From positions 1 through 64,000 of the forward strand of contig JALHMB010000007.1 of the NCBI GenBank assembly GCA_022844275.1: a stretch of DNA of 64,000 nt, read 5' to 3'. Under the pieces are notes generated by a model that saw only the letters and a program-made list of their open reading frames with translations, did no database searches and had not been told where the DNA came from. The position numbers and the translations under genes were made by a program. Within the stretch, counting starts at the first letter, position 1; every line of letters starts with the position of its first letter. This document shows positions 1-64,000 of the stretch, one piece after another. The stretch comes from Hyphomicrobiaceae bacterium (lineage in GTDB: Bacteria; Pseudomonadota; Alphaproteobacteria; Rhizobiales; Hyphomicrobiaceae).

Positions 1-1101
1 CCGCTCACCACACTCGCGCTGCTGTTCGGGCCTGCCGACTACTTCGCGCTCATGGTGCTCGGGCTCATGTTCGCCGTGGTGCTTGCGCGCGGATCGGTGC
101 CGAAAGCCATTGCGATGATACTGTTCGGTATCCTGCTGTCGACGGTCGGCACCGATATCGAGACCGGCGAGGAGCGTCTGACATTCGGCTGGATGGAGAT
201 CGCCGACGGCATCGACTTCGCAGTCATCGCCATGGGCATGTTCGGGTTCGCAGAGATCCTGCGCAACCTCGAGCACAAGGAGGCCCGCGCAGTCGTCAGC
301 GACAGGATCGGCCGGTTGCTTCCCAACATGGAAGATTTCAAAACCTCACTCGCGCCGATCCTGCGCGGCACGGGAATTGGCTCGCTGCTCGGCTTCCTGC
401 CGGGAAATGGCGCCGTGCTCGGCCCCTTCGCGTCCTACTCCATCGAGAAGAAGCTCGCCAAGGATCCTTCCCGTTTCGGCGAAGGCGCGATCGAGGGCGT
501 TGCAGGTCCGGAATCGGCCAACAACGCGGGTGCCCAGACGGCGTTCATACCCCTGCTCACGCTCGGCATTCCGCCGAATGCAGTGATGGCGCTCATGATC
601 GGCGCCATGACCATCCACGGCATCGTGCCAGGCCCGCAGATCATCACGAAGCAGCCTGAGCTCTTCTGGGGCATGATCGCCTCGATGTGGATCGGCAATC
701 TCATGCTGCTGATCATCAATCTGCCACTGATCGGAATCTGGGTGCGGCTGCTCCGCGTGCCCTACCGGCTGATGTTCCCCGCGATCATCATCTTCTGCTG
801 CATCGGCATCTACTCGATCAACAACTCGCCGACGGAAGTCGTCCTGACGGCTGCCTTCGCGCTCTTCGGATACCTGCTGATCAAGCTCGGCTTCGAGCAG
901 GCGCCACTGCTTCTCGGCTTCGTTCTCGGCAGGCTGATGGAAGAAAAGCTTCGCCAGGCCATGGTCATCTCGCGCGGCAGCCTCTGGACGTTCGTCGATC
1001 GTCCGGTCTCGCTGACCCTGCTGGTGATCACCCTGATCATCCTGGTGGTGTCGGCGTTGCCGGCCATCAGCAAGAGGCGCGACACTGTCTTCACGGAGTG
1101 A
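1..1101 (+). CDS. tctA: TctA-family tricarboxylate transporter large permease (5' truncated by window)
   Basis: This is the C-terminal part of the large membrane subunit of a tripartite tricarboxylate transporter. The frame is open from base 1, so the gene begins before the window; about 366 residues of a usual ~500 are seen. The family signature is visible as GSLLGFLPGNGAVLGPFASY near the middle and GPESANNAGAQTAFIPLLTLGIPP after it, followed by several hydrophobic segments to the C terminus. The TctC binding protein follows 65 bp downstream, so the two are one operon. The substrate (citrate or another carboxylate) cannot be read from sequence. Confidence 0.93.
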   Translation, partial: PLTTLALLFGPADYFALMVLGLMFAVVLARGSVPKAIAMILFGILLSTVGTDIETGEERLTFGWMEIADGIDFAVIAMGMFGFAEILRNLEHKEARAVVSDRIGRLLPNMEDFKTSLAPILRGTGIGSLLGFLPGNGAVLGPFASYSIEKKLAKDPSRFGEGAIEGVAGPESANNAGAQTAFIPLLTLGIPPNAVMALMIGAMTIHGIVPGPQIITKQPELFWGMIASMWIGNLMLLIINLPLIGIWVRLLRVPYRLMFPAIIIFCCIGIYSINNSPTEVVLTAAFALFGYLLIKLGFEQAPLLLGFVLGRLMEEKLRQAMVISRGSLWTFVDRPVSLTLLVITLIILVVSALPAISKRRDTVFTE

Positions 1102-1166
1102 ATGCGCCCGATACGACGGCAAGTTTCAAAGTAACCCCATCACAAGCACTACTGGAGGAGACAACG

Positions 1167-2138
1167 ATGAAGATTACACGCCGCGCCGCGATCGCCGCGA
1201 TCGCAGCTCTCGGCGTGACGGCCGCCCCGGCCGTCGCGCAACAGTATCCATCGAAGCCAATCACGGTAATCGTGCCGTTCGCTGCCGGCGGCCCGACCGA
1301 CGTCGTCACGCGCCTCATCGCCGAGCACATGTCGCGTACGCTCGGCCAGCAGCTGGTCGTTGAAAACATTGGCGGCGCCGGCGGCACCATCGGCATGACG
1401 CGCGCGGCGACGGCAGCACCCGACGGCTATACGATCGCCGTCGGCAACATGGGCACGCAGTCAGCGGCACCCGCCCTCTATCCGAACCTCAAGTATGATC
1501 CCGCGACGAGCTTCACGCAGATCAGCGTCGTCAACTACACGCCGCAGACAATCGTCTCGAAGAAAGCTCTCGAGCCGAAGGATCTCAAGGAACTGCTCAC
1601 CTACTTGAAGGCCAACAGCGAGAAGCTCAACTACGGGCACGCCGGCGTCGGCTCGATCTCCTACGTGTCGGGCTTCGTGTTCAACGGGCAGTTCGGCTTC
1701 AAGCCTGCGCTGGTCGCCTACAAGGGTACGGGCCCGGCGCTCAACGATCTCGTCGGCGGGCAGATCGACTACATGGTCGACCAGTCGCTCAACGTCATTC
1801 CGCAGATCACGGCCGGAACGATCAAAGCCTATGCCGTCGCGCATCCCGAGCGGATCGCCGCCCTTCCCGACGTGCCGACGACGAAAGAGCTCGGCGTGGA
1901 CTTCATCTTCAGCGCCTGGAACGCGATGGTTGGGCCGAAGGGCCTGCCGCAGGACATCCAGAACACGCTGCTCGCCGCCCTGGGCAAAGCTCTCGACGAC
2001 CCGGCGATCATCAAGCGCTACGAGGAGCTCGGCTCGACCGCGCCGAAGGGCGCCGATCGCGGCCCCGCAGGCCTGCAGAAGCTCGTCGAGGCTGAGGTGG
2101 CGCGCATCACGCCGGTGCTGAAGGCAGCGGCAAAGTAG
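1167..2138 (+). CDS. tctC: TctC-family periplasmic solute-binding protein
   Basis: A 323-residue extracytoplasmic receptor (Bug/TctC family) that would deliver a carboxylate to the TctA permease encoded upstream. The ATG at 1167 is set by a strong ribosome site GGAGGAG at 1154-1160 and gives a normal Sec signal peptide (MKITRRAAIAAIAALG, cleavage after AVAQ). Family hallmarks follow: YPSKPITVIVPFAAGGPTD, the VVENIGGAGGTIG loop and the APDGYT segment. The length is usual for the family. Organic-acid specificity is unknown. A possible hairpin terminator lies 50 bp downstream. Confidence 0.94.
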   Translation: MKITRRAAIAAIAALGVTAAPAVAQQYPSKPITVIVPFAAGGPTDVVTRLIAEHMSRTLGQQLVVENIGGAGGTIGMTRAATAAPDGYTIAVGNMGTQSAAPALYPNLKYDPATSFTQISVVNYTPQTIVSKKALEPKDLKELLTYLKANSEKLNYGHAGVGSISYVSGFVFNGQFGFKPALVAYKGTGPALNDLVGGQIDYMVDQSLNVIPQITAGTIKAYAVAHPERIAALPDVPTTKELGVDFIFSAWNAMVGPKGLPQDIQNTLLAALGKALDDPAIIKRYEELGSTAPKGADRGPAGLQKLVEAEVARITPVLKAAAK

Positions 2139-2188
2139 CATCGACGCCGCAGAACTTTCAGTATCAGTAAGAATTATCGGACTAAAAT

Positions 2189-2214
2189 GGGGGTGCGGTT
2201 CCGGCCGCGCCCCC
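2189..2214 (+). terminator. GC-rich hairpin after tctC
   Basis: Ten-base stem GGGGGTGCGG / CCGCGCCCCC (one G-U pair) around a six-base loop, 50 bp after the tctC stop. No T-run follows, so it may be a weak intrinsic terminator or a 3' stabiliser. The rest of 2139-2436 shows no gene. Confidence 0.5.
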
Positions 2215-2436
2215 ACTTGTATTGAATTGGTAGCCGTTGCTGCCAAATGCGTCGCACGCGAGCGCCCGAGGGCGTATAAGACGGGCCATACGAGGCCCCG
2301 GCGTGCGGACAAGGACAAGTGCTGTCTGCGCGCCTGTGAACCGGGCGCGGCATTTTGCACGCGGCGGTGGTGAGACCGGATCGGAAGGCAACCTGCCCTG
2401 AGAGCAGGAGTTGTCGGGTTCGAGGAGGTGGGCACG

Positions 2437-4944
2437 ATGGTAGCGCTGATATTCGTGGTGGCTTGTGTAATCGCGATGTTCGTCCTGTCCATGCGGCAGG
2501 CCACGATCGCGGCGTGGGCGCTCACGGCGGCGGCCGCCGCATTCATCTGGCAGAGCGGCCTCATCGACGGCACGTTGCACATGCCGGCGTTCGGCTGGCT
2601 CGGCCTCATCGGATGGCTGCCCGCCATCGTCCTCGGCTTGCTTTCCGTCCCATCGATCCGCCGCTCGTGGCTGACTGGCCCTGTCTACGAACAGATCCGC
2701 AAGGTTCTGCCCCGCGTCTCCGATACCGAGCAGCAGGCGCTCGAAGCAGGCACCGTCGGCTTCGATGCGGAGATTTTTTCCGGCCGCCCGAACTGGGAGC
2801 GGCTCAGTGCTGTCCCTGCGATAGAGCTAACGGCCGAAGAGCGGGCCTTCCTCGATGGTCCGACGACCGAGCTCTGCCGCATGGTCAACGATTGGCAGGT
2901 GCGCCACAACGAGCGCGAGATCCCGCAAGACATCTGGGACTTCGTCAAACGCCACGGCTTTCTCGGGATGCTGATCTCCAAGGAGCACGGCGGCCTCGGC
3001 TTCTCGCCGCAGGCGCAGTCGCTCATCCTCGGCAAGATCGCCTCGCGCTCGCCGGATGTCGTGACCATCGTCATGGTGCCGAACTCGCTCGGCCCTGGAG
3101 AGCTCATCGAGAAATACGGCACGCCCGAGCAGAAGCATCATTATCTCCCGCGCCTCGCGCAGGGCCTCGAAGTCCCCTGTTTCTCGCTCACCGGTCCCAC
3201 TTCGGGCTCAGATGCGGCGACCATGCGCGATATCGGCTATGTGACGCGCGGCGTGCACCAGGGCAAGGAAGTGCTCGGCATCCGCCTCTCCTGGGATAAG
3301 CGCTACATCACGCTCGGGCCCGTCGCGACACTGGTTGGCCTGGCTTTCCGCCTGTTCGATCCCGAGAATCACCTCGGCAAGGGCGAGGACATCGGCATCA
3401 CCGTCGCCCTCATTCCGGCTGATCATCCGGGTGTGAACATCGGACGGCGGCACCTGCCCTCGGGGGCCGCTTTCCCGAATGGTCCGAACTGGGGCAAGGA
3501 CGTCTTCATTCCCATGGACTGGATCATCGGCGGCGAGCGCATGGTCGGCAATGGCTGGCGGATGCTCATGGAGTGCCTCGCTGCCGGCCGCGCGATCTCG
3601 CTGCCTTCTTCCGGCACCGCGGGCGCCAAGATGATGCTGCGCGTGACGACGGCCTATGGCCGCATCCGCAAGCAGTTCGGCCTGCCGGTCGCCAAGATGG
3701 AAGGCCTCGAGGAACCGCTCACGCGCATGATCGAGACGGCCTACGTCAACGAGGCGGGGCGCGCCGTCACTGCGGCCATGGTCTCGGCTGGCGAGAAGCC
3801 GTCGGTGATCTCCGCAATCATGAAGTACCAGTCGACGGAGAAGCTGCGCCAGGCCGTCAACGACGCTATGGACCTGCACGGCGGGCGCGGCATCTGCGAT
3901 GGCCCCGCGAACTACCTCCAGTCGGCTTATCAGATGGTGCCCGTCGGGATCACCGTCGAGGGCGCAAATATCCTGACGCGCTCGCTGATCACCTTCGCGC
4001 AGGGCGCGCTGCGCTCGCATCCCTATCTTTACGAAGAGATCAAGGCCGCGCAGAACCCAGACCCGCGCCGCGGCGTTCTTGCCTTCGACAAGGCATTCGG
4101 CGGCCATATCGCCTTCTCGCTGTCGAACGCATTCGGCGCCTTCTTCCACAACATCACGGGTGGCCTCTTCGCGACCGTGCCGGAAAAGGCCTATGGCACG
4201 GCGGAATGGTACCGCCAGCTCGGCCGCGCCTCGCGCAACTTTGCGCTCGTCGCCGACGTGACGGTTGCCGTCCTCGGTGGCGGCCTCAAGACCAAGCAGA
4301 AGATCACCGGCCGTCTCGCCGACGCGCTGTCCGAGATCTACCTGCTCTCGTGCGTGCTCAAGCGCTACAAGGATGACGGCAAGCCTGCGGGTGACCGTCT
4401 CATCGTCGAGCTCTGCGCCCGCAACGCGCTCTATCGCTTCCAGCAGGCCATTGCCGGCACCATCGAGAACTTTCCGAATGGCTTCGTGCGCTTGATGCTG
4501 GGTGCGCTCGTGTTCCCATTCGGCCGTCCCTACAAGCCCGCGAGCGACCGGCTTGGCCATCAGGTCGTCGGCCTCGCCATCGAACCCGGCGAGGTCCGCG
4601 ATCGCCTCACGCGCGACATCTACGTCTCGCGCGACGTCAACGATCCAACCGGCCTTCTCGAAGTGACGCTCGAGAAAGTCATCGCGTCGGAGGAAGCCGA
4701 GCGCAAGCTCGAGCGGGCCATCCGCGCCGGTACCGTTCGCCGCTATCACGGCATCGACTGGCTCGGCGATGCGGAAAAGGCCGGTGTTCTGACTAAGGAC
4801 GAGACAGCTCTTCTTCGGGAGGTCGAGACGCTCACCGCGCGCGTGATCGCCGTCGATCATTTCGATCCGGCCGAGGTGAAGCCGCATTACATGAAGCCTG
4901 GCCACAACGCTGCTGCCGTAGAGCGCAGTGCCGCTGCCGAGTAA
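2437..4944 (+). CDS. fadE: Acyl-CoA dehydrogenase, FadE type
   Basis: An 835-residue membrane-anchored acyl-CoA dehydrogenase, close in size to E. coli FadE, doing the first step of fatty-acid beta-oxidation. The N terminus has two or three hydrophobic segments (residues ~1-75). The FAD-dependent dehydrogenase core follows, with CFSLTGPTSGSD and ITVEGANILTRSLI in the expected order. The C-terminal third matches the DUF1974 extension specific to FadE. ATG 2437 is preferred to the in-frame GTG 2428 because GAGGAGGT ends 7 bp before the ATG. The FadJ-like gene follows 19 bp later, giving a beta-oxidation operon; no thiolase gene is in view. Confidence 0.95.
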   Translation: MVALIFVVACVIAMFVLSMRQATIAAWALTAAAAAFIWQSGLIDGTLHMPAFGWLGLIGWLPAIVLGLLSVPSIRRSWLTGPVYEQIRKVLPRVSDTEQQALEAGTVGFDAEIFSGRPNWERLSAVPAIELTAEERAFLDGPTTELCRMVNDWQVRHNEREIPQDIWDFVKRHGFLGMLISKEHGGLGFSPQAQSLILGKIASRSPDVVTIVMVPNSLGPGELIEKYGTPEQKHHYLPRLAQGLEVPCFSLTGPTSGSDAATMRDIGYVTRGVHQGKEVLGIRLSWDKRYITLGPVATLVGLAFRLFDPENHLGKGEDIGITVALIPADHPGVNIGRRHLPSGAAFPNGPNWGKDVFIPMDWIIGGERMVGNGWRMLMECLAAGRAISLPSSGTAGAKMMLRVTTAYGRIRKQFGLPVAKMEGLEEPLTRMIETAYVNEAGRAVTAAMVSAGEKPSVISAIMKYQSTEKLRQAVNDAMDLHGGRGICDGPANYLQSAYQMVPVGITVEGANILTRSLITFAQGALRSHPYLYEEIKAAQNPDPRRGVLAFDKAFGGHIAFSLSNAFGAFFHNITGGLFATVPEKAYGTAEWYRQLGRASRNFALVADVTVAVLGGGLKTKQKITGRLADALSEIYLLSCVLKRYKDDGKPAGDRLIVELCARNALYRFQQAIAGTIENFPNGFVRLMLGALVFPFGRPYKPASDRLGHQVVGLAIEPGEVRDRLTRDIYVSRDVNDPTGLLEVTLEKVIASEEAERKLERAIRAGTVRRYHGIDWLGDAEKAGVLTKDETALLREVETLTARVIAVDHFDPAEVKPHYMKPGHNAAAVERSAAAE

Positions 4945-4963
4945 CCAGAGTGAGAGGTCGACC

Positions 4964-6955
4964 ATGACCGATATAAGCAGCCTCCGAGACTGGCGCTTTT
5001 CGATCGACGAGCAGCAGATCGCCTGGGCCATCTTCGACCGCGAGGGCGAGAGCCAGAACGCGCTCGGCCGTCGACCGCTCGAAGAACTCGGCTCGATCAT
5101 CGAGCGCGTCGAGGCCGGCGCGCGCGACCGCACGATTGCTGGTCTTGCGATCCTCTCCGGCAAGGAGAAGGGGTTCATCGTCGGCGCCGACGTGCGCGAA
5201 TTCGAGCAGTTCACGAGCGAGAGCGAGGTCATCGAGGGCATCCGCCCCGTACTCGCGATGCTCGACCGCATCGAGAAGATGCCAGTGCCCGTCGTGTGCG
5301 GCATTCACGGCTTCTGCCTCGGCGGCGGGCTCGAGCTGGCGCTCGCGTGCCACTATCGCATCGCCACGCGCGACGACAGCACGCGCATTGGCTTTCCGGA
5401 AGTCCGCCTCGGGATCTTCCCGGGCTTCAACGGCACGGCGCGCTCGATCCGTCAAGCGGGCGCCCTCGCCGCCATGCCCACTATGCTTTCTGGTTCCATG
5501 GTCCGAGCCAGTGCCGCCCGCGCCATGGGCCTCATCGACGAGCTGGTCGCGAGCCCCGCGAACCTATCGTGGTCGGCCCGCAAGGCGATCACGCAGAAGC
5601 GCCGCTCCAAGCCCATGGGTGGCTGGCGCAATCTCGCACGGCTCTGGCCGGCGCGGAATCTGCTGGTCTCAAAGATGCGCGCCGAGACCGCGAAGAAAGT
5701 GCGCGAGGACCACTATCCCGCACCCTTCCGCCTGATCGATCTCTTCGAGCAGCACGGTGGCGACCTCGATGCGATGAAGGCTGCCGAGACGCGCGCCTTT
5801 GCGCCGCTCATGGTCTCCGATACTTCGCGCAATCTGCGTCGCGTGTTCAAGCTCTCGGAAATGCTGAAGGCGCAGGCGCCGAAAGACATCACCTTCAAGC
5901 CGCTGCGCGTGCACGTCATCGGCGCTGGCGTCATGGGCGCCGACATCGCCGGCTGGTGCGTCGCGCAGGGCATGGAAGTGACGCTGCAGGATCTCTCGGC
6001 CGATGCGATCGCCAAGGGCATTGCCGCGCAGGGCAAGCTGTTCTCGCGCCGCTTCCGCACGAAGGCGCTCAAGGATGCCGCCAAAGCCCGCTTCATCGCC
6101 GATCCGAACGGCGACGGCATATCGCGTGCCGATGTAGTGATCGAGGCAATCGTCGAGAAGGTCGAGGTCAAGCAGAACCTCTTCAAGAGCCTCGAAGGCA
6201 AGATGAAGCTCGGCGCCGTGATGGCAACCAACACCTCCTCGATCATGATCGAGGACATTGCCGCGGGATTGAACGACCCAGGTCGCCTCATCGGCATTCA
6301 CTTCTTCAATCCCGTCGCGCAGATGCCTCTCGTCGAGGTAATCCGCGGCAAGCAATCGCGCGAGGACGAAGTGCGCAAGGGCTGCGCCTTCGTCACTGCG
6401 ATCGACAAGTTCCCGCTCATCGTGAAGAGCAATCCCGGCTTCCTCGTTAACCGCGTGCTCGCGCCCTACATGATGAATGCCATGCAGCGCCTCGAACGCG
6501 GCGAGGCACCCGAGCTGCTGGATGAGGCGGCGCGCACCTTCGGCATGCCCATGGGGCCGATCGAGCTTGCCGACACCGTCGGCCTCGATATCTGCGCTCA
6601 CGTCGGTCGCATTCTCGGCTTCTCGGCCGAGGGCTCGCGTCTGGAGCGCCTGGTCGCTGCGGGCAAGCTCGGAAAGAAGACGGGCGAAGGTTTCTACGTC
6701 TGGAAGGACGGCAAGCCCGTGAAGACCGAAAAGCCCTACGACAAGCGCGAGCTCGAGCGTCTCGGGCGCGAGCTGGTTGAGCCCTTGATCAGTGAATGCG
6801 AGAAGTGCCTTGCCGAGGGCATCGTCGAGAATGCGGATCTGGTCGATGCCGGCGTGATCTTCGGCACGGGCTTCGCGCCCTTCCGCGGTGGCCCGTTGCA
6901 CTACAGAGCTTCTACAAGCGGGCAGCCTGCCTCGGCACGGGTGGCAGCCGAATAG
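4964..6955 (+). CDS. fadJ: Fused enoyl-CoA hydratase / 3-hydroxyacyl-CoA dehydrogenase (FadJ/FadB-like)
   Basis: A 663-residue bifunctional beta-oxidation protein. Residues ~10-200 form the crotonase domain (GFCLGGGLELALACHYRIA oxyanion-hole segment, then FPEVRLGIFPGFNG). Residues ~320-500 are the NAD-binding dehydrogenase domain (VIGAGVMGADIAGW; NTSSIMIEDIA; GIHFFNPV). The C-terminal dehydrogenase lobe ends in FGTGFAPFRGGPLHY plus a short non-conserved tail. It starts 19 bp after fadE with GAGAGGTC before the ATG, so it is probably co-translated. It hydrates the enoyl-CoA made by FadE and oxidises the 3-hydroxyacyl-CoA. A separate thiolase would be required. Confidence 0.93.
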   Translation: MTDISSLRDWRFSIDEQQIAWAIFDREGESQNALGRRPLEELGSIIERVEAGARDRTIAGLAILSGKEKGFIVGADVREFEQFTSESEVIEGIRPVLAMLDRIEKMPVPVVCGIHGFCLGGGLELALACHYRIATRDDSTRIGFPEVRLGIFPGFNGTARSIRQAGALAAMPTMLSGSMVRASAARAMGLIDELVASPANLSWSARKAITQKRRSKPMGGWRNLARLWPARNLLVSKMRAETAKKVREDHYPAPFRLIDLFEQHGGDLDAMKAAETRAFAPLMVSDTSRNLRRVFKLSEMLKAQAPKDITFKPLRVHVIGAGVMGADIAGWCVAQGMEVTLQDLSADAIAKGIAAQGKLFSRRFRTKALKDAAKARFIADPNGDGISRADVVIEAIVEKVEVKQNLFKSLEGKMKLGAVMATNTSSIMIEDIAAGLNDPGRLIGIHFFNPVAQMPLVEVIRGKQSREDEVRKGCAFVTAIDKFPLIVKSNPGFLVNRVLAPYMMNAMQRLERGEAPELLDEAARTFGMPMGPIELADTVGLDICAHVGRILGFSAEGSRLERLVAAGKLGKKTGEGFYVWKDGKPVKTEKPYDKRELERLGRELVEPLISECEKCLAEGIVENADLVDAGVIFGTGFAPFRGGPLHYRASTSGQPASARVAAE

Positions 6956-7071
6956 CTAACTTCGATTTGTACCCGACGCGGGATGTGGCAACGTTGCGTG
7001 TGGCTTACAGCTCGGCTATTGCTGCGCTGCATTTTTACCCGAGCGGGGGTTCGCGCCTGCTCGACACTTGG

Positions 7072-7148
7072 GGCCCCGTAGCTCAGCTGGATAGAGCATC
7101 CGCCTTCTAAGCGGATGGTCGCAGGTTCGAGTCCTGCCGGGGTCGCCA
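7072..7148 (+). tRNA. tRNA-Arg, anticodon TCT
   Basis: A full cloverleaf can be folded: acceptor GGCCCCG / CGGGGTC, D-arm GCTC...GAGC, anticodon stem TCCGC / GCGGA with loop CTTCTAA (anticodon TCT, reading AGA), T-arm GCAGG-TTCGAGT-CCTGC, discriminator G and encoded CCA at 7146-7148. It is the integration target of the island: its 3' 51 bases plus two more are repeated at 39651-39703. Confidence 0.97.
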
Positions 7149-7150
7149 TT
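7098..7150 (+). repeat. attL (3' half of tRNA-Arg)
   Basis: Left copy of the 53-bp integration repeat. It begins in the anticodon stem and runs two bases beyond CCA, so the tRNA gene stays intact on this side. Confidence 0.92.
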
Positions 7151-7206
7151 TAAATCAACGACTTACGTTGGTTTCCGGCGACCACCAGAACCCTCCTTTC
7201 ATCCTT

Positions 7207-7227
7207 GGGTAACATCCAGGGTAACAT
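7207..7227 (+). promoter_or_regulatory. Candidate integrase arm-type repeats
   Basis: Two direct copies of GGGTAACAT (7207-7215 and 7219-7227), 56 bp inside attL. The related GGGTAACTT is at 39504-39512 near attR. Such repeats flanking the core are typical arm-binding sites for P4/lambda-type integrases; this is inferred from position only. Confidence 0.35.
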
Positions 7228-7244
7228 GACAAGGAGGCTGCACC

Positions 7245-7670
7245 ATGAACTTCGATTTCATCACGAGTATCTGGCAGGGCGCCCAGCGCGACCCGGCAAG
7301 TATGCCGCCGCAGCTGCTTCCGGTGGACGCGTCTGACTTGCCGCAATCGTTGCCGCAGCCGTCCACGGACCGTTGCGCAAGGGTGTCCGGAAAGTCGGCA
7401 AGCAAGAGCCCTCAGAAGCGGAAAACGTCAGCCAGCGGACACGGCAACCTCGTCCTCGCTCTTATGCATGCGAGGCGTTGGGTGACCGTGACTGAGCTTG
7501 CTGGGCTGATGGGCTGCTCGGTCGGCGAGTCCTCGAAGAGGATAAAAGCCGCTGGGCGCCTTGTCCGCACGAAGCGTGAGGGCCGCTTCAAGCTCGTCCG
7601 CATCACAACGATGTCGATGTCCGAATGGACGCGACTGGCAGCAGAAGCTGAGACTTGTGTGTCTGCGTAG
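7245..7670 (+). CDS. Hypothetical protein with C-terminal winged-helix-like segment
   Basis: 141 residues; AAGGAGG at 7231-7237 sets the ATG. The N-terminal half is Pro/Ser/Lys-rich and probably disordered. Residues ~70-120 (ALMHARRWVTVTELAGLMG, then KRIKAAGRLVRTKREGRFKL) look like a small helix-turn-helix with a beta-wing, so DNA binding is plausible. It is the first island gene after attL. No family is recognised. Confidence 0.6.
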   Translation: MNFDFITSIWQGAQRDPASMPPQLLPVDASDLPQSLPQPSTDRCARVSGKSASKSPQKRKTSASGHGNLVLALMHARRWVTVTELAGLMGCSVGESSKRIKAAGRLVRTKREGRFKLVRITTMSMSEWTRLAAEAETCVSA

Positions 7671-7745
7671 CGTGAAGTGAAAGCAGCCCAGCCGAGCGCT
7701 GAACACGCTCAGCAGGGCCTGACCCCCAACGTATGGAGATAGACC

Positions 7746-8438
7746 ATGACGTCGAAGGCTAACGAGGCCAATAAGGCAAGCCGTCGCCAATTTCTAGTGG
7801 CGGCACCGTCAGCGGCGATCGTCGCCAGCGTACCCGCAATTGCAAGCGCGTCCTCAGACGTATCGCCCGATCTTCTCGCGCTGCTCGATCGCTATGCAGC
7901 GCTTAAGACGGAGGCAGAGCGTCTTGATGTCGCGTACAAGGAATACTCCGAGCGGTACAAGGCCATGCGCCCTGTACTCCCTGATGAACTGCCGACGTTC
8001 AAGCACAATCGAGGCACCGTCGATTGGGACTTGTACTCCCGTGTTCCGGCGGATGACGGACCCACCGAGCGCCTGATGCACACGGAGGCTTATTGGCGCC
8101 GCTGTGGTGACCTTGAACGAGCCGAGATCGCGAAGGCATACTTTGCAGCCGACGCCCGAGCGCAAGAGGAAAGCGGCGTTGCTGCGGCGGGGCGAGCCTG
8201 CGACGATCAGATGGACGAGGTCATCGCGGCCGATGGCGACGTTGTTAGGTTCCCATGTCGTACGCTCGGCGACGCCATCTCTTTGGCTCGCTTCGCCTGG
8301 GAGCAGTTAACGGCACAAGAGCAAGTGCTCGACGATCTCGTCAATTATCTGATCGCTGCCGTCCTGCGCCTCGATCACGCAACCAATCAGACAGCGCTCG
8401 ACGAGTGGCTGTCCGACGTTGCTACCGGGGAGGCTTGA
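7746..8438 (+). CDS. Hypothetical protein with Tat-like N terminus
   Basis: 230 residues. The N terminus (ASRRQFLVAAPSAAIVASVP) carries a twin-arginine motif and a hydrophobic stretch ending in ASA, so export by Tat is possible. The rest is acidic and helical with no recognised domain. Proteins of this type occur in rhizobial accessory regions. It stands upstream of, and is probably co-transcribed with, the small membrane protein at 8442. Confidence 0.65.
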   Translation: MTSKANEANKASRRQFLVAAPSAAIVASVPAIASASSDVSPDLLALLDRYAALKTEAERLDVAYKEYSERYKAMRPVLPDELPTFKHNRGTVDWDLYSRVPADDGPTERLMHTEAYWRRCGDLERAEIAKAYFAADARAQEESGVAAAGRACDDQMDEVIAADGDVVRFPCRTLGDAISLARFAWEQLTAQEQVLDDLVNYLIAAVLRLDHATNQTALDEWLSDVATGEA

Positions 8439-8441
8439 CCG

Positions 8442-8558
8442 ATGCAGAACTCCCCCACGGACGAGATGCTGCGCACGGACAGCTTTCTCGTTGGAATGCT
8501 AGTTGGCGTTCTGACCAGTGTCGTAGTGATCCTCATGTTCGGCACCATGTACGGATGA
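8442..8558 (+). CDS. Small single-span membrane protein (38 aa)
   Basis: ATG 8442 follows GGGGAGG (8427-8433) inside the end of the preceding gene. Residues ~15-35 (FLVGMLVGVLTSVVVILMFG) form one transmembrane segment after a polar, acidic N terminus. No homologue is recognised. The spacing to the neighbouring genes suggests translational coupling. Confidence 0.6.
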   Translation: MQNSPTDEMLRTDSFLVGMLVGVLTSVVVILMFGTMYG

Positions 8559-8624
8559 CATTTGCAAGGCGGCCGCTATCAGGCGCCGCCGCTTCTACGA
8601 CAGCAACACTTTGAGGGGGCTTGC

Positions 8625-9284
8625 TTGTCGCGCAAAGTCGGAGAGATCGATAGGTCGACGTTGAATTCATACGTCTCGCCGCAGGTGCGCGAGAGGTCGG
8701 CGGGCACGCCCACACCAGAGCGGCGGGCAAAAGAGCCGGACGGCTTTGAGCCGACACTCGTAACTTCTGGGAACGTCTACAGAGAGCCGGAGATCTCGCA
8801 CAAGACGCGTGAGCCGGTCCATGTCTATCGCGAGCACATCACCGAGGAGGAGGAAGCCGCCGCGCTGATGTTCCTTAAAGATTGCAACATCAGATTCTCC
8901 CAATCGATCACGCCTCGCTATGACGGAATGCCTCGTGGCAATGCCGGACCTCGGCACGGCGGCGTGCCAGACCACTATCGAGAAGCGCACGAGCGGCTTG
9001 AGTTTGTACTCGGCCGGATCACCCAAGGAGATAGGTCGGTGCTCGTGCCGCTCGTCGTCGGCGTACGCAACGAGCAGACCGGCCAACGGACCCAGATCCA
9101 GGATGTCGCTCGAGACCGTGGCGTCGCCTACCGAGACAAGGCCGATCTCTCCAAAGTTGGGCTCGGACTGCTGAAGGCGGCGCTTGATCACGTTCACAAG
9201 GCGTATCGCGACTATCAGCTACGCACTCGCAAGACAGCCAACAACCGCGCGCTGACCTCAAGACGGAGCGGCTCGAATGACTGA
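8625..9284 (+). CDS. Hypothetical protein upstream of and overlapping a recombinase
   Basis: About 219 residues if TTG 8625 is the start; GAGGGGG at 8613-8619 supports it, although the frame is open back to 8562. No known domain is recognised. The C-terminal half is helical and basic. The gene ends inside the next gene (ATG 9277, stop 9282-9284), so it is translationally coupled to the recombinase and may be a partner or regulator of it. Confidence 0.6.
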   Translation: MSRKVGEIDRSTLNSYVSPQVRERSAGTPTPERRAKEPDGFEPTLVTSGNVYREPEISHKTREPVHVYREHITEEEEAAALMFLKDCNIRFSQSITPRYDGMPRGNAGPRHGGVPDHYREAHERLEFVLGRITQGDRSVLVPLVVGVRNEQTGQRTQIQDVARDRGVAYRDKADLSKVGLGLLKAALDHVHKAYRDYQLRTRKTANNRALTSRRSGSND

Positions 9285-10374
9285 CAACTCCTTGACCATC
9301 ATCGACCACGAGCCGCACGAGATCGCGCTGCCCGAGTCCATCGCCACGGCGGCGAAGGCCTACCGCAGCGAGTCGCGAGCGCGTAACACGCGCGCAGCCT
9401 ACGCCACAGCGCTCCGCCTCTTCGAGGACTGGTGCGATGCGAATGGCCATAGAGCGGAGCCGGCCACGCCAGCGACGCTGACGAAGTGGCTGACCGTACT
9501 CGCGCTTGGTGCCGACGGCCGCAAGCCACGCGCCCGCGGTACGATTAGCGTCTATCGCTCGGCTATCATCGTCACCACGCGGGCGAAGGGCTACGCGTTC
9601 GACGAGAAGGACGCCGAGCTGACTGAGACGTGGCGCGGTATTTCGCGCACGAAGGCGCGCACCGAGGTCAAACGCAAGGCAAAGCCGCTCATGGGTCGGG
9701 ATCTCCAGCGCTTGCTCGAGCAGCTCGACCCGATGAACCTGCTGGATGCACGCGACGGCGCACTGATCAGCCTCGGCTGGGCAGGAGCGCTGCGCAGGAG
9801 CGAGCTCGTCGGCTTAGATTGGGAGGTAGTCGGGGAAGGGACCGGCTGCCTTCGCATCGAGGAGCGCGAGGTTCAGCGGGGTGGCGAGCGCGTGACAGTG
9901 CGAGGTCTCGTGATCAATCTCGCGCAGTCGAAGGCGAGCCAAGAGGATGCAGTCGCGGTCGTAGTCCCGGGCGATGACATGCCAACGGCGATGGCCTGGG
10001 TAGAGAACTGGATCGCGCTGTCGAAGGTGCAGCCGGGACAGCCGATCTTCCGCTCGATCGCGCGCGTGAAGGGCGGGCGGCACCGCATCATCGACAAGCG
10101 CCTCGGTGGCAAGTCAGTCGCGAACGTGGTGCAGAAGCGCGTTTATCAGCTCGCGATCCATAGCGGGAAAAGCAAGGGGGAGGCCGAGGCTTTTGTGAAG
10201 CGCTACACGGCCCACGCGCTGCGCGCAGGCTTCATCACGAGCGCGACCGACAATAACGCCCAGCTTCCGCATCTGGCGCCTCACACGCGGCACAAGAGCT
10301 TAGAAACGCTGCAGGGCTACGTTCGGTCGAGCGAGCAGTGGGCAAAATCGCCGCTGAAGGGCATCGGCTTCTAG
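9277..10374 (+). CDS. Tyrosine site-specific recombinase (XerC/phage-integrase type)
   Basis: 365 residues. The N-terminal SAM-like DNA-binding domain (~25-130) is followed by the catalytic domain with the family residues: first Arg in ALRRSELVGLDW, HALRAG for the His-X-X-Arg box, and a final HTRHKSLETLQGY with His and the Tyr nucleophile. The protein looks intact. It is distinct from the P4-type integrase at the other end of the island, so it may serve another element or help excision. Confidence 0.88.
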   Translation: MTDNSLTIIDHEPHEIALPESIATAAKAYRSESRARNTRAAYATALRLFEDWCDANGHRAEPATPATLTKWLTVLALGADGRKPRARGTISVYRSAIIVTTRAKGYAFDEKDAELTETWRGISRTKARTEVKRKAKPLMGRDLQRLLEQLDPMNLLDARDGALISLGWAGALRRSELVGLDWEVVGEGTGCLRIEEREVQRGGERVTVRGLVINLAQSKASQEDAVAVVVPGDDMPTAMAWVENWIALSKVQPGQPIFRSIARVKGGRHRIIDKRLGGKSVANVVQKRVYQLAIHSGKSKGEAEAFVKRYTAHALRAGFITSATDNNAQLPHLAPHTRHKSLETLQGYVRSSEQWAKSPLKGIGF

Positions 10375-10418
10375 TGGTTCGGAACTTCCGCCTAGCGATC
10401 TGGCGGTTCTGCGCAGCG

Positions 10419-10844
10419 CTATTTCATGAATCCTAAGTTGATGCACATGTTCGCAATTGGGATGTTCGGGTTGTTTACTGCGCACGCTTGCACTAGGCCG
10501 GTATCGTCGACAAACCAGACGACAGGAAACTCAACCCTCGCAGGCGACCCTACAGGATATACTGTGCCAGTCCCGCCGACGACAGTGTCGGGCTTTAGCG
10601 TGAGACCAGGGGGAGCGTAGCGAATACAGGATGAGACGTTTGGCGCCTTTCTCTTAAAGGCAGCTAGGCAAAGATAAAGAATGTTACTTCTTCTATCTAC
10701 GATTATTGCCCTGTGGAATATCTCATTGAGCCCAGTCATAAATGCGGCTGATAGGGGGACGATCGCGTAGTTCGGTCCACCTTGCGCGAGTGCGCCGGAA
10801 GACGTCAAAAGCAATGCAATCAGACAAGCAGCAATGCGGTTCAT
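10419..10844 (-). CDS. Small secreted hypothetical protein
   Basis: 141 residues from ATG 10844, which has AGGAGG 11 bases upstream on the minus strand. A clear Sec signal peptide is present (MNRIAACLIALLLTSSGALA, cleavage before QGG). The mature part has four cysteines in two spaced pairs and no recognised domain. It is probably periplasmic. Confidence 0.65.
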   Translation of the reverse strand: MNRIAACLIALLLTSSGALAQGGPNYAIVPLSAAFMTGLNEIFHRAIIVDRRSNILYLCLAAFKRKAPNVSSCIRYAPPGLTLKPDTVVGGTGTVYPVGSPARVEFPVVWFVDDTGLVQACAVNNPNIPIANMCINLGFMK

Positions 10845-10954
10845 AAATCCAAATCCTCCTGAAAAAAGTGCTTTCACCGTAGAGGCTATCGCCTGACCGC
10901 ACCACGTCCCCTCCGCAATGTCGGTTAACACCGATAAAGGGAAGTGAAGACCCG

Positions 10955-11257
10955 CTATCGACGGGACTCTACCGCCGGATTGTGCAGATGGAAGTAGCCC
11001 GCCGGGAGACCGCACTTCGAGCAGACTAGTCGCATGGCTAGAACGATGACGGGCGTCTCCATTTGCACGCCCGTCCAGACAGCAACCTCTCGCGGCGTCA
11101 TTACCCCGCCCCTGTGCCAGCAGCTACGGCAGCAGGGCTCAAGCCCAAAGTGCTCTCGCTCCAAGAACGCAAGGGTGCAACCCTTCCAGCCGTCATCCGT
11201 CGGGAACTGATGCCAGAAGGCGCGCGTGCGCCGGCCCGCCGGATCGATGACCGCCAT
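10955..11257 (-). CDS. Small zinc-ribbon-like protein
   Basis: 100 residues from ATG 11257 (GAGGAG seven bases upstream). Two cysteine pairs, CCRSCWHRGG and CSKCGLPAG, are spaced like a zinc ribbon around a basic and hydrophobic linker; FHLHNP follows. The function is unknown, perhaps nucleic-acid binding. It diverges from the small genes at 11358, with a LexA-type box between them. Confidence 0.6.
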   Translation of the reverse strand: MAVIDPAGRRTRAFWHQFPTDDGWKGCTLAFLEREHFGLEPCCRSCWHRGGVMTPREVAVWTGVQMETPVIVLAMRLVCSKCGLPAGYFHLHNPAVESRR

Positions 11258-11307
11258 GGCTGCACTCCTCACGGACTGTGGCTCTGGAACTCTTGACGGG
11301 CGCCATT

Positions 11308-11322
11308 GTTCCCTCTTTGTTC
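11308..11322. promoter_or_regulatory. Candidate LexA box GTTC-N7-GTTC
   Basis: GTTC at 11308 and GTTC at 11319 separated by exactly seven bases (CCTCTTT), the alphaproteobacterial SOS operator. It lies between divergent genes (minus start 11257, plus start 11358). Confidence 0.6.
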
Positions 11323-11357
11323 CACGCACAATTATGGGAGTCAATGAGGGGCGAGGA

Positions 11358-11447
11358 ATGGTTCGGTTTCGCGACTACTATCCGCCGCCGTGGTTCTACG
11401 AAGAGCACCACGACCGCATCCTTGTGCGCGATGGCTATATGGCATGA
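11358..11447 (+). CDS. Tiny aromatic-rich peptide (29 aa)
   Basis: ATG 11358 follows a G/A-rich site (GGGGCGAGGA). The peptide starts MVRFRDYYPPPWFYEEHHD and is rich in Tyr, Pro, Trp and charged residues. Its stop overlaps the next start (ATGA at 11444-11447). It is short, so real expression is uncertain. Confidence 0.45.
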   Translation: MVRFRDYYPPPWFYEEHHDRILVRDGYMA

Positions 11448-11578
11448 AGCTGCTGACCATTCACTTCACGGACCTCGTGCATCCCGGCAAACGCGCCTCC
11501 AAATTCCCGCACCTCTCCAGGGCACAGGCGCGGTCGCTCGCGCTCGCCATCGTTGAGCTCGGCAACAAATCAACGTGA
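11444..11578 (+). CDS. Small hypothetical protein (44 aa)
   Basis: Starts at ATG 11444 in an ATGA overlap with the preceding peptide. It begins MKLLTIHFTDLVHPGKRASK and ends in an amphipathic helix. It is probably translated by coupling. No family is recognised. Confidence 0.5.
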   Translation: MKLLTIHFTDLVHPGKRASKFPHLSRAQARSLALAIVELGNKST

Positions 11579-12053
11579 CCGGCTACTTTCTGCCAGACCA
11601 ACATTTGTTAGCCGCGGTTCGCGTCGCTCGCATTATCCCTCGTCACCCGTGCCGCGCCCGCAGTACCCCGCTGGCAATGGCGCGGAGGGCGGGCGCGCTG
11701 TGGACGGGGGAAGCGCGTCCGTCCGGGCACTGCTGGAAGTTCAGGCTTGCCGTCGCAGCCGAACCTCGCCACGTTCGCAGCTACTCCATAAGGCAGACGA
11801 GCTTGCAGAGACGCGGCGCACACCCCCAGTGGCGTCGCGTTTTCTCTGGCTGCCGGCCGACGCACTCGCGCTGGCCCTCTCCGCCAGAGACCTAGCCGAG
11901 AAGATCATAGGGCTAGAGGGGAAGGACTCCCGAGACCGCGCCTTGCGCAATGACATGGTCAAGCGCGTAGGGAAGGCGCTGAAGCTGCTACGGCAACAAG
12001 GGGTGGCAGTCAGCAGAGGCCGGAATGGGGATTTGGCTTGGACGCTGGCCTAA
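11553..12053 (+). CDS. Hypothetical protein; only the C-terminal half looks constrained
   Basis: The frame runs for 166 residues from TTG 11553, but the first ~90 residues are low-complexity Arg/Ser/Pro. From about residue 93 (RFLWLPADALALALSARDLA) to the end the sequence looks like a real basic, helical domain. GTG 11829 is an alternative start without an obvious ribosome site. Function unknown. Confidence 0.4.
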   Translation: MSSATNQRDRLLSARPTFVSRGSRRSHYPSSPVPRPQYPAGNGAEGGRAVDGGSASVRALLEVQACRRSRTSPRSQLLHKADELAETRRTPPVASRFLWLPADALALALSARDLAEKIIGLEGKDSRDRALRNDMVKRVGKALKLLRQQGVAVSRGRNGDLAWTLA

Positions 12054-12430
12054 GAAATTGATTTGAGACTATCTGCGACCTCGACTCGCTGGCTTTTGGG
12101 GAGCGCCGTCGATGTTCGAACGAATGCCTCTAGCTGGCCCGCAAGCGCGGCATCAATCGTTCCGAGCTTCTTAGCCTTGAATAGCGTCAGCTGAGCAGCG
12201 TTGTATCGCAGGACGAGGGAACAACTCACCACGCTATTCCCCGTTGGCGATGGCGGAAGGCATTTTATTGTACCGTCAGGCATAACGAAATCAGCGGCGT
12301 ATCCCTGCCCAGAATTGAGAAACAGATACTTAGTAATGCCGACGGCATTGGCCGGGCAGACGCACAAATGGTACTTCTTCTTGCCAGCGACGGGAGAATT
12401 CATCTCAATTACGTCGCCGACGCTAAACAT
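12050..12430 (-). CDS. Putative toxin of a Panacea-type toxin-antitoxin pair (PemK/MazF-like fold suspected)
   Basis: 126 residues, starting in an ATGA overlap (12430) with the Panacea-domain gene upstream. The N-terminal pattern MFSVGDVIEMNSPVAGKKKY followed by HLCVCP resembles the beta-barrel start of PemK/MazF RNases (GDV..., then a strand of small hydrophobics). The middle contains VVSCSLVLRYN and a helical C terminus. Toxin assignment rests on the gene order and overlap plus this weak fold similarity. No catalytic residues can be claimed. Confidence 0.6.
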   Translation of the reverse strand: MFSVGDVIEMNSPVAGKKKYHLCVCPANAVGITKYLFLNSGQGYAADFVMPDGTIKCLPPSPTGNSVVSCSLVLRYNAAQLTLFKAKKLGTIDAALAGQLEAFVRTSTALPKSQRVEVADSLKSIS

Positions 12431-13020
12431 CAGGCAAACTTCGAGGCGTGTTCCAGATCTTCGGCTTGATCGTAATCTGGCGCTTCAAATAGAAGCCCGT
12501 AGCTCATGGGATACGCCTTCTTCGGCCCCTCATCTTCCCACGCATCCACATATGCTGGATCTTCGTGAGTTAGCTTCCTCAACTGTGAGAAGGTGAGGCT
12601 GGACACTACGGTTAGGCCGCTGTCCAGTGCATCCAAATCGGATTCCGATAGTTCGTCTAATTCGGATTTCATCGGCTTTGAGAACTCAAAGGCCTTTGCG
12701 TGCTGCTCCGACTTGGATTTCGTCCAAGGGGCCGACTTCAACCCGAACTCTTTCTTCATGTCTATTTTATCGCACAGTAGATTGTACGCAAACGTGGGTA
12801 CAGGCCCATGCGTCATAGCGAAGTAATTATCGAACGTCACGGGGCGTCCGTAGGAATTTAAGTGGCGCTTATCCGCTAAGAAAAGCGCCTTGACTATCAT
12901 GTACTGTGTAATGGGCAGCTTTTTCTTGCCGGCCTCTGCGATCAGATATAAAATAGCCTGCAAGATCCGCGTCTTATGCGGCTCCAGCTCAAAAATCGGC
13001 GCCTTATGTCTCACACTCAT
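12430..13020 (-). CDS. Panacea-domain (DUF4065) antitoxin-like protein
   Basis: About 196 residues. The Panacea/SocA signature is clear: MIVKALFLADKRHLNSYGRP, then FAMTHGPVPTFAYNLL. In this family the domain is a promiscuous antitoxin that neutralises the toxin encoded beside it. The start may be ATG 13020 (GGAGG eleven bases upstream), ATG 13029 or GTG 13071. The stop overlaps the 126-residue putative toxin by one base pair pattern (ATGA). A GTTC-N7-GTTC box lies about 135 bp upstream. Confidence 0.82.
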   Translation of the reverse strand: MSVRHKAPIFELEPHKTRILQAILYLIAEAGKKKLPITQYMIVKALFLADKRHLNSYGRPVTFDNYFAMTHGPVPTFAYNLLCDKIDMKKEFGLKSAPWTKSKSEQHAKAFEFSKPMKSELDELSESDLDALDSGLTVVSSLTFSQLRKLTHEDPAYVDAWEDEGPKKAYPMSYGLLFEAPDYDQAEDLEHASKFA

Positions 13021-13155
13021 CTTAGCCATCGCCTCCGCAAGGCTGATTCTGGCTATAGAATCAACACGCACTCAAGGCGCGCGGGTGACCCACCAGCGCG
13101 CCAATCCTCGATTTCCCTATCAATGTAGCTGATTTGACTCTTGACTTCAAGGTAT

Positions 13156-13170
13156 GTTCCAGATTCGTTC
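13156..13170. promoter_or_regulatory. Candidate LexA box upstream of the toxin-antitoxin operon
   Basis: GTTC at 13156 and GTTC at 13167 with exactly seven bases (CAGATTC) between. The nearest gene starting downstream on either strand is the Panacea antitoxin (minus). SOS control is inferred from the motif alone. Nothing else is recognised in 13072-13302. Confidence 0.55.
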
Positions 13171-13302
13171 CACACCCCGGTCTAACCTATCCGCGCCCGC
13201 TGCCAGTAGCCCTTCAGTCCCGGCTGACAGGTTGACCGAGCGCTAGGCCGACGATGCGCTTGGCGGTCGCGCGTAGAGAATGTTCCAGGCGATGGGAAAG
13301 AT

Positions 13303-13431
13303 TCAGGTGGGAGGATCCAGGTGGGCTTCGCTAGGTAAACGTACCACGTTGGTATCTCCGGCCAGGGCACCGGCCACCGCTACCGCGAAGCACAGCGCGA
13401 AGCAGGCCACTAATCGAAGAGCGGAAGCCAT
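13303..13431 (-). CDS. Possible small secreted protein (42 aa)
   Basis: ATG 13431 begins directly after the stop of the ligase pseudogene (TAG at 13434-13432). The N terminus MASALRLVACFALCFAVAVA is a good signal peptide ending in ALAG; only about 18 polar residues follow. GGAGAGG lies about eleven bases upstream. Coding status is uncertain because of the length. Confidence 0.4.
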   Translation of the reverse strand: MASALRLVACFALCFAVAVAGALAGDTNVVRLPSEAHLDPPT

Positions 13432-14402
13432 CTAGCCGTTGCCTCTCCATACAGCGTGCCGAAGCATACCTGCCGTCGTGATTGACCGATATTCGACATC
13501 TGCCTTCACGCGTGGCTGCACCCACAGCGCCTTGGGCGGCCTGCCTGGTATTGAAACCGAAGGGCGATCCACTTCGATCGCCTCGAGCCGCTGCCGCAGC
13601 TGAGCGCTCTGTTTCATGCTCCAGCCCGTGCCCACCTTGCCGACATAGACAAGGTCTCGAGCTTCCTTGCGTGCCAGATGCAGGGCGGCCACGAGACCAT
13701 TCCCTTCAGGCGTATAGCCGACCACCGTGAGCGTTTCGCGAGTTACGCACTTGACCTTTATCCAGTTCTCGGTGCGGCCCGATCGGTAATGCGCATCGGC
13801 GCGCTTCGAGATGATTCCTTCGAGCCCCATATCGCAGGCGTGCTCGAGCATTTTCTGCCCGTTGTCCTCCATGTGAACGGAGTAGAGGATCGGAGCTCTG
13901 ACGCCGCTGAGCAGTTCCTTGAGGATGCGCTTTCGCTCGACAAGCGGCGCCGATCGTAGATCAAATCCGTCGAGGTAGAGGAGGTCGAATAGATAGAGCA
14001 GCATGTCGGCGGATCGACCGCGTGGGCCCATGGCGATCTCGAGGGCATCGAAGTCACTGGCTCCTTTGACGTCCGGCACGATGACCTCACCATCGACGAC
14101 GAGATTGTTCGCGGGCAAATCCTCGAGCGCCGCCGCGAGCGACTTCATGCGACCGGTCCAGTTGTGCCCGTTGCGGGTGATCAGCGATGGGCGGCCTTCG
14201 ATAAGATGCCCCTGGACCCGATAGCCGTCGAACTGATCTCGTGGAGCCAGTCTTTGTCCTCCGGGACTAGGCTCCTGAGGGTGGCGAGCTGAGGCTTGAT
14301 GAAGCCCGGGAAAGGGGCCGGCTTCGCTCCCTGCAGCATCCGGGCATGAAAGCGTGCCGGCGAGCGATGCGTGGATGTGCGCTTGGCTGCCGCTTTGGGC
14401 AT
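13432..14402 (-). pseudogene. ligD: LigD-type ATP-dependent DNA ligase, frameshifted in the catalytic Lys codon
   Basis: A stand-alone ligase domain of the NHEJ LigD type. The first frame (from ATG 14402) reads ...GFIKPQLATLRSLVPEDKDW LHEI and then runs out of frame; the second frame resumes at FDGYRVQGHL and continues through the nucleotidyltransferase motifs (NLVVDGEVIVPD, LYLFDLLYLDG, EGIISKRAD, NWIKVKC) and the OB domain to 13432. The nucleophile motif should be EIKFDGYR. The bases read ATC-AG-TTC-GAC, so one A of the AAG lysine codon (14233-14234) is missing. Unless this is a sequencing error, the enzyme is dead. Confidence 0.88.
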
Positions 14403-14696
14403 TTATTGTGATGTGCCGCGGGGATTGGAGCCTTCGCGCCAGATGAAATAGCCTTGCGCATCCAAGCCCCGCAGAACAGGCTCCGGTGCAATGTGGACGG
14501 GCATGGCTTCGCGCACGCCGAGGGCAAACTTTCCCTCGCGTTGCCAAGTTAGCGCTCCACCGTCGCTCGGTAGGTTCGCCCCTTGCGGATCGCGGGTGAC
14601 GGCATAGATGGATGGATCACCGCGGCTAACAAAAAGGAACGCGGTCGTCGCGTCGTCCTCACCAGCCGATAGGACCGTACGGGCAGCGTCTTTCAT
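14403..14696 (-). CDS. Hypothetical protein upstream of ligD
   Basis: 97 residues, ending at the base before the ligase ATG, so the two form one transcription unit. It begins MKDAARTVLSAGEDDATTAF and has a compact alpha/beta look, without a recognised domain. Co-location with ligase and SRAP genes hints at a DNA-repair setting only. Confidence 0.6.
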   Translation of the reverse strand: MKDAARTVLSAGEDDATTAFLFVSRGDPSIYAVTRDPQGANLPSDGGALTWQREGKFALGVREAMPVHIAPEPVLRGLDAQGYFIWREGSNPRGTSQ

Positions 14697-14714
14697 GGCT
14701 GGCTCCCTGGGCAG

Positions 14715-14894
14715 CTAGCGCTTGCGATCGCCCTTGTCGCCCTGGCCGGGCTTAGCGACCGTCTTCGCCTTCTTGCGCCGATCCGCGGCTAGTGAGCGCC
14801 CGACATCGTCGCTCTCTTTAAATTGGCCCTTCGGGTCGCGGCGGACGTAGCGCTTGTCACCTTTAGGTACGATCAGCTCGCGTTTGACGGCCAT
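14715..14894 (-). CDS. Small basic protein (59 aa)
   Basis: ATG 14894 has AGGAGGAG just upstream on the minus strand. The protein is lysine/arginine-rich (MAVKRELIVPKGDKRYVRRD at the start; RRKKAKTVAKPGQGDKGDRK at the end) and looks like a nucleic-acid-binding small protein of a type frequent in alphaproteobacteria. Function unknown. Confidence 0.65.
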   Translation of the reverse strand: MAVKRELIVPKGDKRYVRRDPKGQFKESDDVGRSLAADRRKKAKTVAKPGQGDKGDRKR

Positions 14895-14907
14895 GGTCGG
14901 TCTCCTC

Positions 14908-15048
14908 CTAGTCGATGGCTAGGGCGAGTAGACCAACGATCGCGGCCACTGCGGCACCCAGCGCGATCACGATTTGCCGCGCAGTCCCGAATCTGAGCTT
15001 GCGCCGCTCGCGCGGGGTCGGTGATGGTGTGTGGTCGCCGATGGTCAT
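14908..15048 (-). CDS. Small single-span membrane protein (46 aa)
   Basis: ATG 15048 with AGGGAG upstream. A basic N-terminal half (TPRERRKLRFG) is followed by one hydrophobic span (IVIALGAAVAAIVGLLALAI). It diverges from the SRAP gene at 15123. Confidence 0.6.
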   Translation of the reverse strand: MTIGDHTPSPTPRERRKLRFGTARQIVIALGAAVAAIVGLLALAID

Positions 15049-15122
15049 CGTCTCCCTTGCTAGGTGACGAACGGGTAAGTGGCGGCGTTCGTTCCCTTTT
15101 CGAGCTGATGTAACCGAAAGCC

Positions 15123-15782
15123 ATGTGCAATCTCTACTCCCAGACCCGAGCAGTCGAAGCCGTCCGCCGGCTCTTTCGGGTCTCCTCGAACCGTGCTGTC
15201 GCGTTAGAGCCTAAGGACGCGATCTTCCCCGGCCACATGGCACCGGTGGTGCGGCGTGCTCAGGATGGCGAGCGGGAGCTTGTCGAACTCTCGTGGGGCT
15301 TCGTACTGCCCCAACCGGGCAAGGCACCACGCCGCGTCACCAACACCCGCGATGACAAGATGGATTCGCGCTTTTGGCGCGACAGCCTTGTCGAGAGGCG
15401 TTGCCTCGTGCCGGTGACGAGCTTCTGCGAGCCAAATGCCGACGTGAAGCCTGCGACGTGGAACTGGTTTGCCCTCGCCGACGAGGAAAGCCCCCGACCG
15501 TTATTCGCGTTCGCTGGGATCTGGCGAGTGTGGAATGGCCCGGTGAAAAAGGACGGGCCGCCGGTCGCGCTCGACGTGTTCTCCTTCATGACAACGACCC
15601 CGAATGCACTCGTTGAAACCGTCAATCACGAGCGGATGCCGGTGCTGCTGGCAGGTGAGGAGGCGCAGGCGCAGTGGATGGACGGCTCATATGCTGAGGC
15701 GAGAGCACTGCTTAGGCCCTATCCCCCGGAGAACATGCGGCTGGTGCAGACCGGGTACGAGAAGAAGGATCTCCTGGCATGA
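15123..15782 (+). CDS. yedK: SOS response-associated peptidase (SRAP, YedK/HMCES family)
   Basis: 219 residues. The catalytic set of the family is complete: Cys2 directly after the start Met (MCNLYS), Asn74 and Arg76 (VTNTRDD), Glu103 (SFCEPN) and His169 (VNHERMPVLL). SRAP proteins self-process to expose Cys2, which forms a stable thiazolidine crosslink with abasic sites in single-stranded DNA. The next gene overlaps by ATGA (15779). The 75-bp divergent promoter contains only a decayed GTTC box (GTTC at 15091), so LexA control here is doubtful. Confidence 0.95.
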   Translation: MCNLYSQTRAVEAVRRLFRVSSNRAVALEPKDAIFPGHMAPVVRRAQDGERELVELSWGFVLPQPGKAPRRVTNTRDDKMDSRFWRDSLVERRCLVPVTSFCEPNADVKPATWNWFALADEESPRPLFAFAGIWRVWNGPVKKDGPPVALDVFSFMTTTPNALVETVNHERMPVLLAGEEAQAQWMDGSYAEARALLRPYPPENMRLVQTGYEKKDLLA

Positions 15783-16117
15783 CCGATGACCGATCCGAAC
15801 GGCGCGCCGAGGCGGGCGAGTTTGTCATTCCCGGTGGCACGCAGTTCGTCATCGTCGATCTCCATCATGAGAATGGGAATGAGCGCGTGCTGGTCGAGCA
15901 TTTAGTCGACGGCAAGTTGATTCGTGCGTGGGTTTCGCGTGGTAGTCGCCCAACTTTTCGGGGTTCTACCCGAGGTGTCGTCCCCGATTTTGATGGCACT
16001 CCGAATTGCTCAATCACGAAGGAGAACCATCGTGCGCAAATCGCTGAAATGGGGAGTAGCAGTCGTAGGCGGGTTCTGCGCCTGCACCTCACTGAGCGCT
16101 TCGGCCTCGGCAGGTGA
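15779..16117 (+). CDS. Small VIPxGTQ-family protein, C terminus doubtful
   Basis: 112 residues, overlapping the SRAP stop by ATGA. Residues ~13-52 match the 61-residue protein at 17391: FVIPGGTQFVIVDL and VDGKLIRAWV here against IVIPDGTQLAVVGL and VDGRVMRAWV there. After RAWV the similarity stops in this frame, while the neighbouring frame reads VVVAQLFGVLP, which fits the paralogue's VPAAMFEKIL better. A one-base frameshift near 15935-15945 is therefore likely. The remainder overlaps the secreted protein gene at 16032. Function unknown. Confidence 0.5.
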   Translation: MTDDRSERRAEAGEFVIPGGTQFVIVDLHHENGNERVLVEHLVDGKLIRAWVSRGSRPTFRGSTRGVVPDFDGTPNCSITKENHRAQIAEMGSSSRRRVLRLHLTERFGLGR

Positions 16118-16337
16118 CTATTGCGGCACCCGATACTACGACGGTGCACGATACGCCCCTCGAGCTGACAGTTATCGGTTTTATCGGCCGGCCGGCCGCG
16201 TCGGGTACTATGGGGGAGACTATTACCGCCCGCGCGTTTTGGCTTGGCGCACATGGGGCGATCCTCGCTGGGGACCGCGTAGTGACTGGAGTTGGCAGCG
16301 TCAATGGCGCAGAGAATACGGCTGGTCGCGCTGGTAG
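16032..16337 (+). CDS. Secreted Tyr/Arg/Trp-rich small protein
   Basis: 101 residues from GTG 16032, with AGGAG at 16020-16024. A signal peptide (RKSLKWGVAVVGGFCACTSL, then SASASA) is followed by a mature chain very rich in Tyr, Arg, Gly and Trp (GTRYYDGARYAPRADSYRFY). Such short envelope proteins are common in rhizobia; the role is unknown. Confidence 0.6.
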   Translation: MRKSLKWGVAVVGGFCACTSLSASASAGDYCGTRYYDGARYAPRADSYRFYRPAGRVGYYGGDYYRPRVLAWRTWGDPRWGPRSDWSWQRQWRREYGWSRW

Positions 16338-16497
16338 ATGAAGGTATTGACGGTACGAGCGCAGAGGTCACCTGGAAAGAGGACGCGCCGATGAGCGTCC
16401 CTTTGCATTCCTAAGAGTGCTGTTCGGCGCAGCCCTTAGCAACTCCAACGCTATCTGAGCGTTGCCGGACTGCAGCTCAAGTCATCAGGAGAGCACC

Positions 16498-16995
16498 ATG
16501 GCAGACAAGGCATCATTCTCCGCAGATGAATGGCCCAAGATCGTAGGTAGCCCGATCCTGGCTGGCATGGCCGTGACGCTCGCCGATCCGAGCGGGCTCT
16601 GGGGCACCCTGAAAGAGGGAATGGCGAGCGCCTACGCCCTCATGGATGCCAAGAAGGATGCTGGCGCGGCCAGCCTCGTCAAAGCCATCGTAGCTGAGCT
16701 TGAAACCTCGGAAGGTCGGACCATGGCGCGCGAGGCCTTCAAGGCTCAGTTGACGGCCAAAACCCCAGCGGAACTAAAGGCGCAGGCCATAACGGCTTTG
16801 AGCTCTGTAGCTCAGCTTGTCGATGCCAAAGCCGGCTCCGACTCTCAGGCCTTCAAGATCTGGCTGAATGGGATTGCAGAGCGCGTCGCCACAGCATCGA
16901 AGGAAGGTGGCTTCCTCGGCTTTGGCGGGGTCGCAGTCAGTGATGCCGAGAAGGCGACCTTGGCAGAAGTGTCAGGTGCACTTCGAGTTACCTGA
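16498..16995 (+). CDS. Conserved helical hypothetical protein
   Basis: 165 residues from ATG 16498 (CAGGAGAG upstream). The sequence MADKASFSADEWPKIVGSPI begins an all-helical soluble protein with a conserved middle (LETSEGRTMAREAF) and end (EGGFLGFGGVAVSDAEKATL). Proteins of this pattern are known in alphaproteobacteria and cyanobacteria without assigned function. It is probably cytoplasmic. Confidence 0.75.
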   Translation: MADKASFSADEWPKIVGSPILAGMAVTLADPSGLWGTLKEGMASAYALMDAKKDAGAASLVKAIVAELETSEGRTMAREAFKAQLTAKTPAELKAQAITALSSVAQLVDAKAGSDSQAFKIWLNGIAERVATASKEGGFLGFGGVAVSDAEKATLAEVSGALRVT

Positions 16996-17013
16996 CAACC
17001 GAACGGGGCAATT

Positions 17014-17202
17014 TCAACGTAACGGCATCTCACTTACTTGCCGATCGCCAAGCGGTCGTTCGTTTTCCGGACCAGGCAGGCTGATGGTCGTGTAGCTAAT
17101 GAAACCGACGGTAGCCACAAGAAGGACGACGGAAATATAGAATGCCCAATCCCACCGCACTTGCTGCCGCTTGAGCGGTCGATCAAACTCCTGGATCGCC
17201 AT
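17014..17202 (-). CDS. Small single-span membrane protein (62 aa)
   Basis: ATG 17202 with GGAGG seven bases upstream. A charged N terminus (MAIQEFDRPLKRQQVRWDW) leads into one transmembrane segment (AFYISVVLLVATVGFISYTT), then a polar tail. No family is recognised. Confidence 0.6.
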   Translation of the reverse strand: MAIQEFDRPLKRQQVRWDWAFYISVVLLVATVGFISYTTISLPGPENERPLGDRQVSEMPLR

Positions 17203-17390
17203 CGTCATACCTCCGAGCCTATGATGGCTGGCAATCGTATCCGGGCGTCCGGCGTTCCATGTCCCCGAGGCGAGCACCGTCTACCAATAGCCAAGGTTGA
17301 TAGTGGTCGCCGGTTCCGCTGTGCACGTAGGTCACGCCACCGACGTCAGTGCGGGTAGGCAGCAGGCGCTACGGGCGCGGAGGCAGTGTC

Positions 17391-17576
17391 ATGAGCGATG
17401 ACTACACGAAGCGATCGGAGGACGTAGACGGGATCGTCATCCCCGACGGCACGCAGCTGGCCGTCGTGGGTCTAGACATTGAGAACGAGAGCGTGCAGGT
17501 CGAGTTTTCAGTTGACGGTAGGGTGATGCGTGCGTGGGTGCCTGCAGCAATGTTTGAGAAGATCTTAATGAACTAG
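17391..17576 (+). CDS. Small VIPxGTQ-family protein (61 aa)
   Basis: Intact paralogue of the gene at 15779, with the shared core IVIPDGTQLAVVGLDIENES and FSVDGRVMRAWVPAAMFEKI. The pattern suggests a small beta-rich fold. Function unknown; the duplication inside one island is notable. Confidence 0.6.
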   Translation: MSDDYTKRSEDVDGIVIPDGTQLAVVGLDIENESVQVEFSVDGRVMRAWVPAAMFEKILMN

Positions 17577-17639
17577 CTGACTTAAGGCCCTTAAAGGGCA
17601 CCGTAGTCAGTCATGCAGAGACTACGGGAGATCGCGCAG

Positions 17640-19328
17640 CTAAACAGGGATACCGCGACGTGTTGCTCGGCACCACGAGCCAATGTTGCCAACGAAATCC
17701 CAAACATCGCCACTGGATGGTTTGACGTACGCATCGTCATTAGGATCGCTGCCCATTGCGCCAAAAATTGTAGCACGCCAGCTTTGCGACCCCTGTTTTT
17801 TGCGGGGCACGTCGAGCGCTGGCAACCAGCGTTCAACTTCGCCAATCTTCACAATGAAATACCCGTACTGTGCGAGTGCGTCGCAAAAATTTTCTGCGCT
17901 CTCTAACTCTTGCTCTGACAAAAGTGACAGCCCCCCGTGGCGCTTGAAATACTCCCGTGGGTTCTCACCTTCGGGCGCCGCCTTCTCCAGGCTTGCCAGC
18001 ACCTTGAGCCTATGATTTTGGCTCGCGTCGAGCTGATCTGATGGATAAAAGGAGGCCCGGAGGTGACGGGTGTACACTTCACCGCCGTCCTTGACCAAAT
18101 CCACATCCACGATCGCCGCAGTCGGGATGCCCAACTTTCGCAAAGGCTCAACAATCTTAGGTATCGTTGCCTTTCCGTCCGCATTGAGGAACAACGCGTG
18201 AGAGATGCCACGCGCGTCGCCAGCAACAATCAATCGATGATTGATCTCTTCATAGAAGGCTCGGTCCGCGTCCGCCTCCGTGACGATGACATTCTGAAAG
18301 AAGAGGGCATTGATCACGCCCACGGACCGGAGTAACGGGTCCATCATCAGGCGCGAAAGATCAACGCTGCTGAGCAACCTCGCGGTACCCTCCACTCCAT
18401 CATAGGCGAGCCGGACTATGTTGACGCTCGCACCCGATTGGATGGCGCCCATAACAAATTGCGCGCTGTGAGTGGCGGCGAAGATATGCTTCCTCTCTCT
18501 AACGGCTGCACTGGCGAGCTCACGACCCAATTGATGAGAGAGTGACGGATGAAGAAAAGCTTCCGGCTCATCGACGATGATGATTTTCGGATCTCCTGCA
18601 TATACCTGGAGCATGATGCCCGTGAATGCTTTAACTCCATCGCTAACTTGATCGAGCTTGCGGGCAGATCGTACCCAGTCTAGGGCAGCATCATTGTAAC
18701 TCCTCTCATCAACCGGAGGCGTGTCACCAAAGTGAATTTGCACTTGGTCTGCCGAGAAGGCGTCAATACCGATATGCAGACCGATTGCATTGTGAACGAT
18801 GCGACGGAGGTTCGTCCGCTTCGCGTCACTCACATAGAGCCGAGCGAGCGGCAACTTTGGATTAGTTAGATCTCCACGAGCCTGGGGCTGCAGCAATCGC
18901 ACTCGCTCCGCCCCATCTAAGCTGAGCGTCCACCCGTCGACATGCCAACTCGCGGCATTACGGGGATGTGCGTTTGGCTGTGTTCGCGCGGCAATATATT
19001 GCTCTCTGCTGAGTCGGGTACGACCGTGTCGACTGTTCTCACACAAGAACATTCCTGCGGATAGCTGCTCACCGGGAAACGGAGGCAAGGACAGGCGCTC
19101 AATATCGGTGTGCGCCACCTCTGCGTCGTCAGCGGCGAACATCAATCTTCCAAGGATGGAGTTACCAGAGGCGTCTCCTTCCCTGCAAAATCTGTGAATC
19201 TCCCTTAAGAGCAGGCTCTTGCCGGAATTGTTGGCGCCCACAAAAATCGTAACTGACGGCGGGAGTTCAAGCGCGAGGGGCGGCTGTTCCTGAGCCGATC
19301 CGAACTTAAGCTCGATGCGCGTTAGCAT
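17640..19328 (-). CDS. OLD-like AAA ATPase with TOPRIM-type nuclease domain
   Basis: 562 residues from ATG 19328 (MLTRIELKF). Walker A is GANNSGKS (~residue 32), the signature-like segment is KLDQVSDGVKAF, Walker B is IIIVDEPEAFLHPSLSHQ, and the switch His is in FAATHSAQF. The C-terminal part carries a TOPRIM-like arrangement: Glu in IVTEADADRAFYEEI and Asp-X-Asp in AAIVDVDLVKDGG. This is the layout of OLD-family ATP-dependent nucleases, several of which act in anti-phage defence. No partner gene (for example a Gap helicase) is adjacent, so a stand-alone class 1 OLD protein is likely. Confidence 0.82.
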   Translation of the reverse strand: MLTRIELKFGSAQEQPPLALELPPSVTIFVGANNSGKSLLLREIHRFCREGDASGNSILGRLMFAADDAEVAHTDIERLSLPPFPGEQLSAGMFLCENSRHGRTRLSREQYIAARTQPNAHPRNAASWHVDGWTLSLDGAERVRLLQPQARGDLTNPKLPLARLYVSDAKRTNLRRIVHNAIGLHIGIDAFSADQVQIHFGDTPPVDERSYNDAALDWVRSARKLDQVSDGVKAFTGIMLQVYAGDPKIIIVDEPEAFLHPSLSHQLGRELASAAVRERKHIFAATHSAQFVMGAIQSGASVNIVRLAYDGVEGTARLLSSVDLSRLMMDPLLRSVGVINALFFQNVIVTEADADRAFYEEINHRLIVAGDARGISHALFLNADGKATIPKIVEPLRKLGIPTAAIVDVDLVKDGGEVYTRHLRASFYPSDQLDASQNHRLKVLASLEKAAPEGENPREYFKRHGGLSLLSEQELESAENFCDALAQYGYFIVKIGEVERWLPALDVPRKKQGSQSWRATIFGAMGSDPNDDAYVKPSSGDVWDFVGNIGSWCRATRRGIPV

Positions 19329-19513
19329 TGCATTCCTTTGGCTACAAACTTGGCACAACCCCGCAGGGCGCACTGTTCAGAGCAATGTCAACATCCAGCA
19401 ACGCGCCAAATGATCGAGCCCTTCGCGGGCTATTTCACTTTGAGAGCTCGTCACCTTGGGCCGCCTGCGGTCGCTGGCAGGCGCTCGAGTTGCTGGCGCC
19501 CCTTCAATGCCCC

Positions 19514-20548
19514 CTACATGCACACATAAGCATAGAGCGGATGACCTGGAGCGCAGAAGCCGGGACAAAGATTGACCCTCACCTGATTACTCGTGCAGCG
19601 CGGCTCGAATGCTGTAGGCATCGGATTTGGTCCCCAACACCCGCATACACGCATGCCAAATCCTGAAGGCAGACCCGATTGCGTGGGGCTGGGTATCTGA
19701 TTCATGTCAGGGACCAATGAGCCCATAGCTTGCCCGACCACGGTGTTGCACCAGCATGAGGTACCTACGGGCGCCGATCCATTCACATGGCATATTCCCG
19801 CGTTACTGCTGCATTGGCTGGACATCCCTGCAGCGCCAAATGGTACGACCGGGCGGTTAAACACTGCCGGATTCGGCGGGGAGCCGGATGAAAACTGCCC
19901 CTGGTTTCTCACCGCGGTCCAAGCGCCATATCGAGTCTCTGCTTGGTAGGCTTCGTTCTCCACTTCCCCGTGGCTGCGAAGATATCGGATCGCGAAATCG
20001 CGTATCCCCCACCGTTGGTACTGCGCAACGTGCGTAAGCTCGTGTACCCACAGACTCAGATTGTACAAGGCGTCATTCTCGAACTTGAACACGATTACAT
20101 AGTCGAGAACTATCGCAGAAGCCTCGCCGTATCGAATTGCGTTGACCTGCAGAGTAAGATCGCCCCCGCCTTGAACACGATATCTCGCGACATTCATAAT
20201 CGCATCGGGAATGAAGCCTGACAAATTCTGCCGTATCTCATCCGGGATCGGCTGGACACCGATCCGTAGCGCGTCATCTCGTGAGCGCGCAATCAGCTCT
20301 TGAAGTGCCGGAGCACCAGCCTGCACGAAGGTCTCGTTGACAGCTCGGCTCGCCCCTTCTTCAATCGCCTTATAGGGTGGTACCGCATCCTTGAGTTGAC
20401 GATGCGCGTCGTCTAACGCAGTTCCGGCCCCGGGAGCGATGATGTTGATTGCATCCCCGAGCAATCCACCAGCAAAAGCCGCGCCAACAGATGGTAAGAG
20501 AGCAAGGGAAAGGCTGATCAAGGGAATAAGACAACGCAATATCGACAT
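19514..20548 (-). CDS. Secreted protein with DUF4157-like HExxH metalloprotease motif
   Basis: 344 residues. A Sec signal peptide (LIPLISLSLALLPSVGAAFA) is followed by a helical region and the motif LWVHELTHVAQYQRWG, which matches the zinc-binding HExxH-plus-Gln pattern of DUF4157 proteins. The C-terminal ~110 residues are cysteine-rich (CNTVVGQ, CGCWGPNP, CPGFCAPG) and probably disulfide-bonded in the periplasm or outside the cell. DUF4157 domains occur in toxins and contractile-injection cargo; here it may be an enzyme or only a structural relic. No injection-system genes are nearby. Confidence 0.65.
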   Translation of the reverse strand: MSILRCLIPLISLSLALLPSVGAAFAGGLLGDAINIIAPGAGTALDDAHRQLKDAVPPYKAIEEGASRAVNETFVQAGAPALQELIARSRDDALRIGVQPIPDEIRQNLSGFIPDAIMNVARYRVQGGGDLTLQVNAIRYGEASAIVLDYVIVFKFENDALYNLSLWVHELTHVAQYQRWGIRDFAIRYLRSHGEVENEAYQAETRYGAWTAVRNQGQFSSGSPPNPAVFNRPVVPFGAAGMSSQCSSNAGICHVNGSAPVGTSCWCNTVVGQAMGSLVPDMNQIPSPTQSGLPSGFGMRVCGCWGPNPMPTAFEPRCTSNQVRVNLCPGFCAPGHPLYAYVCM

Positions 20549-20682
20549 GGAGTTCTCCGATCGTTGAAATGATAAGACCGTAAAATTTAGTCATAGCAGA
20601 TTAGCTGAATTAGCTCAGTTGTCGACAGCGGGCGATCAAGCTGCCCCCCGAGGGGCAGGGGCATCCGGCACGCGCGCGCCAC

Positions 20683-20845
20683 GTGCGCTTTCTCGGCGAT
20701 GCCGCGCTCGTCGAGATGGCCATGCAGGGGCTACGATGCGCCGATCAAGGCTCTCGTGCACGAGAGCGAGGTGCCCGCACGCGGCCGAGATATCGGTGTG
20801 GAGATCTCCCCCCAGCGCGTGCTCGTCTTCGCTGCAGAGACATAG
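20683..20845 (+). pseudogene. Remnant of an ABC-transporter ATPase C-terminal (TOBE-type) domain
   Basis: Two frames together give a TOBE-like end: the first reads VRFLGDAALVEMAMQG (from 20683), then after a one-base shift near 20730 the next reads YDAPIKALVHESEVPARGRD and IGVEISPQRVLVFAAET, stop at 20843. The rest of the ATPase is absent. This is a relic, interpreted from pattern only. Confidence 0.5.
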
Positions 20846-21317
20846 ACCTTTCGCCCTGGCGGTTGATCTTCTATTCGCTGGGAGAAGGTCTTCTGTTTGC
20901 GAAACAGTCAGCTCTGTCTTGTGCGGATATAATTCCCGCGCGGCGCAGGTTTTACTCTGCAAGAGCGTAGTCGATTCGACGGCCTCTAGTGGCAGCTCGA
21001 GCGCAGCCACGGCGGCCGAAGAACTGGCTCACGGACATCTTGTTGAGGGTTGAGAAGTCGGCGACTTGCGTCGAGATGTATGCCTCCAAAAGAAAGACGT
21101 CCGCGGAAGCGACCTTGCGGTTGATGAGAGTGGGTCCGTTAAGCCTGTTAAAGGGCATCGATCACAACCGACAGAAACTACGTCGTGTGCGCGATCTATC
21201 TGGCATCAATGCCGAGGCCACCACTTGCGCGCACACGGGCACTGGCACCTGGAACGGCTTACGACCCATCGAGCCTCTCCGAGCAAAGTCGATTGTTCGT
21301 AGCCAGCAGTTAGCCAG
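20846..21317 (+). other. Non-coding stretch without recognised gene
   Basis: 472 bp between the TOBE remnant and the methyltransferase stop. Open frames exist but none has a ribosome site or recognisable protein. It is probably debris of earlier insertions. Confidence 0.4.
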
Positions 21318-22265
21318 CTACCGAGGCCGCCGAGTCCATCCGCGCGCAAATCGCTTAACCCGCTTACCCCATCCGCGATACCACTTCTTTCTACCGCGGA
21401 ACGGGAAGATGCGAGCGAGCGCGGCTTCGCTCTTAGCGCAGATGCAGTGGTTCATGCCGGCACTGGTCGTATCCAATCGCTCTGACAGACGACGGCTCGC
21501 CGGATCATTGGATGACATCCACACATTGAGGGGCGCTATGAACTCAACGTGGGCGAGCCCGCAGTGCTGCAGCACTTCAATTAGGAGCGCGCGTGGGTAA
21601 GGGCGCTCCAGTGTGTGGAATTCGCGCATTACGTCCATGTACTCGGGGCGAATGCCACCCGTTCTGTTTTCGCCCTCGATAATGACCATTACGCCGGTGT
21701 CAGATAGAAGCGGTGCGAGATGAGACAGGGCGGCCAACGGATCGTAGAAGTGATGCAGGCAGGACTCGAGCATGACGGCCGAGAACTGTCCGTTCAAGAG
21801 ACTGGGGGCAGGCGACTGCTCGATATTGAGGAGATTGAAGCGCTCTCGAGCCACTTCTGCTGAAATCCCGAGCTGGGGGTCTTCCATGAGCCGCCGCCGC
21901 GCAAGCACAATGAAGTCCTCGGAGATATCAAATCCATGCGCCTCATAGCCCATGCGCGTCATAAAATGACTAAGCCATCCGGCCCCGCACGCAACGTCCA
22001 ATATCTTGGACCCGCCCGGTAGACGAAGGGTAGCAAGCGCATTGGTGAAATTGTACTGATACGCAACCGCTTCCTCCAAGCCTCTCTCCCAGCCATCGCC
22101 GTTGCCGAGCGCATTCAGAGGTTTTGTCAGAGCATAGCGTTCGATGCCGGCCCTAGTGTGCTTCTGAAAATTGCGCTCGACGTAAGTCATTGCCCCGCGG
22201 TGCCAGTCGACGCCCTCAGGTACTTCAGAATTAATTTGGTGCAGAATTTCAGCTCTGCTTCTCAT
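21318..22265 (-). CDS. SAM-dependent class I methyltransferase
   Basis: 315 residues. The Rossmann motif I is ILDVACGAGWLSHFMTRMGY, motif II ends in HGFDISEDFI, and a Tyr/Phe-rich LESCLHHFYDP segment follows, typical of small-molecule or sugar methyltransferases. The C terminus is strongly basic (RGRKKWYRGWGKRVKRFARG). Neighbouring acyltransferase and GT61 genes suggest a role in decorating a surface polysaccharide. The true substrate is unknown. Confidence 0.8.
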   Translation of the reverse strand: MRSRAEILHQINSEVPEGVDWHRGAMTYVERNFQKHTRAGIERYALTKPLNALGNGDGWERGLEEAVAYQYNFTNALATLRLPGGSKILDVACGAGWLSHFMTRMGYEAHGFDISEDFIVLARRRLMEDPQLGISAEVARERFNLLNIEQSPAPSLLNGQFSAVMLESCLHHFYDPLAALSHLAPLLSDTGVMVIIEGENRTGGIRPEYMDVMREFHTLERPYPRALLIEVLQHCGLAHVEFIAPLNVWMSSNDPASRRLSERLDTTSAGMNHCICAKSEAALARIFPFRGRKKWYRGWGKRVKRFARGWTRRPR

Positions 22266-22503
22266 TCCTCGGCTCCCTCGCTGCCTCGCGCCGATCTCGG
22301 TCGCACGTGCACCTCGCGGATGACGCCTGGCTCGACGAGTCAGGCATCGGCGAACGTCAGGACTATGTACTCATCGGCAACATCCCGTGACTGAGGCAGT
22401 TGCCAAAGGAGTTTTCAACCCAAAAGTGCGTTGGAGCCCTCGGCGGCGTTCGCGTTCCCAGGTTAGGTGGGATTCTGAGTAGTACAGCGACCGGGGGCTA
22501 AAG

Positions 22504-23667
22504 ATGCACACGACATCCGCTCGAGCCGATGAGCGAATCGAGTTTGCAAACACGCTTCGCGGCATCGCGGCGCTTCTGGTTCTGATCTCGCACTACTTTG
22601 GAGTGTTCTGGCTAAATAACCCCGTGGCATCCGAGCTTGCGGGCGCGCCCGCGATCAGCGCGCTACAGGTGCCAGGGTTCATCCGGAGAATGGATATATC
22701 GCCGTTGAACTGGGGCGCCATTGGTGTCTCCCTGTTCTTTCTTATCAGCGGATTTGTTATCCCGTTCTCATTCGATCGCTATGCAGTGCGCGGTTTCCTT
22801 GTCGGTCGAGTGCTGCGAATCTATCCGACGTACTTCGTTGGATTTGCTGTCTCGATCGTGTCTCTCGTCAGCGCAACCCAATATTTCGGTGTGCCGTTCC
22901 CATACGCGCTCAAGCAGGTCCTGCTCCACATTCCTGGCTTGAGAGAACTTGTCGGGCCCCCCTCGATCGACGGCATCGTTTGGACGCTCGAGGTCGAAAT
23001 CAAGTTCTATCTCATATGCGCACTGATCGCGCCGTGGCTGCGAAGAGGTTCCCTGCTCGTATTTCTTGTACCGGCGGCAATATTTGCAATCGCCTTAGCG
23101 ACAGTGCCGATCCTATCGCATTTGCTTCCGAGCACTCGACTGTATGGCATGGTTGTCGCCGTAATGGTGACCGGTCAATACATCGTCTACATGTTCATTG
23201 GCGTGGCGTTGCATTTTGCGTTTCGCCGTGTGCATGGCGAGATGCTGATGGCAACGATTGCCGCGTCTTTGTTCTTCGCGATGACGTTCCTGTGGACGTA
23301 CGGTGTCACGCCAAATGTCACTGGCTTTGCTTGGAGCTACGGCTTCTCATGCATCGTGTTCGTCGCCTCGATGATTCTTGCGCACCACTTCCAACGCAAT
23401 ATGGTGACAGGGTTTCTAGCTGACATCAGCTATCCGTTGTACGTTTCTCATCCGGTGTTAGGCTACGCCATGCTCCGCATATCGGTCGGAGAGGGCTTGC
23501 CGCCTTGGATCTGCGTGACGGTCACAACCGCGGCGGCGATTGCTCTCGCGTATGCCATACACGTGTTGGTGGAGCGGCCATCACAGTTGATCGGGCGGAA
23601 GTTAGCGAGTGCATCTTCGCAATCGAGGCCAGAGCGCTCTGTGCGGATTGAAGCGCACGCCAGCTAG
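22504..23667 (+). CDS. Acyltransferase 3 family membrane protein (OafA/YrhL-like)
   Basis: 387 residues with about ten transmembrane segments. The family start motif is present (FANTLRGIAALLVLISHYFG, with the catalytic-type His), as is FFLISGFVIPFSFDR and the VGRVLRIYPTYFV segment. Members O-acylate polysaccharides, lipid A or nodulation factors at the inner membrane. The C-terminal tail is basic and cytoplasmic. Divergent from the methyltransferase; both may modify one glycan. A perfect 7-bp hairpin (23686-23703) lies after the stop, without a T-run. Confidence 0.88.
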   Translation: MHTTSARADERIEFANTLRGIAALLVLISHYFGVFWLNNPVASELAGAPAISALQVPGFIRRMDISPLNWGAIGVSLFFLISGFVIPFSFDRYAVRGFLVGRVLRIYPTYFVGFAVSIVSLVSATQYFGVPFPYALKQVLLHIPGLRELVGPPSIDGIVWTLEVEIKFYLICALIAPWLRRGSLLVFLVPAAIFAIALATVPILSHLLPSTRLYGMVVAVMVTGQYIVYMFIGVALHFAFRRVHGEMLMATIAASLFFAMTFLWTYGVTPNVTGFAWSYGFSCIVFVASMILAHHFQRNMVTGFLADISYPLYVSHPVLGYAMLRISVGEGLPPWICVTVTTAAAIALAYAIHVLVERPSQLIGRKLASASSQSRPERSVRIEAHAS

Positions 23668-23926
23668 AATTCGGCCGATGCAGGCGTCCCAATACGTTGG
23701 GACTGAGTGGCGCGCCGATGCCACCGCGCGCGATATTCGAACTACGAAACCGGGCCGCTGCCGGTGACTGAACAGCTGCAGCTCCGCGGTTGTAGCGTGC
23801 CCTTTTATGACGGGCCGTCGGTTTACTGCTGTTTATCGAATGGCACTCACGCTGTTAAGCCGTTCCGCCGTCATGGACCATTCCCCCGTTCCGTGCTACT
23901 TTTGGCGATACTTTACGGAGGGGCCG

Positions 23927-24157
23927 ATGTTTGAAGTTGCTGGGATTAACATTCTACTGATTGTCGCTGCGCTCTGCTTTTTGCTTTTTTCTTCTGGTAG
24001 AATCGCGCGCTTGCACGTGCGTCAGCCCGGACCTGATTTGGACTTACCGGAGTCCAAGCGGGAACCCTGGTCCATAGTCGAGCGCGTTTCCGCCGTCCTA
24101 GGCATTCTTTCGTTCGTCCTGTACGCTGTCGAGAAAGTCTGGGTCGTTATCAAGTAG
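23927..24157 (+). CDS. Small two-span membrane protein (76 aa)
   Basis: ATG 23927 with GGAGGGG just upstream. Hydrophobic segments at residues ~7-24 (INILLIVAALCFLLF) and ~55-73 (VLGILSFVLYAVEKVWVVI) flank a polar loop. No family is recognised. Confidence 0.55.
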   Translation: MFEVAGINILLIVAALCFLLFSSGRIARLHVRQPGPDLDLPESKREPWSIVERVSAVLGILSFVLYAVEKVWVVIK

Positions 24158-24184
24158 ATCCGACTTCGCGCCTACCCCGATCCG

Positions 24185-24670
24185 TCAGCTCGGAACCTTC
24201 CCGATTTCCTGGAATGTGAGGGTTCCATTTACTGTGAGGGCATCATTCGGTGCGCCCATGCGCACTACAGCCTTCTGACCTGGCTCGAGCACAATGCGCT
24301 CGCACTCCGCCGGGAGGTATTTCCAGCCCGCCGCGACGTTCATGGCGTCGGCCAGCATGAGCACTGCGGACGCGGTAGATGACAACGTAGTGGACGGTGC
24401 CGAGACTGCGGTTCCCGCCGTCGGCGCTCCCGTATGCCGGAGCACGTTACGTGGCGTGATGGTTGAACCCACCGCGACCGACGTCGTGCCCACCAGAATA
24501 GACATGGACAGCATCTCGGCTTCGGCGTCGCCGGCATCGCTGTACTGGGCGATGCCGATTTCTCGGATCACCACGCGAGAACTCGAGTTTGCCGTTACGA
24601 AGAACATATCCTGCGCATTGGTCGTCAAAGCCACGGCACTGAAGGGTGCAGTGAAGACTGGTCCGCTCAT
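24185..24670 (-). CDS. Phage decoration-like structural protein
   Basis: 161 residues from ATG 24670. The beta-rich sequence, with VFTAPFSAVALTTNAQDMFF, the segment QYSDAGDAEAEMLSMSILVG and the ending ALTVNGTLTFQEIG, matches a family of small proteins seen in structural modules of alphaproteobacterial prophages, probably capsid or tail decoration. It is the last gene of the minus-strand phage-like run. Assignment is by remembered pattern, not alignment. Confidence 0.55.
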   Translation of the reverse strand: MSGPVFTAPFSAVALTTNAQDMFFVTANSSSRVVIREIGIAQYSDAGDAEAEMLSMSILVGTTSVAVGSTITPRNVLRHTGAPTAGTAVSAPSTTLSSTASAVLMLADAMNVAAGWKYLPAECERIVLEPGQKAVVRMGAPNDALTVNGTLTFQEIGKVPS

Positions 24671-24689
24671 CAAAGCCCCCTCGGTTCCA

Positions 24690-25028
24690 TTAAATTGCAA
24701 AATGCGCAGCGTTCGCGCGCTTCGCTTCAGCTCGCCGTCGATTGCTCTCGGCAATGCGCGCGCGTCCCTCAGGCGTGCGAGGCCCAGTGCTCAAGCCCCC
24801 ATGCCACTTACATCGGCCACTGCGCAGGGCGACGCCTCGGCAAGGCTGACCGCCATGCTTTTTCCTCGCCCCGCACAGCTTCTTGCCAGCCGGCGGCTGG
24901 TAGGGCCGCTCCCGGAGCTGCGCAGCTAGCTGCTGCGCAACCTCGCGGGCTCGAGCCTCGGCCGTGATTTCATTGCGCGTGGGCGTGGCCGGTACGCGCA
25001 GCGTGCTTGACCGCCTCAGCTTCCTCAT
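24690..25028 (-). CDS. HGGxSTG-domain small protein
   Basis: 112 residues. The core CGARKKHGGQPCRGVALRSG then RCKWHGGLSTGPRTPEGRAR is the HGGxSTG signature, a small Cys/His module seen in phage and genomic-island proteins. Its start (ATG 25028, GGAGG upstream) overlaps the end of the preceding gene by 59 bp. The function is unknown; metal or nucleic-acid binding is plausible. Confidence 0.72.
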   Translation of the reverse strand: MRKLRRSSTLRVPATPTRNEITAEARAREVAQQLAAQLRERPYQPPAGKKLCGARKKHGGQPCRGVALRSGRCKWHGGLSTGPRTPEGRARIAESNRRRAEAKRANAAHFAI

Positions 25029-25554
25029 ATGCCTTTGCCTCCGAGACGATCTCCTCCGGCGACGGCATCACCATGCGGAGACTTTTGAGGTAACCGTCCA
25101 TGACATGGATCGCGTCCTCTTCGAGCTTGATGTCTCGCGCGATCATCGAGCCATCGAGGCCGATGACGCGCCAGAGCGTGCCAGGCTGGAAATCGACGCG
25201 GATCGCAGGCTTACCCTTCACGAACGGAACGACCTTGAGGCGGCTGCTATCGGCGAGCTCGCCATCGTCCTCGTACTCCTGCGGGAGACGTGGCCAGAGA
25301 TCGACGACAGCGCCACCGCGCTGCGCCGTGATGACCGTCACGTAGCAGTCGACTAGGTTGTCATGGGTGCGCACGCGGATGAGATCGCCGCTGGCCAGCC
25401 TATCGCCAAAGTTGGCCCAAAAGGCTTGATCGAACACCACGCCGAACTCGATGCCCGGGTCCAGGGTGATCGAAAATTCTCGATAGATCTGAGAGGCGAG
25501 CTTCAGGGCGCCTTCGGCGAGCCGCTTCTTGCCGTTCATGCTGATGACATTCAT
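24970..25554 (-). CDS. Phage-module hypothetical protein
   Basis: 194 residues from ATG 25554 (MNVISMNGKKRLAEGALKLA). A beta-rich middle with acidic patches is followed by a helical tail ending in KHAARTGHAHAQ. No domain is recognised; it lies between unknown virion-like genes on the same strand. Confidence 0.6.
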   Translation of the reverse strand: MNVISMNGKKRLAEGALKLASQIYREFSITLDPGIEFGVVFDQAFWANFGDRLASGDLIRVRTHDNLVDCYVTVITAQRGGAVVDLWPRLPQEYEDDGELADSSRLKVVPFVKGKPAIRVDFQPGTLWRVIGLDGSMIARDIKLEEDAIHVMDGYLKSLRMVMPSPEEIVSEAKAYEEAEAVKHAARTGHAHAQ

Positions 25555-25576
25555 TGGGTAGTCCTTTCGCTGTGAC

Positions 25577-26401
25577 CTAGTGGCTGCCCATCTCTTCACG
25601 AACTCGACGCCTGATCTCGGCCTCACGGGCTGCGGTCTTTCGGTCGCGCTCAGCCTCGGCTGCGCGCTCCTTCGCCCATTCCGCGTTGCGCTCGACAACC
25701 CGGTCATCCGTGGCTTGCTGGCGCGCCTGGCGCTTCTGCTTCTCGCGCTTCTCGGCCAAGTCGGCCATCTGCCGCTTGACGGCATCAGGCATCTTGACGG
25801 GCGGGCGCTCGATCGAGACGCGCCGAAGCTCGTTGGGGAATATCTCGCTCGCTGACCACGTCGGGCGGATCCAGATCTCGACGGGCTTATCGAGGCTGTT
25901 TAACAATCTTAAGAGAGGCGAGTGCGGGTCGATGTGCTCGGAAGTCACACGCCGATCGTTGAAGAACGAGGCGACGGCCCACTTCAGCGCAGCGCGGCGA
26001 AACCGCGTGTCTTTCGCATCCAAGCTGAACACCCCGTCGTAGCGCGTGGCCCAGCCCCAGACATCGTGGTAGCCCTCGCCGAGCGGCATGGTCAGGTTGA
26101 CATTGCCGTCACCGATGCAATCGATGCCGACCGGGGTAAAGGGCAAGGCGATGCCGATTCCTGGTCCGACCGGGCGCGAGGTGATTGTCAGATGCGCCGC
26201 GTCGTTCGCCTCGTCGTAGAGCCTAAGCGCATCGGTCACCATGTTGCCGAGGGTCTGATTGCCAGACGAGAGATCACCCCAGACTGGTGCCGCCTCCGTC
26301 GATGTCGTGACCTCTCGAATGATCCAGAGAGGCCGCGGACGAAGCTCGCCCTTCACCTCGCGGACCTGCGGGCAGACGTAGAGCTGGCGGTTCGTCGTCA
26401 T
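25577..26401 (-). CDS. Phage-module hypothetical protein with long C-terminal coiled coil
   Basis: 274 residues. Residues ~1-190 are globular, with a GIGIALPFTPVGIDCIGDGN stretch; residues ~205-272 are a charged Lys/Arg/Glu/Ala helix (MADLAEKREKQKRQARQQAT) likely to form a coiled coil. Starts in an ATGA overlap with the gene upstream. Perhaps a minor structural or assembly protein; not recognised. Confidence 0.6.
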   Translation of the reverse strand: MTTNRQLYVCPQVREVKGELRPRPLWIIREVTTSTEAAPVWGDLSSGNQTLGNMVTDALRLYDEANDAAHLTITSRPVGPGIGIALPFTPVGIDCIGDGNVNLTMPLGEGYHDVWGWATRYDGVFSLDAKDTRFRRAALKWAVASFFNDRRVTSEHIDPHSPLLRLLNSLDKPVEIWIRPTWSASEIFPNELRRVSIERPPVKMPDAVKRQMADLAEKREKQKRQARQQATDDRVVERNAEWAKERAAEAERDRKTAAREAEIRRRVREEMGSH

Positions 26402-26697
26402 AGCGTGGCGTCCAATCTGCCGGGTCTGCCGGCGAAGAACTCCATCTTGACCCCGCCTGAAGCGCGCATCGCTGCGACCAGCATGACGTCATAACTGCCA
26501 TCGACCGCACGGCAGCGGACAATGTCATGCGTCGATATCTTCGGGCATCGCGCCCACGTCGCCGGCAGGAATAGCGAGGCGTACGATCGGGAAGCCGGGA
26601 CGATGACGAACCACGTGCGGGCCTTCGCGCCATCTGCCGAGAGCAAGGCCTCGTCGATGCAATGGGTGGGGTTAAGCGGCTTTGTGTCGGCCATCAC
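26398..26697 (-). CDS. Phage-module hypothetical protein (99 aa)
   Basis: Small protein joined to both neighbours by ATGA overlaps (26694-26697 and 26398-26401), which argues for a real, coupled operon. The sequence (TWFVIVPASRSYASLFLPAT) has alternating beta-strand character. No family recognised. Confidence 0.6.
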   Translation of the reverse strand: MMADTKPLNPTHCIDEALLSADGAKARTWFVIVPASRSYASLFLPATWARCPKISTHDIVRCRAVDGSYDVMLVAAMRASGGVKMEFFAGRPGRLDATL

Positions 26698-27497
26698 GAG
26701 CCGCCTCTGACCATCTCGGCCAAGCGCATGTACTCGTCGCTGAGGCCTTCATTCCAGTATCGGCGGATGTCTGTGCTGCGGATCTCGTCGATCTCCTTCA
26801 TCCTCGCTTGAGGCGTCTTAGGGGGCGGCTGCCGATGTGCCTCGGAAGCTTGCCCCTTCGCCCACTTCCAGAAGCGCGGATCATTGACGAGCTTGCGTCC
26901 GTCCGGCAGCCGAGCGGCCTTGATCTCTTTGGACAGGCCATCGGGCATCGACTTGAGCAGGCCGCTGATGCGCGCCTTGTCCGCCATGAAGGCTTCCTCG
27001 CCAACGTCGGCGATGATCGTCTCTTGGAGATGGGCTGTCGTGTCCTGATCCAGCTTGAGCTGAGCGGCGAGCAGGTCGGTGACCACGGCGCCGACGGCAT
27101 CAACAGCGCCCTGTGGCGCGCCGACCTTGTGAAGCCTCTCAGTGAGGGCGCCCCATCGGGCTTTGCCGGCATCGTTCCACTCGACGCCCTTAACGTGCGG
27201 GATGACGTAGTCAGCCGCCGACTTCGGCACGGCCTTTAACTTCGCTTCTGGGCTAACGGCCCCCGCTGCTGCAGGGGCGTCCTCGTCGTCGTCGAGAAGG
27301 TCGGTGCGTGGGTGTGCCGCTTCGACCTCTTCGCCATCGCCCTCGTCAATGCCTTCGTCGAACTCGTCGGCCCCGACCGGGGGCGCCTTGTCGGGCGTCA
27401 CCTTGTCGACCGGGGCAGCCGGCGCGGGCCTCGCTGGTGCCGCTGGAGCGGCGGCGCCTGGTGCTGCTGGTGTTTGCTCGATCACTTCTCCAGCCAT
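26694..27497 (-). CDS. Putative phage scaffolding-like protein
   Basis: 267 residues from ATG 27497 (GAGGAG upstream). The N-terminal ~90 residues are Ala/Pro- and Asp/Glu-rich (FDEGIDEGDGEEVEAAHP), followed by a helical charged region, a composition usual for capsid scaffolding proteins that precede the major capsid gene. The major capsid gene is however missing downstream. First gene after the repeat-rich non-coding stretch. Confidence 0.5.
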   Translation of the reverse strand: MAGEVIEQTPAAPGAAAPAAPARPAPAAPVDKVTPDKAPPVGADEFDEGIDEGDGEEVEAAHPRTDLLDDDEDAPAAAGAVSPEAKLKAVPKSAADYVIPHVKGVEWNDAGKARWGALTERLHKVGAPQGAVDAVGAVVTDLLAAQLKLDQDTTAHLQETIIADVGEEAFMADKARISGLLKSMPDGLSKEIKAARLPDGRKLVNDPRFWKWAKGQASEAHRQPPPKTPQARMKEIDEIRSTDIRRYWNEGLSDEYMRLAEMVRGGS

Positions 27498-27628
27498 TGG
27501 GCTCCTCGTGTCCTACAGCCGCCGAGACGGCTATTCCTCGTCCTCCGCATCGGTGCAGACTTTGCCAGTTAACGGCACCGACGCTTTCGCTCTCGACCGG
27601 ATGTAGCTGGTTCGCGAGTGCCTGACTC

Positions 27629-27654
27629 CGGACAAGAGCGGACATTTGCGGACA
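27629..27654. repeat. CGGACA x3 with 10-bp period
   Basis: CGGACA begins at 27629, 27639 and 27649, i.e. one helical turn apart, about 135 bp upstream of the scaffold-like gene (minus strand). Likely a regulator-binding array. Confidence 0.6.
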
Positions 27655-27887
27655 TCAACCCATGACGCACGCGCGCGCGCGTACTTCGGCGAGAATGGAT
27701 GCGCCGGGCTTTTATGGAGTCGGGAAAATCCAGACTTCATTCATGCGCGGGCGTGCGCGCGCAGAGACCCCGGACAAATCGGTGACGAGCTTCGTGCCCT
27801 TGGTAAAACCTTGGCATTTCTTAACAGCGCCGAGGCCCAGACTTCATGCTTGCGCGTGTACGATCGCGCGTACTGGGTGACAAATGG

Positions 27888-27917
27888 TCAGCCACCTTGC
27901 TGCGATCTTGCTGCAGA
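27888..27917. repeat. 30-bp imperfect repeat, copy 1
   Basis: TCAGCCACCTTGCTGCGATC and the next ten bases resemble 28112-28141 with a few substitutions, mostly C/T changes. Confidence 0.5.
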
Positions 27918-28111
27918 AACCCGCCAGACTCCATTCATAGGCGCGCGCGCGTGCGAACCGACTGCCGAAACTCGATGTGGACCTTTGGGTAACCTTGGGG
28001 TGCTCGATGGCGCAAAATTCGCCAGAGGCCATGGAACACGTGCGTGCGCGTTAAGGCGTCGCATAATTCGGCGTCAGCATTTTCCAGCAGACTTCCAGCA
28101 TTCAATTGCGT

Positions 28112-28162
28112 TCAGCCGCCTTGCCGTGATCTTGCCGTTCCGCCTCACCGTAAACTTACCGT
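28112..28162. repeat. Iteron-like CTTGCCGT array (contains repeat copy 2)
   Basis: CTTGCCGT at 28120 and 28131, CTCACCGT at 28144 and CTTACCGT at 28155, spaced 11, 13 and 11 bp. The first part (28112-28141) is the second copy of the 30-bp repeat. Located just after the stop of the SSB-tail protein gene. Confidence 0.6.
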
Positions 28163-28185
28163 AGCTGGTCCCCGTGATGTCCCCG

Positions 28186-28470
28186 TCAGAATGGGATCTC
28201 GTCGTCGAGCTTTGAGCGCTCGAAGGTGCGGGGTGAAGTGTCCTCGGCTGGCGCCTGGTGATCCGGCTTGCCGGCTTTCGGGGTGTACTCCTGCCGCTCC
28301 TCGGGCTCGCTGATCAGGACGTTCCAGATTGGCTGTCCTCTGTCGCTGACTTGATCGCTTTTCAGGATGACGATGCTGGCAAAGCCGAGACGGCCGCGGA
28401 GGTAGGTCTTGCCGCTCTTCGATGTCGTTTCGAACAGGCGAGTCAGTTTGACACTTGGGTTGTAGCTCAT
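28186..28470 (-). CDS. Small protein with SSB-type acidic tail
   Basis: 94 residues. It begins MSYNPSVKLTRLFETTSKSG and has a beta-strand body (TYLRGRLGFASIVILKSDQV). The C terminus is LDDEIPF, nearly identical to the acidic tip of single-stranded DNA-binding protein that recruits replication and repair partners. It may be a phage SSB accessory protein. Starts five bases from the stop of the gene upstream. Confidence 0.65.
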   Translation of the reverse strand: MSYNPSVKLTRLFETTSKSGKTYLRGRLGFASIVILKSDQVSDRGQPIWNVLISEPEERQEYTPKAGKPDHQAPAEDTSPRTFERSKLDDEIPF

Positions 28471-28474
28471 GGGA

Positions 28475-28729
28475 TCACTCGGCGTTGAGGATGCGGCGGA
28501 TCGTGCGGCTGCAAGGCAGGGCGCGGACGCCTCGAGCTGAGAGCCAATCGAGGATCGCTGCGTCTCGCTCCTTGACGCTAAGCCAGGGCGGCGGACCGTC
28601 AGGCCATATGGTGACGTACGCCACCATGATGCCGGCCGCTCTGCTGGCTCTGTGAGGGCGTTGACGTGGTGCGGGCTCGGGCTGGTCCGCTTCGCTATCG
28701 GTTCTCTTAAGTGGGCTAATGGGCAGCAT
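28475..28729 (-). CDS. Hypothetical protein (84 aa) in the SSB operon
   Basis: From ATG 28729, overlapping the SSB-like gene by 14 bp. The N-terminal third is Pro/Arg-rich; the rest (AYVTIWPDGPPPWLSVKERD, then AAILDWLSARGVRALPCSRT) is helical. No family recognised; the tight packing supports coding. Confidence 0.55.
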   Translation of the reverse strand: MLPISPLKRTDSEADQPEPAPRQRPHRASRAAGIMVAYVTIWPDGPPPWLSVKERDAAILDWLSARGVRALPCSRTIRRILNAE

Positions 28730-29057
28730 TGACGAGCCCTCCGTCGGCCGGCTCCAAGAGCCTGATGAGCGTCGGTAGTATGGTGAGGCCGATCTGCGGT
28801 CTGCCGTCCTTCTCATAGCTCGACAGTTCGAGGTGGCCCTCCACGCGAACGCGGTCACCGACTTGAAGGTAGAGCCACTGCTCGCCTTGCGCGCCCGGCA
28901 CGGACACGGCAACCCACATGGAGCGGCCGATGTTTGTCTCCTCGTCGCGGACCCGCACATCGCACTTCAGACGCGTCCAGGGCACGTTGTTGCGGCTGAG
29001 CGTGCGCACGGGCGGCTTTGCGATGGTGCCTTCGAACATGCAATAGAGGCCTTTCAT
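28716..29057 (-). CDS. SSB-like OB-fold protein
   Basis: 113 residues starting in an ATGA overlap with the HNH gene. The chain follows the OB pattern of single-stranded DNA-binding proteins: VPWTRLKCDVRV, then MWVAVSVPGAQGEQWLYLQV, GDRVRVEGHLELSSYEKDGR and PQIGLTIL. It lacks the acidic tail, which is found instead on the 94-residue protein two genes downstream. Probable phage-type SSB. Confidence 0.72.
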   Translation of the reverse strand: MKGLYCMFEGTIAKPPVRTLSRNNVPWTRLKCDVRVRDEETNIGRSMWVAVSVPGAQGEQWLYLQVGDRVRVEGHLELSSYEKDGRPQIGLTILPTLIRLLEPADGGLVNAAH

Positions 29058-29614
29058 GCCGCGAGCTCCTTCGGGATCTTGGCGAGGCGGCGATCGACAC
29101 CGGCCTTCAGGGGGATGACGTCGCCAGCGTGGATGCGCTTATGGTGGCTTCGGCAGGCCCACAAAACGTCGAGCGGCTGGCGATAGTCGGGGTGGTGCCC
29201 TTCGACCTTGTGCTTGGCGCACCCCTTTGCTTGGCATCGGGTCGGCTTCTTCACGTCGCCGCGCTTCAATGCGTTGTTGAGGGTCTTGCGGGCTCGGCAA
29301 GCTTGCGGGTTTCGACGGGTCCAGTTGGCGACCGCGATCCGGTTCTTGGCCTGAATGGCGGGGTTCTTCTTTCGCGCGCGCCGCTGGCTTCTCGTCCGCT
29401 GAGCGCTCGGGCGCGCATCCTTCTTGATGCGGCCTGCCTTCACGCAGCATTTGCAATCCCGTCGGTGGCCATCATGGGAAAGCGGATGTGCGGCGAAGGC
29501 GGTGAGCGACTTGTGCTTCTTGCAGGTCCGGCATCGCTTCTCCGGGATCGTCTCTGGCTCAGGAGCGCGCGCATAGCGTCGCGGCCCGGCCACATGGGTC
29601 AGGTGCAGTTCCAT
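29054..29614 (-). CDS. HNH endonuclease-like zinc protein
   Basis: 186 residues. An N-terminal treble-clef-like segment (CRTCKKHKSLTAFAAHPLS, then CKCC) is followed by a basic helix region and a C-terminal HNH-type finger: CQAKGCAKHKVEGHHPDYRQ and PLDVLWACRSHHKRIHAG. HNH proteins of this form are frequent in phages, often near packaging genes. It leads the four-gene minus-strand operon with SSB-like proteins. Confidence 0.75.
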   Translation of the reverse strand: MELHLTHVAGPRRYARAPEPETIPEKRCRTCKKHKSLTAFAAHPLSHDGHRRDCKCCVKAGRIKKDARPSAQRTRSQRRARKKNPAIQAKNRIAVANWTRRNPQACRARKTLNNALKRGDVKKPTRCQAKGCAKHKVEGHHPDYRQPLDVLWACRSHHKRIHAGDVIPLKAGVDRRLAKIPKELAA

Positions 29615-29632
29615 CGTTCAGGTTCCGGAATC

Positions 29633-29655
29633 AAAAAGGCCCCTTCCGAGGGGCC
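29633..29655 (-). terminator. Rho-independent terminator (minus strand)
   Basis: Seven-bp stem GGCCCCT / AGGGGCC with loop TCCG, followed on the minus strand by five T (A-run 29633-29637). It ends transcription from the GT61 pseudogene side before the HNH operon. Confidence 0.8.
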
Positions 29656-29732
29656 TGTCAGGCTTCTCAACTCTCAAGCGAGCAGTGCAGGCCTTCGTGG
29701 GCAGCCTATTGGAGGAGCACTTCTATTGCTGG

Positions 29733-30998
29733 TCACCGTTGTGCGGCTGAAGGTGCGTGCGATCTCATACCTATCCAAGGCGCGCGCTTCTCGAGCACCT
29801 CGATCTGTTTCAACACCGCGTCGACGTCGCAGTGCCAACCTTTGGTAAGGAAAGCCTGCCCATCATCTGGGAAGAAATCAATGCAGTGGGAGCACCCAGC
29901 AATTCGGCTCATCGACGCCGAGGTGATAGCGGCGTAACTCGCCTGCAAAAGCTCGTATACCGTGGCTGACGGCGAAGCGAACAGCACGTTAGTTAGAGCC
30001 GCTCCGTGGGGCGCTACTATCATATCGGCGTTCGCGAAGAGTGCTACCTGCTCCTCTACCTCGAGCGAGCCGCAATTGACCACGGTATAGCCGCGCTCGA
30101 TAAGGCGACGCTCGAGTTCTGACTCGTTGAGTAGCTGCCGCTTCTTCGTATCAGAGCGAGATGCGTAGATTTTTGAGGGCGCTTGGACTTCGCGCCATGG
30201 AACTGACCGCAGAAAGGCATCCCTGATCGACGCTCGCAAACTGGAGGCGCGCATCCACCCCTTATGCGCCAGAGCGGTCGAGTAAATCGCGGTCTCCATC
30301 TCACAGGCTTGGAACCGGTTGATCTCTACTCGTGGCAAGTGTGCCAACCCGAGGATCTCTAGAGTGCGCACGTGCCATCGCGACAGAGGCTGTACCACTA
30401 GCCCAATTCGATCCGCTCCCCTTTCATGTGCAAGCACGAGACCTTGCAAGATGGCAGGTAGTGACTGGGCAACCCAGTGCCAGTAATTGTTTTCCGGATA
30501 TAGGTTGCCGCCCAGAATTCACATAGTCTCGGCATCAAGCGATCGGGGGCTCTCCTGAAGGGACTGCCTGATCGAGTCAGTCACATCGAGCGAGTAGAGG
30601 GTACGGCACTCGTTCACGACGTGATCATTCGCAATGACTTGCTGGCCAGCTCCAAGCACGACAACTTTGGGCAATTCATATGCCCTGACTGGGGCAGTGG
30701 CAGCGTGCAGCAACAAGTCGAAGGCGGCTATTGCCTTCTCGGCTGCCTCTCCGGATGCATAGCCTCGGGTGCACCGGAACGTCTCTGCAATAGCTAGGCG
30801 ATCGGGAGCCGAGCTTGTAACGCAGAGATCTTCCGTCGATACCCACGGCCGCTCCGCCGCGCGGACTAGTTTTTCAACATCCAATTTCGCAGCCAATTTC
30901 GAGAGTTCTCCGACCTCAGTAGCACGGTTCGAGTGCGCGCTTGGCGATCTCCTTGACGGACGTGCTAGGCTGCCTGCATTAAGAACGGGGGTTGCCAT
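29733..30998 (-). pseudogene. GT61-type glycosyltransferase with in-frame stop
   Basis: One reading frame from 30998 to 29733 (about 421 codons) encodes a DUF563/GT61-like protein, interrupted by a single TGA at 30521-30519. Upstream of the stop the chain reads VVVLGAGQQVIANDHVVNEC; downstream it continues ILGGNLYPENNYWHWVAQSL and the later motifs VAPHGAALTNVLFASP. Family members add sugars to capsule or lipopolysaccharide. Start ATG 30998 (AGGAAG upstream) shares its CATG with the divergent lipoprotein start. Without stop read-through the protein is dead. Confidence 0.78.
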
Positions 30999-31611
30999 GA
31001 GACTTCCTAAGGTGCTGGGATATTTGCCTATGTTCGCAGCGATCTCTGGCTGCATGACAGCTGGCGATATCAATGACTCCTTCCGTCGAGTCGATCGCGT
31101 CTGGCAATTGGAGTATCAGAAGTCCGAAGACGAGATTCGTCATCGGGCTGTCGATGCTCCTTACGACGTCGTGTGGCTGGCCGTCAGACGGACGTTCGTT
31201 GACCTAGGAATGCCTGTCCAAGGCGCCAGTCTTGATCGAGGCGTCCTGGTCGCTGAGAACACCGCTCCAGCACCACTTTCCGCCGACGAATGGCGGCACG
31301 TTGCCAAGGCCGAGAACCCACGCCTGCAGCAGATCGGTGGCGCACTATTTTATCTCGCCGATGATCCGAAGGATTACGTCGTAACCGTCAAGGCCAGTGT
31401 CAGATCGATGAAGGGCAAGACATTGGTGCTGCTCGACTACGCTCTAGATAATCCCAAGCTCCGGCGTGCCGGCCTCATTCCATCGCAGCACGCCCCAGCG
31501 CTCGCAGTCCAATTGGCTTCAGCAAAGTTTTGGATCGCTCTGGAGAAGCGGTTGAGTCGAGCGAAGGCACCTTCCCCACGTCGTCGAGCGAAGGATGAGA
31601 TTGACGCTTAG
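30997..31611 (+). CDS. Lipoprotein of unknown function
   Basis: 204 residues from ATG 30997 (GGGGG upstream). The signal peptide ends in a lipobox, FAAISGCMTAG (Cys19), so the protein is lipid-anchored. The mature part (RAVDAPYDVVWLAVRRTFVD, later LDRGVLVAEN) resembles small periplasmic alpha/beta domains. A basic C terminus follows (RAKAPSPRRRAKDE). Divergent from the GT61 pseudogene. Confidence 0.75.
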   Translation: MRLPKVLGYLPMFAAISGCMTAGDINDSFRRVDRVWQLEYQKSEDEIRHRAVDAPYDVVWLAVRRTFVDLGMPVQGASLDRGVLVAENTAPAPLSADEWRHVAKAENPRLQQIGGALFYLADDPKDYVVTVKASVRSMKGKTLVLLDYALDNPKLRRAGLIPSQHAPALAVQLASAKFWIALEKRLSRAKAPSPRRRAKDEIDA

Positions 31612-31691
31612 TTCTCACCCCACGCCGCTGCAGGAGCCGCGGGCTGGGCAATCGCTAGAGCGGTGCGCCGGATGTCTTTGGGGAGACTGAA

Positions 31692-32264
31692 TTGAACAAG
31701 CCCAACCTAGGAAGCGAACAAGATATGGATCGAGCCATCGGTTACGCGTTGGCTTGGTGGAACGATGCTGAAGACTCGCTTGGAGACGTATTTTGCGCAG
31801 TGCTCGGCACCGTGAATAATCTGGCTGCCCGCGGCGCATATCTCGCAATAATCAACTTCAACTCTCGACTTCAGATGGTAGATGCAGCAGCGAGTGCTAT
31901 CAGGCTCGATGACGACCTGCTCGCGCAGTGGAATACGCTCCGAAAGCAGGCTGGCAAAAAATCGGCGATCCGAAATAGGCTTACCCATTTCTCCAGATCT
32001 AGCGCGACGAATGATGATGGCGAACAGATTGCCTACCTTACGCCGAACATGTGGGAGGGGAAGCCGTACTTCGACGCGATTACGGGCAAGGGGACACGCT
32101 ACACTTGGCCGGAGGTGATGAAGTTCGGCCAGAGCTTCGGTCAGCTCTCGGCCAAGCTTCACGTCCTCTCTCGAGAGATTGAACTTCGAATTCAGGCGCG
32201 GCCGCCACAGTTTCCGCCGTCGACGCGTGCACCCCGACCACCGGACGACGCTCCACCGGCTTAA
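31692..32264 (+). CDS. Helical protein with HEPN-like RNxxxH motif
   Basis: 190 residues from TTG 31692 (GGGGAG eight bases upstream). Helical domain with AWWNDAEDSLGDVFCAVLGT near the start and SAIRNRLTHFS at residue ~95-105; the spacing R-N-x3-H is that of HEPN ribonuclease motifs. The C-terminal tail is Pro-rich. Similar in architecture to the protein at 33035. RNase activity is inferred only from the motif. Confidence 0.55.
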   Translation: MNKPNLGSEQDMDRAIGYALAWWNDAEDSLGDVFCAVLGTVNNLAARGAYLAIINFNSRLQMVDAAASAIRLDDDLLAQWNTLRKQAGKKSAIRNRLTHFSRSSATNDDGEQIAYLTPNMWEGKPYFDAITGKGTRYTWPEVMKFGQSFGQLSAKLHVLSREIELRIQARPPQFPPSTRAPRPPDDAPPA

Positions 32265-32274
32265 GAAGTTACGA

Positions 32275-32805
32275 TCACAACTGGCTTGCCAAATTTGCGT
32301 TCCTGCGCCGGTCAATACCCGTGATCGCGGCGTGACGAATTCCAGCTAACGTGTTGTCAACGAAGGCGAGCGACACACCGTAGCGCGCGGCGACGTCCTT
32401 GCGCTTCTCGCCTCTGTGGCATCGCTTCACAATGTCAAGGATATCCGCTGCATGAAGCCGATGCGTTCCGCCGGCTGTCGTCAGCGAGTAGTGCAGCGTA
32501 TTGACACAACCAAATGTGCGGCAGGTGCGCTCAAGCCGGTAGCAGTGGGGAACTGGATTTTCGCCCATCTGCTCGAGTAGCCATCGAACTGCGTGCCGCC
32601 GATCGGTGCCAATAGTGTGCATTGGCGTTCCGGACCTGCTGTAGGGCCCTCGCCAAATGATACAATCGTCATCTGAAGGGCCAGTCTGCGAGAGTAGTAG
32701 CTCGATAGGCGTGTCGTCACGAATTCGAATGCTTGGGACGCGGGACAGCTTCAGTGCTTGGCGACCGAACGGCGCCTCTCGATTGCTGTTTGCTTCGATG
32801 TCCAT
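32275..32805 (-). CDS. HNH-like nuclease with C-terminal HTH
   Basis: 176 residues from ATG 32805 (AGGAGACC upstream). The middle reads CIIWRGPYSRSGTPMHTIGT, then CYRLERTCRTFGCVNTLHYS: the Cys/His arrangement of phage-type HNH proteins with a beta-beta-alpha fold. A helix-turn-helix-like end follows (DVAARYGVSLAFVDNTLAGI). Possibly a homing-type or regulatory protein. Confidence 0.6.
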   Translation of the reverse strand: MDIEANSNREAPFGRQALKLSRVPSIRIRDDTPIELLLSQTGPSDDDCIIWRGPYSRSGTPMHTIGTDRRHAVRWLLEQMGENPVPHCYRLERTCRTFGCVNTLHYSLTTAGGTHRLHAADILDIVKRCHRGEKRKDVAARYGVSLAFVDNTLAGIRHAAITGIDRRRNANLASQL

Positions 32806-33034
32806 GGAGGTCTCCTGGCTCGTAGCGCATGGCAAGACGCCGTATGGCTGAAAAGCCTACGGGCGGCAGTTGCGACGGGGATTTAAGGGTGTGGTTGGCC
32901 GGCTAGGCGCAGTTCCAACCATCACGAATGTAGGTGATTTGCACGCGGCTGCAAAACATCGAGTGTAGGTGCCCAAACTCTTTATTCTGGCAACCACCCA
33001 TGGCCGTACAATGCGTTAAGCTCGAGAGCCCGAT

Positions 33035-33616
33035 ATGCCATTCGTAATGACCGCGGCAGATAACGATCCCGTCCTTGCCATAGCGCTTGGACGCTTCTCC
33101 CAAGCTTGCAATTATTTGGAGAGGCAAATCGAGACTTCGCTGTACCGTTTGCTTCCGATCACCGACGAGATCGGAAGGGTGCTGTTTGCAGGGAATCAGA
33201 TGCGCCGCAACATCGAAATCATGCGCGCCCTTGCGCGCCTTCCAGACGTTCCACTAGCGCCGGAGAAGCGAGAGCGGGTAGCCGAGCTGTGTTCGAGGGC
33301 GTTAGCAATCAATGATGATAGGAGCCGTCTCCTGCACAATCCCATCATTGGAGATCCTAGCGCCTATCACCTCGTCCAGCATAAGAACGATGGAAAGAAC
33401 TCCGCAGCGATGAGTGTCACCGCCGAATTCATAAATTCAAGGGTGGAGGAGGCGCGAAAGCTCAGTTTTGACCTGTTGGAGGTGCCTCGTCTGGACTACG
33501 ACTTCAAGTCGTGGAAGTTAGCCGCCCCAGAATATCCTGTGAGGTCGTACCCTCAGCCTCAATCGCAGGGCGGTGCTGGCAATAAGCCGCGCAAACCCGA
33601 CCCTTCCGTGCAGTAG
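33035..33616 (+). CDS. Helical protein with HEPN-like RxxxxH motif
   Basis: 193 residues (alternative start ATG 33047). Starts with an aspartate-rich N terminus and a helix AIALGRFSQACNYLERQIET; the motif DDRSRLLHNPI places Arg and His at HEPN spacing. A Pro/Gln-rich tail closes the chain. Same layout as the 31692 protein, so the two may be distant paralogues. Confidence 0.55.
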   Translation: MPFVMTAADNDPVLAIALGRFSQACNYLERQIETSLYRLLPITDEIGRVLFAGNQMRRNIEIMRALARLPDVPLAPEKRERVAELCSRALAINDDRSRLLHNPIIGDPSAYHLVQHKNDGKNSAAMSVTAEFINSRVEEARKLSFDLLEVPRLDYDFKSWKLAAPEYPVRSYPQPQSQGGAGNKPRKPDPSVQ

Positions 33617-33775
33617 TTGCCGATCGCGCCAACCGTAGCTTTGCGCGACGATGGGTGGTGGGCACGGGCTCCCAGGTGCTCTGTCAAAACTGCCCAAACA
33701 GTCAAAAGATCATGTCAGCACTTTCGCCACGCGACGGAATGATATTTCCGGCGATTTTGACAGATTTGACAGCCC

Positions 33776-36289
33776 CTAGCCGGGTGCGTAGATGCGCGGG
33801 TTCACCCTGAAGTCCTTCCGGGGACGCCCCGGGCTCTCCGTCGGCGTCGGCGTCAGCCAGCTCGCTTCGACGAGCGCCTCAAGAGCCGCATCAAGCCGCT
33901 TGGGATCCTTCGGGCCATCGAAACCGGGCTGCCGCCGGAGCTCGCGCGCATTGACCACCGTCGGCTTCTTCTTGAGGAGCCAGAGCCCGACCGCCATCAC
34001 CTCCTTGCTCGACTCGGTTTGCGAAGCTTCACCGAATACGCGCGCCAGGTTGGGGCGCACCCACTCATCGATGATGGTCAAAGCGCCCTGTACGCTCGCG
34101 AGACTGACCTGCTGCGGTTCTTGGATGTTCCTCTGCTCCCATGCCCAAGCCAACATCTCAAGAATGTAAGCGAGCCGGAGCGCGATGCCATTGAGCTTGC
34201 CCACGGCACCTGCGAGCTTCCCCGTCGCTGATTGCGCAGCATCCCATTGCTTGTGCTCCCACCAAGGCGAGAATTCGTCTGCGGCTTCAGGCGCGAGCAT
34301 GACAATGCGTGGCTGCAGATCTCCAGCCTCATCCACATCGAACCGTATTTCCGAGAGTCTTCGCAGCGCTGCCGCCAGCCTTGAGTTGTCTCGGCGAACG
34401 ATCGGCTTTTTGGGCCTAACCGGATCCGGCCACGCGTAGAGCGGGCGAGAGGCCAGCCCGTCATCATCGCCATCTAGCAGCATACTCTGAAGCCGGTCAG
34501 GCTGGATGCCGCCGATCAGTGATATCGCGTTGAACCGAATATCGATCGGGCCGTTCTTCAGGCTCACGCGATCAATGCGAGATGGACGTGCGCCAAAACT
34601 CTCTAGCCAGAAAGCGCGATCAACGCCCGAGCCGCCATATCTGTCAAAACTGCCGAAAAAGCCGCTCAGCTCGTCGCGCCAGCAGATGAGGCCGCCGGGA
34701 TTGTTGGCGAGGAGCCGGCCGATCTCTTCGATCGAAGTATCGGCGAACCAAAGACGACGCATTGCGGGCTCCTCCGGTCTATCGAGATCGGGCATACGCG
34801 GGAGTTCGCTGGGCTGCTTCTTACTCTTGAGCGCTTTGGTGAGATCCTGCTCCCAGTCGGCCTGCCGAGCCTCAGCCACCTTCTTCTTCTCGTCGTATTC
34901 GGCCCGCCTCGACTTCCAATCGCGGTTGAGATCTCTCTCAATGTCTTGGACAGCTCCGCGCACATCGTCGACGGCGGGGCTCTTGTTGGTGCTCGGCTCA
35001 CCAACAAGAGCACACCACAAGATGCTTGGCTCGGTCCAATCATCCCAGGGCGAAACAAATCTCTTCGGGCCGATCATTCCGGCAATGGCAGCGAGAAGCC
35101 CGAGAATTACGAAATCAACGGGGGCGTTCTTGACTGCCGCCGTGTTCTCCACCCATTCCCGAGCTGAGCCCAGCACCTGCAATGGAAATCTTGGGGCTGA
35201 AATGCGGTTACGTCGGACAACCGACATGTCTGGCAGATCGGTGGAGACTCTGTCAGAACTGTCAAAACTGCCGAAACGATTGCTATGTGTATGTGAGCTT
35301 CTCCACCCCAGCGCGGTCGGCTCCATGCCCATCTGTCGGCAGAGCCAGAAAGCAGCGTCAACGGCGTCTATCGCGCTCCCCCACTTGAGCACCGCCTGAA
35401 TGGGAGTTAGGCCGTGCTCCTCTCCAAAATCCTGTATTCCTGTCGGATGGTACGCCAGATCCTCCTCGAGGCTGCGGCCGAGAGACTTGGGCGACACGCG
35501 CCATCCACCTGTAGCCTGCGGTTTTGCGGACGGGTGAAGTATCGGAACCCAAGCGTTGAGATTCTCGAGCGCCGCGATGTTCACGTGATCCCAGAAGTTC
35601 GCGCCCTTGGGTTGGGCGTGGCCGTTCGGGTAAGATCGGTGCGCCCCCATGCCATTCTTCATCGGCTTCGGCGTCTCGGCATCGAGTTTGACGAGACGCT
35701 CGATCACATGCGGTGCAGCCGCGATCGTGTCAGGGACACCATCAACCTTGGCGCCAGTGACCGTGAAGAAGCGACCGTGGTGGTAGACCTCGATCTTGAG
35801 ATCATCGCGCTTGATAGTCGTCTCCGTATAGTGCGCGAGAAAGTGAACGCCCTCACCGCTCGGGCTCACCTCCGCGTAAGTCTCTGCGTAGCCGAGTGTC
35901 TCGGCGGCCAGCGGCGTGTACGAGCCGGAGTCGTTGATGCACTTGTCGAGGTCGATGCCGGTGAGCTTCGCATGCTGGAGTGACAATCCGATGCCTGCCA
36001 GCTTGTACCGGCGCATCGTCGCGAGTGCTTGACCGAACGTGCCGAGAAAGCCGCTTGCGTTGATCCAGTCGCCCTGCATGCGCCCCGTGGTGGCGCTGTG
36101 CGGTGGCTTCGTCCACTTCCCACCATCAGTGCTCTCTCTGTAGACGAAGTTCCACGTCAGCCACACAGGCTCGTCGCGCAGGTGCGCGAGCGCCGCAGGC
36201 GGCTCGGAGGCTGTGAAGCGGTAGGACGGTTTACGCGGTCGGCTGGTGACGCCTTCGCTTTCGGCAGTCGGGGAAGTATGCATGTTCAT
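33776..36289 (-). CDS. Primase-like / DUF3987 replication protein
   Basis: 837 residues from ATG 36289 (alternatives 36292 and 36298). The N-terminal ~230 residues are an AEP-type primase/polymerase domain (EPVWLTWNF, then AGIGLSLQHAKLTGIDLDKC with the Asp-x-Asp pair, and SPSGEGVHFLAHY). The central and C-terminal parts are DUF3987: FPLQVLGSAREWVENTAAVK, the P-loop-like ALVGEPSTNKSPAVD and a later GLICWRDELSGFFGSFDRYG. Such proteins initiate replication of phages, satellites and plasmids. It supports autonomous replication of the island after excision. Confidence 0.85.
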   Translation of the reverse strand: MNMHTSPTAESEGVTSRPRKPSYRFTASEPPAALAHLRDEPVWLTWNFVYRESTDGGKWTKPPHSATTGRMQGDWINASGFLGTFGQALATMRRYKLAGIGLSLQHAKLTGIDLDKCINDSGSYTPLAAETLGYAETYAEVSPSGEGVHFLAHYTETTIKRDDLKIEVYHHGRFFTVTGAKVDGVPDTIAAAPHVIERLVKLDAETPKPMKNGMGAHRSYPNGHAQPKGANFWDHVNIAALENLNAWVPILHPSAKPQATGGWRVSPKSLGRSLEEDLAYHPTGIQDFGEEHGLTPIQAVLKWGSAIDAVDAAFWLCRQMGMEPTALGWRSSHTHSNRFGSFDSSDRVSTDLPDMSVVRRNRISAPRFPLQVLGSAREWVENTAAVKNAPVDFVILGLLAAIAGMIGPKRFVSPWDDWTEPSILWCALVGEPSTNKSPAVDDVRGAVQDIERDLNRDWKSRRAEYDEKKKVAEARQADWEQDLTKALKSKKQPSELPRMPDLDRPEEPAMRRLWFADTSIEEIGRLLANNPGGLICWRDELSGFFGSFDRYGGSGVDRAFWLESFGARPSRIDRVSLKNGPIDIRFNAISLIGGIQPDRLQSMLLDGDDDGLASRPLYAWPDPVRPKKPIVRRDNSRLAAALRRLSEIRFDVDEAGDLQPRIVMLAPEAADEFSPWWEHKQWDAAQSATGKLAGAVGKLNGIALRLAYILEMLAWAWEQRNIQEPQQVSLASVQGALTIIDEWVRPNLARVFGEASQTESSKEVMAVGLWLLKKKPTVVNARELRRQPGFDGPKDPKRLDAALEALVEASWLTPTPTESPGRPRKDFRVNPRIYAPG

Positions 36290-36387
36290 CGCCATCATCC
36301 TGTGTAGGGACGGCGATCGCGATCTTGAAAAAGTCGCGTTCACGCGCTACATTCAGCGCCGTCATCAAGTTTCGAGATTGCCAATAG

Positions 36388-36424
36388 CGCCCGGCGGGAT
36401 CCGACTCCCGACCGGGCGTTTTTT
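36388..36424 (+). terminator. Strong rho-independent terminator, plus strand, without a plus-strand gene
   Basis: Stem CGCCCGG / CCGGGCG extended by CGGGA / TCCCG, followed by six T on the plus strand. Both adjacent genes are on the minus strand; the nearest plus-strand gene ends at 33616. It therefore ends an unannotated transcript, possibly an RNA antisense to the primase leader. Confidence 0.8.
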
Positions 36425-36433
36425 CTGATTGGT

Positions 36434-36712
36434 TCATTGCTCGGGCTGCGCCTGCCGTGGCCTGTCATGCAAGTTCGCGACGATCGAATAATCAACGCCC
36501 GCCTCTTCACGAGCACGCACCCACTCTGCGAGTTTAGAGCGCCACGTGTACGGACTCTGACCTAAACGGAAGTGGGGACCTGGGAGGCCGAGCTTCGCTC
36601 GATGGCGCGCTAGCGTCATCTTGCTGAAGCCGAAGATGGCGCAGATTTCTTTATCTGTGAGTGCGCGGTCGCCCTCAAGCTCTCGCCTCGCTTCATTGTT
36701 CGTTTGGCTCAT
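36434..36712 (-). CDS. AlpA/MerR-like DNA-binding protein (excisionase type)
   Basis: 92 residues from ATG 36712 (GAGGAGG upstream; ATGA overlap with the gene upstream). The core ALTDKEICAIFGFSKMTLAR, then RHRAKLGLPGPHFRLGQSPY and TWRSKLAEWV, is the winged HTH of AlpA-type regulators, which control integrase or excision in P4-like elements. Position between integrase-side genes and the primase suits this role. Confidence 0.78.
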   Translation of the reverse strand: MSQTNNEARRELEGDRALTDKEICAIFGFSKMTLARHRAKLGLPGPHFRLGQSPYTWRSKLAEWVRAREEAGVDYSIVANLHDRPRQAQPEQ

Positions 36713-37269
36713 GCTGCCCTCCTCGACAGTTGTATCTCCGATGTTTGGTTGTCCGGCTCTGCGTCGATGATAAAGATCCAGGCCCGCGCCGGCGGGGAAA
36801 GCCTCCGCACCAGATGGCGCCATCGAAGCCGGTCGTAAGCCTGGTCAGAAAGCAGTCGACGGTTCTGGAATCGGACGCCGCTGCAACGCTTCATCGCTGT
36901 CCGAATTGCGGTGAACGTCAGGGCGCCGAGCTCAAGTTGGCGCTCGCCGCAGTAGGCTGCAATCCATTCATCGATCTCAGGAATTGTCAGCGGCCCTTCG
37001 CACTCGTGCGCCCGGATCTCAGCAACAGTCCCCGCCGCGATGATGCGCGCCGCCCGCAGCTTGTTCCACGGCTTGGTCCGGCTCGGCTTTATCTGGACCG
37101 GCTCAATCTCAATGCTAGCCTCACGTCGAACCGGCCAGCGCAGGGCACGCTCTGCAACCTTCTCCAGGCCGCCAGCCGCCATAGCACGCATCGGTGCGGA
37201 CGCCGTGAGGCACGCACTCCTCGGTGGGCCAGGCAGCGGTGTTTTTAACCAGCGTAGTAGGAACAGCAT
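36709..37269 (-). CDS. Hypothetical protein upstream of the AlpA-like gene
   Basis: Up to 186 residues from ATG 37269; starts at 37191 or 37182 are equally possible. From RWPVRREASIEIEPVQIKPS onward the chain is basic and helical (LTIPEIDEWIAAYCGERQLE). Its stop overlaps the next start. No family recognised. Confidence 0.55.
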   Translation of the reverse strand: MLFLLRWLKTPLPGPPRSACLTASAPMRAMAAGGLEKVAERALRWPVRREASIEIEPVQIKPSRTKPWNKLRAARIIAAGTVAEIRAHECEGPLTIPEIDEWIAAYCGERQLELGALTFTAIRTAMKRCSGVRFQNRRLLSDQAYDRLRWRHLVRRLSPPARAWIFIIDAEPDNQTSEIQLSRRAA

Positions 37270-37346
37270 CAAAGCTCACAGCGCTTCGTGTTTGCACGAT
37301 GAGCCTGTGTCGCTGATTTTTCGAGGGATGCAGAGCTGAGATTTTG

Positions 37347-37370
37347 AAAAAGGGGCGCGGTTTTCGCGCC
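37347..37370 (-). terminator. Rho-independent terminator (minus strand)
   Basis: Stem GGCGCG / CGCGCC with a short A-rich loop on the minus strand, followed by five T (A-run 37347-37351). It lies 20 bp after the stop of the 285-residue gene and closes the integrase operon. Confidence 0.8.
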
Positions 37371-37390
37371 TCCATTTTTCCTTTCAAGAA

Positions 37391-38248
37391 CTAGCTCTTA
37401 GCACGTCGTTCCGAGCGCCGCCGTTTTTGAAGGCCAACTATCTGACCGTCAGCAGTCGTGTTCTCATCGAATCCCAAAATGTTGAACAAGTCTGTGAGGA
37501 CGTCCCGGAACGGCTCTACGTTTCCATGCGAGGCGGGTCGACTATTTCTTGTTCGTGAAATGGGCAGCCCGCTAAGTCGCTCGTACGCTTCGGCAGCTGC
37601 ACATGTAACTGCAGCAGCCATCTCCTTACGAGGGCCGTCTTGCTCAGTCGGGTTCTGATCTAGATGTTGTATTGCTCTTTCAATCGCTGTCGCGAGACGA
37701 GGCAATGTTTCACTGGCGAGTTCCACGACCCAGGGAATCTCACGCGCAGCAATCACAGCGTCTTCGGAATTTCGTACGTCGTCATAGGAGGCGAAACGGC
37801 TCCGGAGGCATAGAGCCAGGATATCGAGATCTAGCTGATGTCGTTGTTCGGGTGTCAAATGTATCTGGCCACCAAAGATCGCGATGCTATCTCGATCGTT
37901 TAAAGTTGAGACCTCCCTTAGCGCATCGAGCGCATCTTTAGGCAGCTCACCTATATGACGCCGTATGCCCTCAATCATCGCCGCGAGACCGACGAGCGAA
38001 TTCTGGGCGCCCTTTGTGCCGGCTTTTCGATGGAACGGCGTGTCTAAGCTTGAAGCTCCCCAAGCGCATCCCACCAAAAAACCAGCGCGCTCCTGCAGGC
38101 TCTGATCGTCTTCCTTTTTCGCGATGCGCTTAAGCACTTTAGCTACACGATCCACGATCTCTTGCACCTCATGGGGCAGATCACCTTGATCTAGGACGCG
38201 GGCCAACGCCGCCTTGAAATCCTTGGATGCGGTATTTCCCTGGCTCAA
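37391..38248 (-). CDS. Hypothetical protein co-translated with the integrase
   Basis: 285 residues from ATG 38248 in an ATGA overlap with the integrase stop (38245). Largely helical (VQEIVDRVAKVLKRIAKKED; FLVGCAWGASSLDTPFHRKA) with no recognised domain. The coupling and shared terminator suggest a function linked to the element, perhaps regulation of integration or immunity. Confidence 0.65.
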   Translation of the reverse strand: MSQGNTASKDFKAALARVLDQGDLPHEVQEIVDRVAKVLKRIAKKEDDQSLQERAGFLVGCAWGASSLDTPFHRKAGTKGAQNSLVGLAAMIEGIRRHIGELPKDALDALREVSTLNDRDSIAIFGGQIHLTPEQRHQLDLDILALCLRSRFASYDDVRNSEDAVIAAREIPWVVELASETLPRLATAIERAIQHLDQNPTEQDGPRKEMAAAVTCAAAEAYERLSGLPISRTRNSRPASHGNVEPFRDVLTDLFNILGFDENTTADGQIVGLQKRRRSERRAKS

Positions 38249-39492
38249 GGCGTCACCTCTTGATCAGGATCGACGATCTTCTCGATGTACTTTGCCCAGC
38301 GCTCGAGAGCGTCCCGACGTTCGGCATCGAGAGCGCTTCGATCATAGATCCCGGCTACCGATCCGCGCGTCCCGCTCACGTGATTCAGTATTCGTTCTAT
38401 GATGTGTGGCGGCGTGCCGAGCGAGGCCATGTTGGTTGCCGCCGTTCGCCTCAAATCGTGCAGTGTCCACGCCTCTATACCCGCAAGCTCGTCGAGATTG
38501 CGCTTGGCGCGAGAATATCCAGAGAACGGCGTCTTACCTGCCATGCCGAACAGGAAGTCGCCGCCGGTGAAGCGAGGCAGTCCCTTGAGTAAGCGGAGCA
38601 TCGCGCCGCTAAGCTGCACGTGGTGTGGTTTCTTGTTCTTCACGCGGGACGCGGGGAGTCGCCATAGAGCCGCGGGAAGATCGAACTCTTTCCACGAGGC
38701 CGCTGCGACTTCGTCGCGCCGCTGTGCGGTCAGCAGCAGCATCTGGACAAGCGGGCCGAACGGAAAACCCATCTCATCGGCCGCTTTCCAGAGTTCGACT
38801 ATCTCCGCATCGGACAGCACCCGATCGCGAGATCGCTCGACGCTTGGCTTCTTCACTCCTGCGGTCGGGGCGACTTTCAGAACGTCACGAGCAGCCAGCC
38901 AGTTGAAAAATCGCTGCAAGATGCCGAGCTGACGATTGGCGCCGATTGGTGCGCCTCGATCGACAGCTTCGTCTATGAACTCAATAACCATACGGCGCGT
39001 GATGGCATGCACCGGAAGTGCCGCCCAACGCGCAGCGAGTCCATCCGGAATATCTATGAACTTGCCTGGCTCATCGGGATCCGGTCGGAGACCCAGATTG
39101 CGAGCGATCTCCTTCCAGGTTCGCGCGTGCGGCACAGCATGGCGACTGATATAGAGACGGGCCTGCACACCAAAAGCATCTGGATCGAGCCCAGGAGCGT
39201 GTTGGCGACGCTTGGCGGCGATCTGCTCGATCCCGGGGTCTCGGCCGAGGTCCAGAGCGTCCAGAGCGTCTTTGGCGCGCTGGCGAGCGACCTTGAGCTC
39301 GATCCGCGGCCAAGCGCCAAGAGTGAGCTTCCGGGTCTTACCGGCGAACCGATATCGAACGCAAAAACTCTTCGTCCCCGACGGCTGGACGACGAGGCGG
39401 AGCCCCGGCATTCCGGCATCGGCGATCTCCAGGCGCTTAGCGCGATGAGGCGCGATTCTCTTGATCGCGGCGTCCGTGAGCAGTCGACGCAT
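38245..39492 (-). CDS. int: P4-type tyrosine integrase of the island
   Basis: 415 residues. The N-terminal DUF4102-like arm-binding domain (RRLLTDAAIKRIAPHRAKRL, then VRYRFAGKTRKLTLGAWP) is followed by a core-binding and a catalytic domain with Arg in AQRRDEVAAASWKEF, LHDLRRTAATNMASLG, and a final HVSGTRGSVAGIYDR. All catalytic residues appear present. The start is 158 bp from attR. This enzyme most likely catalysed insertion into the tRNA-Arg gene. Confidence 0.93.
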   Translation of the reverse strand: MRRLLTDAAIKRIAPHRAKRLEIADAGMPGLRLVVQPSGTKSFCVRYRFAGKTRKLTLGAWPRIELKVARQRAKDALDALDLGRDPGIEQIAAKRRQHAPGLDPDAFGVQARLYISRHAVPHARTWKEIARNLGLRPDPDEPGKFIDIPDGLAARWAALPVHAITRRMVIEFIDEAVDRGAPIGANRQLGILQRFFNWLAARDVLKVAPTAGVKKPSVERSRDRVLSDAEIVELWKAADEMGFPFGPLVQMLLLTAQRRDEVAAASWKEFDLPAALWRLPASRVKNKKPHHVQLSGAMLRLLKGLPRFTGGDFLFGMAGKTPFSGYSRAKRNLDELAGIEAWTLHDLRRTAATNMASLGTPPHIIERILNHVSGTRGSVAGIYDRSALDAERRDALERWAKYIEKIVDPDQEVTP

Positions 39493-39650
39493 GAGTTGCT
39501 TTGGGGTAACTTTCGGGTATCAATATTGGGTGATTTGCCACGTTAGACGGTGTTGGACGTTGACGCTAGTGGAAACTAGTTTATATTGGGTTTGTTGATG
39601 TTTTCTCGACGCGTATCGCTCAAGGATGAACTAGGTTGTGAGGGTAAGCT

Positions 39651-39703
39651 ATCCGCCTTCTAAGCGGATGGTCGCAGGTTCAAGTCCTGCCGGGGTCGCC
39701 ATT
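39651..39703 (+). repeat. attR (copy of tRNA-Arg 3' half)
   Basis: Matches 7098-7150 over 53 bp with one substitution (A at 39682, G in the tRNA T-loop). Upstream sequence does not restore the tRNA 5' half, so this is not a second tRNA gene. Confidence 0.93.
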
Positions 39704-39705
39704 CG

Positions 39706-40011
39706 TTATTTCGGCTGCTGATGCTGCTCAGCTTTTTCTCCACTTTTCCCAAACTCGTCGGGTAGGTTTGGGAAACCGGGCTCGGTCGTCGCGACGCCGA
39801 GACGGACAATTGCAGCTTCGGCGAACTACTTTTTCTCGGCCACCATCGTATATCCCGACACCTCAGCAAGCGTGGCATGGTTCATGATGGCGGCAATCTC
39901 GTTGGCTGAGCATCCAGATCTGGCCAAGTGTAGTGCAAGAGCCTCCGCTATCCCCCTAAATGCCAATTTCTTGGCGGCATGTCGCAGAGGAGCTGTGCGA
40001 GACGCTTTGAT
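39706..40011 (-). pseudogene. C-terminal remnant of a second tyrosine integrase, outside attR
   Basis: One minus-strand frame reads HLARSGCSANEIAAIMNHAT LAEVSGYTM (integrase end with His and Tyr), then VAEKK, an in-frame TAG (39826-39828), then FAEAAIVRLGVATTEPGFPN and a Lys/Glu-rich tail to TAA at 39706. The tail is typical of phage-type integrases whose gene end abuts the att site. It is three bases from attR, on the chromosomal side. The N-terminal part is missing and the region has an internal stop, so it is a relic of another element at this tRNA. Confidence 0.65.
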
Positions 40012-40071
40012 ACAATTTTGTCCAGCGGGCCTAGGCAGCTAAGTATAGGAGATATCTTACAAGAGAGAGAT

Positions 40072-40791
40072 ATGGAAACCGCCCCCCACATCGCCATCGT
40101 CGACGATCATCGGGATATCCGCGACCTCGTCGGCAAGTATCTTTCGCGGCACGGATATCGGACGAGTTTGGCCGAGAGCGCCGCGGCGTGCCGCCGCCTT
40201 ATCGATCGTCACGGCATCGATCTTGTGGTCCTTGATGTGATGATGCCGGGCGAGGACGGTCTGTCGCTGTGCCGCTACATTCGCGAAAGCACGGATGTGC
40301 CAGTCATCATGCTCACGGCCATGGCCGAGGATACGGATCGCATTGTGGGGCTCGAGCTTGGTGCCGATGACTATCTTTCCAAGCCATTCAATCCGCGCGA
40401 GCTTTTGGCGCGCATAAAGGCGGTCCTTCGTCGCGTGCAGAGCCTTCCGCCTCAGCGTGGCGTGATAAAGGCCAAGGAAATCCGCTTCGACCGCTGGCTG
40501 TTGAACGTGGGACGCCGCGAGCTGATCGATCAGGACGGTCTGGTCGTGCCACTGAGCACGGTGGAGTTCCGGCTTCTGAGCGTCTTTCTCGATCACGCAG
40601 GACTGGTCCTCAGCCGAGATCAGCTATTGGATTTGACGGCCGGCAAGGCAGCCGAGCCGTTCGATCGCAGCATCGACAATCAGGTGAGCCGCCTGCGCAA
40701 GAAGATCGAGGCTGATCCGAAGTCGCCGGCGCTGATCATCACGCATTGGGGAGGGGGGTACAGTTTCGCCGCAGAGATCGCCTCGAAATGA
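40072..40791 (+). CDS. OmpR-family response regulator
   Basis: 239 residues from ATG 40072. Receiver domain with acidic pair IAIVDDH, phosphoacceptor Asp in DLVVLDVMMPGEDG, and Lys in YLSKPFNPRELLARIKAVLR; a C-terminal winged helix follows (VEFRLLSVFLDHAGLVLSRD, RSIDNQVSRLRKKIE). The kinase gene overlaps by ATGA (40788). It is the first core gene after the island and probably controls the adjoining redox operon or another set; targets cannot be read here. Confidence 0.93.
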   Translation: METAPHIAIVDDHRDIRDLVGKYLSRHGYRTSLAESAAACRRLIDRHGIDLVVLDVMMPGEDGLSLCRYIRESTDVPVIMLTAMAEDTDRIVGLELGADDYLSKPFNPRELLARIKAVLRRVQSLPPQRGVIKAKEIRFDRWLLNVGRRELIDQDGLVVPLSTVEFRLLSVFLDHAGLVLSRDQLLDLTAGKAAEPFDRSIDNQVSRLRKKIEADPKSPALIITHWGGGYSFAAEIASK

Positions 40792-42302
40792 ATGCGCTCT
40801 GGAACAGAAGCCTGGCGGCGCGGTTTGTTGCGGTTATGCTGCTCGCGCTGGCGCTTTCCCAGGGCGTCAGCGTGCTCCTGTTCAGCACCGAGCGCGACGA
40901 AGCGCTCATGCGGTCTGCCAAGGCTGAGTTTCTGAGCCGCTGCGCGTCCGTTGCGAAAGTACTCGAATCGACGCCCTCCGCCGTTCATCGCGATATTCTG
41001 TCTGCTAGCGACACACCGTACTCTCGCTCTTGGATTTCACAGGAGTTGATCACGGATACGGCAGCTTGGCGGCACATTGCGAAGGCTCGCCTGGCTCAGC
41101 CACTTCCGACGATCCAGAAAGTCGCAAGCTCCAATCCGCGCGACGAAGGCGAGGAAGCTGCCAGCGCGGCGATACTGAACGGTGCCCCGCACGAGACGAC
41201 AACTGTCCAACCGTGGTTCGACTTACCGCCGCACGCCTGGCCACTGGCACGATCGGCCAAGTTTCTCTATCTCGATCAACCAAACACTGTGGGCATGGCC
41301 GTCACCGTCCAGTTGCCGGACGGCACGTGGCTCAATACCGTCTTCAGCAAAAAGCTGGCGAACGGCCTCTGGACCTCGCGGTCGATGATCTCACTCGCCT
41401 TGACGGCCGCGTTCATCTCGCTCTGCGCGGCATGGATTGCGCAAGCTATGACGCGGCCGATGCGCCATCTGGCTGCTGCCGCCGAGGCTCTCGGTCGTGG
41501 CGAGACTGTACCGCCCCTGGCGGAGAACGGTCCTGCCGATATCCGCAATACCGCGGAGGCGTTCAATCGCATGCAGGCGCGGCTGCAGCGCTTCGTCGAG
41601 GATCGCACGCGAATGCTGGCAGCTATCGGTCATGACCTGCGCACGCCCCTGACGTCCCTGCGCCTGCGCGCCGAATTCGTATCCGACGAAGAAACGCGCG
41701 AGAAAATGCTGGCGACACTTGATGAGCTGCGCCAGATGACCGAGGCGACTTTGGCATTCTCGCGCGATCAGGCCGTCGCGGAGCCGACGCGCAACGTCAA
41801 TCTGACGGCACTCGTCGAGAGCCTTTGCGATGATCTGGCCGAAATCGGGCTCAATGTTTCATTCGCTGGAGGAGCGAACCTCAGCTATCGCTGTCGCGCA
41901 GATGCACTGAAGCGCGCATTGAGGAACCTAATCGAGAATGGCGTCCGATACGGCGAGCGTGCCAGCGTTCATATCGAAAGCTCCTCAGCCGGGGTCAGCA
42001 TTATCGTCGAAGACAATGGGCCCGGCATTCCCGAGCAGGAAATTGGTCGGGTATTCGCGCCGTTCTTCCGTCTCGAGGATTCACGCAACCGGGAGACGGG
42101 AGGCATCGGTCTCGGCCTGTCCATCGCACGCGACATCGTCCGTCATCACGGCGGGGACATCTCGCTCCGAAATACCGGAAGTGGCTTGCGAGCAACCATC
42201 GTCCTTCCACACGCAGCGGCAGCCGTCGAGGATCGATGGAACACGCCTCACGAAGCGGGAGCTCGCGAACCTGGCGCGCCGGCAGCATCGCCAGCAGAGT
42301 GA
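40788..42302 (+). CDS. Sensor histidine kinase (EnvZ-like)
   Basis: 504 residues. TM1 at ~11-32 (ARFVAVMLLALALSQGVSVL), a periplasmic sensor loop of ~175 residues, TM2 near 205-225, HAMP (~225-280), DHp box AAIGHDLRTPLTSLRLRAEF, then the ATPase motifs NLIENGVRYG, DNGPGIP and GGIGLGLSIAR. The periplasmic loop is unlike known sensors. Partner of the response regulator upstream. The cytochrome c gene starts 137 bp later. Confidence 0.93.
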   Translation: MNALWNRSLAARFVAVMLLALALSQGVSVLLFSTERDEALMRSAKAEFLSRCASVAKVLESTPSAVHRDILSASDTPYSRSWISQELITDTAAWRHIAKARLAQPLPTIQKVASSNPRDEGEEAASAAILNGAPHETTTVQPWFDLPPHAWPLARSAKFLYLDQPNTVGMAVTVQLPDGTWLNTVFSKKLANGLWTSRSMISLALTAAFISLCAAWIAQAMTRPMRHLAAAAEALGRGETVPPLAENGPADIRNTAEAFNRMQARLQRFVEDRTRMLAAIGHDLRTPLTSLRLRAEFVSDEETREKMLATLDELRQMTEATLAFSRDQAVAEPTRNVNLTALVESLCDDLAEIGLNVSFAGGANLSYRCRADALKRALRNLIENGVRYGERASVHIESSSAGVSIIVEDNGPGIPEQEIGRVFAPFFRLEDSRNRETGGIGLGLSIARDIVRHHGGDISLRNTGSGLRATIVLPHAAAAVEDRWNTPHEAGAREPGAPAASPAE

Positions 42303-42439
42303 CGGGCCCCACCGGCTTGTATCAAAGTCTGTCAGCGCGCCGTTCTGCGACACGCCGCGACAGCTCGCGATAGCATCGACAAATTTCTGGAGCACGTTAC
42401 GTGCAAACTCCCGGCGTCAGAACGGAGTAGCAGCACGCA

Positions 42440-42820
42440 ATGAGCTTCAAGTACCTATTGGCCGCGGTGACATCGACCTTCTCGATGATCATGGCTCCAG
42501 CGAATGCGCAGGGCCCGCCGGACGGCGAGCGCCTTTACCAGCAGCGTTGCGGTTCCTGCCATAGCATCGAGCCCGGGCAGAACCGCCTGGGACCGCACCT
42601 ATCGGGTGTGGTGGGCAGGACGGCCGGTACCGTCGAGGGCGCTCGATATTCACCCGACATGCAAAAGTCCGGCATCGTCTGGGATGACAAGACGCTCGAC
42701 ACCTATCTCGACAATCCCCGCGCGATTGTTCCCCGAACGACGATGACCATCGCCCTGCGCGATGCAGCGCAGCGGGGCGCCATCATCGACTATCTGCGCA
42801 AGCTATCGCCACGATCCTAG
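42440..42820 (+). CDS. Class I cytochrome c
   Basis: 126 residues: signal peptide to ~residue 24 (PANAQ), heme site CGSCH (Cys37, Cys40, His41), and Met ligand in RTTMTIAL. The size and NRLGPHLSGVVGRTAG stretch fit the c550/c552 type. As first gene of the redox run it probably carries electrons from the molybdenum hydroxylase encoded next. Confidence 0.92.
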   Translation: MSFKYLLAAVTSTFSMIMAPANAQGPPDGERLYQQRCGSCHSIEPGQNRLGPHLSGVVGRTAGTVEGARYSPDMQKSGIVWDDKTLDTYLDNPRAIVPRTTMTIALRDAAQRGAIIDYLRKLSPRS

Positions 42821-42858
42821 CATCCATCCATCCATCCCAATTCGAGGTGACACCGAGC

Positions 42859-43314
42859 ATGCCTAAGCTGAATATCAATGGCACGGAACGCGACGTCGAC
42901 GTCGATGAGAATACGCCCCTGCTGTGGGTGCTACGTGAGCAACTCGGTCTCACCGGCGCAAAGTACGGCTGCGGTGTCGCGCAGTGTGGCGCGTGCACGG
43001 TCCATATCGACGGGGTCGCGACGCGCTCTTGTGTCATGCCGGTCAGCGGCGTCGCGCCCGACCAGAAGATCGTAACGATCGAGGGGCTCTCGCCCGACGG
43101 TTCGCACCCTGTGCAGCGCGCCTGGCTGGCGCACGAGGTCGCACAGTGCGGTTACTGTCAGACGGGCATGATCATGGCAGCCGCAAGCCTGTTGCAGCAG
43201 AAGCCAAATCCGACCGACGACGACATCAAGGCGGAAATCACCAATATTTGTCGATGCGGTACCTACCCACGCGTGCTTGCCGCCATCAAAGACGCAAGCA
43301 AGAACGCCGGTTGA
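42859..43314 (+). CDS. Molybdenum hydroxylase small subunit, two [2Fe-2S] clusters (IorA-like)
   Basis: 151 residues from ATG 42859 (GAGGTG nine bases upstream). The plant-ferredoxin cluster is CGVAQCGACTVHIDG with a further Cys in ATRSC; the second, helical cluster is QCGYCQTGMIM and ICRCGTYPR. This is the electron-transfer subunit of xanthine-oxidase-family enzymes such as isoquinoline 1-oxidoreductase and aldehyde or nicotinate dehydrogenases that donate to cytochrome c. The large subunit follows 11 bp later. Confidence 0.93.
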   Translation: MPKLNINGTERDVDVDENTPLLWVLREQLGLTGAKYGCGVAQCGACTVHIDGVATRSCVMPVSGVAPDQKIVTIEGLSPDGSHPVQRAWLAHEVAQCGYCQTGMIMAAASLLQQKPNPTDDDIKAEITNICRCGTYPRVLAAIKDASKNAG

Positions 43315-43325
43315 GGGAGGATGCC

Positions 43326-45491
43326 ATGATCGCTGTCAAAGCTTCGCGCCGCTCCTTCCTGGTCGGATCGGCTGCCGCCGCGGGCGGCCTCGCACTCGGC
43401 TTCCATGTGCCGCTCGCGCAAAAGGCACGCGCCAGCAGTGCAGGCGTTCCGGAAGTGAATGCCTGGGTGCTGATCAAGCCGGACGAGACTGTCGTCATCC
43501 GCATTGCCCGCTCGGAAATGGGACAGGGCACGCTGACAGGCCTCGCTCAGCTCGTAGCTGAAGAGCTCGAGTGCGACTGGTCCAAAGTCACGACCGAGTA
43601 CCCGACCCCGGGCCAGAATGTTGCCCGCAATCGTGTGTGGCGCAATTTCTCCACGGGCGGCAGCCGTGGCATCCGCGAGTCCCACGACTACGTGCGTCAG
43701 GGCGGTGCCGCTGCACGCGAGATGCTGATCGCGGCCGCCGCCGCGCAATGGGGCGTGCCGGCCTCGCAGTGCACAGTCGCGAAGGGTGTGATCACGCACT
43801 CTGCGAGCGGCCGGACGACGACCTATGGCAAGGTGGCAGAAGCGGCATCGAAGCAAAAGCCGCCCGAGAAGATCGTCCTCAAGGATACCAAGGATTGGAA
43901 GATCGCGGGGCAACCGCTCGCGCGCCTCGACACCATCGACAAGCTCACGGGCAAGCAAATCTACGGTGCGGATCTCGCATTCCCGGGAATGCTGAATGCG
44001 GCGATCAAAGCGTGCCCGCACTTCGGCGGCAAAATCGCGAGCTACGATGCCGAGGCGGTATCCTCCATGCCAGGCGTTCGGAAGGTTGTCCGCGTCGATG
44101 ACGCAACCGTAGCCGTCATTGCAACGACGTGGTGGCAAGCAAAGACTGCGCTGGATGCGCTTCCGATCACTTGGGAAGAAGGTCCGAACAAGACCATCAC
44201 CAGCGCGTGGATCGCCGAGATGCTGAAGGGCGGGCTCGATTCGGAGGATGCATTCATCCTCACGAACACGGGCGACACGAAGGCGGCGTTGTCGAGCAGC
44301 GACAAGGTCGTGAGTGCCGTCTACTCCTTCCCATACCAGAACCACGCCACCATGGAGCCCATGAACGCGACGGCGCGCTACACACCGGAGCGTTGCGAAG
44401 TATGGGCGCCGACGCAGAATGGCGAGGCCAGCCTCGCAGCGGCAGCCGAGGCCGCGGGTCTGCCTGTCCAGCAATGTGAAATGTACAAACTGCATCTCGG
44501 CGGCGGCTTTGGCCGACGGGGAATGCAGGACTACGTCCGCCAGGCCGTGCTGCTGGCAAAGGAGGTTCCGGGTACGCACGTCAAGCTACTTTGGAGCCGT
44601 GAAGAGGACATGCTGCACGGGTTCTACCACCCGACGACGCAGTGCAAGATGACCGGCGCGCTCGACAAGGATGGCAACCTGACGGCGCTGCATATGCGAA
44701 TCTCGGGCCAGTCGATCCTCGCGTCCGTGCGCCCCGAAGCCATGGTCGGCGGTATGGATCCAATCGTGTTCCAGGGTCTCACGGCCAACAGTCCGGAAGG
44801 ACATCTCGGCTACACCATACCGAACCTGCGCATTGACCACGCCATGCGCAATCCGCCCGTTCCACCTGGCTTCTGGCGCGGCGTCAACCTCAACCAGAAC
44901 GCCATCTACATGGAATGCTTCATGGACGAGCTGGCTCGTGCGGCCGGCATCGATCCCTTGGCCTTCCGCCGCAAGCTGATGGCCAAGCATCCGAAGCATC
45001 TTGCGGTGCTGGACGCTGTCGCCGAAAGAATCGGATGGAGCAACGCACCTGCCAAGGGTGTTTTCCGTGGTCTCGGTCAGATCATGGGATTTGGCAGCTA
45101 CGTGGCGGCAGCTGCCGAGATATCGATCGAGAAGGGCCAATTGAAGATGCACCGCATCGTGGCGGCGACGGACCCTGGCCACATGGTCAATCCGGCGCAG
45201 ATCGAGCGGCAGGTCGAGGGATCATTCGTCTATGGCCTTTCTGCCGCGCTCTACGGCGAGTGCACGATCAAGGATGGCCGCGTCGAGCAGGAGAACTTCG
45301 ACACTTACGAGGTGCTGCGGCTCGCCGAAATGCCGGCCGTGGAGACGATCATCATTCCTTCTGGTGGCTTCTGGGGCGGTGTCGGCGAGCCGACCATCGC
45401 AGTGGCGGCACCCGCTGTTTTGAATGCGATCTACGCGGCGACGGGCAAGACCATTCGCACTCTGCCGCTGAAGAACCACAAGCTCGCGTAG
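43326..45491 (+). CDS. Molybdopterin-binding hydroxylase large subunit (IorB-like), Tat-exported
   Basis: 721 residues from ATG 43326. A twin-arginine signal (ASRRSFLVGSAAAAGGLALG) exports the folded enzyme. Family motifs are present: MGQGTLTGLAQLVAEEL, LHLGGGFGRRGMQDYVRQAV, PPGFWRGVNLNQNAIYMECF and the active-site Glu in GGFWGGVGEPTIAVAAPA. Together with the small subunit and cytochrome c it forms a periplasmic three-part dehydrogenase. The usual substrates are aldehydes or N-heterocycles. Lying directly upstream of Sox genes is unusual and may indicate an organosulfur substrate, which is inference. Confidence 0.92.
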   Translation: MIAVKASRRSFLVGSAAAAGGLALGFHVPLAQKARASSAGVPEVNAWVLIKPDETVVIRIARSEMGQGTLTGLAQLVAEELECDWSKVTTEYPTPGQNVARNRVWRNFSTGGSRGIRESHDYVRQGGAAAREMLIAAAAAQWGVPASQCTVAKGVITHSASGRTTTYGKVAEAASKQKPPEKIVLKDTKDWKIAGQPLARLDTIDKLTGKQIYGADLAFPGMLNAAIKACPHFGGKIASYDAEAVSSMPGVRKVVRVDDATVAVIATTWWQAKTALDALPITWEEGPNKTITSAWIAEMLKGGLDSEDAFILTNTGDTKAALSSSDKVVSAVYSFPYQNHATMEPMNATARYTPERCEVWAPTQNGEASLAAAAEAAGLPVQQCEMYKLHLGGGFGRRGMQDYVRQAVLLAKEVPGTHVKLLWSREEDMLHGFYHPTTQCKMTGALDKDGNLTALHMRISGQSILASVRPEAMVGGMDPIVFQGLTANSPEGHLGYTIPNLRIDHAMRNPPVPPGFWRGVNLNQNAIYMECFMDELARAAGIDPLAFRRKLMAKHPKHLAVLDAVAERIGWSNAPAKGVFRGLGQIMGFGSYVAAAAEISIEKGQLKMHRIVAATDPGHMVNPAQIERQVEGSFVYGLSAALYGECTIKDGRVEQENFDTYEVLRLAEMPAVETIIIPSGGFWGGVGEPTIAVAAPAVLNAIYAATGKTIRTLPLKNHKLA

Positions 45492-45498
45492 CAGCCGG

Positions 45499-45828
45499 AT
45501 GCTAGGTTCAATCCTGAAGGTCGAGCGCTACGCACTGCTTCTCGGTGCGGCACTCGGTATCATGAGTATCCCGCCGGCGTCCTCTGGGGCGCCGGCGGGA
45601 GCAACATCTTGCTTCGGCTGTCATGCGCCCTTGGTGGCGGGCACTCTCGCTGTTCCGAGCCTGGAAGGCCGAACAGCCGCTTCGATCATCGCTGACATGA
45701 AGTCCTTTCGCTCCGGCGAGCGCCCGTCGACCGTGATGGGTCGAATCGCCAAGGGCTTCTCCGAGGACGAGACGCGTGCCGTGGCGGAATGGCTGGCGGA
45801 ATACGCTTATGAAACTTCAAAGCCGTAG
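45499..45828 (+). CDS. Monoheme cytochrome c subunit (SoxE/FccA-like)
   Basis: 109 residues with a signal-like N terminus, heme motif CFGCH (Cys38, Cys41, His42) and Met ligand in STVMGRIAKGFS. Its end overlaps the flavoprotein start by 20 bp, the usual arrangement of flavocytochrome c sulfide dehydrogenase subunits. Probable electron acceptor of SoxF. Confidence 0.88.
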   Translation: MLGSILKVERYALLLGAALGIMSIPPASSGAPAGATSCFGCHAPLVAGTLAVPSLEGRTAASIIADMKSFRSGERPSTVMGRIAKGFSEDETRAVAEWLAEYAYETSKP

Positions 45829-47089
45829 ACGAGTATTGCAGGGCCTCGGCGCCGGAGGCGTTGCCGCGCTCTTCGGGACGTCGCCCGCCGTCGGTCAAAG
45901 TGCGCCGCCACGCGTCGTTGTCATCGGTGGGGGCATCGCTGGCGCGAGTGTTTCGCGCGCACTCCGGCGCGAAGATCCGACAATCAGTGTGACGCTTGTC
46001 GAGCCATCGACGCGCTATACGACCTGCCCGTTCAGCAATCTCGTCGTCGCCGGGCTGCGCGAGATTGCTACGCTGCAGTTCGGCTATGATGGTTTGCGCC
46101 GGGCGGGCATCGATGTGGTGCACGAATCCGCCGTCGCCGTTGATTCCGACGCACGACGGGTGCGCCTTCGCGATGGCGTGGAGTTCACCTACGACCGCCT
46201 TGTCGTCGCGCCGGGCGTGGATTTGCGATGGGACGCCATTCCCGGCTATTCGGAATCTGCAGCGAGCACCATGCCGCACGCCTGGAAGGCCGGCGAGCAG
46301 ACGATCCTGCTGCGCCGCCAGCTTGAAGCCATGGATGACGGCGGTGTGGTGATCATGTCAGTGCCAGCCAATCCATTCCGTTGTCCGCCGGGACCCTACG
46401 AGCGCGCGAGCCTGATCGCGCACTATCTGAAGACGCGGAAGCCACGCTCGAAGCTCATTGTTCTCGATGCGAAAGATCAGTTCTCCAAGCAGCGTCTGTT
46501 TACTGCCGCCTGGAAGACGCTCTATCCGGAAACCATCGAATGGATTTCGCTGTCCGACGGCGGACGCGTTCGCGAGATCGATCCCTCGACCAAGACACTC
46601 GTGACCGAATTTAGCAGCCACCGAGCGGATGTTGCGAATATCATACCGCCTCAGCGCGCAGGATCGATCGCCGGCGTGATCGGCATTGCGGACCAGACCG
46701 GCTGGTGTCCGATTGATCCAGTCACATTCGAGTCGCGCCTCGTACCCAACATTCATGTCATTGGCGATGCCGCGATTGGCGGCGCAATGCCGAAGTCAGC
46801 GTTCACGGCGAATGCCCAGGCCAAAGCCTGTGCGAGCGCGATCGTGCAGTTGCTACGCGGGGCAGATCCCGCGGCGCCGAAGCTCATCAATACTTGCTAC
46901 AGCCTGGTTGCGCCCGACTACGCGATTTCCATTGCTGGCGTCTACACACCTAGGAACGGCCTCCTCGCGGAGGTCGACGGCGCCGGTGGCACGAGCCCGA
47001 TCGACGCACCAGCCGCCACACGCGCGGCCGAAGCCACCTACGCCGAGAGCTGGTATCAGGCCATGACCCGCGAGGTGTTCGTACGATGA
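45809..47089 (+). CDS. soxF: Flavocytochrome c sulfide dehydrogenase flavoprotein (FccB/SoxF)
   Basis: 426 residues from ATG 45809. Tat-like signal (SRRRVLQGLGAGGVAALFG), FAD site VVVIGGGIAGASVSRAL, the conserved Cys in TRYTTCPFSNLVVAG for covalent flavin attachment, and the second Cys region GWCPIDPVTF; a GDAAIGGAMPKSAFTANAQA segment near the end. Oxidises sulfide or thiols in the periplasm and passes electrons to the adjoining cytochrome. Overlaps soxX by ATGA. Confidence 0.93.
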   Translation: MKLQSRRRVLQGLGAGGVAALFGTSPAVGQSAPPRVVVIGGGIAGASVSRALRREDPTISVTLVEPSTRYTTCPFSNLVVAGLREIATLQFGYDGLRRAGIDVVHESAVAVDSDARRVRLRDGVEFTYDRLVVAPGVDLRWDAIPGYSESAASTMPHAWKAGEQTILLRRQLEAMDDGGVVIMSVPANPFRCPPGPYERASLIAHYLKTRKPRSKLIVLDAKDQFSKQRLFTAAWKTLYPETIEWISLSDGGRVREIDPSTKTLVTEFSSHRADVANIIPPQRAGSIAGVIGIADQTGWCPIDPVTFESRLVPNIHVIGDAAIGGAMPKSAFTANAQAKACASAIVQLLRGADPAAPKLINTCYSLVAPDYAISIAGVYTPRNGLLAEVDGAGGTSPIDAPAATRAAEATYAESWYQAMTREVFVR

Positions 47090-47526
47090 TCGTGGTCTTC
47101 CTCGCCATGTTCATGGGGCTGGGAGTTGCGCCGGCTTGTGCGCAGGCGACCATCGCATTTCAGGTACGCGGCGATACCATCCCTGAGCCTCTGGTGGCCC
47201 GCGCGGCCGACGCGTCGAACGGCGCCAGGCTCATGGCGGACAGACATCGATCGCTTTGCGTTCTCTGCCACGCAGGTCCATTCTCGGAGCCACATATGCA
47301 AGGCAACATCGCACCGAATCTGAAGGGCCTAGGTAGTCGCCTGTCGGCCGCTCAGATCCGACTCCGCGTGGCCAACATCAAGGCCATCAATCCCGACAGC
47401 CTCATGCCCGCGTATTTAGCGATTGCGGACGGGATCGATATTGCCGAGGCTTGGCGCGGGAAAACCATTCTTGATCCGGGAGAGGTCGAGGATATCGTAG
47501 CCTATCTCGCGACGCTGAAGGAGTAG
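47086..47526 (+). CDS. soxX: Sulfur-oxidation cytochrome SoxX
   Basis: 146 residues. Signal peptide to ~20, heme CVLCH (Cys58, Cys61, His62), Met ligand in NPDSLMPAYLAI, and the SoxX-type segments GNIAPNLKGLGSRLSAAQIR and EVEDIVAYLATLK. Works with SoxA as the SoxAX cytochrome that links a sulfur substrate to the SoxY carrier. ATGA overlap with soxF. Confidence 0.93.
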   Translation: MIVVFLAMFMGLGVAPACAQATIAFQVRGDTIPEPLVARAADASNGARLMADRHRSLCVLCHAGPFSEPHMQGNIAPNLKGLGSRLSAAQIRLRVANIKAINPDSLMPAYLAIADGIDIAEAWRGKTILDPGEVEDIVAYLATLKE

Positions 47527-47530
47527 TGCC

Positions 47531-48013
47531 ATGGCACCCCGCGAGATGACCGCGACACTGCCTGCTGTCCGCATCAGTCGCCGTAGCTTCGTTGCCGGCA
47601 GCGCGGCAGGACTTTTCATCATGTCATTGCCACGGATTGCCGTGGCCCGCCCAAGCCTTGATGAAGCGCTCGTGGGTTTCTCAGGTGGCAAGCCGATCAA
47701 CGACGGCCGCGTGAAACTCGATATCCCGCCGCTTCTCGAGAACGGAAATGCGGTGAGCGTAACCGTGGATGTCGAAAGCCCGATGACGATAAGCGATCAT
47801 GTCCGGCGGATCGCGATCTTCAACGAGCATAATCCGCAGGCCGACGTCATCGTCTTCAACCTTGGTCCACGAACCGGCCGTGCCCGCGTAGCAACACGCA
47901 TTCGCCTCGCGACATCGCAGACCGTTGTTGCGATCGCGGAATTGACCGACGGCACTTTCTGGTCGAGCCGGGCGAGTGTCATCGTGACGCTCGCAGCGTG
48001 TATAGAGGAGTAG
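47531..48013 (+). CDS. soxY: Sulfur carrier subunit SoxY, atypical C terminus
   Basis: 160 residues. Tat signal (RISRRSFVAGSAAGLFIMSL), then the SoxY immunoglobulin-like domain (GRVKLDIPPLLENGNAVSVT; VFNLGPRTGRARVATRIRLA). In classic SoxY the chain ends GGCGG, with the Cys carrying the substrate on a swinging arm. Here it ends VTLAACIEE: the Cys is kept but both flanking Gly pairs are gone. The stop (48011-48013) is clean, with soxZ four bases later, so no frameshift is involved. Confidence 0.92.
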   Translation: MAPREMTATLPAVRISRRSFVAGSAAGLFIMSLPRIAVARPSLDEALVGFSGGKPINDGRVKLDIPPLLENGNAVSVTVDVESPMTISDHVRRIAIFNEHNPQADVIVFNLGPRTGRARVATRIRLATSQTVVAIAELTDGTFWSSRASVIVTLAACIEE

Positions 48014-48017
48014 TGAG

Positions 48018-48341
48018 ATGGCTGCCCGCGCGCTCATTCATGTGCCGAAGACGGCGAAGAAGGGTGAAGTCATCGAGCTTCGCGCCATGATCTCCCATCG
48101 CATGGAGACGGGACAGCGGCAGGGCGTGAACGGCGAAGCTATCCCGCGCGACATCATCAACCGCTTGACCTGTACCTACGAGGGAGTGGAGGTCTTCTCA
48201 GCAGAGCTGTTTCCCGCGGTATCGGCCAATCCGTTCGTTTCGTTTTATACCGTTGCAGTCCAGAGCGGGGTCATCGTTTTCACCTGGATCGACGATGCGG
48301 GCGCCAAGCAAGTCGCGACGGCCGAGATAACGGTGAGCTGA
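48018..48341 (+). CDS. soxZ: Sulfur carrier partner SoxZ
   Basis: 107 residues. Family start ARALIHVPKTAKKGEVIELR, MISHRMETGQRQ and the strand FVSFYTVAVQSGVIVFTWID are typical. Forms the SoxYZ heterodimer. The stop overlaps the soxA start by one base. Confidence 0.95.
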   Translation: MAARALIHVPKTAKKGEVIELRAMISHRMETGQRQGVNGEAIPRDIINRLTCTYEGVEVFSAELFPAVSANPFVSFYTVAVQSGVIVFTWIDDAGAKQVATAEITVS

Positions 48342-49117
48342 TGCGCAGCGCAGGCCTCGGCGCTGCTCTATTGTGTGTGCTGATCGGCACTGCCCGCGCA
48401 GCCGAGATCCCCGCGGCGCAGAGGCAGTCGGGCAGTGCGTTCATGTCTGAAGCGACGCGCGCAATGCAGGCCGATGACACGAGCAATCCAGGCATGCTCA
48501 GCGTGCTTGAAGGAAGCGCTCTCTGGAACGCGCCAGCAGGTAAGGCCGCGAAAAGTTGCGCCTCTTGTCATGGTGAAGCGACGGCAAGTATGCGCGGCGT
48601 TGCGGCCAGTTATCCGGCGTACGATGAACGCACGGCCAGCCCCATCGATCTTGCCGGGCGGATCAATGCCTGTCGGCAGGAACATCAGGGACTAGAACCC
48701 TTCCGACGCGAAAGCGCAGAACTACTGGCGCTGACCGCCTTCGTCGGCAATCAATCTCGCGGATTGCCGATACTGCCGCCGAACGATCCACGTCTGGCGC
48801 CGCACCTTGCACTCGGCAAGGAAATATTCGATCGGCGCAGGGGGCAGCTCGATCTCTCGTGCGCGTCCTGCCACAATGACAATTGGAGCGGGCGTCTCGG
48901 CGGCAGTCCGATCACGCAGGCTCATCCGACGGGATATCCGCTCTACAGGCTGGAGTGGCAAGCGCTCGGTTCGCTCCAGCGGCGCGTACGCAACTGCATG
49001 GTCGGCGTCCGTGCCAAGCCTTTTGAATACGGCGCCCAGGAACTTATCGCGGTCGAGATCTATCTCAACCAGCGGGCTGCGGGAATGAACTTGGAGACGC
49101 CTGCCGTGAGGCCGTGA
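48341..49117 (+). CDS. soxA: Diheme cytochrome SoxA
   Basis: 258 residues with signal peptide to ~21. Two heme motifs, CASCH at 73-77 and CASCH at 174-178, with the Cys ligands in NACRQEHQG (Cys111) and RNCMVGVRA (Cys219), all expected of diheme SoxA. The active heme Cys219 is present, so SoxAX should be competent. It is the last gene of the run: no soxB, soxC or soxD follows. Confidence 0.95.
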   Translation: MRSAGLGAALLCVLIGTARAAEIPAAQRQSGSAFMSEATRAMQADDTSNPGMLSVLEGSALWNAPAGKAAKSCASCHGEATASMRGVAASYPAYDERTASPIDLAGRINACRQEHQGLEPFRRESAELLALTAFVGNQSRGLPILPPNDPRLAPHLALGKEIFDRRRGQLDLSCASCHNDNWSGRLGGSPITQAHPTGYPLYRLEWQALGSLQRRVRNCMVGVRAKPFEYGAQELIAVEIYLNQRAAGMNLETPAVRP

Positions 49118-49205
49118 CCGAGGTCAGCGGATGCGTTAGCTACGGGGGCATCATCACGAGCGGCTCGTTCACAATCGATCGGACAGCTCGATGCCACTTA
49201 AGCGA

Positions 49206-49568
49206 TCAATCGTGCTTTCTGCGCAGCCTTGACGCCATCAAGCGCATGACATTGAGCGCAAAGTAGGGGGCTTCGTCGACCATAAGGCCGAACATTCGCT
49301 GATCGATAGGTGCCAGTTCGCACGCCGTCGTGGCTCTGGCCGTTGCGCTGCGCGGGCCACCATCGATGAGAGCCATTTCCCCGAAGATACCGTTGGGGCC
49401 AATGGTCTCGACGACTCGACCATCGATCAGGATTTCTACGGAGCCCGAACGCACGATGTACGCGTGAACTCCGTGCTCAGTCTCTGCAAAAATCGTCTGC
49501 CCAGCCGCGAAGTGGCTCGGCTTGCCACCGACGGAGCGGCTCCACAGCTCGAAGTTATTGTCGTCCAT
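49206..49568 (-). CDS. Stand-alone cyclic-nucleotide-binding-domain protein
   Basis: 120 residues: a full cNMP-binding beta-barrel with phosphate-binding cassette GIFGEMALIDGGPRSATARA (Arg and Ala as in CRP), then a short basic helix end (MRLMASRLRRKHD). No DNA-binding domain follows. Convergent with soxA. The next 295 bp (49569-49863) hold no recognised gene. A class III adenylate cyclase is encoded at the end of the window. Confidence 0.88.
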   Translation of the reverse strand: MDDNNFELWSRSVGGKPSHFAAGQTIFAETEHGVHAYIVRSGSVEILIDGRVVETIGPNGIFGEMALIDGGPRSATARATTACELAPIDQRMFGLMVDEAPYFALNVMRLMASRLRRKHD

Positions 49569-49863
49569 TTGGCGCCCCCGATGAATTCGATCGCTGGGGA
49601 GACTGCGACAATTGCGCGACAGTTTGGTGACAGGCGCCTTGCCACCATCCGAAGGAATGGGCTTCTCTAATTGCCTTCAGTCGATCTCCACGAGCGCATC
49701 GCGCGCGAGCCCGGTCCCCCCGACGCACGTCCGAGCAGGACGTCGGTCGGCAGGAGAATAAGACGCTCGAGGCTCTGGGCGTGCACCTCGGCGGCACCAT
49801 CGTGGCGGGCGCATGAACGGCCGGGCTCGTAATTCACGTGCAACAAGAGTTCGCAGGCCGGGA

Positions 49864-50703
49864 TCAAGACCTCAGATCGTCGATCGAAGCTGCCGCTTGA
49901 GCAGCGGGATCGCTGAGCCAGAACTCAGGTCCGTTGTAGAGAAACGACCGCGTCAGGATGACGACGTCGCGGCCCGTCACCGTCACCAGGGCATAGTCCG
50001 GCAGTTCGTGCGAGCCGGGGATGGTCTCCTTCGTGTGCAGGTCGAAAGCTACCTGATGGGCGAGCGCCCGTTGAATGTGGAACGGCACGCCGTGCCAAAC
50101 GCCGCCGATCGGGCGGTGCACGTGTCCCATGAACATGAAATCCGGGCGACGAATGCGATCAAAACGCTCGGCCTCCTCGGCACCATTGCGCAGCATGATC
50201 CGGTCCATATGCGGCAGGCCAGTCACGAACGGCGGATGGTGCTGAAAGAGCAGCAGCGGACGGTCCTCCGGCGCCTCGCCGAGCGCCCGCTCGAGGAAAG
50301 AAAGGCGCTTCGGGCAAAGCACGCCAGCGTGACTCGGCCCGTCCTCGTCGAGAGTGTCGAGCGTCACGACGGTCGCACCTTCAAAGACGCGCAGCGATTG
50401 GACGAAGCCATCGCCGTCGAAGTCCGCATCGGGAAATACCTCGCGAAACGGCATTCGCCGATCGTGATTGCCCATCATGAGGAGCAGCGGCGCATTCAAT
50501 GATGCCAGCATCGATTTCAAATGCGCATAGGCTTCGAGCTGACCCCAATGGGCGAGATCGCCCGTGATGATCACGAAATCGATGTCGGCGTGCTCGCGAT
50601 TGATCGTCTTGATCGCTGCTTCCAGACGCGCCGCCGGATCGATAGCGTAGTTGGTGCGACCTCGCTCGAGAAAGTGCGTGTCGGTCAGGATGACGAATTT
50701 CAT
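49864..50703 (-). CDS. Calcineurin-like phosphodiesterase
   Basis: 279 residues. Metal ligands in order: ILTDTHF (Asp8, His10), VIITGDLAHW, MMGNHDRR, LFQHHPPF and MGHVHRP. Closest to the class III cyclic-nucleotide or glycerophospho-phosphodiesterases (CpdA/GpdQ). Overlaps the paralogous gene upstream by ATGA. Likely cytoplasmic; substrate inferred from the adjoining Ugp-like transporter. Confidence 0.88.
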   Translation of the reverse strand: MKFVILTDTHFLERGRTNYAIDPAARLEAAIKTINREHADIDFVIITGDLAHWGQLEAYAHLKSMLASLNAPLLLMMGNHDRRMPFREVFPDADFDGDGFVQSLRVFEGATVVTLDTLDEDGPSHAGVLCPKRLSFLERALGEAPEDRPLLLFQHHPPFVTGLPHMDRIMLRNGAEEAERFDRIRRPDFMFMGHVHRPIGGVWHGVPFHIQRALAHQVAFDLHTKETIPGSHELPDYALVTVTGRDVVILTRSFLYNGPEFWLSDPAAQAAASIDDLRS

Positions 50704-51524
50704 CGCTTCATGGTTTCCCTATTCCAGTCAGCGTAGTCCGGTGTGCCTTCGATGTCGATCGGCCCATCGTAGCCGAACTCGACCATGTGCACGGTCACAT
50801 AATCAGGGCCGACGAACACGACACCATAAGATTCCGGTAACAGCGAGCGCGCGAGCAGGCGTGCTTCCGAAAAGACCGCGATGGAGGCATGGTTCGTGCC
50901 GCGGAGCGATGTCGTCGGCACGCCGGCAGTCGATCCAGCGAGCGGCAGATGGCAGTGCCCGAAGAAAATATGCCGGATCTTGTGCGCATGCCGCGCGACA
51001 ATGCGGCGGAACGCCGTGTCGTCGAGCAGACGAATTTGATCCATCGGCGCGAGGTGCGTCGGGATCGGATTGTGGTGCATGAAAATCAGGAACGGGCCAT
51101 CGTGACCGGCGAGCTGCCGCTCGAGCCAGGCCTGACGGGCTTCGCAGTAGTGCCCGGCGTGTGTCTTCGGACCCCACGTGTCGAGAAGAAGGCAACGTCC
51201 CATGCTGGTATCAACGACGGTTTGTGCGAAGCCTGCGTCGTCGCGGCACTCGGGGAAGAATTCGAGGAAAGTCGCCCGGTCGTCGTGATTGCCAATGCAC
51301 ACGTGCGCGGGCATGGGCAGATCGGCGAGGCGCGCCTTCAGCCGCACATAGTCATCGGGGTCGGCCCAGTCGGAGAGATCCCCGGTAATGACAAGAAGCT
51401 CCGCATCGCTGTGATCGCGGAGGACGTGAGCGAGCGCCTTTTCGAAGTTGACGTTGGGATCGCGACTGCCAATCGAGCTACCGGGCGTGGTGAGGTGAAT
51501 GTCGCTCATATGAATGAGTTTCAT
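50700..51524 (-). CDS. GpdQ-like glycerophosphodiesterase
   Basis: 274 residues from ATG 51524, the exact length of Enterobacter GpdQ. Ligands are in HMSDIHL, VITGDLSDW, CIGNHDDR, FMHHNPI and FFGHCHLP. GpdQ hydrolyses glycerophosphodiesters to glycerol 3-phosphate. Being next to an Ugp-like importer and a second phosphodiesterase gives a coherent uptake-and-cleavage unit. Confidence 0.87.
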   Translation of the reverse strand: MKLIHMSDIHLTTPGSSIGSRDPNVNFEKALAHVLRDHSDAELLVITGDLSDWADPDDYVRLKARLADLPMPAHVCIGNHDDRATFLEFFPECRDDAGFAQTVVDTSMGRCLLLDTWGPKTHAGHYCEARQAWLERQLAGHDGPFLIFMHHNPIPTHLAPMDQIRLLDDTAFRRIVARHAHKIRHIFFGHCHLPLAGSTAGVPTTSLRGTNHASIAVFSEARLLARSLLPESYGVVFVGPDYVTVHMVEFGYDGPIDIEGTPDYADWNRETMKR

Positions 51525-51606
51525 CGCGGCACTCTCTGTGGTGAAAGGCAATAGCGACAGGCGGCAGCGGATCTCGCTGCCGCCTGCTGACAACCAGGAC
51601 CGTAAG

Positions 51607-52866
51607 CTATTTCTTCGGCAGGAGCTTCTGCACGTCGGCCGTCATATCCGCCAGCACTTTGTCTGGCTCGCCGGCGCGCTTGCCGGTGACGATCGAGTTC
51701 ATGTGGTCCTTGATCACATCGGTGATCTTGAGGCCGTTCTCGCCCGGAAACGCGTACCACTTGGTCAGCAGATCGAGCTGGCTGACGGCGGTATAGTGGT
51801 TCGGGCTCTGGATGTAGAAGTCCTTGAGGTGAACCTCGTTGGCCTTCTTGTTGGGCGGCATATAGCCCGTTGTCTTGGCCATGATCGCGGCGCCTTCCGG
51901 GCCGTGCCAGAACTTCATGACCTTCCAGGCGGCCTCGCGCTTCTTGGGATCGCTGGCGAGAACGACACCGAGATTACCGCCAGCCGGCAGGCGGCCCTTG
52001 CCGGCAGCGACGCTCGGCCACTTGTGCGTCTTCAGCTGGAACTTCCCACCAATCATCTCAGTGACCTTGCTGAGGTCGGAGGTTGAAGTGAAGTGGATGC
52101 CCGTCTTGCCGGCGGCGAAGGCGGCGCGCATGTCCGGCTGGTTCATGTTCGGCATGCCGGCCTCGTTAACGAGGCTTGCCAGCATCCGAACGGCGAACTG
52201 ACCTTCCGGTCCGCCGAAAGCGACCTTCGACTCGTCCTCGGTCAGCATCGCACCGCCCTGCGAGAACACCGGACCCTGCCAGAGCCAGTTACCGGTGATG
52301 TCCCAGACATAGGTGAGGCCATTGATATCGGGGCCGAGCGCCTTGATCTTCTTGGCGAGCGCGATCACCTCTTCCCAGGTGTTGGGGAGGTTGTTGGGGT
52401 CGCCGCCGGCCTTCTTCACGAGGTCGAGGTTGTAGTAGCTGATCGGCAGCGAGATCGCGAACGGCAGTGCGTAGACTTTGCCGTTGAGTGTGCCGATGTC
52501 GAACATCGCGGCATGGAAGCCCTCGGCCTCCAACTCCTTGTCGGCCTTGATGTACTCGTCGAGCGGCTGCGCGAGACCACGATCGACCAGCGCCCGGAGG
52601 CGATTGAGGCCTTGGAAGGTGATGTCCGGCATCTGCTTGGTGATGGCCTCGCGCAGCACCTTCTGCGTCGCCTCCTCGTAGGAGTCGTAAGCCGCGCGGA
52701 ACGTGATCTTGATGTCGGGGTTCTGTTTGTTGAAGGCGGCCGCGATCTGCTTGTGCGTCTCGTTGAAGAGTTCGCCGTAGGGATACTGGATAACCACTTC
52801 GGTCTGTGCCATTGCCGGAACGGTGGCGAGCACCATCGCGGCCGAAAGCAGGGTCTGCTTTAGCAT
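51607..52866 (-). CDS. ABC transporter substrate-binding protein (UgpB-like)
   Basis: 419 residues. Signal peptide LSAAMVLATVPAMAQ, then the family-1 binding fold (PDIKITFRAAYDSYEEATQK; WEEVIALAKKIKALG; GKTGIHFTSTSDL). Similar in outline to UgpB (glycerol-3-phosphate and glycerophosphocholine) and to sugar receptors. Followed by two permease genes and an ATPase on the same strand. Confidence 0.9.
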   Translation of the reverse strand: MLKQTLLSAAMVLATVPAMAQTEVVIQYPYGELFNETHKQIAAAFNKQNPDIKITFRAAYDSYEEATQKVLREAITKQMPDITFQGLNRLRALVDRGLAQPLDEYIKADKELEAEGFHAAMFDIGTLNGKVYALPFAISLPISYYNLDLVKKAGGDPNNLPNTWEEVIALAKKIKALGPDINGLTYVWDITGNWLWQGPVFSQGGAMLTEDESKVAFGGPEGQFAVRMLASLVNEAGMPNMNQPDMRAAFAAGKTGIHFTSTSDLSKVTEMIGGKFQLKTHKWPSVAAGKGRLPAGGNLGVVLASDPKKREAAWKVMKFWHGPEGAAIMAKTTGYMPPNKKANEVHLKDFYIQSPNHYTAVSQLDLLTKWYAFPGENGLKITDVIKDHMNSIVTGKRAGEPDKVLADMTADVQKLLPKK

Positions 52867-52924
52867 TTTCGATCTCCTGATCTACGCTTGCATCTCGCGG
52901 ACGCGGAACCGTCCGTTCTTGCGG

Positions 52925-53761
52925 TTATTTCATCCCCGTGAACGTGATGCCCTCGATGAACCGCCGCTGCGCGAGCAGGAAGGCGATGATGAGCGGCGCA
53001 ATGATGATCGTCGCGGCGGCCATGAGGGGACCGTAGTCGGTGCCGGCCTCCTCGTTGCGGAACGTCGCAACGCCGACCGGCGGCGTGAACAGCTCCTTGC
53101 TGTTCACGGCGATCAGCGGCCAGAAGTAGTCATTCCAATGGGCGACAATGGAGAAGATGCCGAATGCCGTCAGCGCGGGAAGCGCGGTCGGCAGCATCAC
53201 GCGCCAGACGATCCCGATCTCGGAAATGCCATCCATACGCGCCGCGTCGACGAGATCGTCGGGCACCGTCATGAAGAACTGCCGCATCAGGAAAATGCCG
53301 AAGGCAGAGATCGTGAAGGGAACGATCAGAGCAGCGTATGTGTCGAGAATGCCGAGGTGATGGAAGAGCAGGAACACCGGGATCGCCGTCGCCTGAGGCG
53401 GGATCAGGATACAGAACAGGACGAGCGCGAACACCGCCTCGCGCCCCCAGAAGCGCAGTTTGGCCAGCGCATAAGCGGCTGGCAGTGCGATCAGCACTTG
53501 AAGCATGAAGATCGTAACGGTGACGATGGCGCCATTGAGCAAAAAGCGCATGAGCGGCGCGCGATCGAAGGCCTTCGTGTAGTTCTCGACGGCATGGAGA
53601 CGCTCGGGCCACCAGCGGATTTCCGACAGGAAGATCTCGGACTGTGGCTTCAGCGACGTCACTATCATCCACACGAAGGGCAACAGGACGATCGCCGCTG
53701 CGATCAACAGCAGCACATGCCGTAGCAGGCCCCATAGCGATATGCCGCGCGCGGTGCTCAT
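52925..53761 (-). CDS. ABC transporter permease (UgpE-like)
   Basis: 278 residues from ATG 53761 (ATGA overlap with the other permease gene). Six predicted spans and the EAA loop DLVDAARMDGISEIGIVWRV in the usual place. Forms a heterodimeric channel with the 53758 gene product. Confidence 0.92.
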   Translation of the reverse strand: MSTARGISLWGLLRHVLLLIAAAIVLLPFVWMIVTSLKPQSEIFLSEIRWWPERLHAVENYTKAFDRAPLMRFLLNGAIVTVTIFMLQVLIALPAAYALAKLRFWGREAVFALVLFCILIPPQATAIPVFLLFHHLGILDTYAALIVPFTISAFGIFLMRQFFMTVPDDLVDAARMDGISEIGIVWRVMLPTALPALTAFGIFSIVAHWNDYFWPLIAVNSKELFTPPVGVATFRNEEAGTDYGPLMAAATIIIAPLIIAFLLAQRRFIEGITFTGMK

Positions 53762-54711
53762 GCGTAGTGCACCTTCTTCTCGATGACGCGTACCTTGAGG
53801 ATGGTGAGCAGCAGCACGAATGCGAGGAAGACTACGGCGATCGCCGCCGCATGCCCCGACCGGAAGAACTCGAAGCCTTCGGAATACATGCTGTAGAGGA
53901 GCACCTCGGTGGCCTTGCTCGGCCCGCCCTTGGTCAGCACGTGGACGGTGTCGAATACCTGGAAGGAGCGAATCGCCGAGATGATCGCGACGAACATCGT
54001 CACCGGACCGAGCATCGGCCAGGTCACGAGCCAGAAGCGCGACCACGCTGAGCGCGCGCCGTCCATCACAGCGGCCTCATAGAGATGCGGCGGGATAGAC
54101 ACGAGGCCGGCCAGAAACAGCACCATATTGAAGCCGAAGAGCTGCCACACGCCGATTGCCGCGATCGTTGGAAGCGCGAGCTCCGGATTGGTAAGCCACG
54201 CCTGTGCCGGAAGGCCGAGTGATTTCAGCGTCAGGTTGATCAGGCCGAACTGCGGATGCAGCATGTACTCCCACGAGATCGCCATGGCGATCAGCGTGGC
54301 CATAACCGGGATGAAGAAGATCGAGCGGTAGAAAGCGCGCAGCGACGTGCCAGATTCGATCAGCAGCGCAATGCCAAGGCCGAGCGCCATGGATGCCGGC
54401 ACGACAATCGCGACGTAGACGAGCGTATTGAGAAGCGATGTCCAGAAGACGCGGTCGCCGTAAAGCTCAAGATAATTATCAAACCCGACGAACGACCAGG
54501 AGGGAGCGCCGAGCTGATAGTCGGTGAGCGACATCGCCAACACCGCGACGACCGGACCGATCAGCAGCAGGGTCATCAAAGTCATTGCGGGCAGTAGAAG
54601 GGTGAGAGCCGCTAAGGGGCGGCGCAGCTTGGCGAGGAGACGTGGACGGCCACGACGGGCCGGCTCCGCGGTCTCTTGGCTCAGAGTTGTGGCAATGGCG
54701 ACATCAGCCAT
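53758..54711 (-). CDS. ABC transporter permease (UgpA-like)
   Basis: 317 residues from ATG 54711. Six spans; EAA loop LYEAAVMDGARSAWSRFWLV, and AFYRSIFFIPVMATLIAMAI in the middle. The start lies inside the ATPase gene end (overlap of 8 bp), so translation is coupled. Confidence 0.92.
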   Translation of the reverse strand: MADVAIATTLSQETAEPARRGRPRLLAKLRRPLAALTLLLPAMTLMTLLLIGPVVAVLAMSLTDYQLGAPSWSFVGFDNYLELYGDRVFWTSLLNTLVYVAIVVPASMALGLGIALLIESGTSLRAFYRSIFFIPVMATLIAMAISWEYMLHPQFGLINLTLKSLGLPAQAWLTNPELALPTIAAIGVWQLFGFNMVLFLAGLVSIPPHLYEAAVMDGARSAWSRFWLVTWPMLGPVTMFVAIISAIRSFQVFDTVHVLTKGGPSKATEVLLYSMYSEGFEFFRSGHAAAIAVVFLAFVLLLTILKVRVIEKKVHYA

Positions 54712-55861
54712 ATGCCAGCTCTTTCTGCGCAGCCTTAGCGCCGACACGCCGCCCTGCCTTATCGAAGAGTCGGAGGTCCTCCATTGCGAACGTCAGGTCG
54801 ATCATCTCACCGATTCGAATGCTGCGGGCGCCGCCATGGTCGAGCCGGACGATCACCGGTGCGCTCTGCCCGTCGACATCGACATGGAGCAGCACCTCGG
54901 CGCCGAGGTTCTCCTTGTGCGCAAGGCGTCCGGAAACCAGCGCGCCCTCGGAACTCGCGAGCCGCATCGCCTCGGGGCGTATGCCGACGCTGATCGAACG
55001 CCCCGCTTGCTCGGACACTGAGATCGGAATGCGATGCCCGGCGAGCACGAGGGCGCGATCTTCGCCGACCGTGGCGCCCTCCAGAATGTTGATCTTAGGG
55101 CTGCCGATGAACTCGGCGACGCGCAGGTCCTGTGGGTCGTCGTAGACGTCGTCGGGCGAGCCGATCTGGATGATGTTCCCGTCCATCATGACGGCAATAC
55201 GGTCCGACATGGTCATCGCCTCGGCTTGGTCGTGCGTGACGTATATGAACGTCGCAGCGAGCCGGCGGTGAAGCTGAGCGATCTCGGTGCGCATGTGGAC
55301 GCGCAGCTTGGCGTCTAGATTCGAAAGCGGCTCGTCGAGGAGAAAGCCGCGCGGCTCGCGGACAATCGCGCGCCCGACGGCGACACGCTGGCGCTGACCA
55401 CCGGAAAGCTGCGCCGGCTTGCGGTGCAGCAGATCCCTCATACCAAGCAGTTCCGCAACTTTCTCGACGTCGGCGTGAATACCGCACTCAGCACTGCGCG
55501 TGCCCGGGACGAGCCAGCGCACGAGCGGAAGGCGCTGCAGTGCCGACAGGCGTCGCATACGCAGTGGCACTGCGATGTTGTTGAAAACAGTCAGGTGCGG
55601 GTAGAGCGCATAGGACTGGAAGACCATTGCAAGATTGCGATCTGCAGGCCGGATGCCATCCACGACGTCGCCACCGATGCGAACGCTGCCGTCCGTCTGA
55701 TCCTCGAGTCCGGCAATGATCCGCAGCAACGTGGATTTGCCGCATCCCGAGGGCCCGACCAGAGAGATGAATTCGCCGTCGGCGATGTCGAGGTCGACCC
55801 CCTTCAGCACCTCGGTCCGCTCGAAACTCTTGCGAACGCCTGTCAGCTCGAACATTGCCAT
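54704..55861 (-). CDS. ABC transporter ATPase (UgpC/MalK-like)
   Basis: 385 residues. Walker A GPSGCGKST, Q-loop FQSYALYP, signature LSGGQRQRVAVGRAI, Walker B RGFLLDEPLSNLD and H-loop VTHDQAEAMT, then a C-terminal TOBE regulatory domain. An insertion of ~15 residues (LQRLPLVRWLVPGTRS) after the Q-loop is longer than usual. First gene of the transporter operon, divergent from the LysR gene. Confidence 0.94.
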   Translation of the reverse strand: MAMFELTGVRKSFERTEVLKGVDLDIADGEFISLVGPSGCGKSTLLRIIAGLEDQTDGSVRIGGDVVDGIRPADRNLAMVFQSYALYPHLTVFNNIAVPLRMRRLSALQRLPLVRWLVPGTRSAECGIHADVEKVAELLGMRDLLHRKPAQLSGGQRQRVAVGRAIVREPRGFLLDEPLSNLDAKLRVHMRTEIAQLHRRLAATFIYVTHDQAEAMTMSDRIAVMMDGNIIQIGSPDDVYDDPQDLRVAEFIGSPKINILEGATVGEDRALVLAGHRIPISVSEQAGRSISVGIRPEAMRLASSEGALVSGRLAHKENLGAEVLLHVDVDGQSAPVIVRLDHGGARSIRIGEMIDLTFAMEDLRLFDKAGRRVGAKAAQKELAYG

Positions 55862-55998
55862 CTGAAGCCTTGCTGCTTTTCAACCGGCGACGGCTTGGTG
55901 CTAAAGGCAAACTTTGACAGTCACATTACGGTTAGAAGTTTAGCTTATAGGGTGCCCAGCTGAGGCTTTTCCCGAGCGGGATGGAAGGTGACGGATCG

Positions 55999-56871
55999 AT
56001 GTCGCTTACGTCGGCGCGTATCCGCACCATCAATGCGGTCTTCGAGGCCGGCACGTTCTCCGCCGCCGCGCGCCGTCTCGGTATCTCGCAGCCGGCCGTG
56101 ACGCAACAGGTCCGCGAGGTCGAGGCAGAGTTCGGCGTGAAGCTATTCGACCGTCGCGGCAACGGGCTCGTGCCGACGGCGATCTGCCGCCAGCTTGCTA
56201 CCGTTACGATGCGCATCCAGTCTGCAGAGAGCGAAGCAGTCTCGATTCTGCGTCAGCACGAGATGCTGTCGGGCGGCGAGCTTCGTATTGGGCTGGGGAA
56301 CTCGATGCCCGGCATGACCCTCGTCGCAGCATTCATACGGGCGTACCCGAATATTTCGATCCAGGTCGAGATGGGGAGCTGGGCTTCCATCATCGACGCC
56401 ATCGTCGATCAGCGCGTGGACGTTGCGGTGCTACCGGAAGTGCCGGATGACGGCCGCTTCCGGCGCGAGGTCTGTCTGCGCCAGAGAGTGGTCGCGATCG
56501 TTCACACGCAGCATGTTCTCGCTCGTGCCGGGAGCGTCACCTGTGCCGAGCTTGCGCACGAGCGGCTCATCTTTCGGACCCGGCAATCGTCAACCCAGCG
56601 AGTTGTCGATCATGCCTTTCGGGCGGTGGGCATCGCCGTGTCGCCGGTCATTACGCTCGATACGCGTGAGGGCGTGTTGGAGGCCGTGGCGAACCGCATT
56701 GGCGTGGGTTTTACGTGGGAGCATGGCTCCAGCCGGACGGACACCATCACCAAGCTCGACGTTGCCGAGCTTTCACGCGAGTCACCGGAGCACATTTTCT
56801 GCCTGTCCGACAATCGCAGCAAGCTTGTGGAGCTGTTCTTCCGGTCGCCCCTGTCGCAGGGCTTCCGCTGA
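55999..56871 (+). CDS. LysR-family transcriptional regulator
   Basis: About 290 residues from ATG 55999 (in-frame ATG 55981 is possible). HTH at ~8-40 (NAVFEAGTFSAAARRLGISQ, PAVTQQVREVEAEFG), then the periplasmic-binding-type effector domain (GELRIGLGNSMPGMTLVAAF). It is divergent from the ABC operon, the normal position for its regulator. Confidence 0.92.
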   Translation: MSLTSARIRTINAVFEAGTFSAAARRLGISQPAVTQQVREVEAEFGVKLFDRRGNGLVPTAICRQLATVTMRIQSAESEAVSILRQHEMLSGGELRIGLGNSMPGMTLVAAFIRAYPNISIQVEMGSWASIIDAIVDQRVDVAVLPEVPDDGRFRREVCLRQRVVAIVHTQHVLARAGSVTCAELAHERLIFRTRQSSTQRVVDHAFRAVGIAVSPVITLDTREGVLEAVANRIGVGFTWEHGSSRTDTITKLDVAELSRESPEHIFCLSDNRSKLVELFFRSPLSQGFR

Positions 56872-56938
56872 TGGAGGAACTGAGGTGCTGCGACCCGCGC
56901 ATCCGCTCTCCGGTCGCCAAACCTCCAGGTGCCAGACC

Positions 56939-58987
56939 TCAGACCTGGGGCTCGATCCATAAGCGAGTGTCATACGACAGCGGCGCGTAGTCGTTCCATT
57001 CCGCCAGCTTTTCGAGATAGCGCCGGCGGTAGGCGCTGTCGTCCTCGCACTCGATACCCTCGAGAACGATGCTGGCGCCGATGTCATAATAAAGATCGAG
57101 ATTGCGCAGATCGGGCACCGGCGTCTCACCGCGTTCGGCTTCGCCCTGCATCTGCCAGAACAGCCGCTCGAGACGGCGCACGAACGCCGACGTGTCATGC
57201 AGCGTGCTCGTCGGCAGCTGTCGCTGGAGACCGGCCTTGAGTGCCGCGAGCTGATCGCGATTGTGCGCAAAGGCAATGGCGCGGCCGACGTACTCCTCCG
57301 GACTACTGCAGATCAGCTCCGGTGCGCCAGCAGCCGCCACGATGCTGGCGCAGACGCGAGACGCAAAGCTCTTTCCCGGAAATGTCAGGACCGGCAATCC
57401 CGCGGTGAGCGCGTCGGTCGCCGTTGCGTGCGCACCGTAGGGGAACGTGTCGAGGAAAAGATCGGCTACGCCCATGCGTGAAATATGGTTCGGATGGCCC
57501 GCCACCGAAGGCGCAAAGATGAGACGCTCCGGCGCGATGCCATTCTGTTGCGCCAGCTGGAGCAGGCGCTGGTTGGCGCCATCGTTGCCCGTGCGCAGCC
57601 AAAGCACGCTGCCGGGCGTCGCCGCTAGGATCGTCATGAATCGAGCGAAGGCGTTCGCCGTAATCTTCTGCGCTCCGCTGAGGCATGCATAGACGAAAGC
57701 CTCCTCAGGTAGCCCAGCCTCCGCGCGGCTCGGGCGCGGCGGGATCTGCTGCTTGCGATCACAAGGCAGATAGCAAGCGAGCCGCAGCACCTTCTCGGTG
57801 AAATAGATCTCGTTCCCCGGCGGTACGATCCAATCGTCCGCGATAAGGTATTGATGAAACGGGCTGCCCATGGAACCGGGAAAGCCGCAGAAATTCACGA
57901 TGACCGGCGCCGGCCGATAGGCGAAGATCTTCGTCCGCGCCTGCTTGGTGTAACCATTGAGATCCACGAGGATGTCGATTTCGTCGGCCGCGATTTGCGC
58001 AGCAGCTTCGGCGTCACCGACCGTGCTGATATCACGCCAGCAATCAGCGGCATTCTTGATGCGCGTATGCGTGGCGTCATTCGAGCGCGGCTCGCCGCAG
58101 TAATAGCCGAAGATCTCGATGCTGGTCTTGTCGTGCAGCTCCAGGGCCTCGCAGAGGGCAAAGCCGACGGCGTGCTCGCGCAGGTCAGACGAAACGTACC
58201 CGACGCGCAGACGCTTGCCGGTCCCCGACTTACGTCGCGGCGCGACACGCTGGAGCTTACCGGCCTCGACTCGACCAACAGCGGATTTGCTGTAGCGATA
58301 GGCCTTGGCGAGTTGGAAAAGGGGATCGTCCGCATAGCAGGCGAGCGTCATGGACGACATCGCATCGAGCATCTGACGCGACGACACATGCGCCGTTGGC
58401 GCCAGTACCGGCCACTTGCATTGACGTTGCCGCATGGAGGACCAATGCTGGCCCGCCTCGACCTTCTCCGGACTGAGTTGTATGGCCTGCAACAGCGCCG
58501 CCTCGGCTTCCTCCAACAATCCGGCGCCCTCGAGGACGCGGCCGATCTGCTGCAGCGTGATGAGCCGGTGATTCAGCCGATCCGGGGTGATATCCGCGCT
58601 GGCATTGGCGTAGCTGCGCCATTGCTCGACGGCCTCGCTGACAAGACCGCACTCTTCCAGAGCCCGGCCGAGATTGATGTGCGCAGGCCCGAAACTCGGA
58701 TCGAGCTTCAGGGCATGACGCAGCGCTTGAATGGCACCGGAAATATCGCCGACTTGCCTACAGGCGACGGAATAGTTGAAGCAGGCAAGATGCAACAGTG
58801 GATTGCCATCATTGAAAGCAATCCAGGTCTTGTAGAGGTCGGCAGCCAGCGCTGGATGACCAGCAGCCACCAGACTTTCGGCGATCTGCACCAGCTCACC
58901 GAGCGTCAGTTGTTGGCGGCGGGCCCGTTCCAGAATGCCGGCGAGCGGCGATGTCTGCCCGGAGGCAATGGCGTTGTTGATTGTCAC
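56939..58987 (-). CDS. TPR plus GT41 (O-GlcNAc-transferase/SPINDLY-like) glycosyltransferase
   Basis: 682 residues from GTG 58987 (frame open to 59038). N-terminal TPR helices ~40-190 (FNYSVACRQVGDISGAIQAL, GPAHINLGRALEECGLVSEA) precede the two-part GT-B catalytic region: RLRVGYVSSDLREHAVGFAL, DLNGYTKQARTKIFAYRPAP, CLSGAQKITANAFARFMTIL and LFLDTFPYGAHATATDALTA. These are hallmarks of O-GlcNAc-type protein glycosyltransferases. The gene lies just downstream of the Ser/Thr-rich repeat protein on the same strand; that protein is the obvious candidate acceptor (inference). Confidence 0.88.
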   Translation of the reverse strand: MTINNAIASGQTSPLAGILERARRQQLTLGELVQIAESLVAAGHPALAADLYKTWIAFNDGNPLLHLACFNYSVACRQVGDISGAIQALRHALKLDPSFGPAHINLGRALEECGLVSEAVEQWRSYANASADITPDRLNHRLITLQQIGRVLEGAGLLEEAEAALLQAIQLSPEKVEAGQHWSSMRQRQCKWPVLAPTAHVSSRQMLDAMSSMTLACYADDPLFQLAKAYRYSKSAVGRVEAGKLQRVAPRRKSGTGKRLRVGYVSSDLREHAVGFALCEALELHDKTSIEIFGYYCGEPRSNDATHTRIKNAADCWRDISTVGDAEAAAQIAADEIDILVDLNGYTKQARTKIFAYRPAPVIVNFCGFPGSMGSPFHQYLIADDWIVPPGNEIYFTEKVLRLACYLPCDRKQQIPPRPSRAEAGLPEEAFVYACLSGAQKITANAFARFMTILAATPGSVLWLRTGNDGANQRLLQLAQQNGIAPERLIFAPSVAGHPNHISRMGVADLFLDTFPYGAHATATDALTAGLPVLTFPGKSFASRVCASIVAAAGAPELICSSPEEYVGRAIAFAHNRDQLAALKAGLQRQLPTSTLHDTSAFVRRLERLFWQMQGEAERGETPVPDLRNLDLYYDIGASIVLEGIECEDDSAYRRRYLEKLAEWNDYAPLSYDTRLWIEPQV

Positions 58988-59110
58988 GAGCGTCCCGCGG
59001 CAAAGAAGCCTGACAATGAGGCCTACGACGACAGACAAAGGATCGTCGTAGCGCTATCAGCGCAGGCTTGCGTCGGGCTTGTCGCAGCAGTGTGGCATTC
59101 GCAAACGAAA

Positions 59111-59139
59111 TTCGCCCGCACGTCCCACGTGCGGGCGAA
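59111..59139 (-). terminator. Perfect 13-bp hairpin between repeat gene and GT41 gene
   Basis: TTCGCCCGCACGT and its exact complement around a 3-base loop, 44 bp past the repeat-protein stop. On the minus strand AATTTCG follows, a weak T-run. It may terminate most transcripts and let a minority read into the glycosyltransferase gene. Confidence 0.65.
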
Positions 59140-59182
59140 AATCATGTGCGTAGTGGCGCGGCCGAAGCCGCGCCCGATGACA

Positions 59183-62100
59183 TCACACGTCGTTGTAGGC
59201 GGCGAGCACCGCCTCGACCTGTGCCGTGGTCATCGCCTGGATCTGCGGCGTCGTAAAGGCTCCAGCCTGCGTACTGGTCAGCGCGGCGATGTCGTCAGTG
59301 GAGAGGCCCGCCAAGGCCCTTACGCTGAGCGCAGCGATCTCATCGGTCGAGAAGGTTGCGATCTCGGTCGTCGACATGGCGTCGATGGCCTCCGAACCCA
59401 ACGCCGCGATCTGCGTGCTGTTGAGCGCCTGGATCTGGGTGCTCGTCAGTGCCACGATCTGGTCGGTGCTGAAGCTTGCGACCTGCGTGGCCTTCAGAGC
59501 CCCGACCTGCGTCGTGGTGAGGGCTGCGACCTGCGAGGTCGTCATTCCTCCGAGGTGCTTGACCGTCAAGGCGCCGACCTGATCGGTCGTGAGCGCCGCG
59601 ACCTGCGTCGTCGTCATTCCGGCGACTTGCTCACTGGTCAATCCCGCAATCTGCTTGACGTCCAGCGCGGCGACCTTGTCCGTGCTCAGCGAGGCCACCT
59701 GTGTGGTGGTCAGGCCGGCGAGGGACCGGACATTGATGGCAGCGATCTCATCCGTCGTGAAGGTTGCCAGCTCGGCGGTCGTCATGGTGCCGAGAGCAGA
59801 CGAGCCGAGCGCGGCAATCTGCGTGCTGCCGAGCGCCTGAACCTGGGTCGAGTTGAGCGCTTGGACCTGATCACTGCTGAGCGCCGCGACCTGCGTTGCC
59901 TTCAGCGATCCGACCTGGGTCGTGGTCATAGCGGCGACCTGCGAAGTCGTCATCGCCAGGAGCTGCTTGGCACTCAGGGCACCAATCTGGTCGGACGTCA
60001 TCGCGGCAACCTGCGATGTCGTCATTCCCGCGACCTGCTCGGTGCTCAGCGCGGCAATCTGCTTGACGCTGAGGGCTGCGACCTTGTCGGTCGACAGCGA
60101 GGCGACCTGCGTGCTGGACAAGCCCGCCAGAGAGCGCGTGTTCACCGCGGCGATCTCATCGGTGGTGAAGGTTGAAAGCTCGGCCGTCGTCATCGTGCCG
60201 AGGGCCGCCGAGCCCAGAGACGCGATCTGCGTGCTTGAAAGGGCTCCTACCTGCGTAGACGAGAGCGCTTCCACCTGACTGCTGCTCAGTCCAGCGATCT
60301 GCGTCGCTTTCAGGGCGCCAATCTGGGTCGTGGTGAGCGCAGCAACCTGCGAGGTCGTCAGTGCCGAGAGATGCTTGACGCTCAGCGCACCAATCTGGTC
60401 CGTCGTCAGGGCCGCGATCTGCGAGGTCGTCATCGCACCGACTTGGCCACTGCTCAGCGCGGCAACCTGCTTGGCGCTCAAAGCCGCGACTTTGTCAGTC
60501 GTGAGTGCGGCCACCTGTGTGGTCGACAGGCCGGTGAGCGACCTGGCGTTGATTGCGGCGATCTCGTCGGTCGTGAAAGTGCCGAGCTCAGCGGTCGTCA
60601 TGCTGCCGAGGGCCGCCGAGCCCAGAGACGCGATCTGCGTGCTCGAAAGGGCCCCAACCTGCGTCGACGAGAGCGCTTCCACCTGACTGCTGCTCATCGC
60701 CGCGACCTGCGTCGCCTTGAGAGCGCCGATCTGCGTCGTGGTAAGGGCCGCGACCTGTGAAGTCGACAGCGCCGACAGGTGCTTGGCGCTCAGGGCGCCG
60801 ACCTGATCCGTGGTGAGGGCCGCGATCTGCGAGGTCGTCATCGCGCCAACCTGATCACTGCTCAGCGCGGCAATCTGCTTGGCACTCAGCGCAACCACCT
60901 TGTCCGTCGTCAGAGATGCGACCTGTGTGGTCGAAAGGCCGGACAGCGCTTTGACATTGATCGCCGCCATTTCGTCAGTGGTAAAGGTGCCAAGCTCAGC
61001 CGTCGTCATCGTGCCGAGATCCGCAGAGCTCAACGCGGCGATCTGTGTGCTACCGAGAGCCCCGACCTGGGTTGACGAGAACGCCTGGATCTGGTCGCTG
61101 CTCAGCGCCGCAACCTGCGTTGCCTTGAGAGCACCGACCTGCGTGGTCGTAAGGGCTGCAACCTGCGATGTCGTCATCCCCGCGAGGTGCTTGGCGCTGA
61201 GTGCGCCGATCTGGTCGGTCGTCATCGCCGCAATCTGCGATGTCGTCATTCCGGCCACCTGGTCGCTGGTCAGTGCCGCGACCTGCTTGACCGTCAGGGC
61301 GGCGACCTTATCGGTCGTCAGCGAAGCCACCTGCGTGGTCGAGAGTCCGGCCAGCGACCTGACGCTGATCGCAGCGATCTCGTCGGTCGTGAAGGTGCCG
61401 AGCTCAGCCGTCGTCATCGTGCCGAGCGACGCCGAGCCGAGAGCCGCTATCTGCGTGCTCGAAAGGGCCCCGACCTGCGTCGACGAGAGCGCTTCCACCT
61501 GACTGCTGCTCAGCGAGCTCACCTGTGTCGCCTTCAGAGCCCCGAGCTGCGTCGTGGTGAGCGCCGCAACCTGCGAGGTCGACATGGCCTGCAGCTGCTT
61601 AGCGTTTAGGACACCGATCTGATCGGTGCTGAGGGCCGCAACCTGCGACGTGGTCAACCCGGCCACCTGGTCGCTGGTCAGCGCCGCGATCTGCTTGACG
61701 CTCATGGCGGCAAGCTTGTCGGTCGACAGCGAAGCTACCTGCGCGGTGGAGAGGCCAGCGAGGGACCGAACATTGATGGCGGCGATTTCATCGGTCGTGA
61801 AGGTCGCAAGCTCGGCCGTCGTCATGGAGCCGAGAGCTTCGGAACCGAGTGCAGCAATCTGCGTGCTGTTGAGGGCCTGGACTTGGGTGGAATCCAACGC
61901 CTGCACCTGGTCGGAATAGAGTGCTGCAACCTGAGATGCGGTAAGCCCGGTGACCTGGTTGGTGGTCAGGGCGTCGATCTGGGCGAGCGTCAGGCCGGTG
62001 AGCGCTTTCGGGGCGATGGCGCTCAACTGATCGGAGCTCAGGGCCACGAGATCCGTGGTCTCCAAGGCAGCAACCTGCGCCGAGCTGAGTGCCGCGAGCT

Positions 62101-62206
62101 GCTTGGCGCTCAGAGCGGCCATATCATCGGTCGTCAGGTCGGCAATCGCGGTGGTCGAGAGTGACTTGATCTGATTGACGGTCAGAGAAGAAACGATGGA
62201 AGTCAT
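59183..62206 (-). CDS. Giant octapeptide-repeat protein (1007 aa), Ser/Thr/Ala/Gln-rich
   Basis: From ATG 62206 (AAGGGCG upstream; alternative in-frame start further 5'). Almost the whole chain is tandem octads of the form x-T/S-x-Q-V/I-x-A-L, for example TTSQVAAL, TTDQIGAL, SSTQVGAL. Seventeen octads make a 136-residue block (408 bp) repeated about seven times, each containing TMTTAELxTFTTDEIAAI. No signal peptide or membrane span is seen and there are essentially no Cys or aromatic residues, so the protein may be a surface filament, adhesin or intracellular scaffold. The start region is MTSIVSSLTVNQIKSLSTTA. Function unknown; likely modified by the GT41 enzyme next door. Confidence 0.88.
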   Translation of the reverse strand: MTSIVSSLTVNQIKSLSTTAIADLTTDDMAALSAKQLAALSSAQVAALETTDLVALSSDQLSAIAPKALTGLTLAQIDALTTNQVTGLTASQVAALYSDQVQALDSTQVQALNSTQIAALGSEALGSMTTAELATFTTDEIAAINVRSLAGLSTAQVASLSTDKLAAMSVKQIAALTSDQVAGLTTSQVAALSTDQIGVLNAKQLQAMSTSQVAALTTTQLGALKATQVSSLSSSQVEALSSTQVGALSSTQIAALGSASLGTMTTAELGTFTTDEIAAISVRSLAGLSTTQVASLTTDKVAALTVKQVAALTSDQVAGMTTSQIAAMTTDQIGALSAKHLAGMTTSQVAALTTTQVGALKATQVAALSSDQIQAFSSTQVGALGSTQIAALSSADLGTMTTAELGTFTTDEMAAINVKALSGLSTTQVASLTTDKVVALSAKQIAALSSDQVGAMTTSQIAALTTDQVGALSAKHLSALSTSQVAALTTTQIGALKATQVAAMSSSQVEALSSTQVGALSSTQIASLGSAALGSMTTAELGTFTTDEIAAINARSLTGLSTTQVAALTTDKVAALSAKQVAALSSGQVGAMTTSQIAALTTDQIGALSVKHLSALTTSQVAALTTTQIGALKATQIAGLSSSQVEALSSTQVGALSSTQIASLGSAALGTMTTAELSTFTTDEIAAVNTRSLAGLSSTQVASLSTDKVAALSVKQIAALSTEQVAGMTTSQVAAMTSDQIGALSAKQLLAMTTSQVAAMTTTQVGSLKATQVAALSSDQVQALNSTQVQALGSTQIAALGSSALGTMTTAELATFTTDEIAAINVRSLAGLTTTQVASLSTDKVAALDVKQIAGLTSEQVAGMTTTQVAALTTDQVGALTVKHLGGMTTSQVAALTTTQVGALKATQVASFSTDQIVALTSTQIQALNSTQIAALGSEAIDAMSTTEIATFSTDEIAALSVRALAGLSTDDIAALTSTQAGAFTTPQIQAMTTAQVEAVLAAYNDV
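59375..61825 (-). repeat. 408-bp tandem higher-order repeat inside the octapeptide protein gene
   Basis: The same Met codon of each block lies at 59377, 59785, 60193, 60601, 61009, 61417 and 61825 (minus-strand position of the A), exactly 408 bp apart with no insertion or deletion. Each block is 17 octads. The array extends on both sides of these anchors. Confidence 0.93.
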
Positions 62207-62707
62207 CGATGCGCCCTTTGTTTTTCGATCACCAACTACATTCGCCTGCCGTCGATCGCGCGATAGGGTCAGCAAAGCCGCGATGCGCGCGAGCGCGATC
62301 GGCACTTGCTGGCAGCCTCTCCCGCTCGGCCGAACGTCGCGAAGGACGTCGGTGAACGGGCACCCTGTCGGCTAAATCAATGTTGGGATGTCATGGCTCG
62401 AAAGAGCCGGAGCGCAGGAAGGGCATCATGCATCCGGAGCCGCGATGCGGCACCGACCCCTGCGCCAATGGCAACGAACGTCTCGTGTCAGGATCAAAAT
62501 CGTTGCGAGCCATCGTGATGTGCTCGCAAACTGCCCCCGCCCCAAGGACCCCCGCGTCCTTACGAACTTATGTTCAACAATGGTTAATAATCTGTTAACG
62601 CGCGGCTCAAAACGACCCGAATGGACGATCGACGCGACGAGTGTGGCGGCGGTGCTGCGCGCAGTAACAAGATTCGATGCTCGCGAGCAAGCCGACGTGT
62701 GTGAACT
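62207..62707. other. Non-coding region upstream of the repeat protein gene
   Basis: 501 bp between the repeat protein start and the cyclase stop. An A+T-rich stretch (TTAATAATCTGTTAAC, 62584-62599) stands out in otherwise GC-rich sequence. It should hold the repeat gene promoter; no box can be assigned with confidence and no gene is recognised. Confidence 0.4.
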
Positions 62708-64000
62708 TCACTTCCGTTCGAGCACATGGACATGAGACCAGTCAGCGGCCGGAGCTGACTGGATGAGCGCTCTGCAGCGCTCCATGAAGAAGCGAGCAGG
62801 CGGATCAATGGTCGATATCTGCTCGAAGCTACGGAGGGCCCCGGCGAAATCTTTCGACCGCCAGCGATCGAGCCCTTCCGCGTATGTCTCGATCGTCGCG
62901 ACACTATCTTTCGAAGCCTCGCCGACAAGTCCGATCGGCTCATATATCCGAACCGGGCTCGATCTTCCGACGACCCTGATGGTGTCGATCTCTCGCCAAG
63001 TGATGGCTGGTCCAGCGAGTTGCACCGTGGCTTCGGAGGCCAGAATTGCCGTTCCGTAGTATTTGTTCGCCCCCTCGATGCGCGAGGCGAGGTTCGCGCT
63101 ATCGCCGACGACCGTGTAGTTGAAACGCCGCTTGGAGCCAATATTGCCGACGATGCCGACGCCAGAATGCAGGCCGATGCGCTGCTCGAGCGTGCGGCCT
63201 CGAATAGCGAGGCCTGCCGCGTTCATCTCGCTGAGCCGCGTGCGCGCCGCCAAGGCAGACTTCACGGCATTGAGGGCGTGCTGCGCATCGTCAGCGGGTG
63301 CGCCGAATACGCCGTCGATGGCGTCACCGATGTACTTATCGATGAAGCCCTCGTGTTCCATGACAATGTCGGTCATGGCGGTCAGGTACTCGTTCATTAC
63401 CGCCACCAGCTCGTGCGGCTCGAGATCTTCGGAGAGCTTGCTGAAGCCAGCAAGATCGGACCTGTACAGCGTGACCGTGCGTCGCTCGCCGCCAAGCCGC
63501 AACTTCTCGGGCTGGCGTGCAAGTTCCTCCACGATGCTTGGCGCCATGTAGTGGCTGAAAGCCTGCCGCACGCGATTGCGCTCACGCGTCGTCTGAAAAT
63601 AGAAGAAGCCGGTGCAGAAGATGTAGAGTCCCGTCAGCGTCAGCGCGGGAAATGATGGATCGAGAAGCGAGCCATACGTGCGCGCCAGCCACGCGGCCGT
63701 CAGCACCGTCATCATGGTAACAGCGCCCATGACGGCACCGAGCACAGGCCCAGACTGGAGCACGAAGACGGCCAGGAGCAGACCCGCCAGCGTCGTGAAC
63801 ACGACCTCCAGTCCCGTGGAGAGGTCCGGCCGATGGAGCATGTTCCCGGCAATGATCTGCTCGATGGCCTGGGCATGAATTTCTACGCCGGCCACCACCG
63901 CATCAAGCGGCGTCGCCCGCATGTCGAACAAGCCGGGCGCGCTCGTACCGATCAGCACAATGCGACCGGCGATATCCTCGCGCGCGACGCGGCCTTGGAG
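62708..64000 (-). CDS. CHASE2-type class III adenylate/guanylate cyclase (N terminus beyond window)
   Basis: At least 430 residues; the frame is open to base 64000. The end of a periplasmic CHASE2 sensor domain is seen (AGRIVLIGTSAPGLFDMRAT, PLDAVVAGVEIHAQAI), then two or three membrane spans (LEVVFTTLAGLLLAVFVL; FPALTLTGLYIFCTGFFYF), then the cyclase catalytic domain with metal Asp in YRSDLAGFSKLSEDL, GDAIDGVFGAPADDAQH and GLHSGVGIVGNIGSKRRFNY. The usual GDAVMAVF reads GDAIDGVF here. It probably makes cAMP, which the small cNMP-binding protein at 49206 could sense (inference). Confidence 0.9.
   Translation of the reverse strand, partial: LQGRVAREDIAGRIVLIGTSAPGLFDMRATPLDAVVAGVEIHAQAIEQIIAGNMLHRPDLSTGLEVVFTTLAGLLLAVFVLQSGPVLGAVMGAVTMMTVLTAAWLARTYGSLLDPSFPALTLTGLYIFCTGFFYFQTTRERNRVRQAFSHYMAPSIVEELARQPEKLRLGGERRTVTLYRSDLAGFSKLSEDLEPHELVAVMNEYLTAMTDIVMEHEGFIDKYIGDAIDGVFGAPADDAQHALNAVKSALAARTRLSEMNAAGLAIRGRTLEQRIGLHSGVGIVGNIGSKRRFNYTVVGDSANLASRIEGANKYYGTAILASEATVQLAGPAITWREIDTIRVVGRSSPVRIYEPIGLVGEASKDSVATIETYAEGLDRWRSKDFAGALRSFEQISTIDPPARFFMERCRALIQSAPAADWSHVHVLERK

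Follow-up and report, generated by a model that had tools for sequence, protein, structure and literature searches.

Is the giant repeat protein encoded in the 64,000-nucleotide stretch analyzed here (the window; Hyphomicrobiaceae bacterium, GCA_022844275.1, contig JALHMB010000007.1) the substrate of the glycosyltransferase encoded next to it? The original prediction proposed that a protein offering over a hundred near-identical Ser/Thr sites is O-glycosylated by the O-GlcNAc-transferase-like enzyme encoded directly downstream, and that a hairpin between the genes could keep enzyme levels below those of the substrate. To address this question, the two genes and the spacer between them were first re-examined. 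The enzyme is encoded on the reverse strand by an open reading frame at 56939..59038, 699 aa when read from a TTG; a GTG at 58987 (56939..58987, 682 aa) is the likelier start, because a close relative (locus L045; loci retrieved from other genomes are denoted by L and genomes by G) has Met at that codon. Its product matched Pfam Glyco_transf_41 (PF13844; E 2.4e-66, 224.6 bits against a curated cut-off of 25) as well as several TPR models. The repeat gene, also on the reverse strand, extends from an ATG at 62206 to a stop at 59183 and encodes 1007 aa; when scanned with 33 extra residues upstream of the ATG, it matched PF20080 (ALTTAQ_rpt) in 42 stretches (E 4e-198, 641.2 bits against 26.4). Additional Pfam and NCBIfam matches of the repeat (CAAP1, DUF4351, lanthipeptide and others) were set aside as cross-matches of a repetitive sequence.

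The repeat is organized as 6.3 copies of a 408-bp (136-aa, 17-octad) super-repeat. Our scan detected 124 octads, with Ser/Thr at octad position 2 in 96, at position 3 in 95 and at both in 80, and 286 Ser and Thr residues in all; "over a hundred" is therefore fair for octads or for hydroxyls in total, but octads carrying both number 80. The intergenic distance is 144 nt (195 nt to the GTG). It contains a terminator-like hairpin with a 13-pair stem (59139..59111, reverse strand), although the scan that found it detected no more such sites in the region than in shuffled sequences (2 against a mean of 3.1), and a second, smaller G+C-rich hairpin just after the stop codon of the repeat gene (59155..59174, reverse strand), with a hairpin at about the same place in loci L044 and L045. 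The 150-nt spacer folds at z = -5.3, with 0 of 200 shuffles as good, and the spacers of L044, L045 and L053 also fold into hairpins (without a shuffle control). The hairpin exists, but its role as an attenuator of enzyme level is only a possibility. The arrangement described by the original prediction was confirmed.

To examine whether the two genes co-occur elsewhere, a condition on which the proposed pairing had been made to depend, genomes were searched with the enzyme alone, without regard to the repeat. In the draw from the order, 11 other genomes of 259 hold a close relative of the enzyme, and in 11 of 11 an ALTTAQ ORF lies directly upstream on the same strand. The class draw added four genomes at E<=1e-150, two with a direct neighbor and two with the repeat at 5.8 kb, yielding 15 of 15 genomes (13 directly upstream). 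As a control, 30 further stretches were retrieved (L218-L247), of which 29 hold a GT41 (L245 does not); ALTTAQ ORFs lie in 2 of these 29, L225 and L226 (Fisher p 6e-10). These two were included because their genomes had already given ALTTAQ loci, and their GT41s (404 and 344 bits) are intermediate; without them the count is 0 of 27. Class-wide, with thresholds that we set (enzyme E<=1e-150, repeat E<=1e-50), 4 genomes had both, 0 the enzyme only, 1 the repeat only and 381 neither. The close relatives of the enzyme form one clade. ALTTAQ genes without an adjacent GT41 are common. Of nine ORFs neighboring such unpaired repeats that were scanned, seven matched nothing; some of these were probably in wrong frames, so this does not establish the absence of another glycosyltransferase there.

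The fold of the repeat was then predicted with high confidence (pLDDT 95.7). In this model each octad is one short helix, 33 of 33 helices start at octad position 3, and position 2 caps the helix. A Foldseek search with the octad model returned only weak mesothelin-like matches (best E 2.2e-4; TM-score 0.33 or less over the query in the 50 rows shown), which were not taken as homology; the only sequence match at E<=0.001 among solved structures was an entry named HeliScrew4. A structure predicted for the GT41 from a three-sequence alignment was of low confidence (pLDDT 48) and was not used.

If the repeat is an acceptor, its hydroxyls might be expected to differ according to the presence of the enzyme. 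We therefore compared 31 paired repeat proteins with 7 proteins from genomes without the close enzyme. Mean Ser/Thr frequency at position 3 was 0.67 in the former against 0.30 in the latter (p 4e-5), and at position 4 it was 0.60 against 0.24 (p 0.012). Position 2 was similar in both groups (0.75 against 0.79), and positions 7 and 8 did not differ significantly. The 7 unpaired proteins represent about 5 lineages, so these p-values are optimistic. G+C content does not explain the difference, as it did not differ between the groups (30 paired without the window, 7 unpaired). Ser/Thr at both positions 2 and 3 separated paired from unpaired only weakly (p 0.038, 32 against 4 proteins), and overall Ser/Thr content also separated the same sets (p 0.0006), so that the signature is partly one of composition, but the position-by-position comparison places it at positions 3 and 4. 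Against a sister species, the position-3 hydroxyl of the window's protein is kept in 85 of 95 octads and that of position 4 in 16 of 52; position 2 is kept as well as position 3 (83 of 96), so that this comparison alone does not pick the site.

Several proteins were left out of the 31-against-7 count: fragments, the genomes of group f199 (Ser/Thr-rich, several with a close GT41 that is not adjacent in the stretches retrieved), L064 (a duplicate of L045), the second repeat gene of L175 (a paired protein), L170 (from a genome without GT41 at E<=1e-20; 0.14 and 0.24 at positions 3 and 4) and L095, among others. The last of these contradicts the trend: it is a low-identity octad ORF (a 29% identity match with a stop inside) in G216, a genome without GT41, and has Ser/Thr of 0.96 at position 3; with L095 counted the separation is no longer complete. 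Copies not adjacent to the enzyme (L099, L047, L098, L101 and L062) were considered apart, and they are mixed: L098 and L101 are Ser/Thr-rich at positions 3 and 4, whereas L099 is not.

The residues of the enzyme were compared with those of OGT. The equivalents of the OGT catalytic residues Lys842, His558, His920, Thr922 and Asp925 (a set that does not include His498) are conserved in 35 of 35 sequences above 500 bits, the window's included. In contrast, the residue equivalent to Cys917 in the N-acetyl pocket of OGT is Tyr in 35 of 35 (Tyr534 in P0002 numbering), as in the O-fucosyltransferase SPINDLY, where this Tyr is reported to clash with GlcNAc (PMC9715652). A second indication regarding the sugar came from the neighborhood: a gene for UDP-xylose synthase (UXS, a UDP-glucuronate decarboxylase) lies near the pair in 12 of 29 paired genomes searched, against 0 of 29 other GT41 stretches. 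The link is not universal: UXS is 280 kb away in the window's genome, lies elsewhere in 13 other paired genomes, and is absent (E<=1e-60) from G952, G782 and G861, which have pairs, while the GT41-less or GT41-distant ALTTAQ genomes G802, G860, G866 and G158 also have it.

With regard to export, the repeat protein has no hydrophobic N-terminal segment that would suggest a Sec signal, the highest 15-residue Kyte-Doolittle mean in its first 60 residues being 0.97, by this crude measure alone. Type I secretion genes (ABC/HlyD/OEP) are present at L050, L058, L097, L100 and L061, and at the ALTTAQ loci L159, L160, L161 and L174, but no ABC exporter of the L050 type was found in the window's genome at E<=1e-100.

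Taken together, these results partly support the original interpretation: the enzyme-substrate pairing is strongly supported, whereas the use of UDP-GlcNAc is not. The explanation that we favor, with good though not complete confidence, is that the two genes form a dedicated protein O-glycosylation pair. In this view the repeat protein would fold as a long screw of 8-residue helical units, in which position 2 (mostly Ser/Thr, else Asn, Gly, Lys or Asp) caps each helix and positions 3 and, in many relatives, 4 carry a Ser/Thr on the first helical turn. The cytoplasmic GT41 enzyme, holding the screw by its TPR arm, would transfer a sugar from a UDP-sugar to these hydroxyls many times per molecule. 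The sugar is probably not GlcNAc, and UDP-xylose is the best candidate; the glycosylated screw would then probably be exported, in several relatives by a neighboring type I secretion system. The pairing, the conserved active site, the Ser/Thr signature and the linkage of UXS and type I secretion genes in relatives are shown by sequence, and the fold is a prediction, while catalysis, the sugar, the modified sites and export are inferred, there being no direct evidence of modification.

Other explanations appear less likely. The same pair might use UDP-GlcNAc, as a bacterial O-GlcNAc system; the enzyme is similar to human OGT (E 4.5e-80) and to Xanthomonas XcOGT (E 3.3e-70), and UXS is not linked in the window's own genome. 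The invariant Tyr, the UXS linkage in relatives and the reduction to 18 residues of the stretch between the two catalytic lobes (133 residues in the alignment for human OGT) make this unlikely, but as XcOGT has Tyr there too, the residue alone does not settle the matter. It is less likely still that the GT41 modifies some other protein or a polysaccharide and merely travels with the repeat gene in one operon. Catalysis is inferred from sequence alone, and UXS and other sugar genes (glf in L156, GT61 beside L157) do occur nearby; however, the tandem is tight across several families, and with a divergent order in L050 and a reversed one in L156 the bond outlives operon shape, to which the Ser/Thr excess at positions 3 and 4 where the close enzyme is present may be added. 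The least likely scenario is that the TPR arm acts as a cytoplasmic chaperone or holder of the repeat before export, with the Ser/Thr residues at positions 3 and 4 serving solubility or binding. TPR domains bind proteins, and the N-terminal TPR domain of FlmG suffices for flagellin binding (PMC7591256), but a pure holder would not need a glycosyltransferase active site that is invariant in 35 of 35 sequences.

A more far-reaching possibility, which we regard as tentative and somewhat less likely than not, is that a clade of GT41 enzymes are protein O-xylosyltransferases that use UDP-xylose to decorate octad helical screws at a fixed register position, on up to a hundred or more sites per molecule, before export. 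This would constitute a bacterial, proteoglycan-like, mass O-xylosylation system. Many bacterial GT41 enzymes have no known acceptor or sugar; here, genome context names the acceptor (ALTTAQ repeats), the likely site (octad position 3, and 4 in relatives) and a testable sugar (xylose). The pair would provide a minimal two-gene system for dense, regularly spaced protein O-glycosylation on a rigid screw, useful for studying how GT41 TPR arms read a repetitive substrate and for glycoengineering, and would assign a role to PF20080 repeats.

Parts of this arrangement are known from other systems. In Caulobacter crescentus, FlmG is a cytoplasmic TPR and GT-B enzyme that O-glycosylates an exported structural protein, its TPR part binding the substrate (PMC7591256); there, however, export is flagellar, the sugar is pseudaminic acid, and the substrate is flagellin rather than an octad screw. 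HMW1C is a GT41 enzyme encoded near the exported protein that it modifies, the HMW1-type adhesins, and has a UDP-hexose pocket (PMC3983070). Its modification is also cytoplasmic. It differs in being N-linked (PMC3012730), in an AAD domain in place of TPRs and in two-partner secretion, and the window's enzyme scored only 26.3 bits against the cut-off of 1000 of the NCBIfam equivalog NGTferase. SPINDLY shares the TPR and GT41 architecture and the Tyr at the OGT Cys917 position (PMC9715652), but uses GDP-fucose and acts on nucleocytoplasmic eukaryotic proteins. Human OGT and XcOGT share TPR and GT41 with the same aligned Lys, His, Thr and Asp; the pocket Cys of OGT is Tyr here (as in XcOGT), the long intervening region of human OGT is missing, and neither is known to have a neighboring repeat acceptor. 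Serine-rich repeat adhesins with their own glycosyltransferases (PMC6973325; PMC7661464) are similar in being Ser-rich repeat surface proteins with dedicated O-glycosylation and export. Those systems are Gram-positive, with accessory Sec export and other glycosyltransferase families, and their substrate is not an octad screw.

To characterize the two genes, we first delimited them on the minus strand. A 1007-aa repeat protein (ATG at 62206 to stop at 59183) is followed, after a 144-nt spacer, by a TPR+GT41 enzyme (ORF 59038..56939, with a likely GTG start at 58987). The repeat protein belongs to PF20080 'ALTTAQ_rpt' (E 4e-198), and the enzyme to PF13844 with TPRs. The repeat unit is an octad, commonly L-[ST]-[ST]-x-Q-[VIL]-A-A, and 17 octads make up a 408-bp super-repeat. 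We counted 124 octads, with Ser/Thr at position 2 in 96, at position 3 in 95 and at both in 80. The observation behind the original prediction, an O-GlcNAc-transferase-like TPR enzyme encoded directly downstream of a protein offering over a hundred near-identical Ser/Thr sites, was confirmed, 'over a hundred' being fair for the octads or for the hydroxyls in total. The spacer carries a 13-pair terminator-like hairpin and folds at z -5.3; the spacers of three other loci carrying the pair (L044, from a sister species, L045 and L053; L numbers denote fetched stretches and G numbers genomes) also fold into hairpins of other sequence, in this case without shuffled controls. Upstream of the repeat gene and on the same strand lies a CHASE2-adenylate/guanylate cyclase gene (62708..64000, cut by the window edge), while 51607..56871 holds a divergent LysR regulator and a Ugp/Mal-type sugar or glycerol-3-phosphate ABC transporter, none of which passes its NCBIfam cut-off in the rows examined.

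To examine whether the two genes occur together elsewhere, as the original prediction required, we searched first by the repeat. ALTTAQ is patchy. Including the window's own genome, PF20080 was found in 11 of 103 genomes of the family, and the window's protein, used as query at E<=0.001, matched in 5 of 60 relatives, 10 of 387 genomes of the class draw and 25 of 397 of the phylum draw, weak matches included. Caulobacter vibrioides, a control genome in the family search, also has PF20080 matches. In the stretches fetched, the GT41 lies directly downstream on the same strand in 14 loci (L044, L045, L046, L048, L053, L055, L056, L057, L058, L061 from a Pseudomonas, L157, L158, L175 and L176), is divergent in L050, and lies within 6 kb in L097, L100 and L156. 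It was not seen near other ALTTAQ genes (for example L047, L059, L060 and L155), so the repeat exists without the enzyme. Of 24 other ALTTAQ genomes of the phylum draw, 14 hold any GT41 at E<=1e-20 and 9 hold one above 500 bits; G802 has a strong ALTTAQ gene and no GT41 at that level.

The unbiased direction is the search by enzyme. In the order draw (259 genomes), 11 genomes besides the window's own have a GT41 at E<=1e-130, and in 11 of 11 (ten newly fetched neighbourhoods and that of G044) an ALTTAQ ORF lies directly upstream on the same strand. In the class draw (387 genomes) four others have a GT41 at E<=1e-150. All four have ALTTAQ matches at E<=1e-50, two in direct tandem (L175 and L176) and two at 5.8 kb (L097 and L100), giving 15 of 15 in total. 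In L175 (2-18000, genome G297) a single GT41 sits between two large ALTTAQ genes, and a third lies about 300 kb away. For comparison, we fetched 29 stretches around GT41s outside this group, some of them from genomes that have ALTTAQ elsewhere. An ALTTAQ ORF was present in 2 of 29 (Fisher p 6e-10), L225 (Duganella, 404 bits) and L226 (344 bits), both holding intermediate GT41s from genomes that had been reached through ALTTAQ. In a tree of 75 GT41 sequences, those above 500 bits form one clade of 35; eight of these, from the genome family f199, were not adjacent to ALTTAQ in the stretches fetched or lay 8 kb away. Frames above 1500 aa were left out of that tree, such as those of about 2500 aa with several GT41 matches (L177-L179). 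In f199, open frames of about 2500-3800 aa with several GT41 matches each (L177, L178, L179, and contigs C141 of G578 and C92 of G592) occur in genomes that also have giant ALTTAQ open frames of up to 5692 aa.

The fold of the repeat was predicted from a 272-residue piece aligned only with other copies from the same protein. The model (pLDDT 95.7) shows each octad as one short helix, 33 of 33 beginning at octad position 3, which makes position 2 the helix N-cap. By sequence, the only solved relative at E<=0.001 is PDB 9zem, named HeliScrew4 (E 1.4e-18).

If the repeats are the acceptor, Ser/Thr should be kept at a non-structural position where the enzyme exists. To test this, we compared 31 paired proteins (including L050, L097, L100 and L156, which are near but not in direct tandem) with 7 proteins from genomes without the close enzyme. 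Position 2 is Ser/Thr in 0.75 and 0.79, respectively; position 3 in 0.67 against 0.30 (p 4e-5); and position 4 in 0.60 against 0.24 (p 0.012), whereas positions 7 and 8 do not differ significantly (p 0.16 and 0.09). The sum of positions 3 and 4 is 0.83-1.87 in the 31 paired and 0.38-0.74 in the 7 unpaired proteins, and G+C does not differ. Several points weigh against this signature. The 7 unpaired proteins represent about 5 lineages. Two unlinked repeats in genomes that have the enzyme (L098 and L101) are also Ser/Thr-rich, which a trans-acting enzyme would allow, while L099 is not. Finally, L095 (9233-9868), a weak octad ORF in a 2-Mb genome without GT41, has 0.96 at position 3, although this near-perfect array (AFSSVEVS) may be a different repeat that mimics the pattern. 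Between the window and its sister species L044, hydroxyls are kept at position 2 in 83 of 96 octads, at position 3 in 85 of 95, at position 4 in 16 of 52 and at position 8 in 18 of 24. Position 4 is thus not conserved in this lineage, and position 3, which is not the cap, is our inferred site; the exposure of positions 3 and 4 is itself deduced from their place on the first helical turn.

The OGT active-site residues that were tested, Lys842, His558, His920, Thr922 and Asp925, are present in 35 of 35 enzymes. OGT Cys917, part of the pocket for the N-acetyl group (PMC4683255), is Tyr in 35 of 35, and in SPINDLY the equivalent Tyr744 is reported to clash with GlcNAc (PMC9715652). XcOGT has Tyr as well, so this weakens but does not exclude GlcNAc. 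An alternative sugar was suggested by a clustering of neighbour ORFs. Apart from the pair, antisense frames of the repeats and a mixed ABC-transporter cluster, the most widespread cluster is one of sugar epimerases, which are UDP-xylose synthases (UXS) in all but one locus (L053); the L057 copy matches human UDP-glucuronate decarboxylase 1 at E 2.4e-128, far above UDP-glucose epimerases. UXS was then searched in 29 of the 31 paired genomes (those of L225 and L226 were not included). It lies at the ALTTAQ-GT41 locus, within about 10 kb, in 12 (G006, G108, G111, G122, G272, G297, G353, G501, G897, G989, G1006 and G1055; in G501 on the contig with the other part of the repeats), elsewhere in 14, among them the window's genome (C7:341970), and nowhere at E<=1e-60 in 3. 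At the 29 other GT41 stretches it was found in 0, with weaker epimerases (87-123 bits) in three. UXS is also present in G802, G860, G866 and G158, which have ALTTAQ without the close enzyme, and was not found in G859, G863 and G865. We therefore hold xylose as the best but unproven sugar. Other sugars may be used or added in some lineages, as hinted by a UDP-galactopyranose mutase gene (glf) between the GT41 and the ALTTAQ gene of G855 (L156:4848-15200). In G767 a GT61 glycosyltransferase directly follows the GT41 (L157:15371-16597); GT61 includes xylosyltransferases elsewhere.

With regard to export, the repeat protein has no hydrophobic N-terminus. Type I secretion (T1SS) genes, identified in part by similarity to Pfam-typed copies, adjoin or lie near the pair or the repeat in L050, L058, L097 and L100 (ABC + HlyD) and in L061 (ABC, HlyD, OEP), and are found at the ALTTAQ genes of L159, L160, L161 and L174. 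Across 36 genomes, an ABC of the L050 type at E<=1e-100 was found in 16, beside the pair in four (G060, G122, G272 and G353); the window's genome has none. In G691, which has no GT41 at E<=1e-20, an ABC transporter similar to that of the L050 T1SS (481 bits) lies beside a protein with sparse octads and a different C-terminal part (L170:5919-12201).

Taken together, the genomic case is strong for the pair and moderate for xylose, which remains unproven. The pairing, the conserved active-site residues, the Ser/Thr signature and the linkage of UXS and T1SS genes in relatives are seen in the sequences and the fold is predicted, whereas catalysis, the sugar, the modified sites and export are inferred. 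The proposal that the two genes form a protein O-glycosylation pair was partly supported: the association of enzyme and repeat held, but the evidence did not favour GlcNAc. No description of this pair was found in the literature searched, which lacked most subscription papers: there was no paper on ALTTAQ or HeliScrew, and none among the top hits on GT41 enzymes, repeats, secretion, xylose or SPINDLY. The association of an ALTTAQ octad-repeat protein with a TPR+GT41 enzyme appears to be new, although its elements have precedents: an exported protein modified by a GT41 encoded nearby is known from HMW1C (PMC3983070), and TPR-GT enzymes acting on exported flagellin are known from FlmG (PMC7591256).
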